A stretch of 64,000 nucleotides of DNA from Sphaerisporangium rubeum (lineage in GTDB: Bacteria > Actinomycetota > Actinomycetes > Streptosporangiales > Streptosporangiaceae). The stretch covers positions 6,316,501 through 6,380,500 of the forward strand of contig NZ_JACHIU010000001.1 in assembly GCF_014207705.1 (NCBI RefSeq). The letters are read 5' to 3'. Shown piece after piece: positions 1-64,000 of this stretch (position 1 is the stretch's first letter; each line of letters opens with the position of its first letter). Made by a program: the position numbers and the translations under genes. The notes below the pieces were generated by a model that saw nothing but the letters and a program-made list of their open reading frames with translations, was not told the DNA's origin and ran no database searches.

Positions 1-1014
1 GAAGACGGTGTCCACCTCGATGCCGGTGAGCGGCGTGCCGGCGGTGAGCCCCATGTACTCGAGGGCCCGGCGCGCGGCGGCCGGGTCGTCGGTCTCCTCA
101 GGCGCCGGCACGTTCTGGTTCAGCGGCAGGCCCTGCCCCGGGTTGGTGCCCCAGGTGACGAACGGCGACAAGGTGGAGGCGTCGATCTCGACCACGGTGT
201 CGAACACCGCGTCGTCGTCGGTGCGCAGCGACCGCCAGTACTCCACCGCGGCGTCCCAGGCGGCGCCGGACGGCGCGTGGGGACGTCCCTTGAGGTAGGC
301 GAACGTGGTCTCGTCCGGCGCGATCATGCCGGCCCTGGCCCCGGCCTCGATGGACATGTTGCAGACCGTCATGCGGCCTTCCATGGACAGCGCGCGGATC
401 GCCTCGCCGCGGTACTCCACGACGTGGCCCTGGCCGCCGCCGGTGCCGATCTTGGCGATGATGGCGAGGATGAGGTCCTTGGCGGTGACGCCGAACGGCA
501 GCTCGCCGGTGACCTCGATGGCCATGGTCTTCGGCCGGTACGCCGGCAGCGTCTGCGTGGCGAGCACGTGCTCCACCTCGGAGGTGCCGATGCCGAAGGC
601 CAGCGCGCCGAACGCGCCGTGCGTGGAGGTGTGGGAGTCGCCGCAGACCACGGTCATGCCGGGCTGGGTGAGGCCGAACTGCGGGCCGATGATGTGGACG
701 ACCCCCTGGCCGTCGTCACCCATCGGGTGCAGCCTGATGCCGAACTCGGCGGTGTTCTTTCGCAGGGTCTCGACCTGCGCCTTGGACACCGGGTCGGCGA
801 TGGGGCCGAGCACGGTCGGGACGTTGTGGTCCTCGGTCGCGATGGTGAGGTCGGGACGTCGCACCCGGCGTCCGGCCATGCGCAGGCCGTCGAAGGCCTG
901 CGGGCTTGTCACCTCGTGGACGAGGTGAAGGTCGATGTAGAGCAGGTCGGGTTCGCCTTCCGCGCGGCGGACGACGTGCTGCTCCCATACTTTCTCGGCC
1001 AGTGTGCGACCCAT
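1..1014 (-). CDS. leuC: 3-isopropylmalate dehydratase large subunit, 3'-truncated by window edge
   Basis: This encodes the N-terminal 338 residues of the [4Fe-4S] isomerase that, with LeuD, converts 2-isopropylmalate to 3-isopropylmalate in leucine synthesis. The family signature [20 protein letters not shown] is readable and the start region reads [17 protein letters not shown]. The cluster-binding cysteines lie in the C-terminal part, which is outside the window. ATG at 1012-1014 is preceded by a strong AGGAGG ribosome site. The gene is divergent from the IclR-type regulator at 1152, the usual ndgR/leuCD arrangement in actinomycetes, and the shared intergenic region holds two dyads of the TCTCR-N5-YGAGA type. 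leuD is expected beyond the left edge. Confidence 0.96.
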
Positions 1015-1051
1015 GCTCTGAACGCCTCCTTGCGTTTCATGCCCCGGATCG

Positions 1052-1066
1052 TCTCAATCTCTAAGA
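1052..1066. promoter_or_regulatory. Candidate NdgR operator 1 (leuC side)
   Basis: TCTCA-ATCTC-TAAGA is an imperfect dyad matching the pattern TCTCR-N5-YGAGA at 9 of 10 arm positions. It lies about 40 bp upstream of the leuC start. The same pattern recurs at 1122, 49984 and 53652, always upstream of BCAA biosynthesis genes. Assignment to NdgR is inference from the regulator's position. Confidence 0.5.
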
Positions 1067-1070
1067 CGGA

Positions 1071-1084
1071 CATATCGTTATATG
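1071..1084. promoter_or_regulatory. CATAT-N4-ATATG palindrome in leuC/ndgR intergenic region
   Basis: A perfect 5-bp-arm inverted repeat (CATATCGTTATATG) forms the most AT-rich spot between the two divergent genes. It could supply a -10 element (TATAAC on the minus strand) for leuC, or be part of an operator. Function is inferred from position only. Confidence 0.35.
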
Positions 1085-1121
1085 GACAGCCTACCCGCTC
1101 CACGCTCACAAGCCAGTTGCA

Positions 1122-1136
1122 TCTCGGATAGCGAGA
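1122..1136. promoter_or_regulatory. Candidate NdgR operator 2 (ndgR side)
   Basis: TCTCG-GATAG-CGAGA is a perfect 5-bp-arm palindrome with the same 5-nt spacer as operator 1. It ends 15 bp before the ndgR ATG, a position suited to autoregulation. Confidence 0.55.
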
Positions 1137-1151
1137 CGGCAGTATCGGGGT

Positions 1152-1868
1152 ATGGACAACTCTAGCGGAGTCGGCGTGCTGGACAAGGCCGTGCTCGTGC
1201 TCAACGCCTTGGAGGCGGGTCCCGCGTCCCTGGCCCAGCTCGTCCAGGCGACCGGCCTGGCCCGGCCGACCGCTCACCGCCTCGCGGTGGCGCTGGAACA
1301 CCACCGCATCGTCACCCGCGACACGCAGGGACGTTTCGTGCTCGGCCCGCGGCTGTCCGAACTGTCCACAGCGGCCGGCGAGGACCGCCTGCTCGCCGTC
1401 GCCTCCCCCGTGCTCACCCACCTGCGCGACATCACCGGCGAGAGCGCGCAGCTGTACCGCAGGCAAGGCGACGAGCGGGTCTGCGTGGCCGCCGCCGAGC
1501 GCGCGAGCGGCCTGCGCGACACCGTGCCCGTCGGCTCCTCGCTGCCGATGACCGCGGGGTCGGCGGCACAGGTGCTGCTCGCCTGGGAGGAGCCCGACCG
1601 CCTGCACCGCGGGCTGCGCGGCGCCAAGTTCACCGCCGCCACCCTCGCCAGCGTGCGCCGCCGCAACTGGGCCCACAGCGTCGGCGAGCGCGAACAGGGG
1701 GTGGCGAGCGTGTCGGCCCCCATCCGCGGGCCCGGCGGCAAGGTGATCGCCGCGGTGTCGGTGTCGGGCCCGATCGAGCGGCTCACCCGCACCCCCGGCC
1801 GCATCCACGCCGCGCCGGTCGTGGCCGCCGCCGAGCGCATCACCGAGTCGATGCGCCGCAACAACTGA
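1152..1868 (+). CDS. ndgR: IclR-family transcriptional regulator NdgR
   Basis: This 238-residue regulator has an N-terminal winged helix-turn-helix (about residues 8-70, including LARPTAHRLAVALEHHRIV) and a C-terminal IclR effector domain (about 80-235, including ESAQLYRRQGDERVCVAAAE and GVASVSAPIRGPGGKVIAAV). Its opening MDNSSGVGVLDKA and its divergence from leuC match NdgR of streptomycetes, a known regulator of leucine and other amino-acid genes. ATG at 1152 is chosen because it preserves this conserved start. A candidate operator palindrome sits just upstream, suggesting autoregulation. Confidence 0.9.
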   Translation: MDNSSGVGVLDKAVLVLNALEAGPASLAQLVQATGLARPTAHRLAVALEHHRIVTRDTQGRFVLGPRLSELSTAAGEDRLLAVASPVLTHLRDITGESAQLYRRQGDERVCVAAAERASGLRDTVPVGSSLPMTAGSAAQVLLAWEEPDRLHRGLRGAKFTAATLASVRRRNWAHSVGEREQGVASVSAPIRGPGGKVIAAVSVSGPIERLTRTPGRIHAAPVVAAAERITESMRRNN

Positions 1869-1943
1869 ATCCGACGGTCATCAGGGCCCACGACAAGGGC
1901 TAACTGATTAGAGAGCGCCGCCGCCAAGCACTAGCCTGGCGGG

Positions 1944-3707
1944 GTGACAGATCGCATCGAGGCAGCCGCGTCCGAGCTGCGTCCTCTCCTGCAAGAGTTC
2001 ATTCTGTGGGCACCGGACAACGCACCGGACAGTGACCCCGATCTGGTCGGGCCCGTCGCTCTCTGGCACCGCCTGACCCTGCGGGACGACGTGCGCCTGT
2101 GGCGCCGCGGCGACCTCCGCCCCATCCTCGTCGAGCGCATGCCGCAGGTCGTCGAGGACGCCGAGGCCGCGGCGGACGGCATGCTCGCCGCCGTCCGCGC
2201 CTACCTGACGTTCCTGTCGGAGTCCGGCCGCCTCGCCAAGGGCTCCGACTCCCTCGGCGATCTGCTCGACGAGCTCGACGCGATCGAGGACGACTTCGAC
2301 GAGGCGATGGAGGACGTCCTCGGCGAGCGCGAGTGGGACGACGACGATGACGAGGACGACCTCGACGAGGAGGAGGTCGAGGGTCTCGGCGACTTCGAGC
2401 CGTTCGCCGACGAGATCGCCGACCTTCCCACCATCAGGCTGCGGCCCGACTCCGAGCTGGCCGCCGCCGCACGCGCCGTACCGCTGATCGCCAAGGCCCG
2501 CGACCTCGCCGTCTGGGTCGGCGCCTCCCGCACGGTCGGCGCCGAGACCCTGCTCAGCGACGACGAGATCCGCGAGGCCCTCACCGTCGTGGGGCTCCCC
2601 GAGCCCGCCGCCAAACCGCTCGCCGACGAGGTCCCCGCGCTGTGGAACCTGTGGAACCTCGCGGTGGACCTGGAGTTCCTCACCCCCGACGACGAGAGCG
2701 AACAGGGTGACACGGTCAGCGTCGACGAGGACACCGCCGCCTGGCCGTTCGACAACGACGAGGACGTCCTGGACGCCTGGATGCTCGGCCTCCACTCGGT
2801 CGACTACGGCGACCCCGAGCTGGACGACGACGACCTCACCCTGGCGCTGTCCGGCCTGACCCGCGGCCTGCTGGTGCGCCTGCTCATCGCCGGCGGCGAG
2901 CGGTCCGTCGACGAGCTGCGCGACGAGCTCGCCGAGGCCGCCGCCGAGTTCGACGACCTCGGCGCGCAGGCCTGGCAGGAGGCCGGCGACCCGCTGGAGC
3001 CCGTCCTTGAGTGGCTGTCGGGGTACGGCATGGCCGAGGTGTCCGGCGGTGTCGTGCGCCTCACCCCGCTCGGCACCGAAGGCGTCGTCCACCTGCTCGA
3101 CGACGACGACATCGAGGTGGACGCGCGTCCCGCAATCGACGCGATGAGCGCGCTGGACCTGCTGTCCCTCAGCGCCGACCTCCCCGAGGAGGAGGCCGAC
3201 GCCGAGTTCGCCGCCTGGATGAAGCTGCGCGAGCCCGCCACGGCCGCCGAGGAGCTTCTGGAGGCCGCCGCGGACGACGAGGCGGACGCGCTCATCCGCG
3301 TGCAGGCCGCCAGCCTGGTCGGCACCCTCGGCCCGGTCGCCGTCCCCGCCTGGAAGGCCGCGCTCGACGAGCCGTCGCTGCGGCCGTACGCGGCGACCCA
3401 CCTCACCCAACTCGGCGTGCCGGACGCTCCGGAGCCCAGCCAGAGCGACACACACTGGCTGATCCTGGACATGTGGGCCATCTCCGCCGGTCTCGGCACA
3501 CCGGAGTTCGTCAGCAGCCTGCACGACATCGGCCCCGCGCCGGTGCTGAGCAACCTGCTCGACGTGATCTGGAAGGTGCCGCACCCGCACGTCGAGGAGC
3601 TGCTGGAGATGATCGGCGACTCGCACCCCGACCGCCAGGTGTCCAAGGCGGCCAGGCGCAGCCTGTTCAAGGTCCGCTCAGGCAACTCCGGCCACTCGGG
3701 CCACTAG
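1944..3707 (+). CDS. Highly acidic hypothetical protein
   Basis: A 587-residue protein from a GTG start, with no domain I can name. It is rich in Asp/Glu throughout; residues roughly 105-150 are extremely acidic (WDDDDDEDDLDEEE), and the rest looks helical. The C-terminal part (about 440-580) reads like short HEAT-type alpha-helical repeats (LIRVQAASLVGTLGP; PYAATHLTQLG; VSKAARRSLFKVRSG), which is an inference. There is no signal peptide or membrane segment. It lies between ndgR and the tRNA cluster and is followed by a hairpin terminator. Strong GC codon bias supports real coding, so the open antisense frames are shadows. Confidence 0.8.
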   Translation: MTDRIEAAASELRPLLQEFILWAPDNAPDSDPDLVGPVALWHRLTLRDDVRLWRRGDLRPILVERMPQVVEDAEAAADGMLAAVRAYLTFLSESGRLAKGSDSLGDLLDELDAIEDDFDEAMEDVLGEREWDDDDDEDDLDEEEVEGLGDFEPFADEIADLPTIRLRPDSELAAAARAVPLIAKARDLAVWVGASRTVGAETLLSDDEIREALTVVGLPEPAAKPLADEVPALWNLWNLAVDLEFLTPDDESEQGDTVSVDEDTAAWPFDNDEDVLDAWMLGLHSVDYGDPELDDDDLTLALSGLTRGLLVRLLIAGGERSVDELRDELAEAAAEFDDLGAQAWQEAGDPLEPVLEWLSGYGMAEVSGGVVRLTPLGTEGVVHLLDDDDIEVDARPAIDAMSALDLLSLSADLPEEEADAEFAAWMKLREPATAAEELLEAAADDEADALIRVQAASLVGTLGPVAVPAWKAALDEPSLRPYAATHLTQLGVPDAPEPSQSDTHWLILDMWAISAGLGTPEFVSSLHDIGPAPVLSNLLDVIWKVPHPHVEELLEMIGDSHPDRQVSKAARRSLFKVRSGNSGHSGH

Positions 3708-3712
3708 CTCCT

Positions 3713-3738
3713 CCGGGGACGGCTCCGGCCGTCCCCGG
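3713..3738 (+). terminator. Hairpin terminator after the acidic protein gene
   Basis: CCGGGGACGG and CCGTCCCCGG form a perfect 10-bp stem with a 6-nt loop, 5 bp after the stop codon. There is no T run, as is common in actinomycetes. Confidence 0.65.
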
Positions 3739-3769
3739 CGGGGTGCGGCGGGCCCGCGGAGAAACACGA

Positions 3770-3797
3770 AACCCCCGGACGTTGACGTCCGAGGGTT
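3770..3797 (-). terminator. Hairpin terminator downstream of the tRNA genes
   Basis: The arms AACCC-c-CGGACGT and ACGTCCG-a-GGGTT pair over 12 bp with one mismatch. On the minus strand the hairpin follows the first tRNA-Glu by about 15 nt and is followed by a T-rich tract, so it probably ends the tRNA transcript. Confidence 0.6.
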
Positions 3798-3812
3798 CGA
3801 CTACACCAGGTG

Positions 3813-3885
3813 TAGCCCCGACCGGATTCGAACCGGCGCTACCGCCTTGAGAGGGCGGCGTCCTAGGCCACTAGACGACGGAGCC
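3813..3885 (-). tRNA. tRNA-Glu (anticodon CTC), copy 1
   Basis: The cloverleaf is readable on the minus strand. The acceptor arms are GGCTCCG/CGGGGCT, the anticodon stem-loop is CCGCC-CTCTCAA-GGCGG with anticodon CTC, and the T arm is GCCGG-TTCGAAT-CCGGT. The 3' CCA is not encoded (ACAC follows). Acceptor pairs 1-72 and 4-69 are G-U. Confidence 0.95.
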
Positions 3886-3916
3886 GTGCGGCTCGCGGTG
3901 CGAGCCGGGTGCGCAG

Positions 3917-3992
3917 TGGTAGTCCCGACCGGATTCGAACCGGCGTTACCGCCTTGAGAGGGCGGCGTCCTAGGCCACTAGACGACGGGACC
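3917..3992 (-). tRNA. tRNA-Glu (anticodon CTC), copy 2
   Basis: Nearly identical to copy 1 in the D, anticodon and T arms, with the same CTC anticodon, but with a different acceptor (GGTCCCG/CGGGACT) and an encoded 3' CCA (3917-3919 on the complement). The tandem glutamate tRNAs sit about 4 kb from gltX. Confidence 0.95.
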
Positions 3993-4191
3993 CCTGCGCG
4001 AAATGCCTGCCGGCCCGATCATCCGAACCGACTGAGGCGTCCTCTCGGACGCCTCGGCAACGGGCGTTACTCTACCGCACCCGTGAGAGCACGGCCAAAC
4101 CGGTTGCCGGGCCACCCGGGGACTGGAAACCCGCGTGGAACGACGAACGCGGACGTCCGTTTCCGGACATCCGCGTCGCGCTGGCAACCTG

Positions 4192-4263
4192 CTGGGGTAC
4201 CAGGACTCGAACCTAGACTAGCTGAACCAGAATCAGCCGGGCTGCCAATTACCCCATACCCCA
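4192..4263 (-). tRNA. tRNA-Gln (anticodon CTG)
   Basis: The acceptor arms are TGGGGTA/TACCCCA. The anticodon stem-loop GCTGA-TTCTGGT-TCAGC gives anticodon CTG, and the T arm contains GGTTCGAGTCC. The discriminator is G and CCA is not encoded. It is probably co-transcribed with the two tRNA-Glu genes. Confidence 0.95.
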
Positions 4264-4466
4264 TCGGCTTCACGGAGCTCCTTGCGGAGCGGCCCGCTTG
4301 CGCCTTCGAAAGAATAGCCCAGCTTGGCGGTGAGGACCAAAACGATTGGTGAACACCCAGCTCGACGGTCACATCCCGAGGCCGTCCACAGGGGGTGCCG
4401 GGGTGGTGGGCCGATGTGCGAGGCTGACTTTTGGTCAGAGCCCGTTCCACGAGAGGAGCCCGCGCC

Positions 4467-6461
4467 TTGAGCGAGAACCCGTTCTTCGCCCCGAGTGCCC
4501 TGCCCTACGGCCTGCCGCCTTTCGCCGAGATCCGGGAGGAGCACTACGTCCCCGCTTTCGAGCGCGGCATGACCGAGCAGCTGGCCGAGGTCGAGGCCAT
4601 CGCGGGAGACAGCGAGGCGCCGACGTTCGACAACACCGTGGCGGCCCTGGAGCGCTCGGGCCAGGTGCTCAGCCGCGTGTCGGCCGTGTTCTTCAACCAG
4701 TCCTCCTCCGACACCAACCCCACGGTGCAGGAGATCCAGAAACAGATCATCCCCAAGCTCACCCAGCACGGCGACGCGATCCACCTCAACCGGCCGCTGT
4801 TCGCGCGCATCAGGCAGATCTCCCCCGACGGCCTCGACGCCGAGCAGGCGTGGCTGCTGGAGCGGTACGTCACCGACTTCGTGCGCGCCGGCGCCGAGCT
4901 CGGCGCCGAGGACCAGGAACGGCTCAAGGCCCTCAACGAGGAGCTCTCCACGCTGTCCACGCGCTTCGAGCAGAACCTCCTGGCCCACACCAACGCCTCC
5001 GCCGTGATCGTCGACGACGTGGCCGAGCTGGACGGCCTGTCCGAGGACTCCGTCAAGGCCGCCGCCGAGACCGCCAAGTCACGCGGCCTCCCCGGCAAGT
5101 ACGTCATCCCGCTCGTCCTGCCGACCGGTCAGCCCGGTCTCGCCGAGCTGACCGACCGCGCGCTGCGTGAGCGCATCCACCGCGCCTCCATCCAGCGCGG
5201 CGTGCCGGACAACGAAGAGCTGATCGTCCGCATCGCCACGCTGCGCGCCGAGCGCGCCAAGCTCCTCGGCTACCCGACCCACGCGGCGTACGTCGTGGCC
5301 GACCAGACCGCGCCGACCACCGAGGCCGTCACCGAGATGCTCGGCAAACTCACCCCACCCGCCGTCGCCAACGCGCACCGCGAGGCCGAGGAGCTGCGTG
5401 AGCAGGCCGGCCACGACCTGGAGCCGTGGGACTGGTCGTTCTACGCCGAAAAGGTCCTCAAGGAGCGGTACGCCATCGACGGCCGCCAGATGCGGCCGTA
5501 CTTCGAGCTGGACCGCGTCCTACGCGACGGCGTGTTCCACGCCGCCACCCTGCTGTACGGCATCACGTTCACCGAGCGACCCGACCTCGTCGGTTACCAC
5601 CCCGACGTCCGTGTCTTCGAGGTCTTCAACGAGGACGGCTCACAACTCGGCCTGTTCCTCGGCGACTACTACGCGCGACCGTCCAAGCGCGGCGGCGCCT
5701 GGATGAACAGCCTGGTCAAACAGTCGACCCTTGAGGGCACCAGGCCGGTGGTGGTCAACAACCTCAACATCGCCAAACCCCCCGCCGGCGAGCCGACCCT
5801 GATGACCTTCGAAGAGGTCAACACGATGTTCCACGAGTTCGGCCACGCACTCCACGGCCTGTTCTCGGAGGTCCACTACCCCCGCTTCTCCGGCACCGCC
5901 GTCCCCCGCGACTTCGTGGAGTACCCGTCCCAGGTCAACGAGATGTGGGCCGTCTGGCCGTCCATCCTCGCCAACTACGCACGCCACTGGCAGACCGGCG
6001 ACCCCATGCCGAAGGACCTCCTCGACCGCATGCTGGAGTCCCAGAAGTACAACCAGGGCTACAAAACCGTCGAATACCTCGCCGCCACCCTCCTCGACTG
6101 GTCCTGGCACACCTTCGAAACCCCACCCGACAACGCTCTGACCTTCGAACGTCAAGCCCTCCAGACCGCCGGCGTGGACCTCCCCCTGGTCCCCCCGCGC
6201 TACCGAAGCACCTACTTCGCACACATCTGGTCCAGCGGCTACAGTGCCGGCTACTACTCCTACATCTGGAGCGAAGTCCTGGACGCCGACACCGTCGACT
6301 GGTTCAACGAAAACGGCGGCCTGCTGCGCGAGAACGGCGACACCTTCCGCCAGAAACTCCTCAGCAAAGGCGGCAGCGTAGACCCCATGACCGCCTTCCA
6401 ATCCTTCCGAGGCCGCACCCCCCGCATAGAACCCCTGCTCGAACGCCGCGGCCTCCTCTAA
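4467..6461 (+). CDS. M3-family zinc metallopeptidase (oligopeptidase A / Dcp-like)
   Basis: A 664-residue cytosolic oligopeptidase of the thimet/PrlC/Dcp family, which trims short peptides. The zinc site HEFGH is at residues 456-460 (context TMFHEFGHALHG), followed by the expected downstream Glu region and the family's C-terminal TYFAHIWSSGYSAGYYSYIW segment. No signal peptide is seen. I choose TTG at 4467 (MSENPFFAPSALPYG) because GAGAGGAG lies 8 nt upstream; an in-frame GTG at 4431 would add 12 residues but lacks a ribosome site. Length matches the family. Confidence 0.9.
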   Translation: MSENPFFAPSALPYGLPPFAEIREEHYVPAFERGMTEQLAEVEAIAGDSEAPTFDNTVAALERSGQVLSRVSAVFFNQSSSDTNPTVQEIQKQIIPKLTQHGDAIHLNRPLFARIRQISPDGLDAEQAWLLERYVTDFVRAGAELGAEDQERLKALNEELSTLSTRFEQNLLAHTNASAVIVDDVAELDGLSEDSVKAAAETAKSRGLPGKYVIPLVLPTGQPGLAELTDRALRERIHRASIQRGVPDNEELIVRIATLRAERAKLLGYPTHAAYVVADQTAPTTEAVTEMLGKLTPPAVANAHREAEELREQAGHDLEPWDWSFYAEKVLKERYAIDGRQMRPYFELDRVLRDGVFHAATLLYGITFTERPDLVGYHPDVRVFEVFNEDGSQLGLFLGDYYARPSKRGGAWMNSLVKQSTLEGTRPVVVNNLNIAKPPAGEPTLMTFEEVNTMFHEFGHALHGLFSEVHYPRFSGTAVPRDFVEYPSQVNEMWAVWPSILANYARHWQTGDPMPKDLLDRMLESQKYNQGYKTVEYLAATLLDWSWHTFETPPDNALTFERQALQTAGVDLPLVPPRYRSTYFAHIWSSGYSAGYYSYIWSEVLDADTVDWFNENGGLLRENGDTFRQKLLSKGGSVDPMTAFQSFRGRTPRIEPLLERRGLL

Positions 6462-6559
6462 CCCTCTCCCCCACCCCGCCGCCCTCCCGCCGTACCGACC
6501 CTCTATGCAGGACCACTTCTACGGCGGGACGCGGCGTGAAACCCCTCCGCCTGACCTGG

Positions 6560-6823
6560 TCAGGCGAACACTTCTTCGACTCTCACAGCGGTCACCGCTA
6601 GATCAAGCCACTTCTCGAGCTGGTCGATGTCCACACAACCGGCGACGCGCTGACGCTCGGCATCGGTAACCGTCAGACCACGCTTCTTCAGCACTAGCAG
6701 GACAGCGTCGCCATATGCCTCCGCAAAGCTTTCCGCATAGGCTTCCGCGTAACTTTCCGCATAAGCTTCCGCACGGCCTTTTGCGCGCATGTCAGAGATG
6801 TAGGTATGGGCCTCAGCGGCCAT
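6560..6823 (-). pseudogene. Truncated tandem copy of the C-terminal tail of the adjacent Rpn-like gene
   Basis: The 87 readable codons (MAAEAHTYISDMRAKGRAEA ... DAERQRVAGCVDIDQLEKW) are clearly homologous to the last 75 or so residues of the 6868-7722 gene. Homology continues a few codons upstream (LWRTF) and then hits an in-frame TAA, so this is a 5'-truncated duplicate. It differs by an internal expansion of near-identical 12-nt units (about 6715-6775) giving AYAES-type repeats. The ancestral codons LWRT supply a GGAGG six bases before ATG 6823, so a short protein could still be translated. It may equally be non-functional debris. Confidence 0.7.
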
Positions 6824-6867
6824 GAACGTCCTCCAGAGGCTGCGTACATGGCCTTACCCTCGCGCAA

Positions 6868-7722
6868 TCAGGCGAGCAGTTCGTCGACACTCGCGGCGGT
6901 CACGGCCCGCAGGAGCCACTGCCGAAGCTGGTCGGTGTCCGTACAACCGATGATGCGCTCGCGCTCAGCGTCAGTGACTGTCAGACCTCGCCCCTCCAGC
7001 ACCACCAGAACAGACTCCGCGCAGCCTTCCACCCGGCCTTTGGCGCGCATCTCCGAGATGTAGGTGTGGGTCTTGGTGGCCATCAGTGTCCTCCAGAGGT
7101 TGCGTGCAGGGCCTGCACCGAGGCCCGATTCGGTGAATTCGGCGAGGCCGGCGGCTTCTTTCCTGTCGAGGTGGCCCAGTGCGTCGGACAGTGCGTCCAG
7201 TATGACATCTACGTTGGGTGACTTGGCGTGTACAACCGCGGACAAGATGGCGTAGTGGATGTCCTGCGCGGCTTCGGCCTCAGTGGTGACCGGAGGCATG
7301 TTGTCAGGGCCGAGGACCAGGGGTCGCAGTGTCATCGTGGGCCAGCGACCCGGACCGATGTCGTAAGGGCTGCGGGCCCAGGACGCGGTGTCGGCGGTGG
7401 CGCAGGTGACGATGAGCAGGACGTCGCACTCATAGGTGTCGTGCAGGTGAGCGAGGTAGCGAGCCCAGCGGCGCCGCTTCTGCTCGGACCTGGCGGTCTG
7501 CGATTCGATCGCGGCTATGACCTGGCCGTCCTCGTACTGAAGTTTGAGGAGGGTGTCGACCCAGCGTGGGACGGGTTCAAGGTCGGTGAGATCGACGTTC
7601 ATGATCTCGACCTTGATGGGATCAGGCAGAGGCACTGCCAGTTCGTTCCGGAGGACGCGAGTAAACAGCTCGGTGTGTCGTTGGAAGATCCTGTGCAATG
7701 CCTCGTGCGAAGCAGTAGGCAT
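6868..7722 (-). CDS. Rpn/YhgA-like PD-(D/E)XK nuclease-family protein
   Basis: A 284-residue protein resembling the actinobacterial branch of the Rpn (recombination-promoting nuclease / putative transposase) family. The N-terminal half has the nuclease-like pattern VPRWVDTLLKLQ ... VIAAIESQTARSEQKRRRWARY, where the E-S-Q triad echoes the ExK core, and ARYLAHLHDTYECDVLLIVTC. The C-terminal tail (HTYISEMRAKGRVEGCAESV) is helical and is the part duplicated next door. No ribosome site precedes ATG 7720-7722, so the start may be leaderless. Function in this organism is unknown; family members promote RecA-independent recombination. Confidence 0.65.
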   Translation of the reverse strand: MPTASHEALHRIFQRHTELFTRVLRNELAVPLPDPIKVEIMNVDLTDLEPVPRWVDTLLKLQYEDGQVIAAIESQTARSEQKRRRWARYLAHLHDTYECDVLLIVTCATADTASWARSPYDIGPGRWPTMTLRPLVLGPDNMPPVTTEAEAAQDIHYAILSAVVHAKSPNVDVILDALSDALGHLDRKEAAGLAEFTESGLGAGPARNLWRTLMATKTHTYISEMRAKGRVEGCAESVLVVLEGRGLTVTDAERERIIGCTDTDQLRQWLLRAVTAASVDELLA

Positions 7723-7812
7723 GACGTTAAGTTATCGCATGAACACTCTTCGTGCATGGCAAAGTCGCGAAGCGACCCGCCTGATCGACGCTGAGAGCTT
7801 CCCGCACGGGCC

Positions 7813-7890
7813 GCTACGCGCCGGTCGAGACGTGGTGGGGGTGGCTAGGTAGCCGAGCTGGAGTGGGTCCGGCCTGATGGGTGCGCTGGG
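7813..7890. repeat. Direct repeat unit 1
   Basis: About 78 bp starting GCTACGCGCCGGTCGAGACG and ending GATGGGTGCGCTGGG. It is paired with the unit at 7945-8023 (about 80% identical by eye, small indels), offset 132 bp. Origin unknown. Confidence 0.75.
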
Positions 7891-7944
7891 ATGTCTGCGG
7901 TGGTCGTAGCGGAGTTCGAATCCCGGTCTCGTCTCGCGTGGTCG

Positions 7945-8023
7945 GCTACGTGCCGGTCGAGACGTGGTGGAGGTTGGGTGGGTGGCCGAGTTGGGGTGGG
8001 TCGGCTCTGATGGGTGGGCTGGG
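7945..8023. repeat. Direct repeat unit 2
   Basis: Second copy, starting GCTACGTGCCGGTCGAGACG and ending GATGGGTGGGCTGGG. Confidence 0.75.
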
Positions 8024-8291
8024 TCACTGCAGCCGAAGTGGGGTTTTCAAAGGAAGGGGCGAAGCCCCGGGAAGGCACAGCCCGAGCCGGAAGGCGCCTT
8101 GGCGCCTGGAGGCGAGGATCACGACGCGGAGGGCCAGCACCCTGCCGTGCTGCCGGTTGACGTGCGTAAGAAGGCGCCGACTTCGCCGTACCACTCCCCG
8201 CCGCGTCGGCGCCGGGGAGAGATCAGATAGGGCGAGTGCGAGGTGCCGCGCAGGCCCGAGGAGGCTATGCGGGTGGCGTACTCCCCTCGCT

Positions 8292-9665
8292 TCAGGACTC
8301 CAGGCGGGTCAGGGCCGCGCGGAGGCGGTCCATGGTGCGTTCGCGGCCGAGGGCCTCGATGGACTCGAACAGGGGGAGGCCCACGGTGCGGCCGGTGACG
8401 GCCACGCGGACGGGGGCCTGGGCCTTTCCGAGTTTGAGGCCGTGTTCGGCGCCGGTTTCCTCCAGGGCCGTCTTCAGGGACTCGGGGTCGAAGGAGACGG
8501 TTTCCAGGCGGGACAGGTAGCCGCGGAGGATGTCGGCAGCGCCGGGTTTCATGGCCTTGTCCCAGCTTGGCTGGTCGAAGACGGGGTCGGTGAGGAAGAG
8601 GAAGTCGACCTGGGAGGTGATCTCGGACAGGACGGCTATGCGGGTCTGGGCCAGGGGTGCGAGGCGGCTGAACGTGTCGAGGTCCCAGTCGGGGTCGAGC
8701 CATGGCCGGCAGCGGGTGATGAAGACGTCCAGTGGCAGGGCTCTGATGTACTCGCCGTTGAAGGCCCGCAGTTTCTTCTCGTCGAAGAAGGCCGGGGACG
8801 GGTTGACGTCGGACAGGGAGAACAGGGGGACCATCTCGGACCACGGCATGATCTCGCGGTCGTCCCCGGGGCCCCAGCCGAGCAGCATCAGGTAGTTGAC
8901 CATCGCCTCAGGCAGGTAGCCCTCGTCCCGGTACGACTCCAGGGCCACCTTGTCGCGGCGCTTCGAGAGCTTCTGCCGCTTCTCGTTGACGATGACCGGG
9001 ACGTGAGCCCAGACCGGCGGCGTCTTGCCGAGCGCCTCCCACAGCAACTGCTGCTTGGGTGTGTTGGACAGGTGCTCCTCGGCCCGGACGACGTGCGTGA
9101 TCCGCATCTCGATGTCGTCCACGACGTTGGCCAGCACGAACAGCGGCGAGCCGTCGCCGCGGACGATCACGAAGTCCTCGATGGCCTGGTTGGGGAACTC
9201 GACCTTGCCTCGCACGAGGTCGTCCACCAGGGTCACCCCGTCGCCCGGGGTGCGGAACCGCACGGCCCCTTCGGTGAGTCCTCGCTCGCGGCAGAACCCG
9301 TCGTACCCCTGGAAGTCGGACCCTGTGCGGGCTTTCACGTCGTCCCGGGTGCAGGTGCAGTGGTACGCCAGGCCGCCGGCCACCAGCGTGGCCGCGGCCG
9401 CACGGTGCTGCGCCTCGTACGCCGACTGGAAGTACGGCCCCTCGAAGTGCGGCGAGTCGCCGTTGATGCCGATCCAGGCCAGCGCCGAGATGATCCCCTC
9501 GGTCCATTCGGGCCGGTTACGCGCGGCGTCGGTGTCCTCGATGCGCAGGACGAACCGGCCACCGGACTGGAGCGCCAGAGCCCAGTTGAACAGTGCCGAA
9601 CGAGCCCCACCCACGTGGAACATGCCGGTTGGGGACGGCGCGAAACGCACACGGAGATCAGTCAC
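8292..9665 (-). CDS. gltX: Glutamate--tRNA ligase
   Basis: A 457-residue class I synthetase that charges tRNA-Glu. The HIGH-type motif is HVGG (residues 17-20) after FAPSPTGMF, and the KMSKS-type motif is KLSKR near residue 231. The Rossmann core and the C-terminal anticodon-binding helices are both present. The GTG start overlaps the end of the upstream FAH-family gene by 8 nt, so the two are translationally coupled. The glutamate and glutamine tRNA genes lie about 4 kb away. Confidence 0.97.
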
Positions 9666-10434
9666 GGGGAACCACCCGGTTGGTCAGAGTGCCGATGCCT
9701 TCGATGCCGACGCTGACCTCGTCGCCGTCCTCAAGCGGCCCGACCCCCTCCGGGGTGCCGGTGAGGATCACATCCCCCGGCAGCAGGGTCATGACGTCGG
9801 TGATGTACGAGATCAGCTTAGGGATGTCGTGCACGAGCTGCGACGTACGCGCGCTCTGCCGCAGCTCGCCGTTCACGGTCGTGGTGATCGCGAGGTCCGA
9901 GGGGTCGAGCTCGGTCTGGATCCACGGTCCGAGCGGACAGAACGTGTCGAACCCCTTGGCCCGCGTCCACTGTCCGTCCTTGCGCTGCAGGTCGCGCGCC
10001 GTGACATCGTTCGCGCAGGTGTACCCGAAGATGACTTCCTTGGCCCGCTCGACCGGCACCTCCCTGCACAACCGTCCGATCACCACGGCCAACTCCCCCT
10101 CGAAGTCGACCCGCTCGGACAACTTGTGCGGATAAGCGATGGAATCCCCCGGCCCCACCACCGAAGTGGACGGCTTACCGAAGATCAGCGGCTCCGCCGG
10201 CGGCTCCCCACCCATCTCCCGCGCGTGCTCCGCGTAGTTCTTCCCGATCGCGATGATCTTGTTAGGGATGATCGGCGCCAGCAGCCGGATCTCCTGGATC
10301 GGATACCGCTCCCCGGTGAACCGCACCTCCCCGATCGGATGTCCGTCGATCCTGGAAACGAACTCCGCTCCCGCAGCCCCCTCGACCACCCCGAAAGCGG
10401 CCCCGTCATCCGTGGAAAACCTCGCGATACGCAC
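9658..10434 (-). CDS. Fumarylacetoacetate hydrolase family protein
   Basis: A 258-residue FAH-superfamily enzyme. Family landmarks are [13 protein letters not shown], the metal-ligand region [22 protein letters not shown] and [10 protein letters not shown]. Members hydrolyse or decarboxylate 2-keto acids (acylpyruvases, 2-hydroxyhepta-2,4-diene-1,7-dioate isomerases), and the substrate cannot be set from sequence. The first gene of a two-gene unit with gltX, overlapping it by 8 nt. Confidence 0.9.
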
Positions 10435-10541
10435 CCTCCAAGGCTAGTCCCGTCCAAGAACCTCCCAGCCACGCCGTCCACCACCCCACCCCCGGCGGAT
10501 CATAAGCTTGTCCGGAACCCGCCTACCCGCAGGAGGTCCAC

Positions 10542-10877
10542 GTGCCCTCGGTCGTCAAGATCAACGTCCTGACCGTCCCCCCCGAGATGCGCACAGAACT
10601 CGAACGCCGTTTCGCGGGCCGCGCCGGCATGGTCGAGTCCTCCGACGGCTTCGAATGGTTCGAACTGCTCCGGCCCTTGGACGGCACCGACCGCTACCTG
10701 GTCTACACCCGCTGGCGCAGCGAGGAAGACTTCCAGAACTGGCAGCAAAGCCAGGCCTTCCAGGCCGGCCACGCACAGGCCGCCGCCGAAGGAAGAGGCC
10801 ACGGCCACGGCCAGGCAGCCGCCGGCTCAGAACTCTGGTCCTTCGAAGTAATCGAAAGCACCGGCCACAAGGACTGA
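10542..10877 (+). CDS. IsdG/MhuD-like antibiotic-biosynthesis-monooxygenase-fold protein
   Basis: A 111-residue ferredoxin-like-fold protein. It carries Asn8 (KINVLTVP), Trp67 (FQNWQQSQAF) and His77 (QAGHAQ). This Asn-Trp-His set with a 10-residue W-to-H spacing matches the heme-degrading IsdG/MhuD monooxygenases, so a role in heme breakdown or binding is plausible but unproven. A Gly/His-rich insert (GRGHGHGQ) near residues 84-91 is unusual. GTG 10542 follows a GGAGG site. It is the last housekeeping-type gene before the BREX locus. Confidence 0.8.
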   Translation: MPSVVKINVLTVPPEMRTELERRFAGRAGMVESSDGFEWFELLRPLDGTDRYLVYTRWRSEEDFQNWQQSQAFQAGHAQAAAEGRGHGHGQAAAGSELWSFEVIESTGHKD

Positions 10878-11055
10878 ACTCCGAAAACTTTCAAAACGGC
10901 ACGAACCGACCGCCGGCGCATCGCTGCACGCGACGCATTCCCGGCGGTCTCTTGCGTGATCGGTCCGTTACCGCAATAGTAGTCATTACCCCGAGGCGCC
11001 ATTTATTCTGACCCGGAACCACGCAGCAGCCCCTCACTGCCCTGGAGATCCGGAC

Positions 11056-14000
11056 GTGCGCGAAGGCCGTTGGACCACGATCACGTCTTCGCAGTACCAG
11101 CACGAACGCGAAGCCCTCGAACACGTGCGCGCGGCCCTCCCCGACGCCGAGCCCTATCGCGCCTGGTCCAATTTCACGTTCACCGCCAATACCGGCCACG
11201 TACGCGAGGTCGATCTGTTCGTGGCCACCCACGGCGGCCTTTTCCTCATCGAGATCAAGAGCCTGCACGGCCGGCTGAGCGCGAGCGGATCCAACTGGGT
11301 CCAGACCACCGGCAGAAACACCCGATATTTCGACAATCCATTACATCTAGCCGATTCCAAGGCAAAACAACTCAAATCACTACTACAGAAGGCCGCAGGA
11401 CACCGGGCCCGCATCCCCTACATCCACGCCGCCGTCTTCCTGTCGGTCCCCTCCCTCGACGTCGACCTCCCCGACCACCACCTCCACGGCGTGTACGGCC
11501 CGGAGAACGGCCGCCTGCCGCGCATCCTGTCCGACCTGCTGCTGAAGGGCCCCGACGACGAGCGCAACCGCCTCGCGTCCACGGTCTCCAAGCAGCTCGA
11601 CGGCTGGCTGCGCAGGGTCGGCATCGCCAAGAGCCGTTCCCATCTCCAGGTCGGCGCGTGGCAGCTCGACCCCCGGCCGTTCGACGTCGGCCCCACCTGG
11701 GAGGACCACCTGGCCACGCACGGCCAGATCACCGCCGAGAAGCGCCGCGTCCGCATCTACCTGGTCGAACGCAACGCCGACGAGGAGATGCGCGCCAGCA
11801 TGGCCCGCGCGGCGCGCCGCGAGGTGCTGGCGCTGCACGGCATCAGCCACCCCGGCATCGTGCGGGTGGACACCATGGAGCAGCACGAGGCCGGGCCCGC
11901 GCTGATCTTCCGGCACGACCCGCGCGCCAAGCGCCTCGACCACTACATCGGCGAGTACGGCACACGCCTGGACCTGCTGACCAGGCTCGGCCTGATCCGC
12001 CAGCTCGCCGAGGCCGTGTCGTACGCGCACCGCCGTCACCTGCACCACCGCGCGCTGTCGGCCCGCAGCGTGCTCGTCACCCCCGGCCGCTCCCCCAAGG
12101 CGGCCCCCGAGCAGGGCTGGCTCGTCCCGGAGCTGCAGATCAGCGACTGGCAGGCGGCGACACGCGGCGAGGACACCGACGGCACCGCGTTGCGCATGAG
12201 TTCGAGCAGCCACGCCGGCCACCACATGGAGGCGTCCGCTCAGGCCTACCTCGCTCCTGAGCTCACCACGCCGAGCCCCGACCCGGTGGCACTCGACGTG
12301 TTCGGCCTCGGCGCGCTGTCCTATCTACTCCTCACCGGTCAGCCCCCCGGCGACCGGCGCGCCGAGCTGCTGGCACGCCTGTCCAAGGAGAACGGCCTGC
12401 GTCCCTCGACGGTCGCCGACTCGGTCACCGGCTTCATGGACGAGCTGGTGCAGGCCGCGACGGCCCCGGTCCCCGCGCAGCGCCTGACCAGCGTGGCCGA
12501 GTTCCTTGAGATGCTGGAGGTCGTCGAGGAGGAGGCGACCGCGCCGGAGACCGTCCACCCGGCCGCGGACCGCGACGACGACCTCGACCCGCTGGACGCG
12601 CGGACCGGCGACGTGGTCGGCGGCGAGTGGCGCGTGGACAAACGCCTCGGCACCGGCTCCACGTCCCGCGCGCTGCTGGTGGAGAACCTCCAGACCGGCA
12701 AGCCGGAGGTGCTGAAGGTCGCACTGTCGGACGAGAAGGCCGGAAGGCTCGACCACGAGGCGTCCGTCCTGCGTGACCTACGGGACGATTCGCGGGTCAT
12801 CAAGCTGACCCGTCCCGAGCCGATCCGCGTCGGCGGACGCACCTGCATCGTGCTGGAGCACGCCGGCGAGCACACCGTGGCCCGCAAGATCCGCGAGCAG
12901 GGTGCGCTGACGCCGGACGAGCTGGAGACCTACAGCGACTACCTGTTCGGCGCGATGGACTTCCTCGAAGGCGAAGGCGTCACCCACCGCGACATCAAAC
13001 CCGACAACATCGCGATCAGGGTCCGGCCCAACCGCACCCGGCAGCTCGTCCTGTTCGACTTCTCCCTGGCCGGCATCTCGGTCAAGGAGATCGAGGCCGG
13101 CACGCCGCACTACCTGGACCCGTTCCTCGGCACGGCGAAACGCACGGTGTACGACGCGCACGCCGAGCGGTACGCGCTGGCGGTGACGCTGCACGAGATG
13201 GCGTCCGGCGAGCTTCCCGTGTGGGGGGACGGCGCGACCGAGCCCCGGTACACCGAGGGGCCGCCGACCCTGGCGGCAGAGGCATTCGACCCCGCCATCA
13301 GGGACGGCCTCATCGAGTTCTTCCTGCGCGCGCTGCACCGCGAGGCCAAACAGCGGTTCGAGTCGCTGAAGGACATGCGCACCGCCTGGTCGCAGGTGTT
13401 CCGGCGTTCCGACGCGGTCCCACCGGTACGGCCGTCGCACCCCGGCGACCTGCCGGCCGAGGACGTCACCGCCGACGAGGCACGCGACGCCGCCGCGCTG
13501 GCCGCGACCCGCGCGACCGTGCTGGAGAGCGCCGGCCTGACCCCGCGCGCGGTGTCCACGGCCCACCGGCTCGGCGCGACCACCGTCGGCGACCTGCTCG
13601 CGCTGCCGTCCAAGACCCTGATGAGCCTGCCGGGGCTCGGCGCCAAGACCCGGCAGGAGCTGCAGCACCGCATCCGCGACTGGCGGTTCCGGCTCGGCGA
13701 GAACGAGCCGATCACCTCGGTCGAGAAGGCCGCCGCGCGCGAGGAGGCCGCGTCGGTGACCGGCGGCGACGAGGAGGCGCACGCACGCGTCGGACTCGAC
13801 ACGATCGCCGCGCTGCTGGTCCCCGACACCACCGGCCGCAACGCCAACGAGGCGGAGGCCACCCGGCTCCTGCTGGGCCTGCCGGACCCGAGCGGCACGC
13901 TGCCGGCCCTGCCGCCGTGGCCCCGCCATCCCCTGGTCGCCACGGCGGTCGGCGTGACACCTGGCCGGGTCGCGCAGATGCTCGTCAGGCAGCGCACCCG

Positions 14001-15390
14001 GTGGCGTGCCGAGCCGGTGGTGCACAGCGTGCGCGCCGAGGTGCTGCGGCTGCTCGCCGACAGCGGACGCGTCATGGCGGTCACCGAGCTGGCCGACGCC
14101 GTGCTCGCCGCGCGCGGCACCCGCCGCAGCGACCCGAGGCTGCGCCGCGCGCTCGCGCTGGCCGCCGTACGCGCGGCCGTCGAGATCGACGCCGTCGTGG
14201 AGGAGCCGGAGGAGCCGCGGCTCACGCTGCGGCGGCACGGCGACCTGGTCATGGTCGCGCTGGAGGTCGGCGCCGACGACTCCCCCGACACCCCGGCCGC
14301 GCCTGCGCTGCTCGACTACGCCGACGCGCTCGGCAAGGCGGCCGACCGGCTCGCCGGCCAGGAGGTGCTGCCGACCTCGGCCACCGTGCTCGCCGACCTG
14401 CGCGCGGTGACCGTACAGGGACGGGTCCCCGCGCTTGAGGACCGCCGCCTGGTGTGGCTCGCCGCCGCCGCCTCGCAGCGGGCCGCCGCCACGTCCCGCC
14501 TGGAGATCTACCCGCGTGACCTGGACCCGGTACGGGCCCTGCGGCTCACCCAGGCGGGCCTGATCCCGCTCGGCCCCGGTGGCGTCCCCGGCGGCCTGCG
14601 GCCCGAGCAGGTGCACGAACGGGTCCACGCGCGCTTCCCCGCGCTCGCTCCGCTCCCCGGCCATCCGCGTCTGGACACGCTGCTGCGTGACGCCGGTTTC
14701 GACGTCCGCTGGCGCGACGGCCGGTACGTACGGCCGCAGTCCCCCGACTCGGTGTCCGGCACCGTCATCCGGCGCCGGTCGACCCGCACCACCGCGTCCC
14801 GGTGGACGGCCGCCACTCCTGAGCTGGCCGAGGCGCTGCGCGCGGAGGAACGTCTCACCTCGGCGGCGCGAGGCGGCTTCCGTGCCATGACCGTCGGCAT
14901 GGCCGGGTACGAACGGGCCCGCCGTGAGCTGGTGACCCGCTTCGCCGCGCATTCGGTGAACGTCACCGGCCTGTTCCTCGCGGCGCTGCACGAGCTGATC
15001 GACCCGAAACCGCTGCCGAAGTGGGAGACGATCCTCGGCGCCGACCTCGCCGAACCCGGCAGCCGTGGCGCGTTGAAGCTCGCCGAGTACGTCAGGGAGG
15101 CGTGGACGCTCGCCGGCCCCCGTCTCGACACGGAGTCTGCCGAGGGCCCGGTGCTGCTGCACGACGCGGCGCCGCTCGCCAGGTACGACGGCATGAGCGT
15201 GCTGCGCCGCCTCGCCGACCGGGCCCGAGGCGGCGGCCCCGCGGTCTGGCTGCTGTGCCCCATGGCCGACCCCGGCCGTTCCCCGAACCTCGACGGCACG
15301 CTGACCCCCGCACAGTTACCCAACGAATGGATCAAGCTACCCGACGCCTGGGTGGCCAACGAGCACCGAAGTGGAGCGCGAGCATCGTGA
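11056..15390 (+). CDS. pglW: PglW: NERD / pseudokinase / Ser-Thr kinase protein of type 2 BREX
   Basis: A 1444-residue multidomain protein. An N-terminal NERD nuclease-related domain (about 15-130) includes [21 protein letters not shown] first kinase fold (about 215-430) has a degenerate catalytic loop, [12 protein letters not shown] near 329, with Asp replaced by Ala, so it is probably a pseudokinase. A second kinase (about 515-770) has glycine loop [12 protein letters not shown], Lys in [14 protein letters not shown] near 643 and FDFSLAG in place of DFG. A helix-hairpin-helix segment (about 825-880) includes [16 protein letters not shown], followed by a long C-terminal region. This matches PglW of the phage growth limitation system. 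GTG 11056 has GGAG 8 nt upstream, and the stop overlaps the pglX start (GTGA). Confidence 0.93.
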
Positions 15391-18300
15391 TCGACAGGAA
15401 GGCCCTGCTGTCCGACCTCCAGAAGCAGGTCAAGGAACTGGAGAAGGATCTCAGGAGCCAGGCGGAGACCGCCGTCGAGACGACCCCCGCGTCCGGCACG
15501 GCCACTCCCCCGCGCAAGGTCCGCGACCGATTACGCGCCGAGTACGACCTGGCGTTCAAGCTCGGCCGTACCGCCGCCACCTGGGCCGCGTGGCGCGACG
15601 AACGCGTCACCCAGGCCGCTGTGGCATGGGTGCTCGGCACGGTCTTCGTCCGCTTCTGCGAGGACAACGGCTTGCTGACCTCGCCGTACCTGGCCGGCCC
15701 CACCCACGACCGCATGGTGCTCGCCGAAGAGGCGCAGGAGGAGTTCTTCCACCGCAACCCCGCCGAGACCGACCGCGGCTGGCTGCTCGCCGCCTTCGCC
15801 GAGATCGCCGCCTCCCAGGCCGGCGCGCTGCTCTTCGACCGCAAGCACAACCCGCTGTACCAGATCCCCGTCTCCCACGACGCCGCCAAGGACCTCATCA
15901 CCTTCTGGCGCCGCCGCACCGAGACCGGCCACCTCGTCCACGACTTCGTCTCCGACGACTGGGACACCCGCTTCCTCGGCGACCTGTACCAGGACCTTTC
16001 CGAAGCGGCCCGCAAGACGTACGCACTGCTCCAGACCCCGGAATTCGTCGAGGAATTCATCCTCGACCACACTCTGACCCCTGCCATCGCCGAGTTCGGT
16101 CACGAAGAGCTTCGGATGATCGACCCCACCTGCGGCTCGGGTCACTTCGTGCTGGGGGCCTTTCATCGGCTGCTGGACGAGTGGATCCGGCACTCGCCTA
16201 CACGGGATAGGCGGGAACTGGTCAGCCGTGCCTTGAAGTCCGTGCACGGGGTTGATCTCAACCCGTTCGCCATTGCCATTGCTCGGTTCCGGCTGTTCAT
16301 CGCGGCCTTGAAGGCTTCCAGCTTCACCACCTTCAGCGATGCACAAAACTACGAATTTACCTTAAACCTTGCTATCGGCGACTCCTTGATCAAGGCACGC
16401 CAGCTTGCCCTACCTGGAATGGAGTCTGAATCTTCAATAAATTATGGCGCCGATCATCAAGGCACCCTCTTCGGGACGTCCACCGAGCAGACAGACCTTT
16501 TTAATGCCTACGAGGATGTCGAGCGTCACGTCACTATCGACGAACTGGCCTCTTTCGCTTACGATACCGAGGATGTCCACACATACCCGGGAATCCTGAA
16601 TGCCAGCAGCTATCACGTGGTCGTAGGAAATCCACCGTACATCACCGTCAAGGATAGACGGTTAAACCATCTGTATCGCGAACTGTACAGTGCCTGCGCT
16701 GGAGCCTACGCGCTTTCGGTACCCTTCGCCCAACGATTCTTCGAACTGGCACAACGAGCCGACAACGATGCTCGCGGAGCTGGATATGTCGGCCAAATCA
16801 CTTCGAACTCCTTCATGAAGCGGGAGTTCGGCAAAAGTCTAATAGGCGAGTTCTTTGCGAAACAAGTGGAGTTAACACATGTAATTGATAGCTCCGGCGC
16901 CTACATTCCCGGCCACGGGACACCAACCACGATCCTATTTGGACGCAACCGCAAGTGGAATCGTCAAGACACAGTTCGATTAGTAATGAGTGTCCGCGGC
17001 GAACCTAGTCCACCCAAAGTGGCCGCTCTAGGAAAAGTTTGGCAGGCAATTCTGCTACAGACAAACCAACCCGGTAGCGAATCCGAGTGGCTGTCGGTTG
17101 CAGACTTTCCCCGGACCCGGTTAAGCAGCCACCCCTGGAGCCTTAGTGGCGGCGGTGCTGGAGACCTGCTGCAAATACTCGAAAGAGCAGGAGTCGAGCG
17201 AATCGGCACTATTGCGACCAACATAGGCTTCGGTGCTGTTACACGAGAAGACTCTGCCTACATGCTTGGCTTCCGCACCTTACAAAGACATCGTGTATCA
17301 GATCAAATGCAGCGTCCACTGGTTGAAGGCGAAACTATTCGCGACTGGGGCATAGCAAATCCTATCGTCTCTCTTTGGCCCTACGATCATGAGACCCTCG
17401 AAGCTCGTCAAGATAGAGCTTCGCTAGTACTTCTGTGGCCGTATCGCCAGATACTGGCCAGCCGTATCGCGTTTGGCAAGTCACAGGTTAATCGAGGCCT
17501 GGCCTGGTACGAGTTTTCGATGTTCTTTCGTTCACGCTATGGCCACCCTCATGTGATTTCAACTGCAACCGTGGCTACCCATAATCATTTTTCTCTGGAT
17601 CGATACCGACGAGTTTTTAAAGACACGGCTCTCGTCGTTCTACTACCTCAAGAGGCGCCAGAAGAACTTTCTCTTGAACTTCTTAGTGCCCTGAACAGCT
17701 CTACCGTGTGCTTCTGGATGAAGCAGATGTGTCACGACAAAGGCATCCGCGGCGAAGGAGGTGGGATAACCAGCGACGAATGGGAACGATTCTATCAACT
17801 CAATAGTGCAAACTTGACACGAATCCCACTACCGAAAAAATACCCCGCCAAGCTCGGAAGACAACTGGATCAATTAGCCCAGAAGTTGGACTCACAAACG
17901 CCATACAGCATCCTGGCCGCAGACGGAGATATACAAGATCGCTTACGCGCGGGCTCCACGGCCTGGCATTCCACTCGCGCTAAGATGATAGCCTTTCAAG
18001 AAGAACTCGACTGGGACATCTATCATCGTTACGGATTATTAGATCAGCAACTAACTGCCCCAGTGGATACTATTCCGGAGCTCCGGCTCGGCGAACGGGC
18101 TTTTGAAATCGTATTAGCTCGCAGAGTGGCACAAGGCGAGGTTGAGACCCAGTGGTTCATGCGACATGGCTCAACGCCGATCATTGAGTTACCAGAACAC
18201 TGGTCTCCCGAGTACAGAGCTGTAGTGGAGACGCGGATCTCTGTTATCGAGATGAACAAGAACATCGGCCTCATCGAACGGCCTGAATACAAGCGGCGAT

Positions 18301-19118
18301 GGGTCACAGAAGGTTGGGACACGCTACAGGCGAGAGCTCTACGGCACTGGTTGCTGGACAGGTGTGAGGCCCGGGACCTGTGGTTCCACGACGTGGACGG
18401 ACTACCAGATCAGCCTCGGCTGCTCAGCACCGCGCAGCTCACCGACTTGCTACGGCCGGATGTGGACTTCGTCTCGGTGGCGGAGTTGTACTCACCCGGC
18501 AAGGAACTGGATGTCGTCGTGGCCGAGTTGGTCGCGGACGAGCACGTGCCTTATCTCGCTCAGCTTCGGTACAAGGACTCGGGGCTGGCCAAGCGTGCCG
18601 ACTGGGAGGACGTGTGGGAGCGGCAGCGGGCCGAGGATGCGGCGGAGTCCGAGGAGGAGGCCGCTCGGATCAGGGACGCGATTCCGGTGCCGCCGAAATA
18701 CACCTCTGGTGACTTCCTGAAGAACTCCTACTGGCGTCATCGCGGGAAGCTGGACGTACCCAAGGAGCGTTTCATCTCCTATCCGCACGCGAACCGGGAC
18801 GGTGACGCCACGCTGCTGATCGGCTGGGCCGGATGGGATCACCGTGAGCAGGCGCAGGCGTTGGCGACCGTGTTCGTGGATCGTGAGCAGAACCACGGGT
18901 GGTCGGCGGAGCGACTGGCTCCGTTACTGGCGGGGTTACGCGAGGTGCTGCCGTGGGTGCGGCAGTGGCATGGCGAGGACGATCCGATGTACACCGGCAG
19001 CCCCGCGGATGCCTACGAAGGCTTCCTTAATGAACGTCGCGACCGCCTGTGGCTCACCGATGACGATCTCATCGCTTGGCGTCCGCCGAAAGTTTCTCGG
19101 GGCCGTCGGAAGGCGTAA
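15387..19118 (+). CDS. pglX: PglX: BREX adenine-specific DNA methyltransferase
   Basis: A 1243-residue N6-adenine methyltransferase, expected to mark self DNA and possibly modify phage DNA. SAM motif DPTCGSGHF is at residues 246-254 and catalytic NPPY at 415-418 ([10 protein letters not shown]). A helical N-terminal domain starts [20 protein letters not shown], and a long C-terminal target-recognition region ends near [18 protein letters not shown] 15387 overlaps the pglW stop by 4 nt; open frame upstream of it is antisense noise within pglW. Roughly 16320-18300 is visibly AT-richer (a 60-base sample at 16981 is about 52% GC) than both ends, suggesting that the central and recognition parts were replaced by recombination. 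Confidence 0.93.
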
Positions 19119-19231
19119 TTCCGACGATGTACTTCTTAGAGCCTTCTCGCCATAGAGAAGGATCCGGATATGCGTTCTACTTGTCGTGGAAGCGCTCCCA
19201 TCCGGCACTCCCCCATGGCGAAGGTCGCGGC

Positions 19232-20041
19232 ATGAGACTGCTGACACCGGCCGGTCGACGGCTCAGTGCGTCGGAAGCGGTCGAGCGGCTGGCAAAATCC
19301 GGTGTTCTATTTCTCGATCAAGCCACGGTCGCCGATGTCAGGTCCTTTTTGCGTGATTGGACCGAGCCGTATCGGCATCCGCACGAGAACAGCCCTGGTA
19401 TCACCGTCATTCACTCCACGCCTTTCCGTGACGGCGAGAACAACGCGGGATTCACCAGCCGATCATTACCGCTGCACACCGATCGCGCTCATGTCGCGGC
19501 GCAACCGGCCATCGTCGGCTGTCTTTACACGGCGCAGGCCCGCACAGGTGGTGAGTCCCTTCTCCTGGACGGCGTGCGCGTCATCAAGGCGGCCATGGAG
19601 AGGCGTCTCCTGGCCGACGCGGGGAATGTCGTCCTGCTGGCGCCGGGTCATCCGTGGCTTCCCGTCATCACGACCGGCCGCGGCTCGGCGCTGTGGCGCA
19701 TCAGGTACCGCAGTGACGCGCTGGCCCGGCCCCACGCCGCGACCGTCCGCGCGAAGCCACTGCTGAACCTGCTGCACGAACTGCCGCCGCCGGACGGTTA
19801 CGCCTTCGCCGGCGGCCAGGGCTACCTGATCCACAACCTCCGAGTACTGCACGGCCGACGTGCCTTCAGCGGCGACCGCCGCGCGGTACGCGTGCTGGCG
19901 ACCGTCACCCGGTCATCCGGCTACGCGTACCTGAACGAAGGCTTCCACTTACCCGCCGGCACACCGGCGACATCGAGGACTGACATTGCGCGAGTCGAGA
20001 CGCCACACCCAGCTGATCGAGCGGATGGAGGCCCTGCCTGA
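19232..20041 (+). CDS. TauD/TfdA-like 2-oxoglutarate/Fe(II) dioxygenase
   Basis: A 269-residue clavaminate synthase/TauD-type oxygenase. The facial triad appears as H82-x-D84 (SLPLHTDRAHV) and H208 (RVLHGRRAFSGD), with arginines at 217-221 available for 2-oxoglutarate. The GGESLLLDG strand is typical. ATG 19232 follows GAAGG by 7 nt. It begins 113 bp after pglX and overlaps the next gene by 56 bp, so it heads a four-gene translationally coupled cassette. The substrate is unknown; the location inside a BREX locus suggests a defence-linked hydroxylation, but that is inference. Confidence 0.8.
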   Translation: MRLLTPAGRRLSASEAVERLAKSGVLFLDQATVADVRSFLRDWTEPYRHPHENSPGITVIHSTPFRDGENNAGFTSRSLPLHTDRAHVAAQPAIVGCLYTAQARTGGESLLLDGVRVIKAAMERRLLADAGNVVLLAPGHPWLPVITTGRGSALWRIRYRSDALARPHAATVRAKPLLNLLHELPPPDGYAFAGGQGYLIHNLRVLHGRRAFSGDRRAVRVLATVTRSSGYAYLNEGFHLPAGTPATSRTDIARVETPHPADRADGGPA

Positions 20042-20975
20042 GCAGACCTCTCCGGAGTTCCCCCAGGCCATCCGGGATGTCATCGAGCAGATCTCCGACC
20101 CGGAGGAGACCCTGCGGAGCATTCTGCAACTACCACGACTCGACCATTCCATAAGATTCTGCGCTTTGTACGGATTGCTGCTCCGGCTGCGCAGAGAGGA
20201 ACGCCACAGCGAGTACGAGCACACCGTCGTCCGGCATGCGCAGCGGTTCGAGAAAGAGCCTTATTTCCCCACGTTCCTCGCGATAATCGAGCGCAACCGA
20301 GGAGATGTGGCAAGTCTCAGGAAAGCCGTCGAATATTCGCGTCGTGCCGCCGCCGACATGCCGGAAGTCGCCGGTGTGGTCCATCAGGTGGCCGCTTTCA
20401 TGGCAGAATATTTGGAACGAAGAGCGGAACCTCCGACGGTCGATGAGATCGAGGAAGCGGAGCGTTGCGTGGACGCGGCGATAACGTCGACAAACGGACG
20501 GATCTCCCATTATCACGAGACAAAAGCGCGCATTCTTACGCTGAGGAATGAGTTCGATTCCGCACGCATAGCCCTCACCCGTGCGATCGAGCTGGAGCCG
20601 CGCCGCAATCGTGACTACCACCGCCGTCTCATGCAGTACCAGACCACGCGGATGCGCATCGATCTGGTCGAGCAGCAGGCGCGCTGGCACGAGATGCAGG
20701 AGAACAACAAGCGCGAGCTGACCGAGTTCAAGAACCAGCAGCTCCAGCTTCTCGGCCTGCTCGCCGCGGTGGTCGCGCTCATCGCGGCCGGAGCCAACAT
20801 CGCGAGCCAGAGCGAACCCTCCGCCGGCATCGTCCTCATCGAGGTCATGGCCGGAGCGGTCGTCGTCGTGTTCGCCGCGTTCTCGCTGATGGCGTCACGG
20901 TCGATGTGGCGGGTGCTCACCGCGTTCGCCGTGGGACTGGCCCTGATTCTCATCCCGCACCTTTTCGGACGGTGA
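19986..20975 (+). CDS. TPR-like cytoplasmic domain with C-terminal membrane anchor
   Basis: A 329-residue protein. The N-terminal 240 residues are helical with TPR-like spacing (YFPTFLAIIERNRGDVASLRKA; KARILTLRNEFDSARIALTR; AIELEPRRNRDYHRRLMQY). Three hydrophobic segments follow near 252-272, 279-302 and 307-327, so it should sit in the membrane with its repeats in the cytoplasm. TTG 19986 has GAGG 7 nt upstream. The first 56 bp overlap the dioxygenase gene, and only 4 bp separate it from the phosphatase gene. No known family was recognised. Confidence 0.7.
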   Translation: MRESRRHTQLIERMEALPEQTSPEFPQAIRDVIEQISDPEETLRSILQLPRLDHSIRFCALYGLLLRLRREERHSEYEHTVVRHAQRFEKEPYFPTFLAIIERNRGDVASLRKAVEYSRRAAADMPEVAGVVHQVAAFMAEYLERRAEPPTVDEIEEAERCVDAAITSTNGRISHYHETKARILTLRNEFDSARIALTRAIELEPRRNRDYHRRLMQYQTTRMRIDLVEQQARWHEMQENNKRELTEFKNQQLQLLGLLAAVVALIAAGANIASQSEPSAGIVLIEVMAGAVVVVFAAFSLMASRSMWRVLTAFAVGLALILIPHLFGR

Positions 20976-20979
20976 CCCG

Positions 20980-21828
20980 GTGGAAGTTCTCGACATCACC
21001 GAGAGCCCCGGCTCTCCCGCCAAGCCCAGTGAGGACAGGGCCGGTGCGGCCGGCAACCTCGCGTGGGTCATCGACGGCGCGACCGATTTCACCGGTGAGA
21101 TGACGCTTCCCGGCGGTTCCAACGTCCAGTGGCTGGTGGACGTCGTCGACCGCGTTCTGCGTGACATCGGCGCGCTCGGCGAGGTCACCGACGTGAGCGA
21201 GGTCTTCGGTCTTCTCGGCAAGGCCGTACGCGACGAGTTGGCCGCCGTCGGCACCGACGACCTGCGTCACCATCCCTGCTGCTCGATCGGCCTGGCCGCT
21301 TCCGACGGCGAGGCCGTGGAGCTCGGCCGCATCGGTGACGCGGTGCTGCTCGCGTTCGGGCGAGATCGCCTTACCTGTGAGGTCAGCACCGATTTCTTCG
21401 ACCGGCGTGAGGCCGCGGCGGTCCAGCGGTCGAGGTCGGCCGCGCAGACCCGGGACCAGGTCGTGGCCGACATGTTCGAACGGCGCCTTGAGTACATCAG
21501 GGGTGTCCACGAGGAGTCCGTCTTCTCCGCGCACCCCGCCGGCGTCGTTCAGGTCCACCGGCGGACCGTCCCGTCCTCGCAGGCCGAGACCGTCCTGCTG
21601 TGTACCGACGGCTTCGCGCGGGCCGTCAACGAGTACCGGCTCTTCACCGACTGGCAGAGCCTCGGCCTGCACGCGCGGCGTGACGGCCTCGGCAGCGTCA
21701 CGTCCCTGATCCGGCGGCACGAGGCCCGGCGACCGGCCGGCGCGACAGGTGCGCACTTCAAGAGCGCCGACGACGTGGCGGCCGTCCTTTTGACCACGAG
21801 AACAGGAGTTGACCATGGACGGTCCTGA
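20980..21828 (+). CDS. PP2C-like Ser/Thr protein phosphatase
   Basis: A 282-residue protein with divergent PP2C motifs in order: SEDRAG (motif 1 region), WVIDGATDF (metal-binding DG), CCSIGLAA, GRIGDAVLLAF (GD motif), LLCTDGFARAV (TDG) and KSADDVAAVLL (final DD). All metal-binding Asp positions appear retained. It starts at GTG 20980 and overlaps the Nudix gene by 14 nt. In context it could oppose the PglW kinase or serve its own cassette; neither is shown. Confidence 0.78.
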   Translation: MEVLDITESPGSPAKPSEDRAGAAGNLAWVIDGATDFTGEMTLPGGSNVQWLVDVVDRVLRDIGALGEVTDVSEVFGLLGKAVRDELAAVGTDDLRHHPCCSIGLAASDGEAVELGRIGDAVLLAFGRDRLTCEVSTDFFDRREAAAVQRSRSAAQTRDQVVADMFERRLEYIRGVHEESVFSAHPAGVVQVHRRTVPSSQAETVLLCTDGFARAVNEYRLFTDWQSLGLHARRDGLGSVTSLIRRHEARRPAGATGAHFKSADDVAAVLLTTRTGVDHGRS

Positions 21829-22282
21829 CCGCCTCCGCAGCAACGGCATGCCTGAGTACCTTGTCGAGCGCAACCCCGGCTACTTCGAGTACCAACTGCC
21901 GATCTCGGTGAAGCTCGTCATCGACATGGCCGGCAAGATCCCGCTGCTCATGAACGAGCGCGACGAGTGGGAACTCCCCGGCGGCAAGCTGGAGGTCGGC
22001 GAGACCCCCGAGGTGTGCGTCTGCCGCGAGGTGTTCGAGGAATTGGACCTCACCGTGTCCGTCGAGGACATCATCGACACCTGGGTCTACGAGATCACCC
22101 CACTACGACACGCGTTCATCGTCACCTACGGCACCACCTACACCGGCCGCCGACAGCCATGCAGCAGCAACGAACACAAGCAACTCGGCCTCTTCGACTA
22201 CGCCGACATCCCGTCCCTCCCCATGCCGGACCCATACAAGCAGTCCATCCACACCTGGCAGCAAACCCTCAAGGAACGCTGA
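21815..22282 (+). CDS. Nudix hydrolase
   Basis: A 155-residue Nudix-fold hydrolase. The Nudix box reads GGKLEVGE-TPEVCVC-REVFEELDL, i.e. GX5EX7REUXEEL with Asp where Gly is usual at the end. The substrate (NDP-sugar, nucleotide or modified nucleotide) is unknown. ATG 21815 has AGGAG 6 nt upstream. It is the last gene of the dioxygenase-TPR-PP2C-Nudix cassette and is followed by a strong hairpin. Confidence 0.85.
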   Translation: MDGPDRLRSNGMPEYLVERNPGYFEYQLPISVKLVIDMAGKIPLLMNERDEWELPGGKLEVGETPEVCVCREVFEELDLTVSVEDIIDTWVYEITPLRHAFIVTYGTTYTGRRQPCSSNEHKQLGLFDYADIPSLPMPDPYKQSIHTWQQTLKER

Positions 22283-22304
22283 CCCGTACCGCCTCAGCCG
22301 AGCA

Positions 22305-22332
22305 GCCCTTGGTCACCGTCCCCACCAAGGGC
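22305..22332. terminator. Hairpin after the Nudix gene
   Basis: GCCCTTGGT and ACCAAGGGC form a perfect 9-bp stem with a 10-nt loop between convergent genes, so it can serve either strand. Confidence 0.6.
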
Positions 22333-22341
22333 CGCTCCGCA

Positions 22342-22365
22342 CGACTTCTGTGCTGTCAGAAGTCG
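22342..22365. terminator. Hairpin over the DUF397 stop codon
   Basis: CGACTTCTG and CAGAAGTCG form a perfect 9-bp stem with a 6-nt loop that includes part of the DUF397 stop codon. Possible terminator for the minus-strand XRE-DUF397 transcript. Confidence 0.4.
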
Positions 22366-22568
22366 AACTCCCCCTTCTTCGCACCGTCGATGAACGCGTC
22401 CCACACACTCGCACTCACCACGAACGGCGCCTTCTCCGGAGCCTCGGTGTCCCGCAGCCCCACCCGTCCCCCCGACAACGGGGCCACCTCAAGACAGTCC
22501 CCGCCGTTGGGGCCACTCTTGATCGCTTTGCGCCACGCCGCACTCCGCAGCTCGTCGTTTAGGTCCAT
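22356..22568 (-). CDS. DUF397 family small protein
   Basis: A 70-residue DUF397 protein. The typical pattern is LRSAAWRKAIKSGPNGGDCLEVA ending in PFVVSASVWDAFIDGAK. Such proteins are usually encoded next to XRE/DUF5753 regulators in actinomycetes and often act as their antagonists or partners. Its start overlaps the stop of the XRE gene by 10 nt. Confidence 0.92.
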   Translation of the reverse strand: MDLNDELRSAAWRKAIKSGPNGGDCLEVAPLSGGRVGLRDTEAPEKAPFVVSASVWDAFIDGAKKGEFDF

Positions 22569-23386
22569 AGTTTCTCCGCCTCTCTGATCAACTCAGTGGA
22601 CACGTGACGTGGGTGCGCCTGCACCCGAATTGTGTCGTATGTGGCGCGGATAGCCTCGACATCCTCCGGACAATTAGTGACTTGGCCGTTTAGCGCAGAT
22701 TCGAGGTACACAGTATCCGGGCTACCGGGAAGCTGCGCGATGACGAAGCCACCAAGAACCCCCGTTGTGACCCCCAGAGCCTTCGGGAGTATCTGGATGG
22801 CGATCCTAGGAGACATGGCCGCAGCGAGAAGCCGTTCCATTTGATGGCGCATGACCTCATGTCCACCTACCGGACGATCCAGGACCCCTTCATCCAGAAC
22901 AATCCAAAGCATCGGTGGCAGGTCTCGAGCGAGAATCGCCTGCCGCTCCATTCGCGCAGATACGTATCCTTCAACCTCATGCTCGCGTATGCCAGCTTTG
23001 CCCCGAAGGATGGCCCGCGCATAGTCCTCGGTTTGCAGTAGTCCCGGAACCACGAGTGGTTGCCAGGAGTGGAGCGTATGTGCCTCTTGCTCGACACCGA
23101 GCCAGCCACGGAACCATAGAGGGTTCACGTCCCCGCTCAGATGGACCCAGAGGCGTATCAACTCTCCGCCGGCCTCCAGCACCTGGTCACACCGCTCGAC
23201 CAGGTCACGGCTCGGCGTCCGCTGACCTCGCTCGATGAAGCCAAGCAGACTACGACTGAATCGGGTGGCAGCAGCCAGCTCGTCCTGAGAGAAATTGGCT
23301 CTTTGCCGGTACTTACGTAGCTCTGTACCAAAGAAGTCGAGAGTCTCTTTAGGCGTCTTCTGCTCATGAGACGTCATCATCGTCAT
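22559..23386 (-). CDS. XRE-family regulator with DUF5753 domain
   Basis: A 275-residue regulator. An N-terminal helix-turn-helix (about 15-70) includes FSQDELAAATRFSRSLLGFIERG. The C-terminal DUF5753 region includes WQPLVVPGLLQTEDYARAIL and PDTVYLESALNGQ. I place the start at the ATG ending at 23386 (MTMMTSHEQ); longer frames add residues without domain character. It forms a pair with the DUF397 gene, the common actinomycete developmental-regulator module. Here it sits inside the BREX locus. Confidence 0.88.
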   Translation of the reverse strand: MTMMTSHEQKTPKETLDFFGTELRKYRQRANFSQDELAAATRFSRSLLGFIERGQRTPSRDLVERCDQVLEAGGELIRLWVHLSGDVNPLWFRGWLGVEQEAHTLHSWQPLVVPGLLQTEDYARAILRGKAGIREHEVEGYVSARMERQAILARDLPPMLWIVLDEGVLDRPVGGHEVMRHQMERLLAAAMSPRIAIQILPKALGVTTGVLGGFVIAQLPGSPDTVYLESALNGQVTNCPEDVEAIRATYDTIRVQAHPRHVSTELIREAEKLWT

Positions 23387-23602
23387 CCCCGTCCGTCGCC
23401 GAAAGCTACACCGGCACAGAGTCCGGCACACCGTTGCTACGAAGTGTCCCTGCAGTGTGGCGCGATATGGACGCAAAAAATAACTGCCTGCCTGCAACCT
23501 GTGAAGAGCACCGAGCGACGCAGAACCGATGCCGCCTTCTACGCGTTCATGTGCTGCGAGTTAGCGGATAAATATGCCAGACATATCCGGACAAGGAGGC
23601 GC

Positions 23603-24496
23603 ATGATGAAGATCAATCGACAGCGATCTTCTGTCGCTTTCGCAGGAATGCCCTATCGGCAAGATACAGAGGTATCACTTTCCAGGAAGCCTGTCGTCGG
23701 CACTCCAAGGGCCGGCTCACGAGGACGGCATCGGCGGGGGACGGTACGTGTTCAGTCACCCACGCGGCCGTGGGACACGGACCAGAGGGCCGCGGCTCAG
23801 GGGCTGGACCTGATGGAACCCGCGTGGTCGATCTGGTACGGCGTCGGTTCGCGGCGCTTCTACGCCGTCGCCACCTGGTCGTCGCCGTACCCCTTGCTCC
23901 TCGCGGCGAGCACCGCCGAGGAACTCCGCCACCTGATGCGTGAGGCGGAGCGGACGGCCCCGTACCTCCTTGTCCCCCGCACCACCACCCCGGACGCGGC
24001 CGTCGACGCGAGCCCCGTCTCCGGGCCCGCCCACACTCCCCACCTCACGCCGCACGGAGCACCGATGTCCGAGACGCACCACGACGACCTGCGCACGGCC
24101 TGCTGGGACCTGACCGACGACCCGTCGATGATCGGCAAGATCCGCGCCATGGTGAGAGAGGTCCTCTCGACCTGGACGCTGTCCGACCTCGCCGACGACG
24201 TCATCCTCGCCGTAGGTGAGCTTCTCGCCAACGCCGTCACCTACGGCCATCCGCCGATCCGTCTCTCCCTGTGGCTGACCAACGCCGACCTGTGCGTCCG
24301 CGTCACCGACCACGGCCCCGGCCTCCCCCGCCACCTGGACCTCGACATCGAGGCCGTCCACGGCCGCGGCCTCACCATCGTCAGGTCCCTCGTCCACGAC
24401 ACCGGCGTCATCCCACTCCCCGACGGCCACGGGAAGACGGTCTGGTGCCGATGGCATCTGTCCCCTCAGACGGTCGACGCCTCCGAGAACACCTGA
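23603..24496 (+). CDS. Two-part protein: small conserved N-terminal module plus RsbW-like HATPase
   Basis: A 297-residue product if translated from ATG 23603, which has AAGGAGG 5 nt upstream. Residues about 70-125 (AWSIWYGVGSRRFYAVATWS) resemble a small standalone protein often seen near XRE/DUF397 genes. Residues about 155-297 form a GHKL/HATPase of the anti-sigma RsbW type, with N box ELLANAVTYG and DHGPGLPRH as G1 box. An internal ATG at 24065 with GGAG upstream could express the ATPase domain alone. A gene fusion or two nested products are both possible. Confidence 0.7.
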   Translation: MMKINRQRSSVAFAGMPYRQDTEVSLSRKPVVGTPRAGSRGRHRRGTVRVQSPTRPWDTDQRAAAQGLDLMEPAWSIWYGVGSRRFYAVATWSSPYPLLLAASTAEELRHLMREAERTAPYLLVPRTTTPDAAVDASPVSGPAHTPHLTPHGAPMSETHHDDLRTACWDLTDDPSMIGKIRAMVREVLSTWTLSDLADDVILAVGELLANAVTYGHPPIRLSLWLTNADLCVRVTDHGPGLPRHLDLDIEAVHGRGLTIVRSLVHDTGVIPLPDGHGKTVWCRWHLSPQTVDASENT

Positions 24497-24507
24497 CACG
24501 CCGACCG

Positions 24508-25771
24508 TCAGGATGTAGCGGCTCGATCCTGGAGTACTTCAACCATGACGGGGACGGCGCCATAACGGCCGGCCAGGTATCTCCGCTCTCGATCCTCACC
24601 CACAGGCGGCTCGAAATCGGAGAGAGGGAACAACTCGGTCACACCATGTTCGTTCTTCTCGGTGAACCAGATGTGATCTCGGTGCAGCACCTCCTCACCC
24701 TGAATCCGTCCGAGCAGTGCGGCGTCATGGCTGGTGAAGATGAGCTGAGCCCTCCGGGGGTTCGTCGACGATTCGGCGAACAGCCGGATCAACCGCGCGG
24801 ACAGGTACGGATGCAGGCTGGTGTCCAGTTCGTCCACGAGCAGAGTGCGACCCTGGTCCAGCGATGAGAAGACAGCCAGACCCATCTCGTACAGCGCATG
24901 GGTACCGAGGGACTGATCCTGCGATCGGAGAGCGAACGTGCCGTCCTGGCCCCGGTGCTTGAAGATCGGATACTCGCTCGGGGACACCTGAAGGCCATCA
25001 AGGGCTCTCCCTCCGGCGTGCTGTCCGACCTGCTCGGCGTGCGTCCGCTCGATCAACTCGACCAACTCGATGCCGGTGTCCGCGGCCTGCAGTAGCCTCG
25101 TCAGCCGCTCAAGGTGGCGCATGCCGTCGCGAGTCTCCGGAGAGAGCACCGCCAGGAGGCCGGATACCCTCCGGCCCGCGATCAAGGACTCCGTCGAACC
25201 ACTCGTGAACCGGCTGGACCAGCTCCTGCCTGGACCTCGCGGCGACGGACAGATAGAGGACGTTCGGCGCTGTGATCTCCGCTACCCGCGACATCGACGG
25301 CCGCGACTTCTCGCCATACGTATAGACATCCAGCTTTCGGTGGAAGATGGTGCATTTCTTCCGCTCTGAATAGCGGTACATCCATTCCTCGACCACCTGC
25401 GTGTCGTCCACGGCCAGGCCGTAGGTGTACCGGACGCCACCGAGCAACAGATCGACAACGTACGTGGACGGTTCGTCACGTACGACGGTGTCCAAGGCGA
25501 AGGGATACCGGCGGATACCCGCGTCCGGCTCGCTTTGCCGTAGGGAACCTCGCACCAGGTCTCGCATGTAGATCAACGCGTCGATGACGTTGGACTTGCC
25601 TGAAGCGTTGGGGCCGAAGACGCCGGCCACCGGAACCACCTCGTAACCGGCATCGATCGAGCCGTCGAGGCCGTCACCTGGCGTGAGCGACAACTGCTGT
25701 TCGGCGCGAAGGGAGCGGTGGTTGGCAACGCGGAAACTCAGCAGCATCGTCCTGGCCACCTCCCTCAACAC
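24508..25771 (-). pseudogene. AAA-family (OLD/ABC-like) ATPase, interrupted by a frameshift
   Basis: The two reading-frame halves together make a roughly 420-residue AAA_15/21-type ATPase. The first half (25771 to about 25190) carries Walker A GPNASGKSN. The second (from about 25185 to 24508) carries Walker B LLVDELDTSLHP and the switch FTSHDAALL. The first frame turns to nonsense after EWFDGVL and the second frame takes over near 25183-25195, a net +1 change (GTC C TTG ATC on the coding strand). This is either a disabled gene, a sequencing error, or less likely recoding. Such ATPases occur in anti-phage operons, often with an RloB-like partner, but none is adjacent here. Confidence 0.7.
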
Positions 25772-26015
25772 CTGGTTTCCACCTCGTGATCGAGGCAGAA
25801 CCGCATGAACGAGCGGCGGCCACTGTACGCGAGCCTCGTGCTGTTGACGGGGAAATTCCGGTTACCCGTCAGGCATTAAGCGAACAAAACCGACATACCG
25901 CTCATTTAATACTCAACATCTCCAGTGGTGGGCTCGCACTTTCGTCATGCACGGCCGCACGACTACCTTGATGAGCTCAACAGTTCGTCAGTCGCAGGTC
26001 AAACGAGTGGGAGCC
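25772..26015. promoter_or_regulatory. AT-rich divergent promoter region for the AAA ATPase and pglY
   Basis: This gap separates the minus-strand ATPase from pglY. 25865-25920 is the most AT-rich part (contains CATTTAATACTCAACATC), and a TTGACG occurs at 25844. No well-spaced -35/-10 pair could be assigned with confidence. Confidence 0.4.
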
Positions 26016-29000
26016 ATGACGACGCCGGTCCGGCAGCCATTACTCCGGGAGTTCATCGAGATCCCGGAGGAGATGAGCGACAGCGATTTCGTGCTGAAAC
26101 TCGCCGAGGGGGTGACCGATGCGTCCTCGACCCTCCGGGACTACGTCATCACCGATGACCTGGTCGACAACTTCGACCGAGCGCTGGGGCTGATAAAGGC
26201 CGCGGTCACTGGGAACGGTTCCAAGGCGGCGTATCTGCATGGATCTTTCGGTGCCGGTAAATCGCACTTCATGGCGGTGCTGCACGCACTGTTGCGCGGC
26301 GAGAAGGCGGCGCGGGAACGTACGGAGTTCGCGGGGCTGCTGGCCAAGCACGACTGGCTCGTGGGGAGGCGGTTCCTGCTTGTACCGTTCCACCTGCTGG
26401 ACGCCAAGTCGCTGGAGCACCGGGTGCTCGGCCGGTACGTCGACTATGTCCGGTCCATCGAGCCGGAGGCCCCCATTCCGGCCGTCCACCGCACGGACGC
26501 GTTGCTGGAGCAGGCGCGGCATCTGCGGGAGCAGATAGGCGACGTGGCGTTCATCAAAGGGCTGCCGGGGGGTGACGAGCCCGGTGAGCCTGATGAATGG
26601 GGTGAGACCGAGGTCTTCTGGACCGCGGAGCGGCTGGACGCTGCGTTCGGCGGGTCGCACGCGGACGACTCTGACGGGGACGACGAGCATCTGATCGTGC
26701 TCACCGACGGGGACCGGCTACGGCGGCGGCTGGTGAGCGATCTGCTGCAGAGCTGGAACAAGGGGTTCTTCACCAACGCCAAGGAGGACGCCGAGGGGTA
26801 CGTCTCGCTCGACCGGGGGTTGTTCGAGATCAGCCGGCACGCCAAGGAGCTCGGGTACGACGCGCTGGTGTTGTTCCTGGACGAGCTGATCCTGTGGCTG
26901 GCGAACTCCGTGGGGGACTCGAAGTTCGTGGCGCGCGAGGTGCAGAAGATCACGAACTTCGTCGAGTCGGGGGACGCGACGCGGCCGGTGCCGGTGGTCA
27001 GCCTCATCGCGCGGCAGCGGGACCTGCGTGAGCTGGTCGGCGAGGAGGTGATCGGCGCGGTGGAGCTGGGGTTCCAGGACACCCTGGACCTCGCCAAGGG
27101 CCGGTTCGACACCATCACCCTGGAGGACCGCGACCTGCCGGAGATCGCGCGGCGGCGGCTGCTCACGCCGAAGGACGAGCAGGCCGCGGCTGCGGTCGCG
27201 CGTGCGTTCGAGCAGACCGGCAAGGTGCGGCGTGAGGTGTGGGACACGCTGCTCGGCACGGGGGACGCGACCGGCGCGGACATCGACGCGTTCCGCAAGA
27301 CCTACCCGTTCAGCCCGGCGTTCATGGACACGCTGGTGCATATCTCCAGCGCGCTCCAGCGGTCGCGTACCGCGCTCAAGCTCATGCGGCGCATCCTGAT
27401 CCGGCGGCGTGACGACCTGCGGCTCGGTGAGCTGATCCCGCTCGGGGATCTGTACGACGTGATCGCCGAGGGTGGCGACGAGCCGTTCACGCAGAAGCTC
27501 AAGGTGGAGTTCGAGGCGGCGCAGAAGCTGTACGCGACCAAGCTGCGGCCGTACCTGCTGTCCCAGTACGGCGACCTCGGCGAGGACGAGATCGCCAGAG
27601 TGCGGCGCGGCGCGGAGGCCGACGCGCGGGTGGTGGCGCGGGTGCGGGCCTTCACCGGGGACGACCGGCTGGTCAAGACGCTGCTGCTGTCCGCGCTCGC
27701 GCCGACGGTGCCGGCGCTGCACAACCTCACGGCGGGCCGGCTGGCCGCGCTCAACCACGGCAGCGTCACGAGTCCCATCCCCGGCGGCGAGGTCGCGCAG
27801 GTCGCGCGCAAGGTCGAGGAGTGGGCCGGCCGGTTCAACGAGATCAAGTTCACCAAGGGGGACGACCCCGGTGTCGGCCTGGAACTCGTCGGCGTGGACG
27901 TGGACTCGATCCTGGAGAACGCGCGCAACGCGGGGGCCGACACGACCGGCACGCGCAAGAACCTCGTGCGGAAGCTGCTGTACAAGGAGCTGGGGGTCAC
28001 CGAGACCGGCCAGGTCGGCGGGGACCGGTACGAATTCGCCTGGCGTGGCAGCAAGCGGTCGGTGGAGGTGGTTTTCGGCAACGTCCGCGACCAGGACGAG
28101 CTGCGGGACACCGCGTTCCATCCGGCCGATCCGACGAGCTGGCGCCTCATCGTGGACTATCCGTTCGACGAGGGGGACTACACCCCGGCCGACGACCGCA
28201 ACCGCGTCCAGATGATGTTCGCCAACGGTTTCCGTGACCGCACGCTGTGCTGGGTCCCGGCGTCGCTGTCCACCGAGCGCACACAGGACCTGCGCAAGCT
28301 CGTCACCATCGAGTACGCCTTGCACGGTCAGCGGTTCGAGGAGCTGGCCAAGGACCTCGGCCCGGCCGACCGGCACCGTGCGCGGCAGACGCTCAGCGGC
28401 CAGCGGGACGTGCTGCACGGCAGGCTCGCCGACACGCTGCGGCAGGCGTACGGGCTGACGATCAAGCAGCAGGGTGACGTGGTCACCGGGTTCGACGACC
28501 ATCTGCTGCCGCTGGCGGAGGAGCTGCGGCCCCGGCTGCCGTCCGGCGCGTCACTCGCCGAGGCCATGCACCGGCTGGCCGGTCAGATGCTGACCGCGCA
28601 GTTCCCCGCGCACCCCGACTTCGACCCCGACGGCGCGGGGGCCGCGGCCGTCGTCAAGCCGGCCGACGCCAGGCTGGTGCTCGACTACGTGCGCAGAGCC
28701 GTCGAGGCGCCGGACAACCGGGTCGAGGTGGACCGGCCGCACCGCGCCACGGTGCGGCGGATCGCCAACCCGCTGCTGCTCGGCGAGATGCACGAGGCGG
28801 CGTTCGTGCTCGGCACCCACTGGCGCCGGCACATCCACCAGTGCATGGCGCAGGACGGGGTGGACGGCGACCTGAAGGTGCAGGTGCTGGCCGGATGGAT
28901 CGACGGCAGGCCTGACCCGCGCGGCATGGACAAGCTCGTCGTGCACCTGGTGATCGCGTGTTTCGCCGAGCAGACCGACCGTACGTGGGTGCAGCACGGC

Positions 29001-29864
29001 GGGCCGGTCAACCCCGAGCTCTCGCAGATCAGGGACGAGATGGCGCTGCGCGAGGAGACACCGCCGAGCGAGCAGGCGTGGGAGACGGCGCGGTCGCGTG
29101 CGATGACGGTGTTCGGCCACAATCCCCCTGCGGCGCGCCGGGCCCGGCTGGCCGGACTGTTCGCCAGGGCCCTGTCCGACGACGCGCGCCGCTACCGCGA
29201 CCCTGCGCACCAGCTCGTCGCGGAGCTGGAGAACCACAAGGACCTGCTCGGCCTCGAACTGGACGCTGCGGAGGGACGACTGCAGACGGCACGCAGGGCC
29301 GCCGACCTGCTGGACGGGCTCACCTCGCGGCACGCCAAGCTGGAGATCATCGATCAGCTGGCGACCGCCGATCTCGGGGAGGCGGCGGAACGGGTCGGCA
29401 CAAGCGTCAAGAGCGCCGCCTCGGTGGTGGCCGCGCTGCGGGCCGCGCGGTGGGACAACTTCACGATCATCGCCGAGCTGGCGGAGCCGTACAGAGAGCG
29501 CGCGGATCTGATCCTGCGCCGCCTCCGCGAGGTGGCAGCCGTGGACGAGCTGACCCTTCCGCTGGCGCCGGCCCTCACGAGCGCCGCGTCGGCGGCGGCG
29601 CAGTTGCTGCGTGACGCGGTGAAGCCACCGCCACCGCCGCCGCCACCTCCGCCGCCACCTGCGGCCAAGGTCGTGTACAGCGGGCCGGTGTCGCTGCTGG
29701 AGGACGGGCTGTCCCGGCTGATCGCCGAGGCGCGGGCCCTTCCCGAGCCGGACACCGAGCTGGAGCGCAGGCTGTCGGACCTGCTGGTCCACGCGCGTGA
29801 GCTGTCCGAGGCGTCGCCGGAGGCCGACGTCGAGATCTCCATCCGACCGGTCCCGCGCCGGTGA
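26016..29864 (+). CDS. pglY: PglY: BrxC-like large ATPase of type 2 BREX
   Basis: A 1282-residue P-loop ATPase. Walker A is GSFGAGKSH at residues 76-84 and a Walker B-like strand ALVLFLDELILWLAN follows near 290. The C-terminal region has a 12-proline run near residue 1205 before VYSGPVSLLEDGLSRL. It matches PglY/BrxC, an essential BREX component. ATG 26016 (MTTPVRQPLLREFIEI) is my preferred start, though upstream ATGs at 25947 and 25971 are in frame. The stop overlaps the pglZ start by GTGA. Confidence 0.92.
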   Translation: MTTPVRQPLLREFIEIPEEMSDSDFVLKLAEGVTDASSTLRDYVITDDLVDNFDRALGLIKAAVTGNGSKAAYLHGSFGAGKSHFMAVLHALLRGEKAARERTEFAGLLAKHDWLVGRRFLLVPFHLLDAKSLEHRVLGRYVDYVRSIEPEAPIPAVHRTDALLEQARHLREQIGDVAFIKGLPGGDEPGEPDEWGETEVFWTAERLDAAFGGSHADDSDGDDEHLIVLTDGDRLRRRLVSDLLQSWNKGFFTNAKEDAEGYVSLDRGLFEISRHAKELGYDALVLFLDELILWLANSVGDSKFVAREVQKITNFVESGDATRPVPVVSLIARQRDLRELVGEEVIGAVELGFQDTLDLAKGRFDTITLEDRDLPEIARRRLLTPKDEQAAAAVARAFEQTGKVRREVWDTLLGTGDATGADIDAFRKTYPFSPAFMDTLVHISSALQRSRTALKLMRRILIRRRDDLRLGELIPLGDLYDVIAEGGDEPFTQKLKVEFEAAQKLYATKLRPYLLSQYGDLGEDEIARVRRGAEADARVVARVRAFTGDDRLVKTLLLSALAPTVPALHNLTAGRLAALNHGSVTSPIPGGEVAQVARKVEEWAGRFNEIKFTKGDDPGVGLELVGVDVDSILENARNAGADTTGTRKNLVRKLLYKELGVTETGQVGGDRYEFAWRGSKRSVEVVFGNVRDQDELRDTAFHPADPTSWRLIVDYPFDEGDYTPADDRNRVQMMFANGFRDRTLCWVPASLSTERTQDLRKLVTIEYALHGQRFEELAKDLGPADRHRARQTLSGQRDVLHGRLADTLRQAYGLTIKQQGDVVTGFDDHLLPLAEELRPRLPSGASLAEAMHRLAGQMLTAQFPAHPDFDPDGAGAAAVVKPADARLVLDYVRRAVEAPDNRVEVDRPHRATVRRIANPLLLGEMHEAAFVLGTHWRRHIHQCMAQDGVDGDLKVQVLAGWIDGRPDPRGMDKLVVHLVIACFAEQTDRTWVQHGGPVNPELSQIRDEMALREETPPSEQAWETARSRAMTVFGHNPPAARRARLAGLFARALSDDARRYRDPAHQLVAELENHKDLLGLELDAAEGRLQTARRAADLLDGLTSRHAKLEIIDQLATADLGEAAERVGTSVKSAASVVAALRAARWDNFTIIAELAEPYRERADLILRRLREVAAVDELTLPLAPALTSAASAAAQLLRDAVKPPPPPPPPPPPPAAKVVYSGPVSLLEDGLSRLIAEARALPEPDTELERRLSDLLVHARELSEASPEADVEISIRPVPRR

Positions 29865-32668
29865 GCGCGGCCCCCGCCGCGGCGAGGCCCCTGCCGCTGA
29901 CCACCGCCGCGCTGGAACAGGAGGCCGGACGGCTGCTGCGCAAGTACGCCAAGAGTGACCAGCGGGTGCTGCTGCTGCGTGCCGAGCCTGCGTGGCCGGG
30001 GCCCGAGGAGACGGTGCTGAACGGCCGGCGGGTCCGGGTCGTGGCGGCCGTGTCGCCGCTGGCGGTGATGGAGCAGGTCAGCAGGCATCTGGAGCGGGAC
30101 GGCGACGCGGTGCTCGTCGTGCTCACCGACGCCGCCGAGAACACACTCGGCGTGGGACTGCTGAGCAGGGTGATCCGGCAGCGGATCTTCGTGGTGGAGC
30201 CGTGGCTGCTGGTGCAGGAGAGCTTCGGCGCGCAGCAGACCGACCCCCGGCTGCTCGCCGAGGGATGGGCCGCCGAGGCGCTGATCGACGCCATGCCGCC
30301 AGGCGGGTGGCCGCGGCTCACCGGTGCGGTGCTGACCCGCGAGGTGGCGCTCAGGCAGCTCGCCGCGCGGCGGCTGCGCCTGGACCGGCTCGGCCTCGGC
30401 GCCGACGATCTCGACGGCGCCGCGTTGCTGCTGTGGAGCGCCGACCCGGCCGCCGTGGAGGCGTTCGGCGCGCTGCGTGACGAGGAACGCGCGGGCCTTC
30501 GCGCGTGGCTGGCGGAGGTCGCGGGGAGCACGGCGGACGTCGTGTTCCGGCTCGCCGACGGAGGCCGCGCAGGGGACGCGCTCGCGCTCGGGCTGCTCTG
30601 CGGCGCGCTGTGGGCCCCGGAGGCGGGTCCGGAGGCGCAGCGGTCGCAAGGCGGGGTGCTGGTGTACGTCTCCGCGCTCGCCGGTGGACAGGGACGCGGG
30701 TCGCTGGACGACGCGACGATCCGCGGTTTCGCCGCAGAGGCCGAGCGGACCGTGACGCGGTCGCTGCACGAGAACGCCGGCCGTACGGCGCACGCGGCTC
30801 TGGACCGCGCCGAGGACCTGGTCGTGCAGTTCGGCGCGCGTCCCGCGGCGCGGTTCAGCGGCCTGCTGCGTTCCGGGTTCGAGGACCGCGTCGGTGACGT
30901 CGCGGCGGCGCTGGCGTCCGCCACCGGGGAACGGTCACCGCGGAGCCTGGCCGTGCTGGCAGGCGCCGTCGCGCGGCTGCGTGCGCACGCGCTCGCCGAG
31001 AGCCAGGCGCACCGGGTGCGGCGCGCCGAGATGGCGCAGCGGCTCCTGCAGTGGCTGGTGCGTCCCTTCGACGCCGAGCGGCAGGTCGGCGGGGTGGGGC
31101 CGGCGGTACAGGCGCAGGTCGACGAGTGGGGGTGGGTGGACCGCGCGCGTGACGACATCTGGATCGGTGAGCCGCACAACGAGCCGCTGAAGGAGGCGTA
31201 CAAGGCACTCCACGCGTCCGTGCGCGAACGAGGACGACGGCTGAACCAGGCGTTCGCCGCGAGGCTCGCGGCCTGGACCGCCACCGGGCCCGGCGACCTG
31301 CTGACCGTGGACAGTGTGCTGCCGCGCGTCGTGGCGCCTCTGGTGGCCGATGGACCGTCGCGTCCGGTGCTGTTCGTGGTGCTGGACGGGATGAGCACCG
31401 CTGTGGCGTGCGAGCTGGCCGAGGAGCTGCGGCGGCAGAACTGGGAGGAGTACGACCCGGTGCCTGGCGGCTCGGGACGGCCTCGGCGGCGCGCGGTGGT
31501 CGCGGCGATCCCCACGGTGACCCGGGTGTCGCGCGCCAGCATGTTCGCCGCGCGGCTCACCACCGGTGGTCCCGCCGAGGAGCGCAAGGCGTTCGAGAAC
31601 CACGCGTTCTGGCGGGGACGGCAGGTCAGACTGTTCCATAAGAACAGTTTGGAGGGTGACGCGGGCCGGTCTCTCGGTGACGAGCTGACCGCGGCGCTGG
31701 AGGACGAGTCCGTCCACGTCGGTGTGGTGCTGAACGCCATCGACGACGCGCTCGACAAAGGCAGGGGACGTGTGGACGACGTGTGGGCCGTCGCGGACGT
31801 GGGGGTGCTGCGTACCTTGCTGCACTACGCGCGGCTGCAGGGCCGGGCCGTCATCCTGACCAGCGATCACGGACATGTGCTCGAACGCGGCGGTGAGCTG
31901 CGCGGCCTTCCCGGCGCGTTGTCGGCGCGGCACCGGGAAGCGGGGGGTTCGGTGAGTGATGGGGAGGTGGAGCTGGCCGGGCCACGGGTGGCAGTTGGCC
32001 GGCTCGTGGCGCTGTGGGACCCCTCGGTGCGCTACCTGCCGAGCAAGGCCGGTTATCACGGCGGCGCGTCCCTGGCGGAGGTGACCATCCCCCTGCTGGC
32101 GTTCCTGCCGCTCGGGTCGTCGGCGCCGGAGGGGTGGCGTGCGCTGCCTCACCAGGAGCCGGAATGGTGGTCGCTCGCGGCTCCTGTCGCCGATGACCGT
32201 CCGTCGGCTCCGGCACCGGCCAAGGCGCGGCCCAGGAGCAGGAAACCGGCCGGTGACGCGCCGACGCTGTTCGACGAGAAACCCGATCCCGCTCTGCTGA
32301 CGGGGGTGCCGCTCGCCGCGGCCGCCGTGAGCCCGGACGAGGCGCTGGTCGCCGAGTTGCTCGCCGGGGAGCTGTTCGCGGCGCAACACCAGATGACGCC
32401 GCGCAGGATCCCCAAAGTGAAAATCCGTTCCGTGCTGCTCGCACTGCTCGACGCCGGTGGCCCGCTGCCGCTGCCGGTGGTGGCCGAGAGCGCCGAGGAG
32501 CCCGCCGTGCGCGCGGCGGGGCTGGTGGCGACGTTGCAGCGGATACTCAACGTCGACAACTACCCGGTGCTCGCCGTCACCGACAACGGCCGCAGCGTGC
32601 GGCTGAATCCTCATCTGCTGCGTGAGCAGTTCGGGCTGCGGTCCGCGGGACGGCGAGGCACGGCATGA
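29861..32668 (+). CDS. pglZ: PglZ: alkaline-phosphatase-superfamily protein of BREX
   Basis: A 935-residue protein. The central PglZ domain carries the metal-binding motifs LFVVLDGMS (Asp509) and TSDHGHVLE (Asp669-His670). The N-terminal third is a helical platform; the C-terminal part after a Pro/Ala/Lys linker (about 790-815) is a small helical domain. PglZ is the signature gene of all BREX types. GTG 29861 and the stop at 32668 both use 4-nt overlaps with neighbours. Confidence 0.95.
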   Translation: MSAAPAAARPLPLTTAALEQEAGRLLRKYAKSDQRVLLLRAEPAWPGPEETVLNGRRVRVVAAVSPLAVMEQVSRHLERDGDAVLVVLTDAAENTLGVGLLSRVIRQRIFVVEPWLLVQESFGAQQTDPRLLAEGWAAEALIDAMPPGGWPRLTGAVLTREVALRQLAARRLRLDRLGLGADDLDGAALLLWSADPAAVEAFGALRDEERAGLRAWLAEVAGSTADVVFRLADGGRAGDALALGLLCGALWAPEAGPEAQRSQGGVLVYVSALAGGQGRGSLDDATIRGFAAEAERTVTRSLHENAGRTAHAALDRAEDLVVQFGARPAARFSGLLRSGFEDRVGDVAAALASATGERSPRSLAVLAGAVARLRAHALAESQAHRVRRAEMAQRLLQWLVRPFDAERQVGGVGPAVQAQVDEWGWVDRARDDIWIGEPHNEPLKEAYKALHASVRERGRRLNQAFAARLAAWTATGPGDLLTVDSVLPRVVAPLVADGPSRPVLFVVLDGMSTAVACELAEELRRQNWEEYDPVPGGSGRPRRRAVVAAIPTVTRVSRASMFAARLTTGGPAEERKAFENHAFWRGRQVRLFHKNSLEGDAGRSLGDELTAALEDESVHVGVVLNAIDDALDKGRGRVDDVWAVADVGVLRTLLHYARLQGRAVILTSDHGHVLERGGELRGLPGALSARHREAGGSVSDGEVELAGPRVAVGRLVALWDPSVRYLPSKAGYHGGASLAEVTIPLLAFLPLGSSAPEGWRALPHQEPEWWSLAAPVADDRPSAPAPAKARPRSRKPAGDAPTLFDEKPDPALLTGVPLAAAAVSPDEALVAELLAGELFAAQHQMTPRRIPKVKIRSVLLALLDAGGPLPLPVVAESAEEPAVRAAGLVATLQRILNVDNYPVLAVTDNGRSVRLNPHLLREQFGLRSAGRRGTA

Positions 32669-33990
32669 CGGCCGGGATGCCGGTGAGCGCGGCCCGCAGG
32701 CGTGCGGTGATCGACGCGCTGCGGCAGGGGGCCGTACCGCAGGCGGGTCTCGACCTGCTGGCGGTCGGTCTCGGCCGGTTCGAGAAGGCCATGAGCGACG
32801 AGCTGGACACCCTGGCGTCCGGCGGGTCGGTGTTCAAGGCCATCAGAGGTGAGTACGGCTCGGGGAAGACCTTCCTCACCCGGTGGCTCGCCGAGGCGGC
32901 CAAGCGCAGAGGCATGGCGACCGCCGAGGTGCAGGTGTCGGAGAACGAGACACCTCTGCACAGACTGGAGACCGTCTACCGGCGGCTCACCGAGCGACTG
33001 TGCACGTCGAGCTATCCGCCGAGCGCGCTGCGGCCCGTCGTGGACGCGTGGTTCTACGTCCTTGAGGAGGACGCTCTCGCCGCAGGCGCCGACCCGGCGG
33101 GGCTCGGCGCGGCCGTCGAGGAGCTGCTCGACGAGCGCCTGGCCGAGGTGAGCCGGTCGGCACCGACGTTCGCGGCGGCGCTGCGCGGCTACCGGGAGGC
33201 CTCCGGTGCCGGTGACACCGCGACCGCCGAGGCCATCATGGCGTGGCTCGGTGGTCAGCCGAACGTCGCGGCCGCCGCACGGCGCGCGGCCGGGGTCCGC
33301 GGCGACCTGGACCACTTCGGTGCGCTCGGGTTCGTCCAGGGGCTGCTGACGGTGCTGCGGGACTCCGGCCATCCGGGCCTGGTGCTGGTCCTCGACGAGG
33401 TGGAGACCCTGCAACGGGTGCGGTCCGACGCTCGCGACAAGGCACTCAACTCCTTGCGGCAACTCATCGACGAGGTCCACTCGGGACGGTTCCCCGGGCT
33501 GTATCTGCTGATCACCGGCACGCCGGCCTTCTTCGAGGGCCCGCAAGGTGTGCCGCGGCTCGCGCCGCTCGCGCAACGGCTGGCGACCGACTTCCTTGCC
33601 GACCCGCGTTTCGACAATCCGAGAGCCATCCAGATCCGGCTGCCGGGGTTCACGCTCGCCTCGCTGACCGAGCTCGGAATCAAGGTGCGCGACTTGTACG
33701 CGAGCGGCCGGGCCGTGTCCCCGCGCGTCGGCGCGGTGGTGGACGACGCCTACGTCGCGGAGCTGGCGCACGCCGTCAGCGGTGAACTTGGCGGGCTGGT
33801 GGGGGTGGCGCCTCGGCTGTTCCTGCGCAAGCTCGTCGACGTCCTGGACCGGGTGGACCAGTTCGAGGACTTCGTCCCGCGTGAGCACTACACGCTCACG
33901 TTGGCCGCCGGCGAACTGACCGCCGTCGAGCGTAACGCCGCACGTCACGGCTCGCCGTCCTCGGCGGACTCGGTGGAGCTGGACCTGTGA
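32665..33990 (+). CDS. brxD: BrxD: BREX AAA ATPase
   Basis: A 441-residue ATPase (DUF2791-type). Walker A is GEYGSGKTF at residues 62-70 and Walker B LVLVLDEVETL near 240-249. A sensor-like VKI-free stretch LYLLITGTPAFFEGPQG follows. BrxD is typical of type 2 BREX and is encoded beside the helicase BrxHI. Overlap with pglZ is ATGA and with brxHI is GTGA. Confidence 0.92.
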   Translation: MTAGMPVSAARRRAVIDALRQGAVPQAGLDLLAVGLGRFEKAMSDELDTLASGGSVFKAIRGEYGSGKTFLTRWLAEAAKRRGMATAEVQVSENETPLHRLETVYRRLTERLCTSSYPPSALRPVVDAWFYVLEEDALAAGADPAGLGAAVEELLDERLAEVSRSAPTFAAALRGYREASGAGDTATAEAIMAWLGGQPNVAAAARRAAGVRGDLDHFGALGFVQGLLTVLRDSGHPGLVLVLDEVETLQRVRSDARDKALNSLRQLIDEVHSGRFPGLYLLITGTPAFFEGPQGVPRLAPLAQRLATDFLADPRFDNPRAIQIRLPGFTLASLTELGIKVRDLYASGRAVSPRVGAVVDDAYVAELAHAVSGELGGLVGVAPRLFLRKLVDVLDRVDQFEDFVPREHYTLTLAAGELTAVERNAARHGSPSSADSVELDL

Positions 33991-36101
33991 GCGACCTGGA
34001 GCTTCTGCATCCGACGCTCGCGCATCACGTCGTGAACACTCTCGGATGGCCGTCGTTGCGTCCTCTGCAGCGCGAGGCGCTACGGCCGCTCGCCGACGGA
34101 GAGGACGCGGTGCTGCTCGCGCCGACCGCAGGCGGCAAGACCGAGGCGGCGCTGTTCCCTCTGCTGTCCGCCATGGCCCGGCACCAGTGGACCGGCGTCT
34201 CGGTCGTCTACGTGTGTCCGATCAAGGCGCTACTGAACAACCTGCTTCCCCGGGTCGAGCGGTACGCGGGATGGCTCGGCCGGCGTGTGGCCCTCTGGCA
34301 CGGGGACGTCACCTCCGCCGCACGCGCCGCGATCCTGCGCGACCTCCCCGACATCCTGCTCACCACACCGGAATCGCTGGAATCCATGCTGGTCAGCACG
34401 AAGGTCGACCACACCGTCGTCTTCGCGGGGGTGCGGGCCGTCGTCGTGGACGAGGTCCACGCGTTCGCCGGGGACGACCGCGGCTGGCATCTGCTGTGCG
34501 TCCTGGAACGGCTCACCCGTGTGACACGGCGACCCATCCAGCGGGTCGGCCTGTCGGCGACGGTCGGCAACCCGGTCGAACTCCTCGACTGGCTCCAGGG
34601 GTCGAGCCGCGGTCGCCGCGCGGCACGGGTCGTCGAGCCCGAGCCGTCCGGCCAGGCCCTGGACCGGCCGCCGCCGGGTGACGTCGAGCTGGATCATGTC
34701 GGTTCCGTCGCCAACGCGGCCAAGGTCGTCGCGAGCCTGCACCGCGGTGAGAAGCGGCTGGTCTTCTGCGACTCCAGGCGGCTGGTCGAGGAGCTCGGCG
34801 CGCACCTGCGGGCCCTCGGGGTGACGACGTTCCTGTCGCACGCCTCGCTGTCGGCCGAGGAGCGGCGGCGCGCGGAACAGGCGTTCGGCGAGGAACGCGA
34901 CTGCGTGATCGTCGCGACGTCCACGCTGGAACTCGGCATCGACGTGGGGGACCTCGACCGGGTGATCCAGATCGACGCGCCGGCCACGGTCGCGGCGTTT
35001 CTGCAACGCGTCGGCCGTACCGGCAGGCGGCCCGGCTCCAGGCGCAACTGCCTGTTCCTCGCGCTCGACCACGCCGGGCTCGTCCAGGCGGCGGGCCTGC
35101 TGCTGCTGTGGGGTCGGCACTGGGTGGAACCGGTCACCCCTCCTCCTGAGCCGCGGCACATCGTCGCTCAGCAGCTTCTCGCGTTGTGCCTGCAGGAGTT
35201 CCGGGTCGGGGACCGCTCCTGGGCCGAGTGGTGGGCCGGACTGGAACCGTTCGGTCCGGCGGCGGCACCGATCCTGAACCATCTGGTCGCGGCCGGCTAC
35301 ATCGACACCGACGACGGCATGATGTTCATCGGCCCGGCGGCCGAGGCCGCGTTCGGTACGCGGCACTTCATGGCGCTCACCACGGTGTTCACCGCCGCAC
35401 CGCAGTTCACCGTGCTCCACGGCCGCACGGAGATCGGCCGTACCGATCCGTCGTTGCTGTGCGACCGCGAGGAAGGGCCACGCCTTCTGCTGCTGGCGGG
35501 ACGTAGCTGGCGGGTCACGTGGGTCGACTGGAAGCGACGCCGGTGCCATGTCGAGGCGGTGGAACGCGGCGGCCGGGCCCGGTGGCAGTCGGCCGACCGG
35601 TCCTACGGAGGGTCCTACGCGCTGGTGCAGGCCATGCGTGAGGTTCTGCTCGGCGCCGACCCTCCTGTACGGCTCACCCATCGTGCCGAGAAGGCCCTGG
35701 CCGAGGCCCGGGACGACCATCTGGACGTCGTCCACCCTGGCGGCACGATCATCGCTCGTGGTGACGACGTCCGCTGGTGGACCTGGGCCGGGTACCGCGC
35801 CAACGTGACGCTCCGCAGCACCTTCGCCTCCGTCGCCGACCCGAGACAGCAGGTCACCGACGCCTACCTCCGTCTACGCACCGACATCACCCCGCAGGCC
35901 TGGTCATCCGCCGTCCGCGACGCGGTTCAGGGCCTCACCCTCCCCACTCCGGACGCCAAGGCGCTTGAGGGTCTGAAGTTCGGCGCCGCGCTGCCGCCTC
36001 GCCTGGCCGAGCGGACTCTGGCCGTCCGCCTGGCGGACTTCGCGGGAGCCGCCGCCGTCCTGGACCAGCCACAACGCTTTGTCACTTACCCCGGCAGATA
36101 A
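33987..36101 (+). CDS. brxHI: BrxHI: Lhr-like DExH helicase of type 2 BREX
   Basis: A 704-residue SF2 helicase. Motif I is PTAGGKTE (residues 46-53) and motif II DEVH (155-158). Motif III is LSATVG, and the C-terminal helicase motifs are ATSTLELGIDVGDLDRVIQ and QRVGRTGRRPGS. A winged-helix/Lhr-like C-terminal region follows. It closes the pglY-pglZ-brxD-brxHI operon. Confidence 0.92.
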   Translation: MSDLELLHPTLAHHVVNTLGWPSLRPLQREALRPLADGEDAVLLAPTAGGKTEAALFPLLSAMARHQWTGVSVVYVCPIKALLNNLLPRVERYAGWLGRRVALWHGDVTSAARAAILRDLPDILLTTPESLESMLVSTKVDHTVVFAGVRAVVVDEVHAFAGDDRGWHLLCVLERLTRVTRRPIQRVGLSATVGNPVELLDWLQGSSRGRRAARVVEPEPSGQALDRPPPGDVELDHVGSVANAAKVVASLHRGEKRLVFCDSRRLVEELGAHLRALGVTTFLSHASLSAEERRRAEQAFGEERDCVIVATSTLELGIDVGDLDRVIQIDAPATVAAFLQRVGRTGRRPGSRRNCLFLALDHAGLVQAAGLLLLWGRHWVEPVTPPPEPRHIVAQQLLALCLQEFRVGDRSWAEWWAGLEPFGPAAAPILNHLVAAGYIDTDDGMMFIGPAAEAAFGTRHFMALTTVFTAAPQFTVLHGRTEIGRTDPSLLCDREEGPRLLLLAGRSWRVTWVDWKRRRCHVEAVERGGRARWQSADRSYGGSYALVQAMREVLLGADPPVRLTHRAEKALAEARDDHLDVVHPGGTIIARGDDVRWWTWAGYRANVTLRSTFASVADPRQQVTDAYLRLRTDITPQAWSSAVRDAVQGLTLPTPDAKALEGLKFGAALPPRLAERTLAVRLADFAGAAAVLDQPQRFVTYPGR

Positions 36102-36349
36102 GGCGGCGTCACCAGCCGCTATTCCGCATCGCGAGCGGACGGGTCTTTTTTGGGTGAGCCGCAATAGGGGCAGCGATCATCCGAATCCAGGACGACATAC
36201 GCCGGTATATTCGCCGTCAATCTCAACACGCGAAATACATTTGAAACGGCGACCACGCGTTTGAGATCGTTCGGAAGTCAGTGCCGGAGCAGCGGAACGT
36301 GCTGTCAATCCCTGCCTGTGCGCGGTCAATTAAGAAAGGTGGCACAGTC
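36102..36349 (+). promoter_or_regulatory. Upstream region of the repeat-peptide gene
   Basis: AT-rich for this genome between 36190 and 36245 (TATATT at 36206; TTGAAA at 36241), which suggests a dedicated promoter after brxHI. No perfectly spaced sigma-70 pair is evident. The ribosome site AAAGGTGG lies about 8 nt before ATG 36350. Confidence 0.4.
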
Positions 36350-36598
36350 ATGTCTCAGCAGAAGTCCGAGGTGTTCGAGGTTCACGAGGACGCCTACGAC
36401 GCGCCGCAGGCCGCTCTCAACCACAACCACAACGAGAGTGCCGTCTTCGAGGACCACGAGGACACCTACGACAGGCTGGAGTCCGCTCTCACTTCCAACC
36501 ACAACGAGAGCGCCGTCTTCGAGAACCACGAGGACAGCTACGACGCGCCGCAGTCCGCCCTCAACCTCAACCACAACGAGGTTCTTATCGAGGTGTGA
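36350..36598 (+). CDS. Putative RiPP precursor with three 24-residue repeats
   Basis: An 82-residue acidic peptide. Residues 8-77 form three head-to-tail units with an exact 24-residue (72-nt) period. Consensus is VFE-x-HED-x-YD-xxx-(A/S)AL-xx-NHNE, with aligned V8/V32/V56, Y16/Y40/Y64, L23/L47/L71 and N26/N50/N74. A short N-terminus (MSQQKSE) precedes and VLIEV ends the peptide. There is no Cys and only one Lys. ATG 36350 is preceded by AAAGGTGG. The repeats look like multiple core units of a modified peptide, and the SagB-type enzyme two genes downstream supports this. An alternative is a metal-binding (His/Asp/Glu-rich) structural peptide. No known precursor family was recognised. Confidence 0.65.
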   Translation: MSQQKSEVFEVHEDAYDAPQAALNHNHNESAVFEDHEDTYDRLESALTSNHNESAVFENHEDSYDAPQSALNLNHNEVLIEV

Positions 36599-36669
36599 GC
36601 CTGCGGACGGACGGGGTTCCGCGGGATGACCGTGGCGCTCCAGGTCTGTCGTAGTGCGACTTCAGGCCT

Positions 36670-36699
36670 GCCTCCCAGGCCAGTGTGGTCCTGGGAGGC
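36670..36699 (+). terminator. Strong intercistronic hairpin after the precursor gene
   Basis: GCCTCCCAGG and CCTGGGAGGC form a perfect 10-bp stem with a 10-nt loop between the precursor and the TPR gene. It likely acts as a partial terminator or mRNA 3' stabiliser, giving excess precursor over enzyme. Confidence 0.65.
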
Positions 36700-36775
36700 G
36701 GTATATCGCCGGTGGCGTCGTCCGGTGGGGTGTGTTACGGGAGGGCTCGTGCGGGGGGAGCGTTCAGGAGGGGTT

Positions 36776-37759
36776 GTGAGCGGTGGGGCTCGGCCGGCTG
36801 GGGTTTCTGGGTCGGTGGGGACGTTGCTGCGGTACGGACGTGAGCGGGTTGCCGAGAAGCGCTTCGAGGTGGCGGAGCGGGCTTTTGTCGACGCTGTCGC
36901 GCGGGCTCGGCGGGACGGGTCGGACGGGGGGAGGGTTCTCGCGCAGTGTGAGCTGGCGAGTTTGTGGCGGATGCGTGGGGGTTATCGCAGAGCGGGGTTG
37001 TTGTTCGCCTTGACGCTTCCGGTGGCGGAGCGGGTTTTCGGGGCTGCGTCGGTGCAGGTGGCGACGGTGTGCAATGAATGGGGGGTATGGGGGAAGTACA
37101 CCGGCCGGTTCGAGCAGGCGGAGGGGCTTTATCTGCGGGCTTTGACGATTCTGGAGGCGGTGCGCGGGGGTGAGCATGAGGATGTGGCCACCGTGTGCCA
37201 CAACCTGGGGGGGCTCGCTCACGCTCGTGGCGATCATCACGGTGGTGAGCCGTGGGGACGGCGTGCGGCGGAGGTGCGTGCCGAGATCCTCGGCGAGGAT
37301 CATCCGAGGGTGGCGGCGGATCTCGCGGCCTGGGCCGCACTGGTGGACGGCTGCGGTCGTCCGGATGAGGCTGAGGTGCTGTTGCGGCGGGCTCTCGTGG
37401 TCTTCGAGGCGGCGTACGGGCCCTGGCACCATGATGTGGCAGCGGCGCTGCACAATCTCGCCGCCATCGCGCATCGAAGGGGTGATCTGGAGACGGCTCT
37501 TGCGCACTACACCCGTGCGCTGGCCGTCAAGGACGCGGTGCTCGGGCCGGGTCACCCGGAGTCGACGATCACGCTGATCAATCTCGGTGCGCTGCATCGC
37601 GCGCTCCACCAGCCTGGACGGGCCCACGCCTGCTACAGCCGTGCGGCCGAGGTGCTGGAGCGGGTGGCGCCGGATCATCCGCATCTCGCGGCGGCCCGCC
37701 GCGGCCAGGCGGCCACCGCGGCCGGGCTCGCGGCAGATCGCGCCGCCGACGGCGCCTGA
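36776..37759 (+). CDS. Tetratricopeptide (kinesin light chain-like) repeat protein
   Basis: A 327-residue protein composed almost wholly of TPR units of the 42-residue kinesin-light-chain type (YLRALTILEAVRGGEHEDVATVCHN; LLRRALVVFEAAYGPWHHDV; HYTRALAVKDAVLGPGHPES). GTG 36776 is preceded by AGGAGGGG at 36766; an earlier in-frame ATG at 36626 lacks a good site and overlaps the hairpin. It lies between the repeat peptide and the SagB-type enzyme, so it may hold the precursor for modification. That role is inference. Confidence 0.8.
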   Translation: MSGGARPAGVSGSVGTLLRYGRERVAEKRFEVAERAFVDAVARARRDGSDGGRVLAQCELASLWRMRGGYRRAGLLFALTLPVAERVFGAASVQVATVCNEWGVWGKYTGRFEQAEGLYLRALTILEAVRGGEHEDVATVCHNLGGLAHARGDHHGGEPWGRRAAEVRAEILGEDHPRVAADLAAWAALVDGCGRPDEAEVLLRRALVVFEAAYGPWHHDVAAALHNLAAIAHRRGDLETALAHYTRALAVKDAVLGPGHPESTITLINLGALHRALHQPGRAHACYSRAAEVLERVAPDHPHLAAARRGQAATAAGLAADRAADGA

Positions 37760-37844
37760 TGGCTCTGACGGATCCGGTGAATCGGCGAATCCGCGAATCG
37801 GCGAACCTGACGGACACAGCTCACACGGAAGAACAGAGGTCACG

Positions 37845-38966
37845 GTGAACGTACGCCTGTCTGCTTGCGGCGCGCTCATGTGGGACGCCGGCAAGCTGGT
37901 CTGGGACGACTATCTCGGCCATCGGCAGTTCGCTCTGGCCGAGGGGGTCGAGCGGGTGTTGCGGTGGTTCACCGTGTTCCGTGAGCTGGACTCCGTGCGT
38001 GAGATGTCGGACGACCCGGACGAGGCCGCCGGCTGGCACAAGATCGCTACGGTGCTGGCGGAGAACGACATCCTGATCGCCGAGGACGGGCCGCGTCATC
38101 GGCGTGAGCAGGCGGTCGAGCAGGCCTGGCGACCGTGGGGGCCGCTGGCGCGCGCGTACCACTTCTCCACCCGGTCCGACGCCGGGACCGCCATGCGTAC
38201 GGCCGAGCAGGACAACGAGGAACTCGAGGCCAAGGTTGTCACCGATCCGCCGCCGCCGGCGTTCTGGTCACTGCCAGGCACCACCCGGGTCGCGTTACCC
38301 GACGCCGACCCTGGTGTGTGGCGGCATCGGGACCTGATCGACGTGCTGCACCGGCGCCGTACCCGGCGGTACTTCGGCACCGCCGCGTTACCGCTGGAGA
38401 CGGTCGCGGCGCTGCTCAAGACGGCGGCCGGTCCCCTGCGGCGGGTCGACGGGCCGCTGACCCAGGAAGGGGTCACGCTCGACCCCGGCGGGGTGCTGAC
38501 CGACTCCTGGCAGAGGGTGTTCAAGACCAGTCCGTCGGGTGGCGCGCGCCATCCCACCGAGATCTACCTCTACGCACGTAACGTGGAAGGTCTGGCACCG
38601 GGGGCCTACCATTACGCCGCCGCCGGCCACACGCTGGAATTCCTCGGCCGCCGGCTGGACGACGAGCGGCTCGTGGCCGCGGTCGGCGACCAGGACTGGG
38701 TCGGCAGGGCCGGAGCGCTGATCGTCTACACGAGCGTCATCGCACGCAACCAATGGAAGTACAGCTTCCCGCGGGTCTACCGGAGCCTGATGATGGACGT
38801 CGGCCACCTCAGCCAGACCGTCTACCTGCTGGCCACCGCGGCGGGGCTGCACATCACGTTCACCGCGGCCCTGCGTGACCAGATCCTTGAGGAGCTTCTC
38901 GGCTGCGACCCCGCCGTCCAGCTCGTCCTCGGTACCTCGGTCATCGGCACGCCGTCCACCGGGTGA
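37845..38966 (+). CDS. SagB-type FMN-dependent dehydrogenase
   Basis: A 373-residue nitroreductase-superfamily enzyme of the SagB/ThcOx type. An N-terminal region (about 1-155) precedes the flavin domain, which starts at RHRDLIDVLHRRRTRRYFG. Key features are SPSGGARHPTEIYLYA (FMN and substrate loop), GAYHY, and WKYSFPRVYRSLMMDVGH, which keeps the Lys-Tyr pair used by azoline oxidases. It should be catalytically competent. Known relatives oxidise azolines made by YcaO cyclodehydratases, but the local precursor has no Cys and no YcaO is encoded in the window, so the reaction here may differ. GTG 37845 has GAGG 5 nt upstream. Confidence 0.88.
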   Translation: MNVRLSACGALMWDAGKLVWDDYLGHRQFALAEGVERVLRWFTVFRELDSVREMSDDPDEAAGWHKIATVLAENDILIAEDGPRHRREQAVEQAWRPWGPLARAYHFSTRSDAGTAMRTAEQDNEELEAKVVTDPPPPAFWSLPGTTRVALPDADPGVWRHRDLIDVLHRRRTRRYFGTAALPLETVAALLKTAAGPLRRVDGPLTQEGVTLDPGGVLTDSWQRVFKTSPSGGARHPTEIYLYARNVEGLAPGAYHYAAAGHTLEFLGRRLDDERLVAAVGDQDWVGRAGALIVYTSVIARNQWKYSFPRVYRSLMMDVGHLSQTVYLLATAAGLHITFTAALRDQILEELLGCDPAVQLVLGTSVIGTPSTG

Positions 38967-38971
38967 CGCGA

Positions 38972-39004
38972 ACGTCCCCGGCGCGCGGGTCGCGCCGGGG
39001 ACGT
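38972..39004. terminator. Bidirectional terminator between convergent SagB and xylanase genes
   Basis: A perfect 14-bp stem (ACGTCCCCGGCGCG / CGCGCCGGGGACGT) with a 5-nt loop immediately follows both stop codons. Confidence 0.85.
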
Positions 39005-39016
39005 CGTCGTGCGGGG

Positions 39017-41190
<2,174 letters not shown>

Positions 41191-42525
41191 ATGTTGAAGC
41201 ATAGGTCCGTCCTCGGTGCCGTGGCGCTGGCCGCGGTCGCCGTGCTGGCCACGAGCCAGGCGGCATTGAGCAGCGGTAGCGCCGCCACGACCGGGACCGC
41301 GAAGGCCGCCTCGGCCGCCGCGCTCGCCGGAACCGCGGGTTGTGGCAAGAATCCGACGCTGACCAGCGGCGTACGGAACATCACCACCAGCGGCAAGAAT
41401 CGTCAGTACATCCTGCGGATCCCCGCGAACTACAACAACAACAATCCGTACCGCCTGATCATCGGCCTGCACTGGCTGAACGGCAACATGAACGACGTCG
41501 ACTCAGGTGGCAGCAGCGGGGCCGTCTGGTCCTATTACGGTCAGCGGCAGTTGTCGAACAACTCCACGATCTTCATCTCGCCGCAGGGCTTCAACAACGG
41601 GTGGGCCAACAACGGCGGTGAGGACGTCGTCTTCATGGACGACATCCTGCGCCAGGTCGAGGCCGACCTTTGTGTCGACCCCTCGCTGCGTTTCGCCATG
41701 GGCTTCAGCTACGGCGGCGGCATGAGCTTCTCGCTCGCCTGCAGCCGCGCCAATGTGTTCCGCGCGGTCGCGGTGTTCTCCGGCGCGCAGCTCAGCGGAT
41801 GCAGCGGCGGCAACGACCCGATCGCTTACATGGGGCTCCACGGAATCTCCGACAACGTCCTGAACATCTCGCAGGGACGTTCGCTGCGCGACAGATTCGT
41901 GCGGAACAACGGCTGCACCGCGCAGAACCCGCGTGAGCCCTCCGCCGGCAGCCGCACGCACATCACCACCGAGTACTCCGGCTGCCGCGCCGGCTACCCG
42001 GTCGTCTGGGCCGCGTTCGACGGCGGCCACGGACCCGCTCCGGTCGACGGCAGCGGCGGCGACAACGGCGCGCAGACCTGGACCAAGAACGAGGTCTATC
42101 GGTTCATCTCCCAGTTCCAGAGCACCTCGAACCCGAACCCCACGCCTACCCCCACCCCAACGGTGACCCCCACCGTCACCCCGACCCCGACGCCGACCCC
42201 GACGCCGACGGTCACCCCGACGCCGGTCCCCGGTGGCTGCTCGGCGACCATGGAGACGACGAACTCCTGGCCGGGTGGCTTCCAGTCCACCGTCACCGTC
42301 CGCGCCGGCACCAGCGCCATCAGCCGCTGGACCGTGTCCTGGACCTGGCCCGGTGGCCAGAGCATCAGCAGCCTGTGGAACGGCGTCCGCTCGGGCTCCG
42401 GGTCGAACGTGACCGTCCGTAACGAGGCCTACAACGGCTCGGTGGCGGCCAACGGCAGCACCACGTTCGGCTTCACCGCGACCGGCAGCGCGGCCACACC
42501 CACCCTTTCCTGCAGCATCGCCTGA
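41191..42525 (+). CDS. Secreted CE1-like (feruloyl/acetylxylan) esterase with CBM2
   Basis: A 444-residue secreted esterase. A signal peptide (1 to about 31) is followed by an alpha/beta-hydrolase domain of the LpqC/PHB-depolymerase/CE1 type (about 50-310) with nucleophile motif GFSYGGG and a late FDGGHGPAP histidine. A Pro-Thr linker of about 35 residues and a CBM2 cellulose/xylan-binding domain (about 346-444, CSATMETTNSWPGGFQS) follow. ATG 41191 has AAAGGGAA upstream. Paired functionally with the adjacent xylanase in xylan deconstruction. Confidence 0.88.
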   Translation: MLKHRSVLGAVALAAVAVLATSQAALSSGSAATTGTAKAASAAALAGTAGCGKNPTLTSGVRNITTSGKNRQYILRIPANYNNNNPYRLIIGLHWLNGNMNDVDSGGSSGAVWSYYGQRQLSNNSTIFISPQGFNNGWANNGGEDVVFMDDILRQVEADLCVDPSLRFAMGFSYGGGMSFSLACSRANVFRAVAVFSGAQLSGCSGGNDPIAYMGLHGISDNVLNISQGRSLRDRFVRNNGCTAQNPREPSAGSRTHITTEYSGCRAGYPVVWAAFDGGHGPAPVDGSGGDNGAQTWTKNEVYRFISQFQSTSNPNPTPTPTPTVTPTVTPTPTPTPTPTVTPTPVPGGCSATMETTNSWPGGFQSTVTVRAGTSAISRWTVSWTWPGGQSISSLWNGVRSGSGSNVTVRNEAYNGSVAANGSTTFGFTATGSAATPTLSCSIA

Positions 42526-42532
42526 CCCTCCG

Positions 42533-42573
42533 GCGGCGGCACCCCTGTCACGAGCGGGGGTGCCGCCGCTTTT
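42533..42573 (+). terminator. Rho-independent terminator of the esterase gene
   Basis: GCGGCGGCACCCC/GGGGTGCCGCCGC makes a 13-bp stem followed by TTTT. The stop codon of the convergent WYL gene lies in its loop. Confidence 0.9.
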
Positions 42574-43525
42574 CCGTGCAGCGGCCGAAGCGCCGTGACA
42601 GCTCCTGGAGGTGGGTGACGAGCTCGGGTGGGGAGGCGACCTCGAAGTCGGCGCCGATGGAGCCGAGGGCCAGCGCGGGCCAGTTGAGGTTGTCGGTGTT
42701 CATGCGCAGGCGGCAGCGGCCGGCGTCCACCTCTTCGACGGTGGCCCAGTTCCCCGTCGTACGGCGGACCTCCGCGACGGAGGCGTGGACGATGACCTCG
42801 ACGGCGTGCACCGGAGCGAAGGCGACGTCGATGCCGCCGCGGACGAAGGCGGCCGCGTCCCCGGCCGGCAGCTCTCGGGGACGGTAACGCTCCTCGGTGG
42901 TGACGGGGTCGGTGAGGCGGTCCAGGCGGAAGCTGCGCCAGTCGTGCCGGGTGAGGTCGTAGGCCACGAGGTACCAGCGGCGGCCGAGCGGCACCAGGCG
43001 GTGCGGCTCGACGTGGCGGTCGGTGCGGTCGCCGGTGCGGGCCTCGTAGGCGAAGCGGACGCGTACCTCGTCGCGGCAGGCCTGAGCGAGGGTGGTGAGC
43101 ACGGCGGCGTCCACCGTGGGGCCGCCGCCGGGGATGGTGGGGACGGTCGCGGCGCGCAGGGCCTCCACGCGGCGCCGCAGCCTCGGCGGCATGACCTGGA
43201 CGACCTTGGCGAGGGCCCGTACGGACGCCTCACCGATGCCGGAGACGGCGCCTTGCGCGGCGAGCCGCAGGCCGATGGCCAGCGCGACGGCCTCGTCGTC
43301 GTCCACCAGGAGCGGCGGCAGCACGGCGCCGGCGGAGAGCTGGTAGCCGCCGTCCACGCCGCGGTTGGCCGTGACGGGGTAGCCGAGCTCACGCAGGCGG
43401 TCCACGTCCCTGCGCAGGGTCCTCGGGGACACCTCCAGGCGTTCGGCCAGCTCGGTACCCGGCCAGTACCGGTAGGTCTGGAGCAGCGACAGGAGCCGGA
43501 GGGTCCGTGAGCTGGTGTTGGCCAT
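42548..43525 (-). CDS. YafY/PafC-like transcriptional regulator (HTH plus WYL)
   Basis: A 325-residue regulator. The N-terminal helix-turn-helix is RLLSLLQTYRYWPGTELAERL ... SPRTLRRDVDRLRELGY split over two helices. The middle WYL domain (about 140-215) includes RRWYLVAYDLTRHDWRSFRLDR, and a WCX-like C-terminal domain follows. WYL regulators sense nucleic acids or small ligands and are common near defence and metabolic genes. The ATG ending at 43525 lacks a clear ribosome site. Two copies of a 20-bp repeat lie just upstream and could be its own operators. Confidence 0.88.
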   Translation of the reverse strand: MANTSSRTLRLLSLLQTYRYWPGTELAERLEVSPRTLRRDVDRLRELGYPVTANRGVDGGYQLSAGAVLPPLLVDDDEAVALAIGLRLAAQGAVSGIGEASVRALAKVVQVMPPRLRRRVEALRAATVPTIPGGGPTVDAAVLTTLAQACRDEVRVRFAYEARTGDRTDRHVEPHRLVPLGRRWYLVAYDLTRHDWRSFRLDRLTDPVTTEERYRPRELPAGDAAAFVRGGIDVAFAPVHAVEVIVHASVAEVRRTTGNWATVEEVDAGRCRLRMNTDNLNWPALALGSIGADFEVASPPELVTHLQELSRRFGRCTEKRRHPRS

Positions 43526-43868
43526 GAGGCCATCATGAGGGCTATTGCGGACGGTTTCTGACCGCTTTTGCCGGCGCCGGGTACGTGCGGACGGTTTATG
43601 ACCGCTGTCGACGACACCGGGGGACGTGCCGGCGGTTCCCGGGTCGCCGACACCGGGGGACAGGCGGACGCGTCCTGACCGTCGTCGACGACACCGCGGT
43701 GTCTCCGGCCGGCGTCCGACGCCACCGGCACGCCTCCGGCCGGCGGTCCTCCCCCTGCACAACTGGTTGTTAACGATGTGTTCCAGGGGACCTGTGCGAC
43801 TTGACCGGTCAGTTGAGGATCCGACAACATGATCCGGCTTTCCCCCCTGCCACTGGAAGGAACTGGCT
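43526..43868. promoter_or_regulatory. Divergent region with two 20-bp repeats between WYL regulator and lyase genes
   Basis: GCGGACGGTTTCTGACCGCT at 43547-43566 and GCGGACGGTTTATGACCGCT at 43587-43606 differ by one base and are exactly 40 bp apart (about four helical turns). Each has a GCGG-N-C / G-N-CCGC dyad. The rest of the stretch is GC-rich with no gene seen. Confidence 0.6.
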
Positions 43869-45536
43869 GTGCCCCGCCGGACCCTTGCGCTCATCGTCGG
43901 TCTCGTCCTCGCGGGGGCCGTCCAGGTCGTGCCTGCCACCGCCGCGGTCCGGCAGACGGCGGAATGCCAGGGGGACTGGCTCCCCGCAACGCCGACGTCC
44001 GAGCAGGTCATGGCGGGTGAGGTGCAGTTCCTCGACCTGCCGCCTGTGAAGATCGGCAAAAGGATCGACTGGAACCGCAGCCCGTACGGCAACCGCTCGT
44101 GGGACATGGTGTTCTCGTCGCTGCGCTGGGTCGGCCGGCTGGTCGCCGACTACGAGACCTCCGGCAAGGAGGCGTATCTCAGCCGCGCCACCGAGCTGAT
44201 CAAGAGCTGGGTGGAGAGCAACCCCAGGCGCGGCTCGCGCGCCAGCCGGTACGCCTGGCAGGAGCACCCCATCGCGCTGCGGGCCCCGGTGCTGGTGTGC
44301 CTGAGCAGGCACGTGAAGGCGTCGTGGCTCACGGCGAGCATGGTGGACCACGGCCGTGAGCTGGCCGACCCCGCCAAGTACGAGAAGGGCCACAACCACG
44401 GCCTCGACCAGGACATCGCGCTGCTGCGGCTCGGCTGTCGCAGCGGCCACAAGGAATGGGCCGACCTGGCGATACGGCGGATGACCGGGACCATCCGGCT
44501 TGATGTGGACAGCCAGGGTGCGTTGCAGGAGCAGGCCCCTCGGTACGGCATCTATGTGTACGAACGGCTCAAGGTCGGCATGGAGTCCATCAAGGACTGC
44601 GGCCGTAAGGTGCCGGCGGACATCGCCAAGCGGTGGGAGAGCCTGGAGAACTACATCACCCACGCGACCCAGCCGAACGGCTTCATGGTGCCGATCGGGG
44701 ACGGCGCCGCCGACGTCCGGCCGGCCGGTTTCGACCACCCGAAGCAGACGGTGAAGGTGTTCAAGGCCGGTTACGTCTTCGGCCGCACCAAGTGGGACGA
44801 CCCCGAGGCGTCGTACTACTCGATCCGGTTCGGCCCCGGCCAGAAGTTCCACGGCCACGAGGACCACCTCGGTGTCACGTACTTCGCGCAGGGCCGCGAC
44901 ATCCTGGTGGAGGCCGGTTTCCACTCCTACGAACGCACCGGTTACCGCTACTGGACCATGTCCCCCGAGGCCCACAACGTCCCCGTGGTCGCCGGCAAAC
45001 CGTTCCGCAACCGCACCCCCACGTCTCTGGTGGCCTCGAACATCAAGCCGGACCGCCAGTCCTACAAGCTGACCGACAAGGCCTACGGCGTCCCGAGGTA
45101 CCGTTCGGTCCTCGTCGACCACGACAACCCCCTGATGGCCGTACTCGACACCGCCCCCGGCGCTCAGGTCCGCGGCTACTGGCACCTCGACCCGGCCCTC
45201 ACCCCGGTCTCCACCGCATCCGGCCGCGTGGTCGTCAAGGACAAGACCGGCTGGAAGGCCACCGTCCTCCAGCTCTCCATGCCGGGCTGCAAGCCGGTGA
45301 CCGGCCAGTCGGTGGTCCGAGCACGCACCAACCCCTACCAGGGCTGGATCTCCCCGTCCTACATGCGCAAGGTCCCCGCCTCCGTCATCGTCTCCCCCGC
45401 CGCCAAGTCCTTGCTCACCCTGACCGTCCCCGGCACCGGCGACGCGGACGTCACCTGCACGGCGTCCCGCGTCACGGTCAAGACCGGCGACACGACCACC
45501 AGCTTCCGCTACTCGGCGTCCGGCACCCTGGCGTAG
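43869..45536 (+). CDS. Secreted heparinase II/III-like polysaccharide lyase
   Basis: A 555-residue secreted enzyme. A signal peptide (LALIVGLVLAGAVQVVPATAA) precedes an (alpha/alpha) toroid with GHNHGLDQDIALL, and a C-terminal beta-sandwich of the heparinase II/III type includes FHGHEDHLGVTYFAQGRD and LVEAGFHSYERTGYRYW. It should eliminate uronic-acid polysaccharides such as alginate or glycosaminoglycan-like polymers; the exact substrate is unknown. GTG 43869 follows GGAAGGAAC. The last 28 bp overlap the convergent NACHT gene. Confidence 0.82.
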   Translation: MPRRTLALIVGLVLAGAVQVVPATAAVRQTAECQGDWLPATPTSEQVMAGEVQFLDLPPVKIGKRIDWNRSPYGNRSWDMVFSSLRWVGRLVADYETSGKEAYLSRATELIKSWVESNPRRGSRASRYAWQEHPIALRAPVLVCLSRHVKASWLTASMVDHGRELADPAKYEKGHNHGLDQDIALLRLGCRSGHKEWADLAIRRMTGTIRLDVDSQGALQEQAPRYGIYVYERLKVGMESIKDCGRKVPADIAKRWESLENYITHATQPNGFMVPIGDGAADVRPAGFDHPKQTVKVFKAGYVFGRTKWDDPEASYYSIRFGPGQKFHGHEDHLGVTYFAQGRDILVEAGFHSYERTGYRYWTMSPEAHNVPVVAGKPFRNRTPTSLVASNIKPDRQSYKLTDKAYGVPRYRSVLVDHDNPLMAVLDTAPGAQVRGYWHLDPALTPVSTASGRVVVKDKTGWKATVLQLSMPGCKPVTGQSVVRARTNPYQGWISPSYMRKVPASVIVSPAAKSLLTLTVPGTGDADVTCTASRVTVKTGDTTTSFRYSASGTLA

Positions 45537-47911
45537 ACACCGGCGACCGTCCGCCGGGCCACGGGTGCGGCGCCCGGGCCGGCGGACAAATGGTCATGCA
45601 GATTGGCGTGCCGGAACTGGTAGAGGGGACCGACAGCCCGCAGCAGACCAAGCCGGTGCGCGTCCTCCATGAAGTCCATCAGCCGCCACGGCAGCTCCCG
45701 CCGCAGCGCCAGCACTCCGGCAGCGATGGTGAAGGTCAGCCATGCGTGGTGCTTTCCGATCGTCAGACCCAGCACCGCGCCGAAAGCCAACCCGATCGCC
45801 ACGAAGACCGCGGTCCCGAGCGTCCGATCCATCCCGGACGTGGTCGCGAGCAAGCCCCAGAAGAAGCCCCCGGACAAGACCGCGACCATCAGCCCGAGGA
45901 TCAGCATCCGGAGCAACGTGAGGGTACGGTCGGCGCGCAGGCTCAGCCGCGGAGTCGTGATCGAGGTGAGCGCCGGCGTCTCCGCCCATTTGACCACTTC
46001 CATCACGGAGCCGGCCGCAAGACCGGCCACCAGCCCTATCAGGATCATGGACGGCGGCTCACCCCCGGTGTCGGTCTTGATACCGAACCACAGACGTACG
46101 GCTTCGAACACCAGTCCGATCCGCAGCCCGTTGAAGAGCCAACGCGCGAGACCACGGCCGATCGTGAGCAGAGCCGCCCCGCGGCGCAGACGCAGATCGG
46201 CATAACCCGGCGCCTCGTACTCCCACCTGCCGGTGGACGCGACCACGACCACCGCTCCGGCCACCAGCCCGAGCACGGTCGCGAGCACCCACCCGGTACT
46301 GCCGGTGACCAAGCCGACCAGCATTCTCACCGCGAGTCCGACCGATACCCCGGCCGCGACCCTCAAGGCCAGCCTGCGGCCGTAGGTTGTCGACCTCGCA
46401 GTCCGGTCCGGCACCATGCCGGAACCCGGTCTCAGTGGCGGTAACACAACCGTGAGAGCGAGCAGCGTTCCCAGCACAAGTCCGACCGCCATGCCGATCA
46501 ACGTGGCGACCCCGACCGCGTACGGCCATCTGCCCGGCCCCAGGCGGGCCACCACCAAGATGCCCACCGCCGACCGGAAACCATGGACGGTACGGGCGAT
46601 GTGCCACCACGCGAGATCCCGAGTGCTGTCCGGGGGGAAGATGCGAGCCAGATTGCTCAGGTAACGGCGAGTCGCGACAGGATCCCATCGACGGCGAGGG
46701 CGGAAGTGATCGGCGGCGTCCACGCTGGGAGGGCGGGTCTGGACAAGCGCTGGGATGAGCTCATCGAACAGGTGGGAGCGCAGAGCGGCATAGTCCTCAC
46801 CGAGTGGGCCGATCAGCGGGGAGGCGTCGGCGCCGGTACTGATGTAGACGGTACGGACCAGCCACAACCCGAGTGGCGTGGACACGATTTTGGCCAGTCC
46901 AGGCGCTCTTCCGGCCGTTACGGCGTCCAGCACGGCCCGCCATGTCGCAGACGGCTTCGCCGGCAGGCAGGACTCAAGGTAGGCGGCCGCGGTGAGCGGG
47001 GTCAGCATCCTGGGGGTGATGACGGCCGCGCCGTGCACCGGCTGGCCCGCCTGAGGGACGGCGGCGGCGAACTCCGTGGTGCGGCTGGTCAGGATCAGTT
47101 GGTCGTCCGCGCCGAGTGAATGGTTCAGCGCTTTGATCACGTCCGCCCGGTGGTTCTGCGGGACCTCGTCCAGTCCGTCCAGGACAGGCAGGATGTATCC
47201 TCGCGCCACGAGCGTTTCCGCCAACGTGCTCTTGTGCCCTCGGGACGCCAGGGCCGGGTAGTCCTGCGCGAGCCGCACCACCAGCCAGTCCTGTAATCGC
47301 GGATACACCGTCGTGTCCCATCCGGAGACCGGCAGCAGCACCGGGACCGGCACCGGTTCTCCGGCGCTGCCGGACATGTCGGTCTCGCGGGAGTCCAGCA
47401 ACTGTGACATGAGCTGCACCGCGAGCGTCGTCTTCCCGGTCCCGGCACCACCCATGATGACCAGCCGGCGACGTCTCAACGCCCGGAAGCGCCGCGCCAC
47501 CCCCTCGATGTCCGCGCTGTTGCCGGCGAAGACGAAATCAGGGTCGTCGCTGATCAGATGGGGCTTGCTCATCACGGCGGTGTTGGAGCTGAGCTGCCAC
47601 ATCACGGGGATCGGCTCGGGGCTGTGCACCGCTCGCACGCGCATCTCGGTGCGCCACTGCTCCCGCACGGCCGCCGCGAAGGTACGTGCCGCGTCCTCCA
47701 CGTCGAGCCCGGACTCCGGGGCACTCCCCCGGCGGTACCAGGACCAGACCACCGGTATCAAGGTGACCGCTGTCAGCGCCACGGCCGTAAAATCTGCCAG
47801 GCTTACCCCAGCGTGCGCATCCAGCCTCCGGGCCACGAAGGCGACGGCGGTCATGAGCCCCGCCACCACCGCCACGGCCCCGAATACCCGGCCCGAGCCC
47901 TTCCCTCTCAC
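45509..47911 (-). CDS. Membrane-associated NACHT-type NTPase
   Basis: An 800-residue protein. Two hydrophobic segments at the N-terminus (about 9-26 and 38-58) are followed by a NACHT P-loop NTPase with Walker A GGAGTGKTT near 153 and Walker B ILPVLDGLDEVP near 245. The C-terminal half carries about eight hydrophobic segments (for example VGVATLIGMAVGLVLGTLLA). STAND NTPases with NACHT domains act as sensors, some in phage defence; the large membrane part suggests a membrane effector or sensor, by inference. The start is GTG (47911) with no clear ribosome site. Its 3' end overlaps the lyase gene tail to tail. Confidence 0.8.
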   Translation of the reverse strand: MRGKGSGRVFGAVAVVAGLMTAVAFVARRLDAHAGVSLADFTAVALTAVTLIPVVWSWYRRGSAPESGLDVEDAARTFAAAVREQWRTEMRVRAVHSPEPIPVMWQLSSNTAVMSKPHLISDDPDFVFAGNSADIEGVARRFRALRRRRLVIMGGAGTGKTTLAVQLMSQLLDSRETDMSGSAGEPVPVPVLLPVSGWDTTVYPRLQDWLVVRLAQDYPALASRGHKSTLAETLVARGYILPVLDGLDEVPQNHRADVIKALNHSLGADDQLILTSRTTEFAAAVPQAGQPVHGAAVITPRMLTPLTAAAYLESCLPAKPSATWRAVLDAVTAGRAPGLAKIVSTPLGLWLVRTVYISTGADASPLIGPLGEDYAALRSHLFDELIPALVQTRPPSVDAADHFRPRRRWDPVATRRYLSNLARIFPPDSTRDLAWWHIARTVHGFRSAVGILVVARLGPGRWPYAVGVATLIGMAVGLVLGTLLALTVVLPPLRPGSGMVPDRTARSTTYGRRLALRVAAGVSVGLAVRMLVGLVTGSTGWVLATVLGLVAGAVVVVASTGRWEYEAPGYADLRLRRGAALLTIGRGLARWLFNGLRIGLVFEAVRLWFGIKTDTGGEPPSMILIGLVAGLAAGSVMEVVKWAETPALTSITTPRLSLRADRTLTLLRMLILGLMVAVLSGGFFWGLLATTSGMDRTLGTAVFVAIGLAFGAVLGLTIGKHHAWLTFTIAAGVLALRRELPWRLMDFMEDAHRLGLLRAVGPLYQFRHANLHDHLSAGPGAAPVARRTVAGVYARVPDAE

Positions 47912-47976
47912 ATGGATATCGTCGACCCCCGCTCGCTGCGAGACACCACCGATGCACTAATTGTGATCATTCTTGA

Positions 47977-48174
47977 TTGGACATCAGGCATCCGGGGACG
48001 CAGCGGAGCCTCCACCTGGTCGTCCACGGCATCGATAAGGCCCTCGCCACATTCATCGAACGCGGCGCCGAGGTCGGTGAGATCTACGACGTCGGCCACG
48101 GCGTCACTTACGCGAACTTCGCCGACCCGGACGGCAACACCTGGACGCTTCAGCACATGCCGTGGCGGATCTGA
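47977..48174 (+). pseudogene. 5'-truncated VOC/glyoxalase-fold gene remnant
   Basis: Sixty-five codons match only the C-terminal half of a vicinal-oxygen-chelate protein (LHLVVHGIDKALATFIERG; YANFADPDGNTWTLQ). A TGA lies immediately before the only possible TTG start, and there is no ribosome site, so the upstream half is gone. It lies at the right edge of the accessory block, suggesting decay or a rearrangement breakpoint. Confidence 0.75.
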
Positions 48175-48203
48175 GCCGCAGATCCGCCGAGGCGGCACGG
48201 TGC

Positions 48204-49778
48204 TCAGGCGGGGTGGCCGGCGCGCAGGAGGCCGTAGGTGACGGCCTGTTCCAGGGCCTGCCAGGAGGCTTCGATGATGTTCTCGTCGACGCCTACGGTG
48301 GCCCATTCGCCGGTGGAGTCGCTTGAGGTGATGAGGACGCGGGTGATGGCGTCGGTGCCGTGGGTGCCTTCGAGGATGCGGACCTTGAAGTCGATGAGCT
48401 CGACGGCGGCGAGCTCGGGGTAGAGGCGTTCCAGCGCGAGGCGGACGGCGCGGTCGAGCGCGTTGACGGGGCCGTTGCCTTCGCCGGTGGCGACGATGCG
48501 CTCGCCCTTGGTGAGGAGCTTGACCGTGGCCTCGCTGACGACGTCGCCGCCGGGACGGCGTTCCACGATGACGCGCCAGGACTCGACGGTGAAGTGGCGG
48601 CGGCGGTCGCCGTTGACGGTGTCGCGCAGGAGGAGCTCGAAGGACGCGTCGGCGGCCTCGAAGGTGTGGCCGGCGGACTCCAGTTCCTTGACGCGGGCCA
48701 CCAGGTCGCGGGACTGGTCGGCGGTGAGGGTGTAGCCGAGTTCCTTGCCCTTCAGCTCGACCGAGGCGCGGCCGGCCATGTCGGAGACCAGCATGCGCAT
48801 GTCGTTGCCGACCTGTGCGGGGTCGATGTGCTGGTACAGGTTGGGGTCGACCTTGATGGCGCTGGCGTGCAGGCCGGCCTTGTGCGCGAAGGCGGAGACG
48901 CCGACGTACGGCTGGTGCGAGTTGGGGGTGACGTTGGTGACCTCGCTGATGGCGTGCGCGATGCTCGTCATCTCGGCGAGCGCCTGCGGCGGCACCAGGT
49001 CGAAGCCCCGCTTGAGCTGGAGGTTGGCGACCACGGTGAACAGGTTGGCGTTGCCTGAGCGTTCGCCGTAGCCGTTGGCGCAGCCCTGGACGTGGGTGGC
49101 GCCGGCCCGCACGGCGGCCAGGGAGTTGGCGACGGCGCAGCCGGTGTCGTCGTGGCAGTGGATGCCGACGCGCGCTCCGGTGCCGACGGCCTCGTGGACG
49201 ACGTCGGCGAGTTCCTCGGGGAGCATGCCGCCGTTGGTGTCGCACAGCGCGACGACGTCGGCCCCGGCCTCGGCGGCGACCCGCAGCACTTCGAGCGCGT
49301 ACGCGGGGTTGGACTTGTAGCCGTCGAAGAAGTGCTCGGCGTCCAGGAAGACCCGCTGCCCCTCCGTACGAAGGTGGGAGACCGTGTCGCGGATCATCGC
49401 GAGGTTCTCCTCCAGGGTCGTACGGAGGGCCAGCTCCACGTGCCTGTCGTGACTCTTGGCGACAAGGGTCACGATCGGGGCACCCGATTCGCGCAGTGCG
49501 GCGACCAGGGGGTCGTCGGCCGCTCGCACACCGGCCCGGCGGGTCGCGCCGAACGCGGCGAGCTGCGCGTGCTTCAGGTCGAGCTCGGTCCGAGCCCGCC
49601 GGAAGAACTCGGTGTCCTTGGGGTTGGCGCCGGGCCAGCCGCCCTCGATGAAGCCGACGCCGAGCCGGTCGAGCTGGCGCGCCACGACGAGCTTGTCCGC
49701 GACGGTGAGGGACAGGCCCTCCTGTTGAGCGCCGTCACGCAGCGTCGTGTCGTACACATGGAACCGGTCGTCGGCCAT
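48204..49778 (-). CDS. cimA: (R)-citramalate synthase / 2-isopropylmalate-synthase-like
   Basis: A 524-residue enzyme of the LeuA/CimA family. The N-terminal HMGL-like TIM barrel has TTLRDGAQQEGLSLT and the metal-binding HCHDDTGCAVANS with GCANGYGERSGNANL. The C-terminal LeuA dimer/regulatory domain (about 390-520) follows. CimA condenses pyruvate and acetyl-CoA to citramalate on a threonine-independent route to 2-ketobutyrate and isoleucine. ATG 49776-49778 has AAGGAG upstream. A leader peptide and terminator precede it, indicating attenuation. Confidence 0.9.
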   Translation of the reverse strand: MADDRFHVYDTTLRDGAQQEGLSLTVADKLVVARQLDRLGVGFIEGGWPGANPKDTEFFRRARTELDLKHAQLAAFGATRRAGVRAADDPLVAALRESGAPIVTLVAKSHDRHVELALRTTLEENLAMIRDTVSHLRTEGQRVFLDAEHFFDGYKSNPAYALEVLRVAAEAGADVVALCDTNGGMLPEELADVVHEAVGTGARVGIHCHDDTGCAVANSLAAVRAGATHVQGCANGYGERSGNANLFTVVANLQLKRGFDLVPPQALAEMTSIAHAISEVTNVTPNSHQPYVGVSAFAHKAGLHASAIKVDPNLYQHIDPAQVGNDMRMLVSDMAGRASVELKGKELGYTLTADQSRDLVARVKELESAGHTFEAADASFELLLRDTVNGDRRRHFTVESWRVIVERRPGGDVVSEATVKLLTKGERIVATGEGNGPVNALDRAVRLALERLYPELAAVELIDFKVRILEGTHGTDAITRVLITSSDSTGEWATVGVDENIIEASWQALEQAVTYGLLRAGHPA

Positions 49779-49844
49779 GGTTCGTCTCCTTCGGGGTGCT
49801 TATCGGTGAGCGCCGCGCGCCGGCCTGGAACCAGTGGCCCAAAC

Positions 49845-49874
49845 AAAAAGACCCCTCACGGACGTGAGAGGTCT
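49845..49874 (-). terminator. Attenuator terminator upstream of cimA
   Basis: On the minus strand AGACC-t-CTCAC style arms (AGACCTCTCAC / GTGAGGGGTCT, one mismatch) form an 11-bp stem with a short loop, followed by TTTTTGTTT. It sits between the leader peptide and the gene. Confidence 0.8.
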
Positions 49875-49896
49875 GCGCGCCGGCACTGTCCCTGGG

Positions 49897-49938
49897 TCAG
49901 CCGGCGCGCCTGCCGATAATGAGCAGACTGTTGAGCAT
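49897..49938 (-). CDS. cimA leader peptide (MLNSLLIIGRRAG)
   Basis: A 13-codon ORF containing Leu-Leu-Ile-Ile, placed just ahead of a terminator. Its last codons (GCGCGCCGGC on the coding strand) pair perfectly over 10 nt with a segment right before the terminator (plus-strand arms 49900-49909 and 49875-49884), offering the alternative fold needed for ribosome-mediated attenuation by BCAA-tRNA levels. Confidence 0.75.
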   Translation of the reverse strand: MLNSLLIIGRRAG

Positions 49939-49983
49939 GATGTCGCTCAGTCTGCCACACGCCGCCATCAGGTGAGGCCGTGT

Positions 49984-49998
49984 TCTCACCATCTGAGA
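49984..49998. promoter_or_regulatory. Candidate NdgR operator upstream of cimA
   Basis: TCTCA-CCATC-TGAGA is a perfect 5-bp-arm dyad with 5-nt spacer. It differs at one position of 15 from the leuB-side site at 53652. It lies about 46 bp upstream of the leader peptide start. Confidence 0.6.
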
Positions 49999-50100
49999 CG
50001 AATTCCGGTGAGGAGGGGGAATCATTACCTGTCTGACCTGCGCGGACGGTCTCGATCCGATCGGGGGCCATGGGCCCGTCACCGGTGCCGGTGGACAAGA

Positions 50101-50760
50101 ATGGCAGGCATGAAGGCTTTCTCGTTCATCACTCCCGCCGTGGCCGAGTACGTGGCGAACCACACGACCCCGCCGGACGACGTGCTCAAGGAGCTCGTCG
50201 AGGAGACCGTCGCGGCCACGGACAAGCGCGCCGTGATGCAGATATCGCCTGAACAGGGCACCTTCCTCACGATGCTCACCCGCATCAGCGGCGCCATGAA
50301 CGCGGTCGAGGTCGGCACCTTCACCGGATACTCCTCGATCTGCATCGCCAGAGGGCTGCCTGAGGGAGGCCGGCTGACCTGTTTCGACGTCAGCGAGGAG
50401 TGGACGGCGATCGCGCGCAGGTACTGGGAGAAGGCGGGGGTGGCCGACCGCGTCGAACTGCGGCTCGGCAACGCCGTCGACGGCCTGGCCGAGTTCCCGA
50501 TCCGTCCCGAGATCGACCTGGCGTTCATCGACGCCGACAAACCGGGCTACCCGGCGTACTACGAGGCGATCATGACCCGCCTGAAGAGAGGCGGCATCGT
50601 GCTGGCCGACAACACCCTGCGCCACGGCAGCGTCGCCGACTACACCGACGGCGAGGCCGCCGTCATGCGCGACTTCAACACGCACGTGCTGAACGACCCG
50701 CGCGTGACCAGCACCATTCTCCCCGTCGCCGACGGACTCACGCTGGCCATCAGGAACTGA
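50101..50760 (+). CDS. SAM-dependent O-methyltransferase (CCoAMT-like)
   Basis: A 219-residue class I methyltransferase of the caffeoyl-CoA/catechol O-methyltransferase type. SAM motif I is AVEVGTFTGYSSICIA, and the metal/catalytic region is LAFIDADKPGYPAYYE followed by VLADNTLRHGSV. Cytosolic; acceptor unknown. I use ATG 50101 (MAGMKAFSF) although ATG 50110 is possible. Divergent from cimA and convergent with ilvE. Confidence 0.88.
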   Translation: MAGMKAFSFITPAVAEYVANHTTPPDDVLKELVEETVAATDKRAVMQISPEQGTFLTMLTRISGAMNAVEVGTFTGYSSICIARGLPEGGRLTCFDVSEEWTAIARRYWEKAGVADRVELRLGNAVDGLAEFPIRPEIDLAFIDADKPGYPAYYEAIMTRLKRGGIVLADNTLRHGSVADYTDGEAAVMRDFNTHVLNDPRVTSTILPVADGLTLAIRN

Positions 50761-50764
50761 GCCA

Positions 50765-50803
50765 CGGCGGCCCGTCCCGGGTCAGAGCCGGGACGGGCCG
50801 CCG
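50765..50803. terminator. Bidirectional terminator between O-methyltransferase and ilvE
   Basis: A perfect 16-bp stem (CGGCGGCCCGTCCCGG / CCGGGACGGGCCGCCG) with a 7-nt loop lies between the convergent genes. Confidence 0.9.
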
Positions 50804-50808
50804 GCACG

Positions 50809-51906
50809 TCAGCAGATCTTGTGGACCCAGTCGTGCGGGTCGGGAGCGGTGCCGTACTGGACGGCCATGAGGGACTCGCGCAGGCGCATGGTCAGCGGGC
50901 CCGGTGTGCCGTCGCCGACGGTCCAGCCGCCGTCGGTGCCCTTGACGCTGCCGACCGGGGTGATCACCGCGGCGGTGCCGCAGGCGAAGACCTCGGTCAG
51001 CTCGCCGGACTCGCAGCCGGCCCGCCACTCCTCGATCGAGAGCTTGCCTTCCTCGGCCTTGAGCCCGAGGTCGGCCGCGAGGGTCAGCACCGAGTCACGG
51101 GTGATGCCGGGAAGCAGAGTGCCGGTGAGCGCGGGGGTGAGGAGACGGTCGCCGTACACGAAGAAGAGGTTCATGCCTCCCATCTCCTCCACGTAGCGGT
51201 GCTCGAAGGCGTCGAGCCACACCACCTGGTCGCAGCCGTTCTCCACCGCCTGGCGCTGCGCGACGAACGCCGCGGCGTAGTTGCCGCCGCACTTGGCGAA
51301 CCCGGTGCCGCCGGGGGCCGCGCGGGTGTAGTCGCGCGACAGCCAGACCGAGACGGGCTTCACGCCGCCGGTGAAGTAGGCTCCGGCGGGTGAGGCGATG
51401 ACCATGAACCGGTAGGTCCTGGAGGGGTAGTTCACGCCGAGGGCCGGCTGCGTTGCGATCATGAAGGGTCGCAGGTACAGGCTGTGGCCCTCGGTGGTCG
51501 GCACCCACTCGCGGTCTTTTTGCACGAGCAGTTCGAGCGACTCGACGAACACGTCCTCGGGGAGCTCCGGCATCGCCATGCGGGCCGCCGACTGGTTGAA
51601 GCGCGCCGCGTTCGAGTAGGGCCGGAACGTCACGATCGAGCCGCCGGCCTGCCGGTAGGCCTTCAGGCCCTCGAACAGCTCCTGCGCGTAGTGGAACACC
51701 GACGTGGCGGGGTCCAGGGTCAGCGGGCCGTACGGCGTGAGGCGCGCGTCGTGCCAGCCGCGGCCCTCGGTGAAGTCGATGCTGATCATGTGATCGGTGA
51801 AATGGGTGCCGAACCCCGGGTCGGCGAGTACGCGCTCGCGCTCGGCCGGAGTGCGCGCGGACTCGGATTGCTGCACGTCGAAGCTGAGCTGCGGAGCGGT
51901 GGTCAT
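50809..51906 (-). CDS. ilvE: Branched-chain amino acid aminotransferase
   Basis: A 365-residue fold-type IV PLP enzyme performing the last transamination for Leu, Ile and Val. The PLP lysine sits in GFAKCGGNYAAAF, with EMGGMNLFFV and ELTEVFACGTAAVITPV typical of bacterial BCATs. ATG 51904-51906 (MTTAPQLSFDV) follows AAGGA by 9 nt. A minus-strand hairpin terminator separates it from upstream leuB, so it likely has its own promoter. Confidence 0.95.
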   Translation of the reverse strand: MTTAPQLSFDVQQSESARTPAERERVLADPGFGTHFTDHMISIDFTEGRGWHDARLTPYGPLTLDPATSVFHYAQELFEGLKAYRQAGGSIVTFRPYSNAARFNQSAARMAMPELPEDVFVESLELLVQKDREWVPTTEGHSLYLRPFMIATQPALGVNYPSRTYRFMVIASPAGAYFTGGVKPVSVWLSRDYTRAAPGGTGFAKCGGNYAAAFVAQRQAVENGCDQVVWLDAFEHRYVEEMGGMNLFFVYGDRLLTPALTGTLLPGITRDSVLTLAADLGLKAEEGKLSIEEWRAGCESGELTEVFACGTAAVITPVGSVKGTDGGWTVGDGTPGPLTMRLRESLMAVQYGTAPDPHDWVHKIC

Positions 51907-52034
51907 GTCGAAGATCCTTATCTTCTTGCGGAGGTCGCGCCTTGTGTCCATTGTGCGACGGACCTGGTAACGGGAAACTACTGCAACATCTGGGCAAACG
52001 GGAGTGTGGCCCACTGAGTGCACCGCCGGACGCG

Positions 52035-52075
52035 AAAACGCGCACGGCGGACCCTCTGGCGGGCCACCGTGCGCG
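52035..52075 (-). terminator. Terminator after leuB
   Basis: On the minus strand CGCGCACGG and CCGTGCGCG pair over 9 bp and extend inward with mismatches, followed by TTTT. It lies 25 bp after the leuB stop. Confidence 0.85.
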
Positions 52076-52099
52076 TGGGTTGCGGCGTCGGGTCGGCCC

Positions 52100-53158
52100 C
52101 TAGCCGGATACTCGTGCGGCGAGGTCGTCGCCGATCTCACGCGTGGTGCGGACGATGCCGGCGACCTGCCGGCCCGCGAGGTCGTCGGCCACGGCCTTCT
52201 CGACGCGAGCGGCCTCGCCGGTCAGGCCGAGGTGGTCGAGCAGCATGGCGACGGACAGGACGGTGGCCGTGGGGTCGGCCTTGCCCTGGCCCGCGATGTC
52301 GGGTGCGCTGCCGTGCACGGGTTCGAACATGCTCGGGGCCCACGAGGAGGTGCCGGCCTGCGCGGGGTTGATGTTGCCGCTGGCGGCCAGGCCGATGCCG
52401 CCGGCGATGGCGGCGCCGATGTCGGTGAGGATGTCGCCGAACAGGTTGTCGGTGACGACGACGTCGAACCGCTCGGGCTGGGTGACGAAGAACATCGAGG
52501 CGGCGTCGACGTGGCAGTAGTCGGTGGCGACCTCGGGGTACTCGGTGGAGACCCGCTCGACGACGCGGGACCACAGGTCGCCGGCGTAGGTGAGCACGTT
52601 GGTCTTGTGCACGAGGGTCAGCTTGCGGCGCGGCCGGGTGACGGCCTTCTCGAAGGCGTAGCGGACGACCCGCTCGACTCCGAACGCGGTGTTGAAGCTC
52701 TCCTGCGTGGCGATCTCCTGCGCGGTGCCGCGGCGCATCACGCCACCGGCCCCCGTGTACGGCCCTTCGGTGCCCTCGCGGACGACGATCATGTCGATCT
52801 CCGGGGAGCCCGCGAGCGGGGTGTCCACCCCGGCGTAGAGCTTGACGGGCCGGAGGTTCACGTAATGGTCGAGCTCGAAGCGCAGCTTGAGCAGCAGCTG
52901 ACGCTCCAGCACGCCTGGCGGCACGCTCGGGTCGCCGACCGCGCCGAGGAGGATGGCGTCGTAGCCACGCAGCTCGGCGAGGGTCTCCTCGGGAAGGGTC
53001 TCACCGGTCGCGTGGTAGCGCCTGGCGCCGAGGTCGTACGTCGTGGTCTCGGCCTTGAGGCCGAGCGCGTCGAGCACCTTGAGGCCCTCGTCGACCACTT
53101 CCTTGCCGATGCCGTCTCCCGGAATGACCGCGAGGCGGATGTCGTGGGAATCCCGCAT
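52100..53158 (-). CDS. leuB: 3-isopropylmalate dehydrogenase
   Basis: A 352-residue NAD-dependent decarboxylating dehydrogenase of leucine synthesis. Motifs are [39 protein letters not shown] and the NAD-binding [19 protein letters not shown]. Its upstream region holds a small His-rich ORF and, further out, a TCTCR-N5-YGAGA dyad. Confidence 0.96.
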
Positions 53159-53218
53159 GCTGGTACCTTACAGGGCCGTCTCGTTGGCCGAACAACACAT
53201 CTCAGTGAACGAGACGCG

Positions 53219-53341
53219 TCAGCGGATGGGCTCGCCGCCGTTGTCGCGACGGTCCAGGGCCGTCTGCACGGGGTCCGGCGTCTCTTCGTCGGTGTGGTGG
53301 TGGTGCTCTTCGGCACGGTCCCACGGATACATGTCGTACAT
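53219..53341 (-). CDS. Small His/Asp/Glu-rich protein (40 aa)
   Basis: Forty codons from ATG 53339-53341, beginning MYDMYPWDRAEEHHHHTDEE and ending GGEPIR. Composition (one Trp, four consecutive His, many acids) is unlike random GC-rich frames, so it is probably a real small protein co-transcribed with leuB 60 bp downstream. The ribosome site is weak. Function unknown. Confidence 0.55.
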   Translation of the reverse strand: MYDMYPWDRAEEHHHHTDEETPDPVQTALDRRDNGGEPIR

Positions 53342-53649
53342 CACGGCGCTCTTTCGTCGTCTCTGTTTCGCGGTCGCGTCCGACGGCACGGCGAAGCCCG
53401 TCGGCACATGGCGCGGACAAATTGGATGAACAGCTTTGGGTCGGCGAAACCCGGCGGGATCCGGTCCGTAATCCGGGTCGCGGACGAAAGAACCGGTAAC
53501 CGGCCGGCGGGCACACCACGCACCGCGACGGGTCGCCGGCCTGTGGTGCGTCAGGCCCCGCCGCGGCAGGTCACGAGTACACGTACCTGGCACGTCATCA
53601 CCATTCACGGTACCCGGCGGTTCCCGCGCTGTCTCCTAGGACGACCTAT

Positions 53650-53668
53650 TATCTCACCATGTGAGATA
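53650..53668. promoter_or_regulatory. Candidate NdgR operator upstream of leuB
   Basis: TATCTCACCATGTGAGATA is a perfect 8-bp-arm palindrome with a 3-nt centre. Its core TCTCA-CCATG-TGAGA (53652-53666) matches the sites at 49984 and, more loosely, 1052 and 1122. Confidence 0.6.
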
Positions 53669-53689
53669 CTTGACCGTCATACTGAGATG

Positions 53690-53726
53690 AAAAAGGCCCG
53701 TCAACCTGGGAGGATGACGGGCCTTT
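53690..53726 (-). terminator. Rho-independent terminator of serA
   Basis: AAAGGCCCGTCA/TGACGGGCCTTT pair perfectly over 12 bp; on the minus strand the stem is followed by a T run. About 60 bp after serA. Confidence 0.92.
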
Positions 53727-53784
53727 CGGAAACAGACGCGATCAACCTGTTTCCGACCGTTTCACAGCAGCCATAAGAACGGCG

Positions 53785-55374
53785 TCAGTCGCCGAGATCG
53801 ACCGTGCGGCCGCCGTCGGCGCCGATCTCCTGCGCGATCTGGTCGGCGACCTCCGACGGGATGGCCGAGTCGACGGTCAGCGCGATGAGGGCCTTGCCCC
53901 CCTTGGCGTCCCTGGCCACCTGCATCGAGGCGATGTTCACCTGGCGCTCGCCAAGGATGCGGCCCACGATGCCGACGATGCCGGGCCGGTCGGTGTAGTC
54001 GAAGAACGCGAGGTGGTCGGTCGGCTCGATCTCCATCTGGAAGCCGTTGACCTCGACGATCTTGGTGATCTGACGCGGCCCCGACAGGGTGCCGGACACC
54101 GAGACCGTGCGGCCGTCGGCGAGCACACCCCGTACGGTGACGACGTTGCGCCAGTCGGGGCTCTCGTCGCTGGTGACCAGCTCGACGGTCACGCCGCGGT
54201 CCTTGGCGAGCAGCGGCGCGTTGACGTACGTCACCGAGTCCTCGACGACGTCGGTGAACACACCCTTGAGCGCGGCCAACTCGATCACCCGCACGTCCTG
54301 CGAGGCGATCTCGCCGCGCACCTCGACGTCCAGCCGGGTGGCGACCTCGCCGGCCAGCGCGGTGAACACCCGGCCGAGCTTCTCGGCCAGCGGCAGGCCC
54401 GGCTTGACGTCCTCGGCCACCGCGCCACCCTGGACGTTGACGGCGTCCGGCACGAACTCGCCGGCCAGGGCCAGCTTGACGCTGCGCGCGACCTGCGTGC
54501 CGGCCTTCTCCTGGGCCTCGTGGGTGGAGGCGCCGAGGTGCGGGGTGACGACCACGCTGTCCAGCTCGAACAGCGGGCTGTCGGTGCAGGGCTCCTTGGC
54601 GAACACGTCGATGCCGGCGCCGGCGACGCGGCCCTCCTTGATCGCGGCGTACAGCGCGCTCTCGTCCACGATGCCGCCGCGCGCGACGTTGACGATGCGC
54701 ACCGACGGCTTGACCAGGTGGAGCTCGCGGTCGCCGATCAGGCCGAGCGTCTCCTTGGACTTCGGCAGGTGGACGGTGATGAAGTCGGCCTGGCGCAGCA
54801 CGTCCTCCAGGGAGGCGAGGCGCACCCCCATCTGCGCGGCGCGGGCCGGCTGCAGGTAGGGGTCGTAGGCGATGAGTTCCACACCGAACGGCGCGAGCCG
54901 CTGCGCGACGAGCTGGCCGATGCGGCCGAGACCGAGGATGCCGACGACCTTGGCGTCCAGCTCCACACCGGTGTACTTGGACCGCTTCCACTCACCGTTC
55001 TTCAGCGCGGCGTGGCCCTGGGCCACGTTGCGCGCGCTGGCGAGGATCAGCGCCACGGTGTGCTCGGCGGCGCTGGTGATGTTGGACGTCGGCGCGTTGA
55101 CGACCATCACACCGGCCTTGGTGGCCGCCTCGACGTCCACGTTGTCCAGGCCGACCCCGGCTCTGGCGACGACGCGCAGGCTCGGCGCGTGGGACAGCGC
55201 CTCGGAGTCCACCTGGGTGGCGCTGCGCACGATGAGCGCGTCCACCCCGGCGAGAGCGGGCAGGAACTTGGACCGGTCGGCGCCGTCGGTGTGACGGACC
55301 TCGAAGTCCGTCCCGAGCAGGGCGAGCCCTGCCTCGGACAGCTCTTCTGCGACCAGGACGACGGGCTTGTTCAC
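53785..55374 (-). CDS. serA: D-3-phosphoglycerate dehydrogenase
   Basis: A 529-residue long-form PGDH, first step of serine synthesis. It has the NAD-binding GILGLGRIGQLVAQRL, the RGGIVDE arginine region and catalytic His in PHLGAST. An intervening ASB-like domain precedes a C-terminal ACT domain (FFDYTDRPGIVGIVGRIL). GTG 55372-55374 (VNKPVVLVAEE) has AAGGA 7 nt upstream, so the longer in-frame start is not used. Confidence 0.96.
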   Translation of the reverse strand: MNKPVVLVAEELSEAGLALLGTDFEVRHTDGADRSKFLPALAGVDALIVRSATQVDSEALSHAPSLRVVARAGVGLDNVDVEAATKAGVMVVNAPTSNITSAAEHTVALILASARNVAQGHAALKNGEWKRSKYTGVELDAKVVGILGLGRIGQLVAQRLAPFGVELIAYDPYLQPARAAQMGVRLASLEDVLRQADFITVHLPKSKETLGLIGDRELHLVKPSVRIVNVARGGIVDESALYAAIKEGRVAGAGIDVFAKEPCTDSPLFELDSVVVTPHLGASTHEAQEKAGTQVARSVKLALAGEFVPDAVNVQGGAVAEDVKPGLPLAEKLGRVFTALAGEVATRLDVEVRGEIASQDVRVIELAALKGVFTDVVEDSVTYVNAPLLAKDRGVTVELVTSDESPDWRNVVTVRGVLADGRTVSVSGTLSGPRQITKIVEVNGFQMEIEPTDHLAFFDYTDRPGIVGIVGRILGERQVNIASMQVARDAKGGKALIALTVDSAIPSEVADQIAQEIGADGGRTVDLGD

Positions 55375-55585
55375 TGGTGGGTCCTTCAGGAAGTGCGGAT
55401 GCACGGACAAGGCCAGAGTCTATCCCCGCTTGTGAAACAACTCACGAGCGTCCGGCATACGAGACGAGGACCCGGGGTACCCCCCTAAACTGGATTCCAC
55501 CCGCAAGTCGCCAAGTTGGTATTGATCACAACATTTCTTGACGATTAGGCTGATAAGCTGTGTCCCACTACCTATCGTGTGCAGT

Positions 55586-56467
55586 ATGAGCATCGGGAAC
55601 CCCGCTCTCGGAGAAGTGCTCGCGCAGCACGGCAGCCCGCAGCGACTGCTCGCGGCGCTGGCCGAATGGGGCATCCTGGTGGCCGTGCGGCCGGATCGGT
55701 CCGTCGTCCTCGGCACGACCCAGACCGGTGAGCGAGTCCTGCTCGGCTACACGGGCCAGGACACCTACATGCGGCACCGCGGCAACCACGCCCTGTCGGC
55801 CTGCGACGCCGAGACGATCCTCGACATCCAGCGGGTGACCGGCGTACGCGAGATCGTGATCGACGCGGCAGGCCCCGCCGCCGCGGCCGTCCCGATCGAG
55901 GACCTCCAGCGTCACCTCGCCTCGTCGCGCAACGCCAGGCACACCCCCGCGATGTCCAGCGCCTCCCCCACCGCGTACGCCACCGGCGCCATGGCGTCGG
56001 TCGGCCCGCCGTCCCAGGCCCGCGGCTACGGGGAGACCCTGACCGCACCCGTGCCGAACCGCACCGAGGACGCGGCGCGCGCCTGGATCCCCGCGCCGCG
56101 GCCCCACCTGTCGGGCCCGATGCAGCAGGTCGACCCCGGCTACAAGCGGTGCCACCACCCGATACTCCCCGCGCTGCGGTTCGCCATCGCCGAGCTGCTG
56201 CGGGACTTCCCGCTGGTCCACCACGTGTGGATCTCCGAGGCTCGCACGGTCTCCGGGTCGTCCGGCATCATGCTCCACGTCAAGGTGCACACCCGTGCCG
56301 CCGAGGACATCGTGCGCGACCTGCACCGCATGGTCAGGGCCCGGCTGCCGCAGCTCGCCGCGAGCGAGGCGCCGGTGCTCATGGCGCGGGTCGCCGACGC
56401 CAACACCGAACGCCGCATGATCGAGCTCGGCGCGCACGTGGTCTGCGCCGACGTCCGCGACTTCTAG
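55586..56467 (+). CDS. Uncharacterised actinobacterial protein
   Basis: A 293-residue soluble protein. The N-terminal 110 residues (GILVAVRPDRSVVLGTTQTGE; YMRHRGNHALSACDAETIL) loosely resemble an SseB-type N-terminal domain. A low-complexity Ala/Pro/Ser linker follows (about 115-185), and the C-terminal domain (about 190-293) includes HHVWISEARTVSGSSGIMLH. No catalytic motif recognised. ATG 55586 lacks a clear ribosome site. It is divergent from serA. Confidence 0.75.
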   Translation: MSIGNPALGEVLAQHGSPQRLLAALAEWGILVAVRPDRSVVLGTTQTGERVLLGYTGQDTYMRHRGNHALSACDAETILDIQRVTGVREIVIDAAGPAAAAVPIEDLQRHLASSRNARHTPAMSSASPTAYATGAMASVGPPSQARGYGETLTAPVPNRTEDAARAWIPAPRPHLSGPMQQVDPGYKRCHHPILPALRFAIAELLRDFPLVHHVWISEARTVSGSSGIMLHVKVHTRAAEDIVRDLHRMVRARLPQLAASEAPVLMARVADANTERRMIELGAHVVCADVRDF

Positions 56468-56620
56468 AAGGCACCGGCCGTCCCCGCGCCACGCGGGGAC
56501 GCGCCGTGACCTGCGCGTACGCCTCCGCACCACGCGGGCCGCGCAGTTGTGACGCATCGGTGACCCTCGCACACGGGGAAAGTCTGGTCAGTCGAGCATC
56601 GGCTGGGCTGTAATGACGCA

Positions 56621-57979
56621 ATGCTGCCATCCACGGCAACCCCCCGACCGCACGCCGTCTCCCGTGGTGTGCGCCTCGGCTACGGGGTGGGGTCGTTCTG
56701 CACGGCGTCCTTCACCGCCATCCCCGGTCTGCTGCTCCTCTTCTACCTGACCAATGTGCTCGCCGTACCCCCGTGGCTGGCGGGTGTCGTGGTCTTCGCG
56801 CCGAAGGCGTGGGACCTCGTGCTCAACCCGCTCGTCGGCCGGTGGTCGGACCGCACCACCTCACGGTGGGGCCCCCGGCGTCCCTGGCTGCTGGCCGGCG
56901 CGGCCGTGCTGCCGGTCGCCTTCGCGCTGACCTTCATCGGCCCTCCGCTGAAAGGCACAGGCGCCGCGCTGTTCGTCGGCCTGTTCTTCCTGATCGCCGC
57001 GACGGGGTACGCGCTGTACGAGGTGCCGTACAAGGCGATGCCGGCCGAGATGACCGACGACTACCACGAGCGCACCTCGCTGCTCCAGTGGCGCATGGTG
57101 TTCGTCGCGATCGCCGTGGCGCTGAGCGGCATCCTCGCCCCCGCCATCGCCGGTGGCACGCTGGACGGCTACCGCTCGATGGGGCTGATCTTCGCGGCCA
57201 TCCTGTTCGCCGCGATGATCGCGTCGTTCTTCGGCACGCGCAACGCGCCGCTGACCGGCAGCGTCCTGTCCGAAGGCACCCTGCGTGAGCAGATCGCCGC
57301 CGCGCGGGCCAGCAAGCCGTTCCTGTGGCTGCTCGGCCTGTCGAGCGCGCAGACGCTCGCCGCCGGGGTGATGCTGGCCGGCGGGCCGTACTTCGCGGCG
57401 TACATCCTCGGCGACCCCGGCACGACCAGCCTGCTGTTCGCCGCGCTCGTCGGGCCGATGCTGTTCACCATGCCGCTGTGGGTGTGGCTGGCGCGCAGGC
57501 TCGACAAGCGCGGCGCGATGGTCCTTTCCGGCGCGCTGTTCATGGGAGGAGCGCTGGCGGCCGTGCTCACCCCCCTCGCCGGCGCGTGGCTCGCGTACGC
57601 GGCGATGTTCGTCGTCGGCCTCGGGTACGCCGGGCTGACGCTGCTGCAGTTCTCCATGCTGGCCGACGTGATCGCGCACGACTCACTGGTGAGCGGCCTG
57701 CGCAGAGGCGGCGTGTTCACCGGCCTGTGGACGGCGGTGGAGAGCGCGGTGAGCGCGCTCGGCGCGCTGGTGTTCGGCGGCGCGATCGCCATGGGGGGCT
57801 TCATCTCCTCCGACCCCGAGAACCCCGTCACGCAGCCCGGCAGCGCGGTGGACGCCGTGCTGCTCGCCGACACGATCGTCCCGGCCGTCATCATCTTCAC
57901 CGGGGTGCTCATGACGCTGAAGTACCGGCTGACCTCCGCTCACCTGGACGAGGCCGCCGCCACCCCACGGCCCGCCTGA
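56621..57979 (+). CDS. MFS transporter, GPH (MelB-like) sugar:cation symporter family
   Basis: A 452-residue integral membrane protein with about 12 hydrophobic segments. GPH-family features are FAPKAWDLVLNPLVGRWSDRT and YEVPYKAMPAEMTDDYHERT. It probably imports a glycoside or related solute with a cation; substrate unknown. Confidence 0.85.
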   Translation: MLPSTATPRPHAVSRGVRLGYGVGSFCTASFTAIPGLLLLFYLTNVLAVPPWLAGVVVFAPKAWDLVLNPLVGRWSDRTTSRWGPRRPWLLAGAAVLPVAFALTFIGPPLKGTGAALFVGLFFLIAATGYALYEVPYKAMPAEMTDDYHERTSLLQWRMVFVAIAVALSGILAPAIAGGTLDGYRSMGLIFAAILFAAMIASFFGTRNAPLTGSVLSEGTLREQIAAARASKPFLWLLGLSSAQTLAAGVMLAGGPYFAAYILGDPGTTSLLFAALVGPMLFTMPLWVWLARRLDKRGAMVLSGALFMGGALAAVLTPLAGAWLAYAAMFVVGLGYAGLTLLQFSMLADVIAHDSLVSGLRRGGVFTGLWTAVESAVSALGALVFGGAIAMGGFISSDPENPVTQPGSAVDAVLLADTIVPAVIIFTGVLMTLKYRLTSAHLDEAAATPRPA

Positions 57980-58079
57980 AAACGCCGTATCCACAGGCTT
58001 CCCCGGCGTCCCACGACGCCGGGGAACCATATCCCGCATAATCTGGACACTCCGCCGGTGGCGGGCCGATACTCGGGAC

Positions 58080-58619
58080 ATGAGCTCGTCGCATCCGCCT
58101 GTGCGCGCCTCCGATGGCGACCGTGATCGCGCCATCAACGAGCTCCGTGACCATGCGCTCGACGGTCAGATCTCCCACGACACCTTCCTCGGCCGCGTCG
58201 ACCGCGCGTTGCGCGCGCGCAACCGAGGCGAGCTGACCGACCTGATGTCGGACCTGCCGCCGCGCGGCAGATGGCGGCGCAGGCTCACCGACGCCGTCGC
58301 CTCGGTGTCCGACCTCACCACCCGCATCGAGACGGCCTGGCGCCGTCCCCGCCTCCCCCGCCTCGCGCTCCCCGGCGACAACCGCACGCGGTACGTCGTC
58401 GGCCGCGGCTCCGAGTGCGACCTCATCCTCAGCGACCTCACCGTCTCCCGTGTGCACGCCGAGCTGCGCAGGGACAGCGAGGCCTGGCTGCTGGTCGACC
58501 TCGGCTCGCTCAACGGCACCCGCCTGAACGGCTGGCGTCTGGTCGGGCCCGCGCGGGTGCACGCCGGCGACGAGATCTGCTTCGGCGAGTGCGCCTTCCT
58601 GGTCTGCGCGCCGCAGTAG
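58080..58619 (+). CDS. DUF1707-FHA domain protein
   Basis: A 179-residue protein. The N-terminal DUF1707 (about 8-60) includes RASDGDRDRAINELRDHALDG and RALRARNRGELTDLMSDLP. The C-terminal FHA domain (about 100-175) has VVGRGSECDLIL, VSRVHAELRR and GSLNGTRLNG. FHA domains bind phosphothreonine, so it probably reads Ser/Thr kinase signals. No membrane segment is present. Confidence 0.9.
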   Translation: MSSSHPPVRASDGDRDRAINELRDHALDGQISHDTFLGRVDRALRARNRGELTDLMSDLPPRGRWRRRLTDAVASVSDLTTRIETAWRRPRLPRLALPGDNRTRYVVGRGSECDLILSDLTVSRVHAELRRDSEAWLLVDLGSLNGTRLNGWRLVGPARVHAGDEICFGECAFLVCAPQ

Positions 58620-58753
58620 AGCGCTCCAGTGGCCGCGGCCCTTGACCGGCGGCGGTGAACCTCCCTCAAGATACGAACATTTTCGTATTGCCGCGGCGGC
58701 GGCGGTTTCCCAGGATCCTTGGCATACCCCCGGCCACCGACCTTGGAGGAACC

Positions 58754-60319
58754 GTGCGGATGCCACGACGAACGGCAGGCCCGCTCACGGCCGTGCTGCT
58801 GACACTCACCCTGACATGGGCCTCCGGCGTCGCCGTCCCCGCGAACGCGGCGGACCCGCCGCCGGGGGTGGCGGACCTGGTGCAGGACCTCGACCGGTTA
58901 CTGAACGACTCGCGGCTCACGGTGGCCAAGGCCGGGGTCGTGGTCAAGAGCGCGGCGACCGGCGAGCAGCTGTACGGCCAGGACGCCGGCAAGCTGTTCG
59001 CGCCGGCCTCCAACATGAAGCTGCTCACCTCGGCGGCGGCCGTGGACACCCTCGGTCTCGATCACCGTTTCACCACCAGTGTGCTGAGCACGGGCCGCCG
59101 TTCCGGCCGCACGCTCGACGGCGACCTGTACCTCAAGGGCACCGGCGACCCGACGATGCTGGCCGCCGACTACGACGCGCTGGCGGCCAAGGTCGCGGCG
59201 GCCGGGGTGAAGGTCGTCACCGGCAGGCTCGTCGCGGACGACACATGGTTCGACGACCAGCGGCTCGGCACCGACTGGGCCCAGGACGACGAGCCGTACT
59301 ACTACGCGGCGCAGATCTCCGCGCTCACCGCGGCACCGGACACCGACTTCGACGCCGGGTCGGTCATCGTGTCCGTCGCTCCGGGCCCGGCGGCCGGCGC
59401 CAAGGCCAAGGTGACCACCACCCCGCCGACCTCGCACGTCACCATCGACAACCGCGCCACGACCGGCGCGAAGACCGACGTGCTCGTCACCAGGGTCCAC
59501 GGCACCGGCCGGATCCTCGTCACCGGCACCGTGGCCGCGCGCTACGACGAGTGGATCGCGGTGGACGACCCCACCGGGTACGCCGCGTCGCTGTTCCGTG
59601 CGGCCCTCGCCAGGCACGGCGTCAAGGTGCACGGGCCGACCCGCCGCGGCGCCTCCCCCGCGTCGGCCGCGAGCGTCGCCGAGCGCGCCTCGATGCCGCT
59701 CGGCGAGCTGCTGGTGCCGTTCATGAAGCTCAGCAACAACATCCACGCCGAGATCCTCGTCAAGACGATGGGCCGCGAGGTGTCGGGGTCCGGCACCTGG
59801 GACGCCGGGCTGGCCGTGGTCGCGAAGTTCGCCGCGGCGGCCGGGGTGAGCATGGCCAGGTTCCGCGACGGCTCAGGGCTGTCCCGCGTCGACGGCCTCA
59901 CGCCGGGTGAGCTGACCGCGTACCTGATCGCGCTGCGCGGCAAGCCGTGGTTCCGCACGTGGTACGACGCGCTGCCGATCGCCGGCGTGTCCGACCGGTT
60001 CACCGGCGGCACCCTGCGCAGCCGCATGGCCGGCACCCCCGCCGCCGGCAACGTGCACGCCAAGACGGGGTCGCTGACCGGCGTCACCGGCCTGTCGGGG
60101 TACGTCACCGGCGCGGACGGCGAGCCGCTGGTGTTCTCCGTCCTGATCAACGACTACCTGTCGGCGTCGCCGAAGAACCTTGAGGACGCCATCGCGGTGC
60201 GCCTCGCGCGGTTCAGCAGGGACACCCCGGCCGACGTCACCACCGCCGTACCGCTGCGCACTCATCAGCAGGACGACGGGGACCTGGAGTGCTCATGGCG
60301 CAAACCGGTGCAGTGCTGA
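58754..60319 (+). CDS. dacB: D-alanyl-D-alanine carboxypeptidase/endopeptidase (PBP4, S13)
   Basis: A 521-residue exported penicillin-binding protein that trims peptidoglycan. The signal peptide (AVLLTLTLTWASGVAVPANA) is followed by the active-site triads SNMK (PASNMKLLTSA), SNN (KLSNNIHAE) and KTG (HAKTGSLTG). GGAGGA at 58745-58750 serves either GTG 58754 or ATG 58760; I give the former. The last codons lie in a short tandem repeat (60305-60347). Confidence 0.92.
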   Translation: MRMPRRTAGPLTAVLLTLTLTWASGVAVPANAADPPPGVADLVQDLDRLLNDSRLTVAKAGVVVKSAATGEQLYGQDAGKLFAPASNMKLLTSAAAVDTLGLDHRFTTSVLSTGRRSGRTLDGDLYLKGTGDPTMLAADYDALAAKVAAAGVKVVTGRLVADDTWFDDQRLGTDWAQDDEPYYYAAQISALTAAPDTDFDAGSVIVSVAPGPAAGAKAKVTTTPPTSHVTIDNRATTGAKTDVLVTRVHGTGRILVTGTVAARYDEWIAVDDPTGYAASLFRAALARHGVKVHGPTRRGASPASAASVAERASMPLGELLVPFMKLSNNIHAEILVKTMGREVSGSGTWDAGLAVVAKFAAAAGVSMARFRDGSGLSRVDGLTPGELTAYLIALRGKPWFRTWYDALPIAGVSDRFTGGTLRSRMAGTPAAGNVHAKTGSLTGVTGLSGYVTGADGEPLVFSVLINDYLSASPKNLEDAIAVRLARFSRDTPADVTTAVPLRTHQQDDGDLECSWRKPVQC

Positions 60320-60347
60320 CCTGGAGACCCGGTGCAGTGCTGACCTG
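60305..60347. repeat. 24-bp tandem duplication at the dacB 3' end
   Basis: CCGGTGCAGTGCTGACCTG occurs at 60305-60323 and again at 60329-60347. The first copy contains the dacB stop; the second is untranslated. Confidence 0.85.
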
Positions 60348-60358
60348 AAGGCAACGGA

Positions 60359-60392
60359 ACGGCCCCGCCTGGAGCACACCAGGCGGGGCCGT
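60359..60392. terminator. Bidirectional terminator between dacB and ilvC
   Basis: ACGGCCCCGCCTG and CAGGCGGGGCCGT form a perfect 13-bp stem with an 8-nt loop between convergent genes. Confidence 0.88.
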
Positions 60393-60415
60393 GAACGCCG
60401 CGGACGCGGCGGACG

Positions 60416-61423
<1,008 letters not shown>

Positions 61424-61465
61424 TCAATGGATTTGCGTACGGCTCACCCCGGCGTCGCCGTACGG

Positions 61466-61990
61466 CTACGCGCTGCGGTCCAGGGCCCGGAGCGAGCGAT
61501 CGGTGATGGAACGCGCACCGCGGCCGATGGCCACCATGCCCGACTGGACAAGCTCCTTGATTCCGAACGGCTCGAGCACCCTGATGAAGGCGGCGAGCTT
61601 GTCCGGCGTGCCGGTGACCTCGATGGTCACCGCGTCCGTGGCGACGTCCACGCACCGCGCGCGGAAGAGCTGCACCAGCTCGAGCACGTGCGAGCGGTTC
61701 TCCGCGTCGGCCCGGACCTTGATCAGTGTCAGCTCCCGCTGCACGGACTGCGACGGGTCGAGCTCCACGATCTTGATCACGTTGACCAGCTTGTTGAGCT
61801 GCTTGGTGACCTGTTCGAGCGGCAGCTCGGCGACGTTCACGACGATGGTCATGCGGGACACGTCGTCGTGCTCGGTCGGCCCGACCGCCAGGGAGTCGAT
61901 GTTGAAGCCGCGCCGGCTGAACAGCGCGGCCACCCGTGCGAGCACACCGGGTTTGTTCTCGACGAGAACCGACAGCGTGTGGCGGCTCAT
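61466..61990 (-). CDS. ilvN: Acetolactate synthase small (regulatory) subunit
   Basis: A 174-residue subunit. The N-terminal ACT domain is [20 protein letters not shown] and [12 protein letters not shown], which binds feedback inhibitor valine. The C-terminal domain includes [23 protein letters not shown] 61988-61990 overlaps the ilvB stop (ATGA), giving coupled translation and 1:1 stoichiometry. Confidence 0.96.
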
Positions 61991-63738
61991 GCGTCCTCCT
62001 CGTTGTCCCACACCGGAGCCAGGTCCCTGGCGAACTTGATGTCGTCGTTGCTCGTGCCGGCGGCCACCATGGGCCAGACCATGGCGTCCTTGTGCACGAC
62101 GAAGTCGATGACCACCGGCACGTCGGTGATCTCCCTCGCCTTCGCGATCACCGCGTCGACGTCCTCGGGACGCTCGCAGCGCAGGCCCACACAACCGTAG
62201 GCCTCGGCGAGCTTCACGAAGTCGGGGATGCGGCGCACCGCCTGCAGGTCGGTGTTGGAGTAGCGCTCGTTGTAGAACAACGTCTGCCACTGGCGCACCA
62301 TGCCGAGGTTACCGTTGTTGATGACGGCGACCTTGATCGGCACGCCTTCCAGCGCGCAGGTCGCGAGCTCCTGGTTGGTCATCTGGAAACAGCCGTCGCC
62401 GTCGATGGCCCACACCTCGGTCTCCGGCCGGCCCATCTTGGCGCCGAGCGCCGCCGGCACCGCGAACCCCATGGTGCCGGCGCCGCCGGAGTTGATGAAC
62501 GCTCCGGGCTTGGTGTAGTTGATGAACTGCGAGGCCCACATCTGGTGCTGTCCGACCCCCGCCAGGTAGATGGCGTCGGGGCCGGCGATCTCACCGATGC
62601 GCTTGATGACGTGCTGCGGCGACAGCGTGCCGTCCTCGGGGTCGTCGTACCCGAGGGGGTAGGTGTCGCGGTAGCCGTCCAGCAGGGACCACCAGGCCGA
62701 GTAGTCACCCTTGCGGCCCTCGGCGCGCTCATGCCGCACGGCCGCCAGCAGCTCGGTCAGCACCTCGCGGCAGTCGCCGACGATGGGGACGTCGGCGTGG
62801 CGGTTCTTTGAGATCTCCGCGGGGTCGATGTCCGCGTGGACGATCTTGGCGTGCGGCGCGAACGTGTCGAGCCGGCCGGTCACCCGGTCGTCGAAACGCG
62901 TGCCGAGCGCGATGATCAGGTCGCTGCGCTGCAGGGCCCCCACGGCGGCGACCGTGCCGTGCATGCCGGGCATGCCGAGGTGCAGCGGGTGACCGTCGGG
63001 GAAGGTGCCCCTGGCCATCAACGTGGTGACGACCGGGATGCCGGTCAGCTCGGCCAGCTCCGCGAGCTCCGCCGACGCGCGCGCCTTGTGGACGCCGCCG
63101 CCGACGTACAGGACCGGACGGCGGGCCTCGCCGATCAGCCGGGCCGCCTCGCGGATCTGCTTGGAGTGGGGCCGGGTCACCGGCCGGTACCCCGGCAGCC
63201 GCATGACCGGCGGCCAGGAGAACGTCGTGGTGGCCTGCAGCGCGTCCTTGGCGATGTCGACGAGCACCGGTCCCGGACGGCCGGTGGCGGCGATGTGGAA
63301 CGCCTCGGCGATGATCCGGGGGATGTCACCGGCGTCGGTCACCAGGAAGTTGTGCTTGGTGATCGGCATGGTGATGCCGGAGATGTCGGCCTCCTGGAAG
63401 GCGTCGGTGCCGATCAGCGGCGTCGCGACCTGGCCGGTGATCGCGACCATCGGGACCGAGTCCATGTAGGCGTCGGCGATGGCGGTCACCAGGTTGGTGG
63501 CGCCGGGCCCGCTGGTCGCCATGCAGACCCCGACCTTGCCGGTGGCCTGCGCGTACCCCTCGGCGGCGTGGCCGGCCCCCTGCTCGTGGCGTACGAGCAC
63601 GTGCCTGACCTTGGTGGAGTCGTAGAGCGGGTCGTAGGCGGGGAGGATGGCGCCGCCCGGGATCCCGAACACCGTGTCGGCCCCGACCTGCTCCAGTGCC
63701 CTGACGAGGGCCTGCGCACCTGTCATCTGTTCGGTCAT
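61987..63738 (-). CDS. ilvB: Acetolactate synthase large (catalytic) subunit
   Basis: A 583-residue ThDP/FAD enzyme forming acetolactate and acetohydroxybutyrate. The catalytic Glu lies in [16 protein letters not shown], and the ThDP motif reads [12 protein letters not shown] ... VINN. FAD and beta domains are complete. ATG 63736-63738 has AAGGAAC upstream. It is preceded by a leader-peptide attenuator. Confidence 0.97.
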
Positions 63739-63776
63739 CGGCTCGTTCCTTGCCTGGCTGAGCTGCGTGTGGCCAT

Positions 63777-63815
63777 AAAAAAGGCCCCGCCCGCCGGGAT
63801 GGCGGCGCTGGGGCT
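63777..63815 (-). terminator. Attenuator terminator upstream of ilvB
   Basis: On the minus strand GCCCC-AGC-GCCGCC pairs with GGCGG-GC-GGGGC, followed by TTTTTT (plus 63777-63782). It sits 40 bp before ilvB. Confidence 0.82.
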
Positions 63816-63838
63816 GCGCGCAGGCTGGGGACTCTTCG

Positions 63839-63916
63839 TCAGCGGCCTGCGCGCCGGCGAAGTACTACGTCCAGGAACCGGGAGGGCCCGGCGCTGAAGT
63901 CCCCAGTGATATGCAT
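63839..63916 (-). CDS. ilvB leader peptide (25 aa)
   Basis: A 25-codon ORF from ATG 63914-63916, ending [12 protein letters not shown]. Leu, Val, Val and Leu codons cluster just before hairpin-forming codons. Alternative pairings are visible: plus-strand arms 63845-63854 with 63816-63825 (perfect 10 bp) and 63896-63906 with 63825-63837 (11 bp with a bulge). This is the layout of ribosome-mediated attenuation responding to BCAA supply. Confidence 0.75.
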
Positions 63917-64000
63917 GCCGCAACCTTAGCCCCTGAGCGTGCGGGGGTGTCAAATCCCCGGACACATGTCTCACGATCCGGACGGCGGAACCCATGTCCC

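Follow-up and report, generated by a model that had tools for sequence, protein, structure and literature searches.

A conserved tandem-repeat peptide, TPR protein and SagB-type dehydrogenase cassette as a candidate RiPP-type system with a bipartite precursor

A short peptide gene with tandem repeats is followed by genes for a TPR protein and a SagB-type dehydrogenase (DH) in the DNA of Sphaerisporangium rubeum analyzed here, a stretch of 64,000 nucleotides referred to as the window (Table 1). ThcOx (CyaGox, PDB 5lq4) and the McbC/BmdC-type azoline oxidases share the nitroreductase domain and the W-K-Y motif with the window DH and oxidize azolines, whereas no azoline-forming enzyme lies alongside the window DH. 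No description of a peptide/TPR/DH system was found among the matches listed in open PMC text.

Table 1. Features of the repeat-peptide locus
Feature	Positions	Strand	Basis
Precursor-like peptide, 82 aa	36350..36598	+	ATG ORF; MSQQKSE head, three 24-aa units, tail with VLIEV end; homologues in four Microbispora-type loci
Peptide unit 1, VFEVHEDAYDAPQAALNHNHNE	36371..36436	+	NHNE at 36425-36436
Peptide unit 2, VFEDHEDTYDRLESALTSNHNE	36443..36508	+	NHNE at 36497-36508
Peptide unit 3, VFENHEDSYDAPQSALNLNHNE	36515..36580	+	NHNE at 36569-36580
TPR protein, 327 aa	36776..37759	+	GTG start, AGGAGG upstream; Pfam; homologues tied to NHNE peptides elsewhere
SagB/ThcOx-like nitroreductase-family dehydrogenase (DH), 373 aa	37845..38966	+	GTG start; Pfam, NCBIfam; K305-Y306 pair

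The peptide gene contains a 72-bp tandem array of 2.9 copies with 82% matches (TRF score, 295). The preliminary description had reported three exact 24-residue repeats; the three units and the regular 24-aa spacing stand, but the units are identical to each other at only 16/24, 18/24, and 15/24 positions. The whole 82-aa sequence is free of Cys, as had been claimed, contains few Ser and Thr residues, and is acidic and His rich in composition. No peptide of this kind matched a Pfam or NCBIfam model over a cut-off. Purifying selection on the peptide DNA is only modest, since the Nei-Gojobori ratios were 0.46 to 0.82 among the three genomes with three-unit peptides and 0.41, 0.79, and 1.08 for pairs of units within the window peptide, and reached 1.5, over few sites, between L054 and the end of L059.

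The TPR protein, scanned as the longer ORF 36626-37756, matched Pfam TPR_12 with an E value of 7e-41; TPR models were its sole Pfam matches, and no HTH or other DNA-binding domain was found among them. The DH has a Pfam nitroreductase match and scored 108.4 bits against the NCBIfam SagB model TIGR03605 (cut-off, 78.4), and its Lys-Tyr pair aligns with the WKY of ThcOx, so that its description as a SagB-type dehydrogenase keeping this pair holds. With the peptide maturation dehydrogenase model TIGR04511 it scored 162 bits, below the curated cut-off of 240, which was exceeded in none of 297 family genomes. Positions 5 to 358 of the DH profile align with ThcOx, which oxidizes peptides with FMN and has peptide-clamp domains. 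The alignment of the full-length profile begins at about ThcOx chain residue 118, and only with this profile does the N-terminal part of the DH align with the second clamp region (residues 87 to 194 in the paper's numbering); a profile of the N-terminal part, where a winged-helix RRE was looked for, gave no match to solved structures at an E value of ≤10. The seven window genes scanned with Pfam and NCBIfam (32665-42522) include no protease, exporter, YcaO, TfuA, ATP-grasp, or radical SAM gene.

The peptide, TPR, and DH genes are kept together in four other genomes of the Microbispora type, which indicates that the cassette is not a chance arrangement. The homologues share 85 to 86% identity with the window DH, 69 to 77% with the TPR protein, and 63 and 69% with the peptide where it has three units. 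Peptides of the other genomes contain 3, 3, 2, and 1 units (3, 3, 3, 2, and 1 over all five cassettes), and V, F, E, D7, Y9, and NHNE are invariant over the 12 units. The flanks differ between genomes, yet the three genes remain together; a same-genus comparison at the xylanase flank involved too many paralogues to reveal an empty site. As in RiPP systems in general, a short precursor-like gene adjoins the gene of a probable peptide-modifying enzyme, and the two are conserved together, here in five genomes.

Conservation of the cassette without Cys or a local YcaO, in line with the locus as first described, makes ordinary azoline oxidation by the window DH unlikely. A distant YcaO might instead make azolines or amidines on the peptide in trans for the DH to oxidize. 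Of the DH relatives that have an FE peptide (see below), the closest (44 to 46% identity) do adjoin YcaO-TfuA, and a search of the whole 7.5-Mb genome, while bearing out the claim that the window has no YcaO, found a single match. However, that gene is remote from the cassette on the contig (1866603 versus 6352850; the window spans 6316501-6380500), its product shares no more than 33% identity over 102 aa with the compared YcaO proteins of the other cassette genomes, and the peptide offers no Cys, so that azole chemistry in trans seems highly improbable. A shared trans-acting YcaO was also considered and rejected: in the comparison of YcaO proteins, no orthologue was present in all five genomes with the cassette.

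The comparison shows each repeat unit to be bipartite, its first half (FE half) tracking the DH and its second half (NHNE half) tracking the TPR protein. The first-half motif is FE..[x]xD.Y..P, with the window form VFExHEDxYxxPxxAL. Among 338 related genomes, an FE profile was matched in 12 at an E value of ≤1.4e-7 (next best, 0.01), and the DH reached at least 510 bits in exactly these 12 genomes and in no others of 341. FE peptide and DH lie within about 1.5 kb of each other in each of the 12, and an FE half without a DH neighbor was found in none of the 338. This positive tie partly reflects how it was obtained (the profile rows were drawn from 10 of the 12 genomes, and the FE peptides of all 12 had already been seen beside a DH), whereas the absence of orphans and a held-out ranking are independent of it. 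In the held-out test, an 11-row profile of the window/Microbispora type placed peptides of the other DH types at ranks 5 to 13 of 4528 short ORFs, all ahead of the first unrelated ORF. The reverse tests gave mixed results: three racemase-type peptides used as a profile returned L052, L059, and L042 first but ranked L054 behind unrelated ORFs and missed the YcaO-type peptides; a profile of the three YcaO-type rows found L052, L042, and L059 weakly (E values of 6e-4 to 0.8) and missed the racemase-type peptides.

The FE half also occurs in DH loci that lack a TPR gene and carry YcaO-TfuA or a racemase-like enzyme. FE..D.Y is common to all, the Tyr being invariant over 17 aligned units, and the tails differ between DH types. 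The proposal that the DH acts on the invariant Tyr-Asp or His of each repeat is thus upheld in one part, in that the repeat carries a DH-linked motif with a Tyr kept in 17/17 units; the His of NHNE is an unlikely target because NHNE is missing from the DH-linked peptides in other genera. That the FE motif tracks the DH in these genera also speaks against an unmodified, metal-binding peptide with an unrelated flavoenzyme neighbor. The acidic, His-rich composition would suit such a role, but the three genes remain together despite differing flanks, and we give this explanation very little credence.

A variant of our favored reading, not exclusive of it, is that the FE half serves only as a binding site and the DH oxidizes the variable part that follows, i.e., P..AL.. 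in the window and the Cys-containing tails in L035, L037, and L040. A common FE..D.Y with tails that differ by DH type is the usual leader/core pattern, and lasso leaders also carry Y..P. However, the window part after the FE half has no obvious oxidizable side chain except Asn and His, and among redox-prone residues only the Tyr is retained in every aligned unit; we regard this variant as possible but on the doubtful side.

The second-half motif is L..NH[NS]E, with the window form [NT]xNHNE. Searches with TPR proteins led to eight loci without a DH, seven of which have NHNE, NHNR, or NHSE peptides, in arrays of 4 to 7 copies in four of the seven; two, found in TPR searches of plasmids, are from Streptomyces (one NHNE and one NHSE peptide). 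In a search with the TPR protein only, NHNE or NHNR peptides were found in five of six genomes without the cassette. NHNE occurred in 9 of the 5450 short ORFs from 68 loci, every one in a TPR-homologue locus; counted per locus, it was present in 9/12 with and 0/55 without a TPR gene (p = 5e-9). No such peptide was found at the locus of one TPR homologue, L219. With an NHNE peptide as the query, a plasmid search gave only two chance-like staphylococcal matches. In viral contigs, there were 25 pattern matches, none of them a relative. The distributed PLSDB table, which is incomplete, lists no gene for a seven-unit NH[NS]E array on p3211-1; such arrays can thus escape annotation.

The DH-free NHNE-type loci have YcaO-TfuA, a radical-SAM C-methyltransferase, or an MFS gene as neighbors. 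L214 has YcaO and TfuA in place of the DH, and in L215 a TIGR03975 C-methyltransferase (571 bits; cut-off, 282) accompanies an NHNR peptide and a TPR homologue. The MFS gene lies between the peptide and the TPR gene in five loci (L216, L217, L218, L220, and L223). Modification of the peptide may not be needed at every TPR locus, since no tailoring enzyme was noticed between peptide, MFS, and TPR genes in L217, L218, L220, and L223. The preliminary description had made SagB the mark of a new class and held that peptide homologues without a SagB neighbor would count against it. The two halves answer differently: the NHNE half occurs in seven SagB-free loci, and the FE half was never found DH free in 338 genomes. 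Because the NHNE/TPR pair occurs without the DH next to other enzymes, the family appears to be defined by NHNE peptide and TPR protein, with the tailoring enzyme swapped, and not by SagB. The tie between NHNE and TPR is strong on these comparisons; that the TPR protein is a carrier we infer.

With somewhat better than even confidence, we read the cassette as a RiPP-type system with a bipartite multi-unit precursor. The 22-aa unit would join two modules, VFExHEDxYxxPxxAL and [NT]xNHNE; the flavin-dependent DH would recognize the first and oxidize a residue beside or inside it; a first guess is a loss of 2 Da per unit through alpha,beta-dehydrogenation of the invariant Tyr. The TPR protein would bind the NHNE module, holding the chain or delivering it to the tailoring enzyme or an exporter, and cleavage between units could give several near-identical products for secretion. 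No modified product is known.

A signaling role overlaps with this reading and does not exclude it: as in RRNPP systems, the NHNE peptide would signal in the manner of a pheromone and the TPR protein would receive or escort it inside the cell, with the enzymes merely decorating the peptide. The peptide and TPR protein are indeed the constant pair, the tailoring enzyme varying or not seen, and the MFS gene between them in five loci fits as well. However, Pfam shows no DNA-binding domain in the TPR protein, no target gene is known, and several cores in one precursor are unusual for RRNPP-type signals. We consider this role rather unlikely.

Since each repeat half keeps to its own partner protein from genome to genome, the comparisons suggest a mix-and-match route to modified peptides. 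More tentatively, the TPR protein may address a modification platform, in which L..NH[NS]E is a cargo mark, usually in tandem, and tailoring enzymes of unrelated kinds (a SagB dehydrogenase, YcaO-TfuA, a radical-SAM C-methyltransferase, or none) dock via their own motif in the same repeat, the window SagB acting without azolines on each invariant Tyr. If true, a RiPP-like recognition code would be readable from sequence, with one half-motif per partner protein; the precursor alone would allow partners to be predicted, and genome mining could bring new hybrids to light. It would also place a SagB-type enzyme outside azole formation and give a defined role to TPR proteins of a kind that recurs in peptide clusters, whose role in ATP-grasp loci is called unclear in the available text of PMC8939145.

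Compared with known systems, the cassette shares a SagB-family dehydrogenase with linear azole peptide (TOMM) clusters but lacks both their YcaO cyclodehydratase and their Cys/Ser/Thr-rich core. Thiovarsolin-type YcaO-TfuA RiPPs of Actinobacteria are similar in having imperfect tandem-repeat precursors, from nonrepeating to five repeats, and YcaO-TfuA occurs in relatives of both unit halves; however, the window cassette has neither YcaO nor TfuA, and the var cluster has no TPR or SagB as described in the available text (PMC6511847). A SagB-like enzyme is present in branch-6 graspetides, according to the available text of PMC8939145, and related DHs adjoin ATP-grasp-like genes in L039 (Pfam RimK, 21.2 bits; cut-off, 21) and, by reading, L106, whereas the window genes scanned include none and the neighbors in L055 and L070 have no Pfam match. 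The FE motif was suspected in the graspetide-type precursors of L045, L070, L106, and L108, but the resemblance is by eye and not significant (L106 at rank 23 with an E value of 42, and at rank 14 with an E value of 1.0 with the profile of the other types). FxsT of the FxSxx-COOH system (NF040586) is likewise a TPR protein beside a short peptide, but the window TPR protein scored 94 bits against a cut-off of 300, the peptide does not end in FxSxx, and no radical SAM gene is among those scanned. Finally, the TIGR03975 RiPP radical SAM C-methyltransferase clusters come close through L215, which pairs that enzyme with an NHNR peptide and a TPR homologue where the window has the DH instead.

The genes for the repeat peptide, the TPR protein and the SagB-type dehydrogenase (DH) of the window all lie where the preliminary description had placed them. 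The peptide consists of three 24-residue units spaced by 72 bp (TRF score 295); these had been called exact repeats, and their number and length hold, but their identities are 16/24, 18/24 and 15/24. The 82-aa sequence is free of Cys, as had been noted, and the naming of the enzyme is borne out by 108 bits against TIGR03605 (NCBIfam cut-off, 78), while its 162 bits against TIGR04511, "putative peptide maturation dehydrogenase," fall below the NCBIfam cut-off of 240. No Pfam or NCBIfam model reached its cut-off with the peptides. About 250 bp separate the peptide gene from a type 2 BREX-like locus on its upstream side; judged by reading, the Microbispora cassettes do not adjoin such a locus.

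Features of the window and of related loci (window coordinates for the first four rows)
Feature	Locus	Coordinates	Content
Repeat peptide, 82 aa	Window	36350-36598	ORF present
TPR protein, 327 aa	Window	36776-37759	Pfam TPR domain
DH, 373 aa	Window	37845-38966	Pfam nitroreductase domain; NCBIfam SagB
Type 2 BREX-like locus	Window	11056-36101	PglW, BrxC/PglY, PglZ, BrxD, BrxHI (PADLOC)
Peptide, 143 aa	L214		4 units, ..EA[AS]LxxNHN[EQ]..
Peptide	L215		One unit, INFNHNRILVE
Peptide	L216		2 units, GLSTNHNETVL
Peptide	L217		5 units, GLSLNH[NS]E..
Peptide	L218		4 units
TfuA-like stretch, 46 residues	L220	4385-4522	Between peptide and MFS genes
Peptide ORF, 141 aa	L223	3652-4077	Seven NHSE units
YcaO locus	L191 (S. 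rubeum contig)	1860603-1873115	

A DH scan of public genomes revealed three Microbispora loci, and further genome searches added a fourth. The first three (L042, L052 and L054) are taken as M. amethystogenes (L002), M. triticiradicis (L004) and Microbispora sp. H13382 (L003), and the fourth (L059) carries the same genus label; that of the window genome differs, but the family is the same. The four cassettes share 85 to 86% (DH) and 69 to 77% (TPR) identity with the window, and their flanking genes are unlike those of the window. The peptides contain three units in the window, L042 and L052, two in L059 and one in L054. Of 11 genomes of the window's genus, only the window's own matched the DH profile with at least 500 bits. 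Across the 12 units of the five genomes, V1, F2, E3, D7, Y9, N19, H20, N21 and E22 are invariant, P12 and L16 are kept in 11 and H5 and A15 in 10, and position 18 takes six different residues.

The unit is composed of an FE half (FE..[x]xD.Y..P) and an NHNE half (L..NH[NS]E), and co-occurrence establishes that each has its own partner, the DH and the TPR protein, respectively. A search of 135 family genomes with the window TPR protein gave eight matches at E ≤ 1e-40, of which six are genomes that lack the cassette and the other two are the window genome and one Microbispora. Small peptides with the NHNE half are encoded near the TPR gene in five of these six; no such peptide was found near the TPR gene of L219, and no DH homologue was found in the six stretches (L214 to L219). 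Two plasmid TPR homologues, both from Streptomyces, were inspected. That of strain NBC_01334 (L220) is accompanied by a "hypothetical protein" of 65 aa in which NHNE occurs twice, and that of Streptomyces sp. 3211 (L223, found with the L218 TPR query) by the seven-unit NHSE ORF, which has no entry in the distributed p3211-1 table; an overlapping hypothetical gene is listed there on the opposite strand. Neither plasmid stretch yielded a DH match. In total, NH[NS][ER] occurs in seven of the eight DH-less TPR loci, and a regular-expression search for FE..D.Y matched none of these seven peptides. NHNE was present in 9 of 5,450 short ORFs from 68 loci, all nine in TPR-bearing loci. Counted by locus, it occurred in 9 of 12 with TPR versus 0 of 55 without (p = 5e-9); in this count L222 duplicates the L047 region, and Microbispora-type cassettes make up four of the nine positives. 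An NHNE-core profile recovered only known peptides from 13 whole genomes at E ≤ 0.004, besides two chance-like matches at 0.43; many of its rows came from those same peptides, so only the absence of others counts.

The FE half follows the DH. Directly upstream of more distant DHs (36 to 46% identity in five compared), short single-unit peptides were found in L035, L037, L040, L047, L061, L126 and L127, in which FE..(x)xD.Y is retained, often together with P..[AC]L, and NHNE is missing. An FE profile (17 units, A4) matched 12 of 338 family genomes at E ≤ 1.4e-7 (next match, 0.01), and the same 12 and no others, among 341 genomes, contained a DH of at least 510 bits, within about 1.5 kb of the peptide. 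This tie is partly built in, since each of the 12 peptides was already known to neighbour a DH and 10 of the genomes supplied the profile rows; the part that is not is the lack of orphan FE peptides at that threshold in the 338 genomes. When a held-out profile of only the 11 window and Microbispora-type rows was run against 4,528 short ORFs of 59 loci, ranks 5 to 13, which count two genomes twice (L126/L192 and L127/L193), were upstream peptides of other DH types (E = 0.016 to 1.9), and the first unrelated ORF followed at 2.1. The reverse rankings were mixed. Three racemase-type rows placed L052, L059 and L042 at ranks 4 to 6 (E = 2e-7 to 1e-3) and L054 after unrelated ORFs, and in the short-ORF set racemase-type and YcaO-type rows did not retrieve each other's peptides.

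L035, L037 and L040 represent another cluster type. L035 and L040 combine the FE peptide and DH with an alanine-racemase-N-like enzyme (by Pfam in L040, by reading in L035), MFS genes occur in L037 and L040, and the peptide tails of all three contain Cys. In L061 (genome G256), the YcaO adjoining the FE-type DH matches over its first third to half only and may be broken.

On the NHNE/TPR base, the tailoring enzymes are exchanged. L214 carries YcaO and TfuA; L215 carries a TIGR03975 radical-SAM C-methyltransferase (571 bits; cut-off, 282); and L216 carries an MFS gene and a class IV lanthionine synthetase (816 bits; cut-off, 650) that lies two genes away from the peptide. In L217, L218, L220 and L223, an MFS gene lies between the peptide and TPR genes, and no tailoring enzyme was noticed. 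The L214 YcaO is 48 to 50% identical to those beside the FE-type DH in L047, L126 and L127, which indicates one YcaO line in two settings, with FE peptide and DH but no TPR and with NHNE peptide and TPR but no DH. In the window, the two halves are joined in one unit and both partners are present. The TfuA-like stretch of L220 shares 65% identity with the final part of the L214 TfuA and may be what is left of a former YcaO-TfuA pair.

The co-occurrence suggests that the FE half would be recognized or oxidized by the DH, and, together with conserved TPR columns, that NHNE would be bound by the TPR protein. The DH profile aligns to the cyanobactin oxidase ThcOx over positions 5 to 358, covering part of what the ThcOx paper calls the second peptide-clamp domain (87 to 194) and considers inactive in that enzyme because it is buried; BmdC has the same RRE-like and oxidase layout. 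The N-terminal DH profile alone gave no match. The Lys-Tyr pair has a role in azoline dehydrogenases. Azoline oxidation by this DH is unlikely because there is no YcaO in the window and no Cys in the peptide. Albonoursin synthase shares the nitroreductase fold (chain 8uc3 matched the DH profile at E = 0.26 only) and performs α,β-dehydrogenation. By analogy, dehydrogenation at the invariant Tyr would be the first candidate reaction, albeit a doubtful one; rival readings overlap the best explanation, and the chances assigned to them do not sum to one.

No description of the system stood among the open-literature papers listed by the searches, and earlier mention in subscription papers is possible. 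SagB-like enzymes with ATP-grasp have been reported, and the role of TPR proteins in ATP-grasp loci was called unclear in the same source (PMC8939145). Like the window peptide family, the precursors of thiovarsolins (YcaO-TfuA RiPPs) contain tandem repeats of variable copy number (PMC6511847). Two features are probably new: the build of each unit from two modules and the swapping of tailoring enzymes on an NHNE/TPR base.

More distant SagB-like DHs were also found in L053, L056, L058, L060, L064, L067 and L221, several with MFS and metal-uptake-like genes (by reading), and genes annotated as nikABC lie near such a DH on Priestia sp. J2 plasmid pA. L053 and L064 encode a tiny RRKKTRSRLLNNH[AG] peptide, and the peptides of this group are possibly metallophore-like. 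The sole YcaO match of the S. rubeum genome (L191) may belong to a further peptide cluster: its neighbours are a 411-aa protein and one that, by reading, looks like a cupin/JmjC protein.
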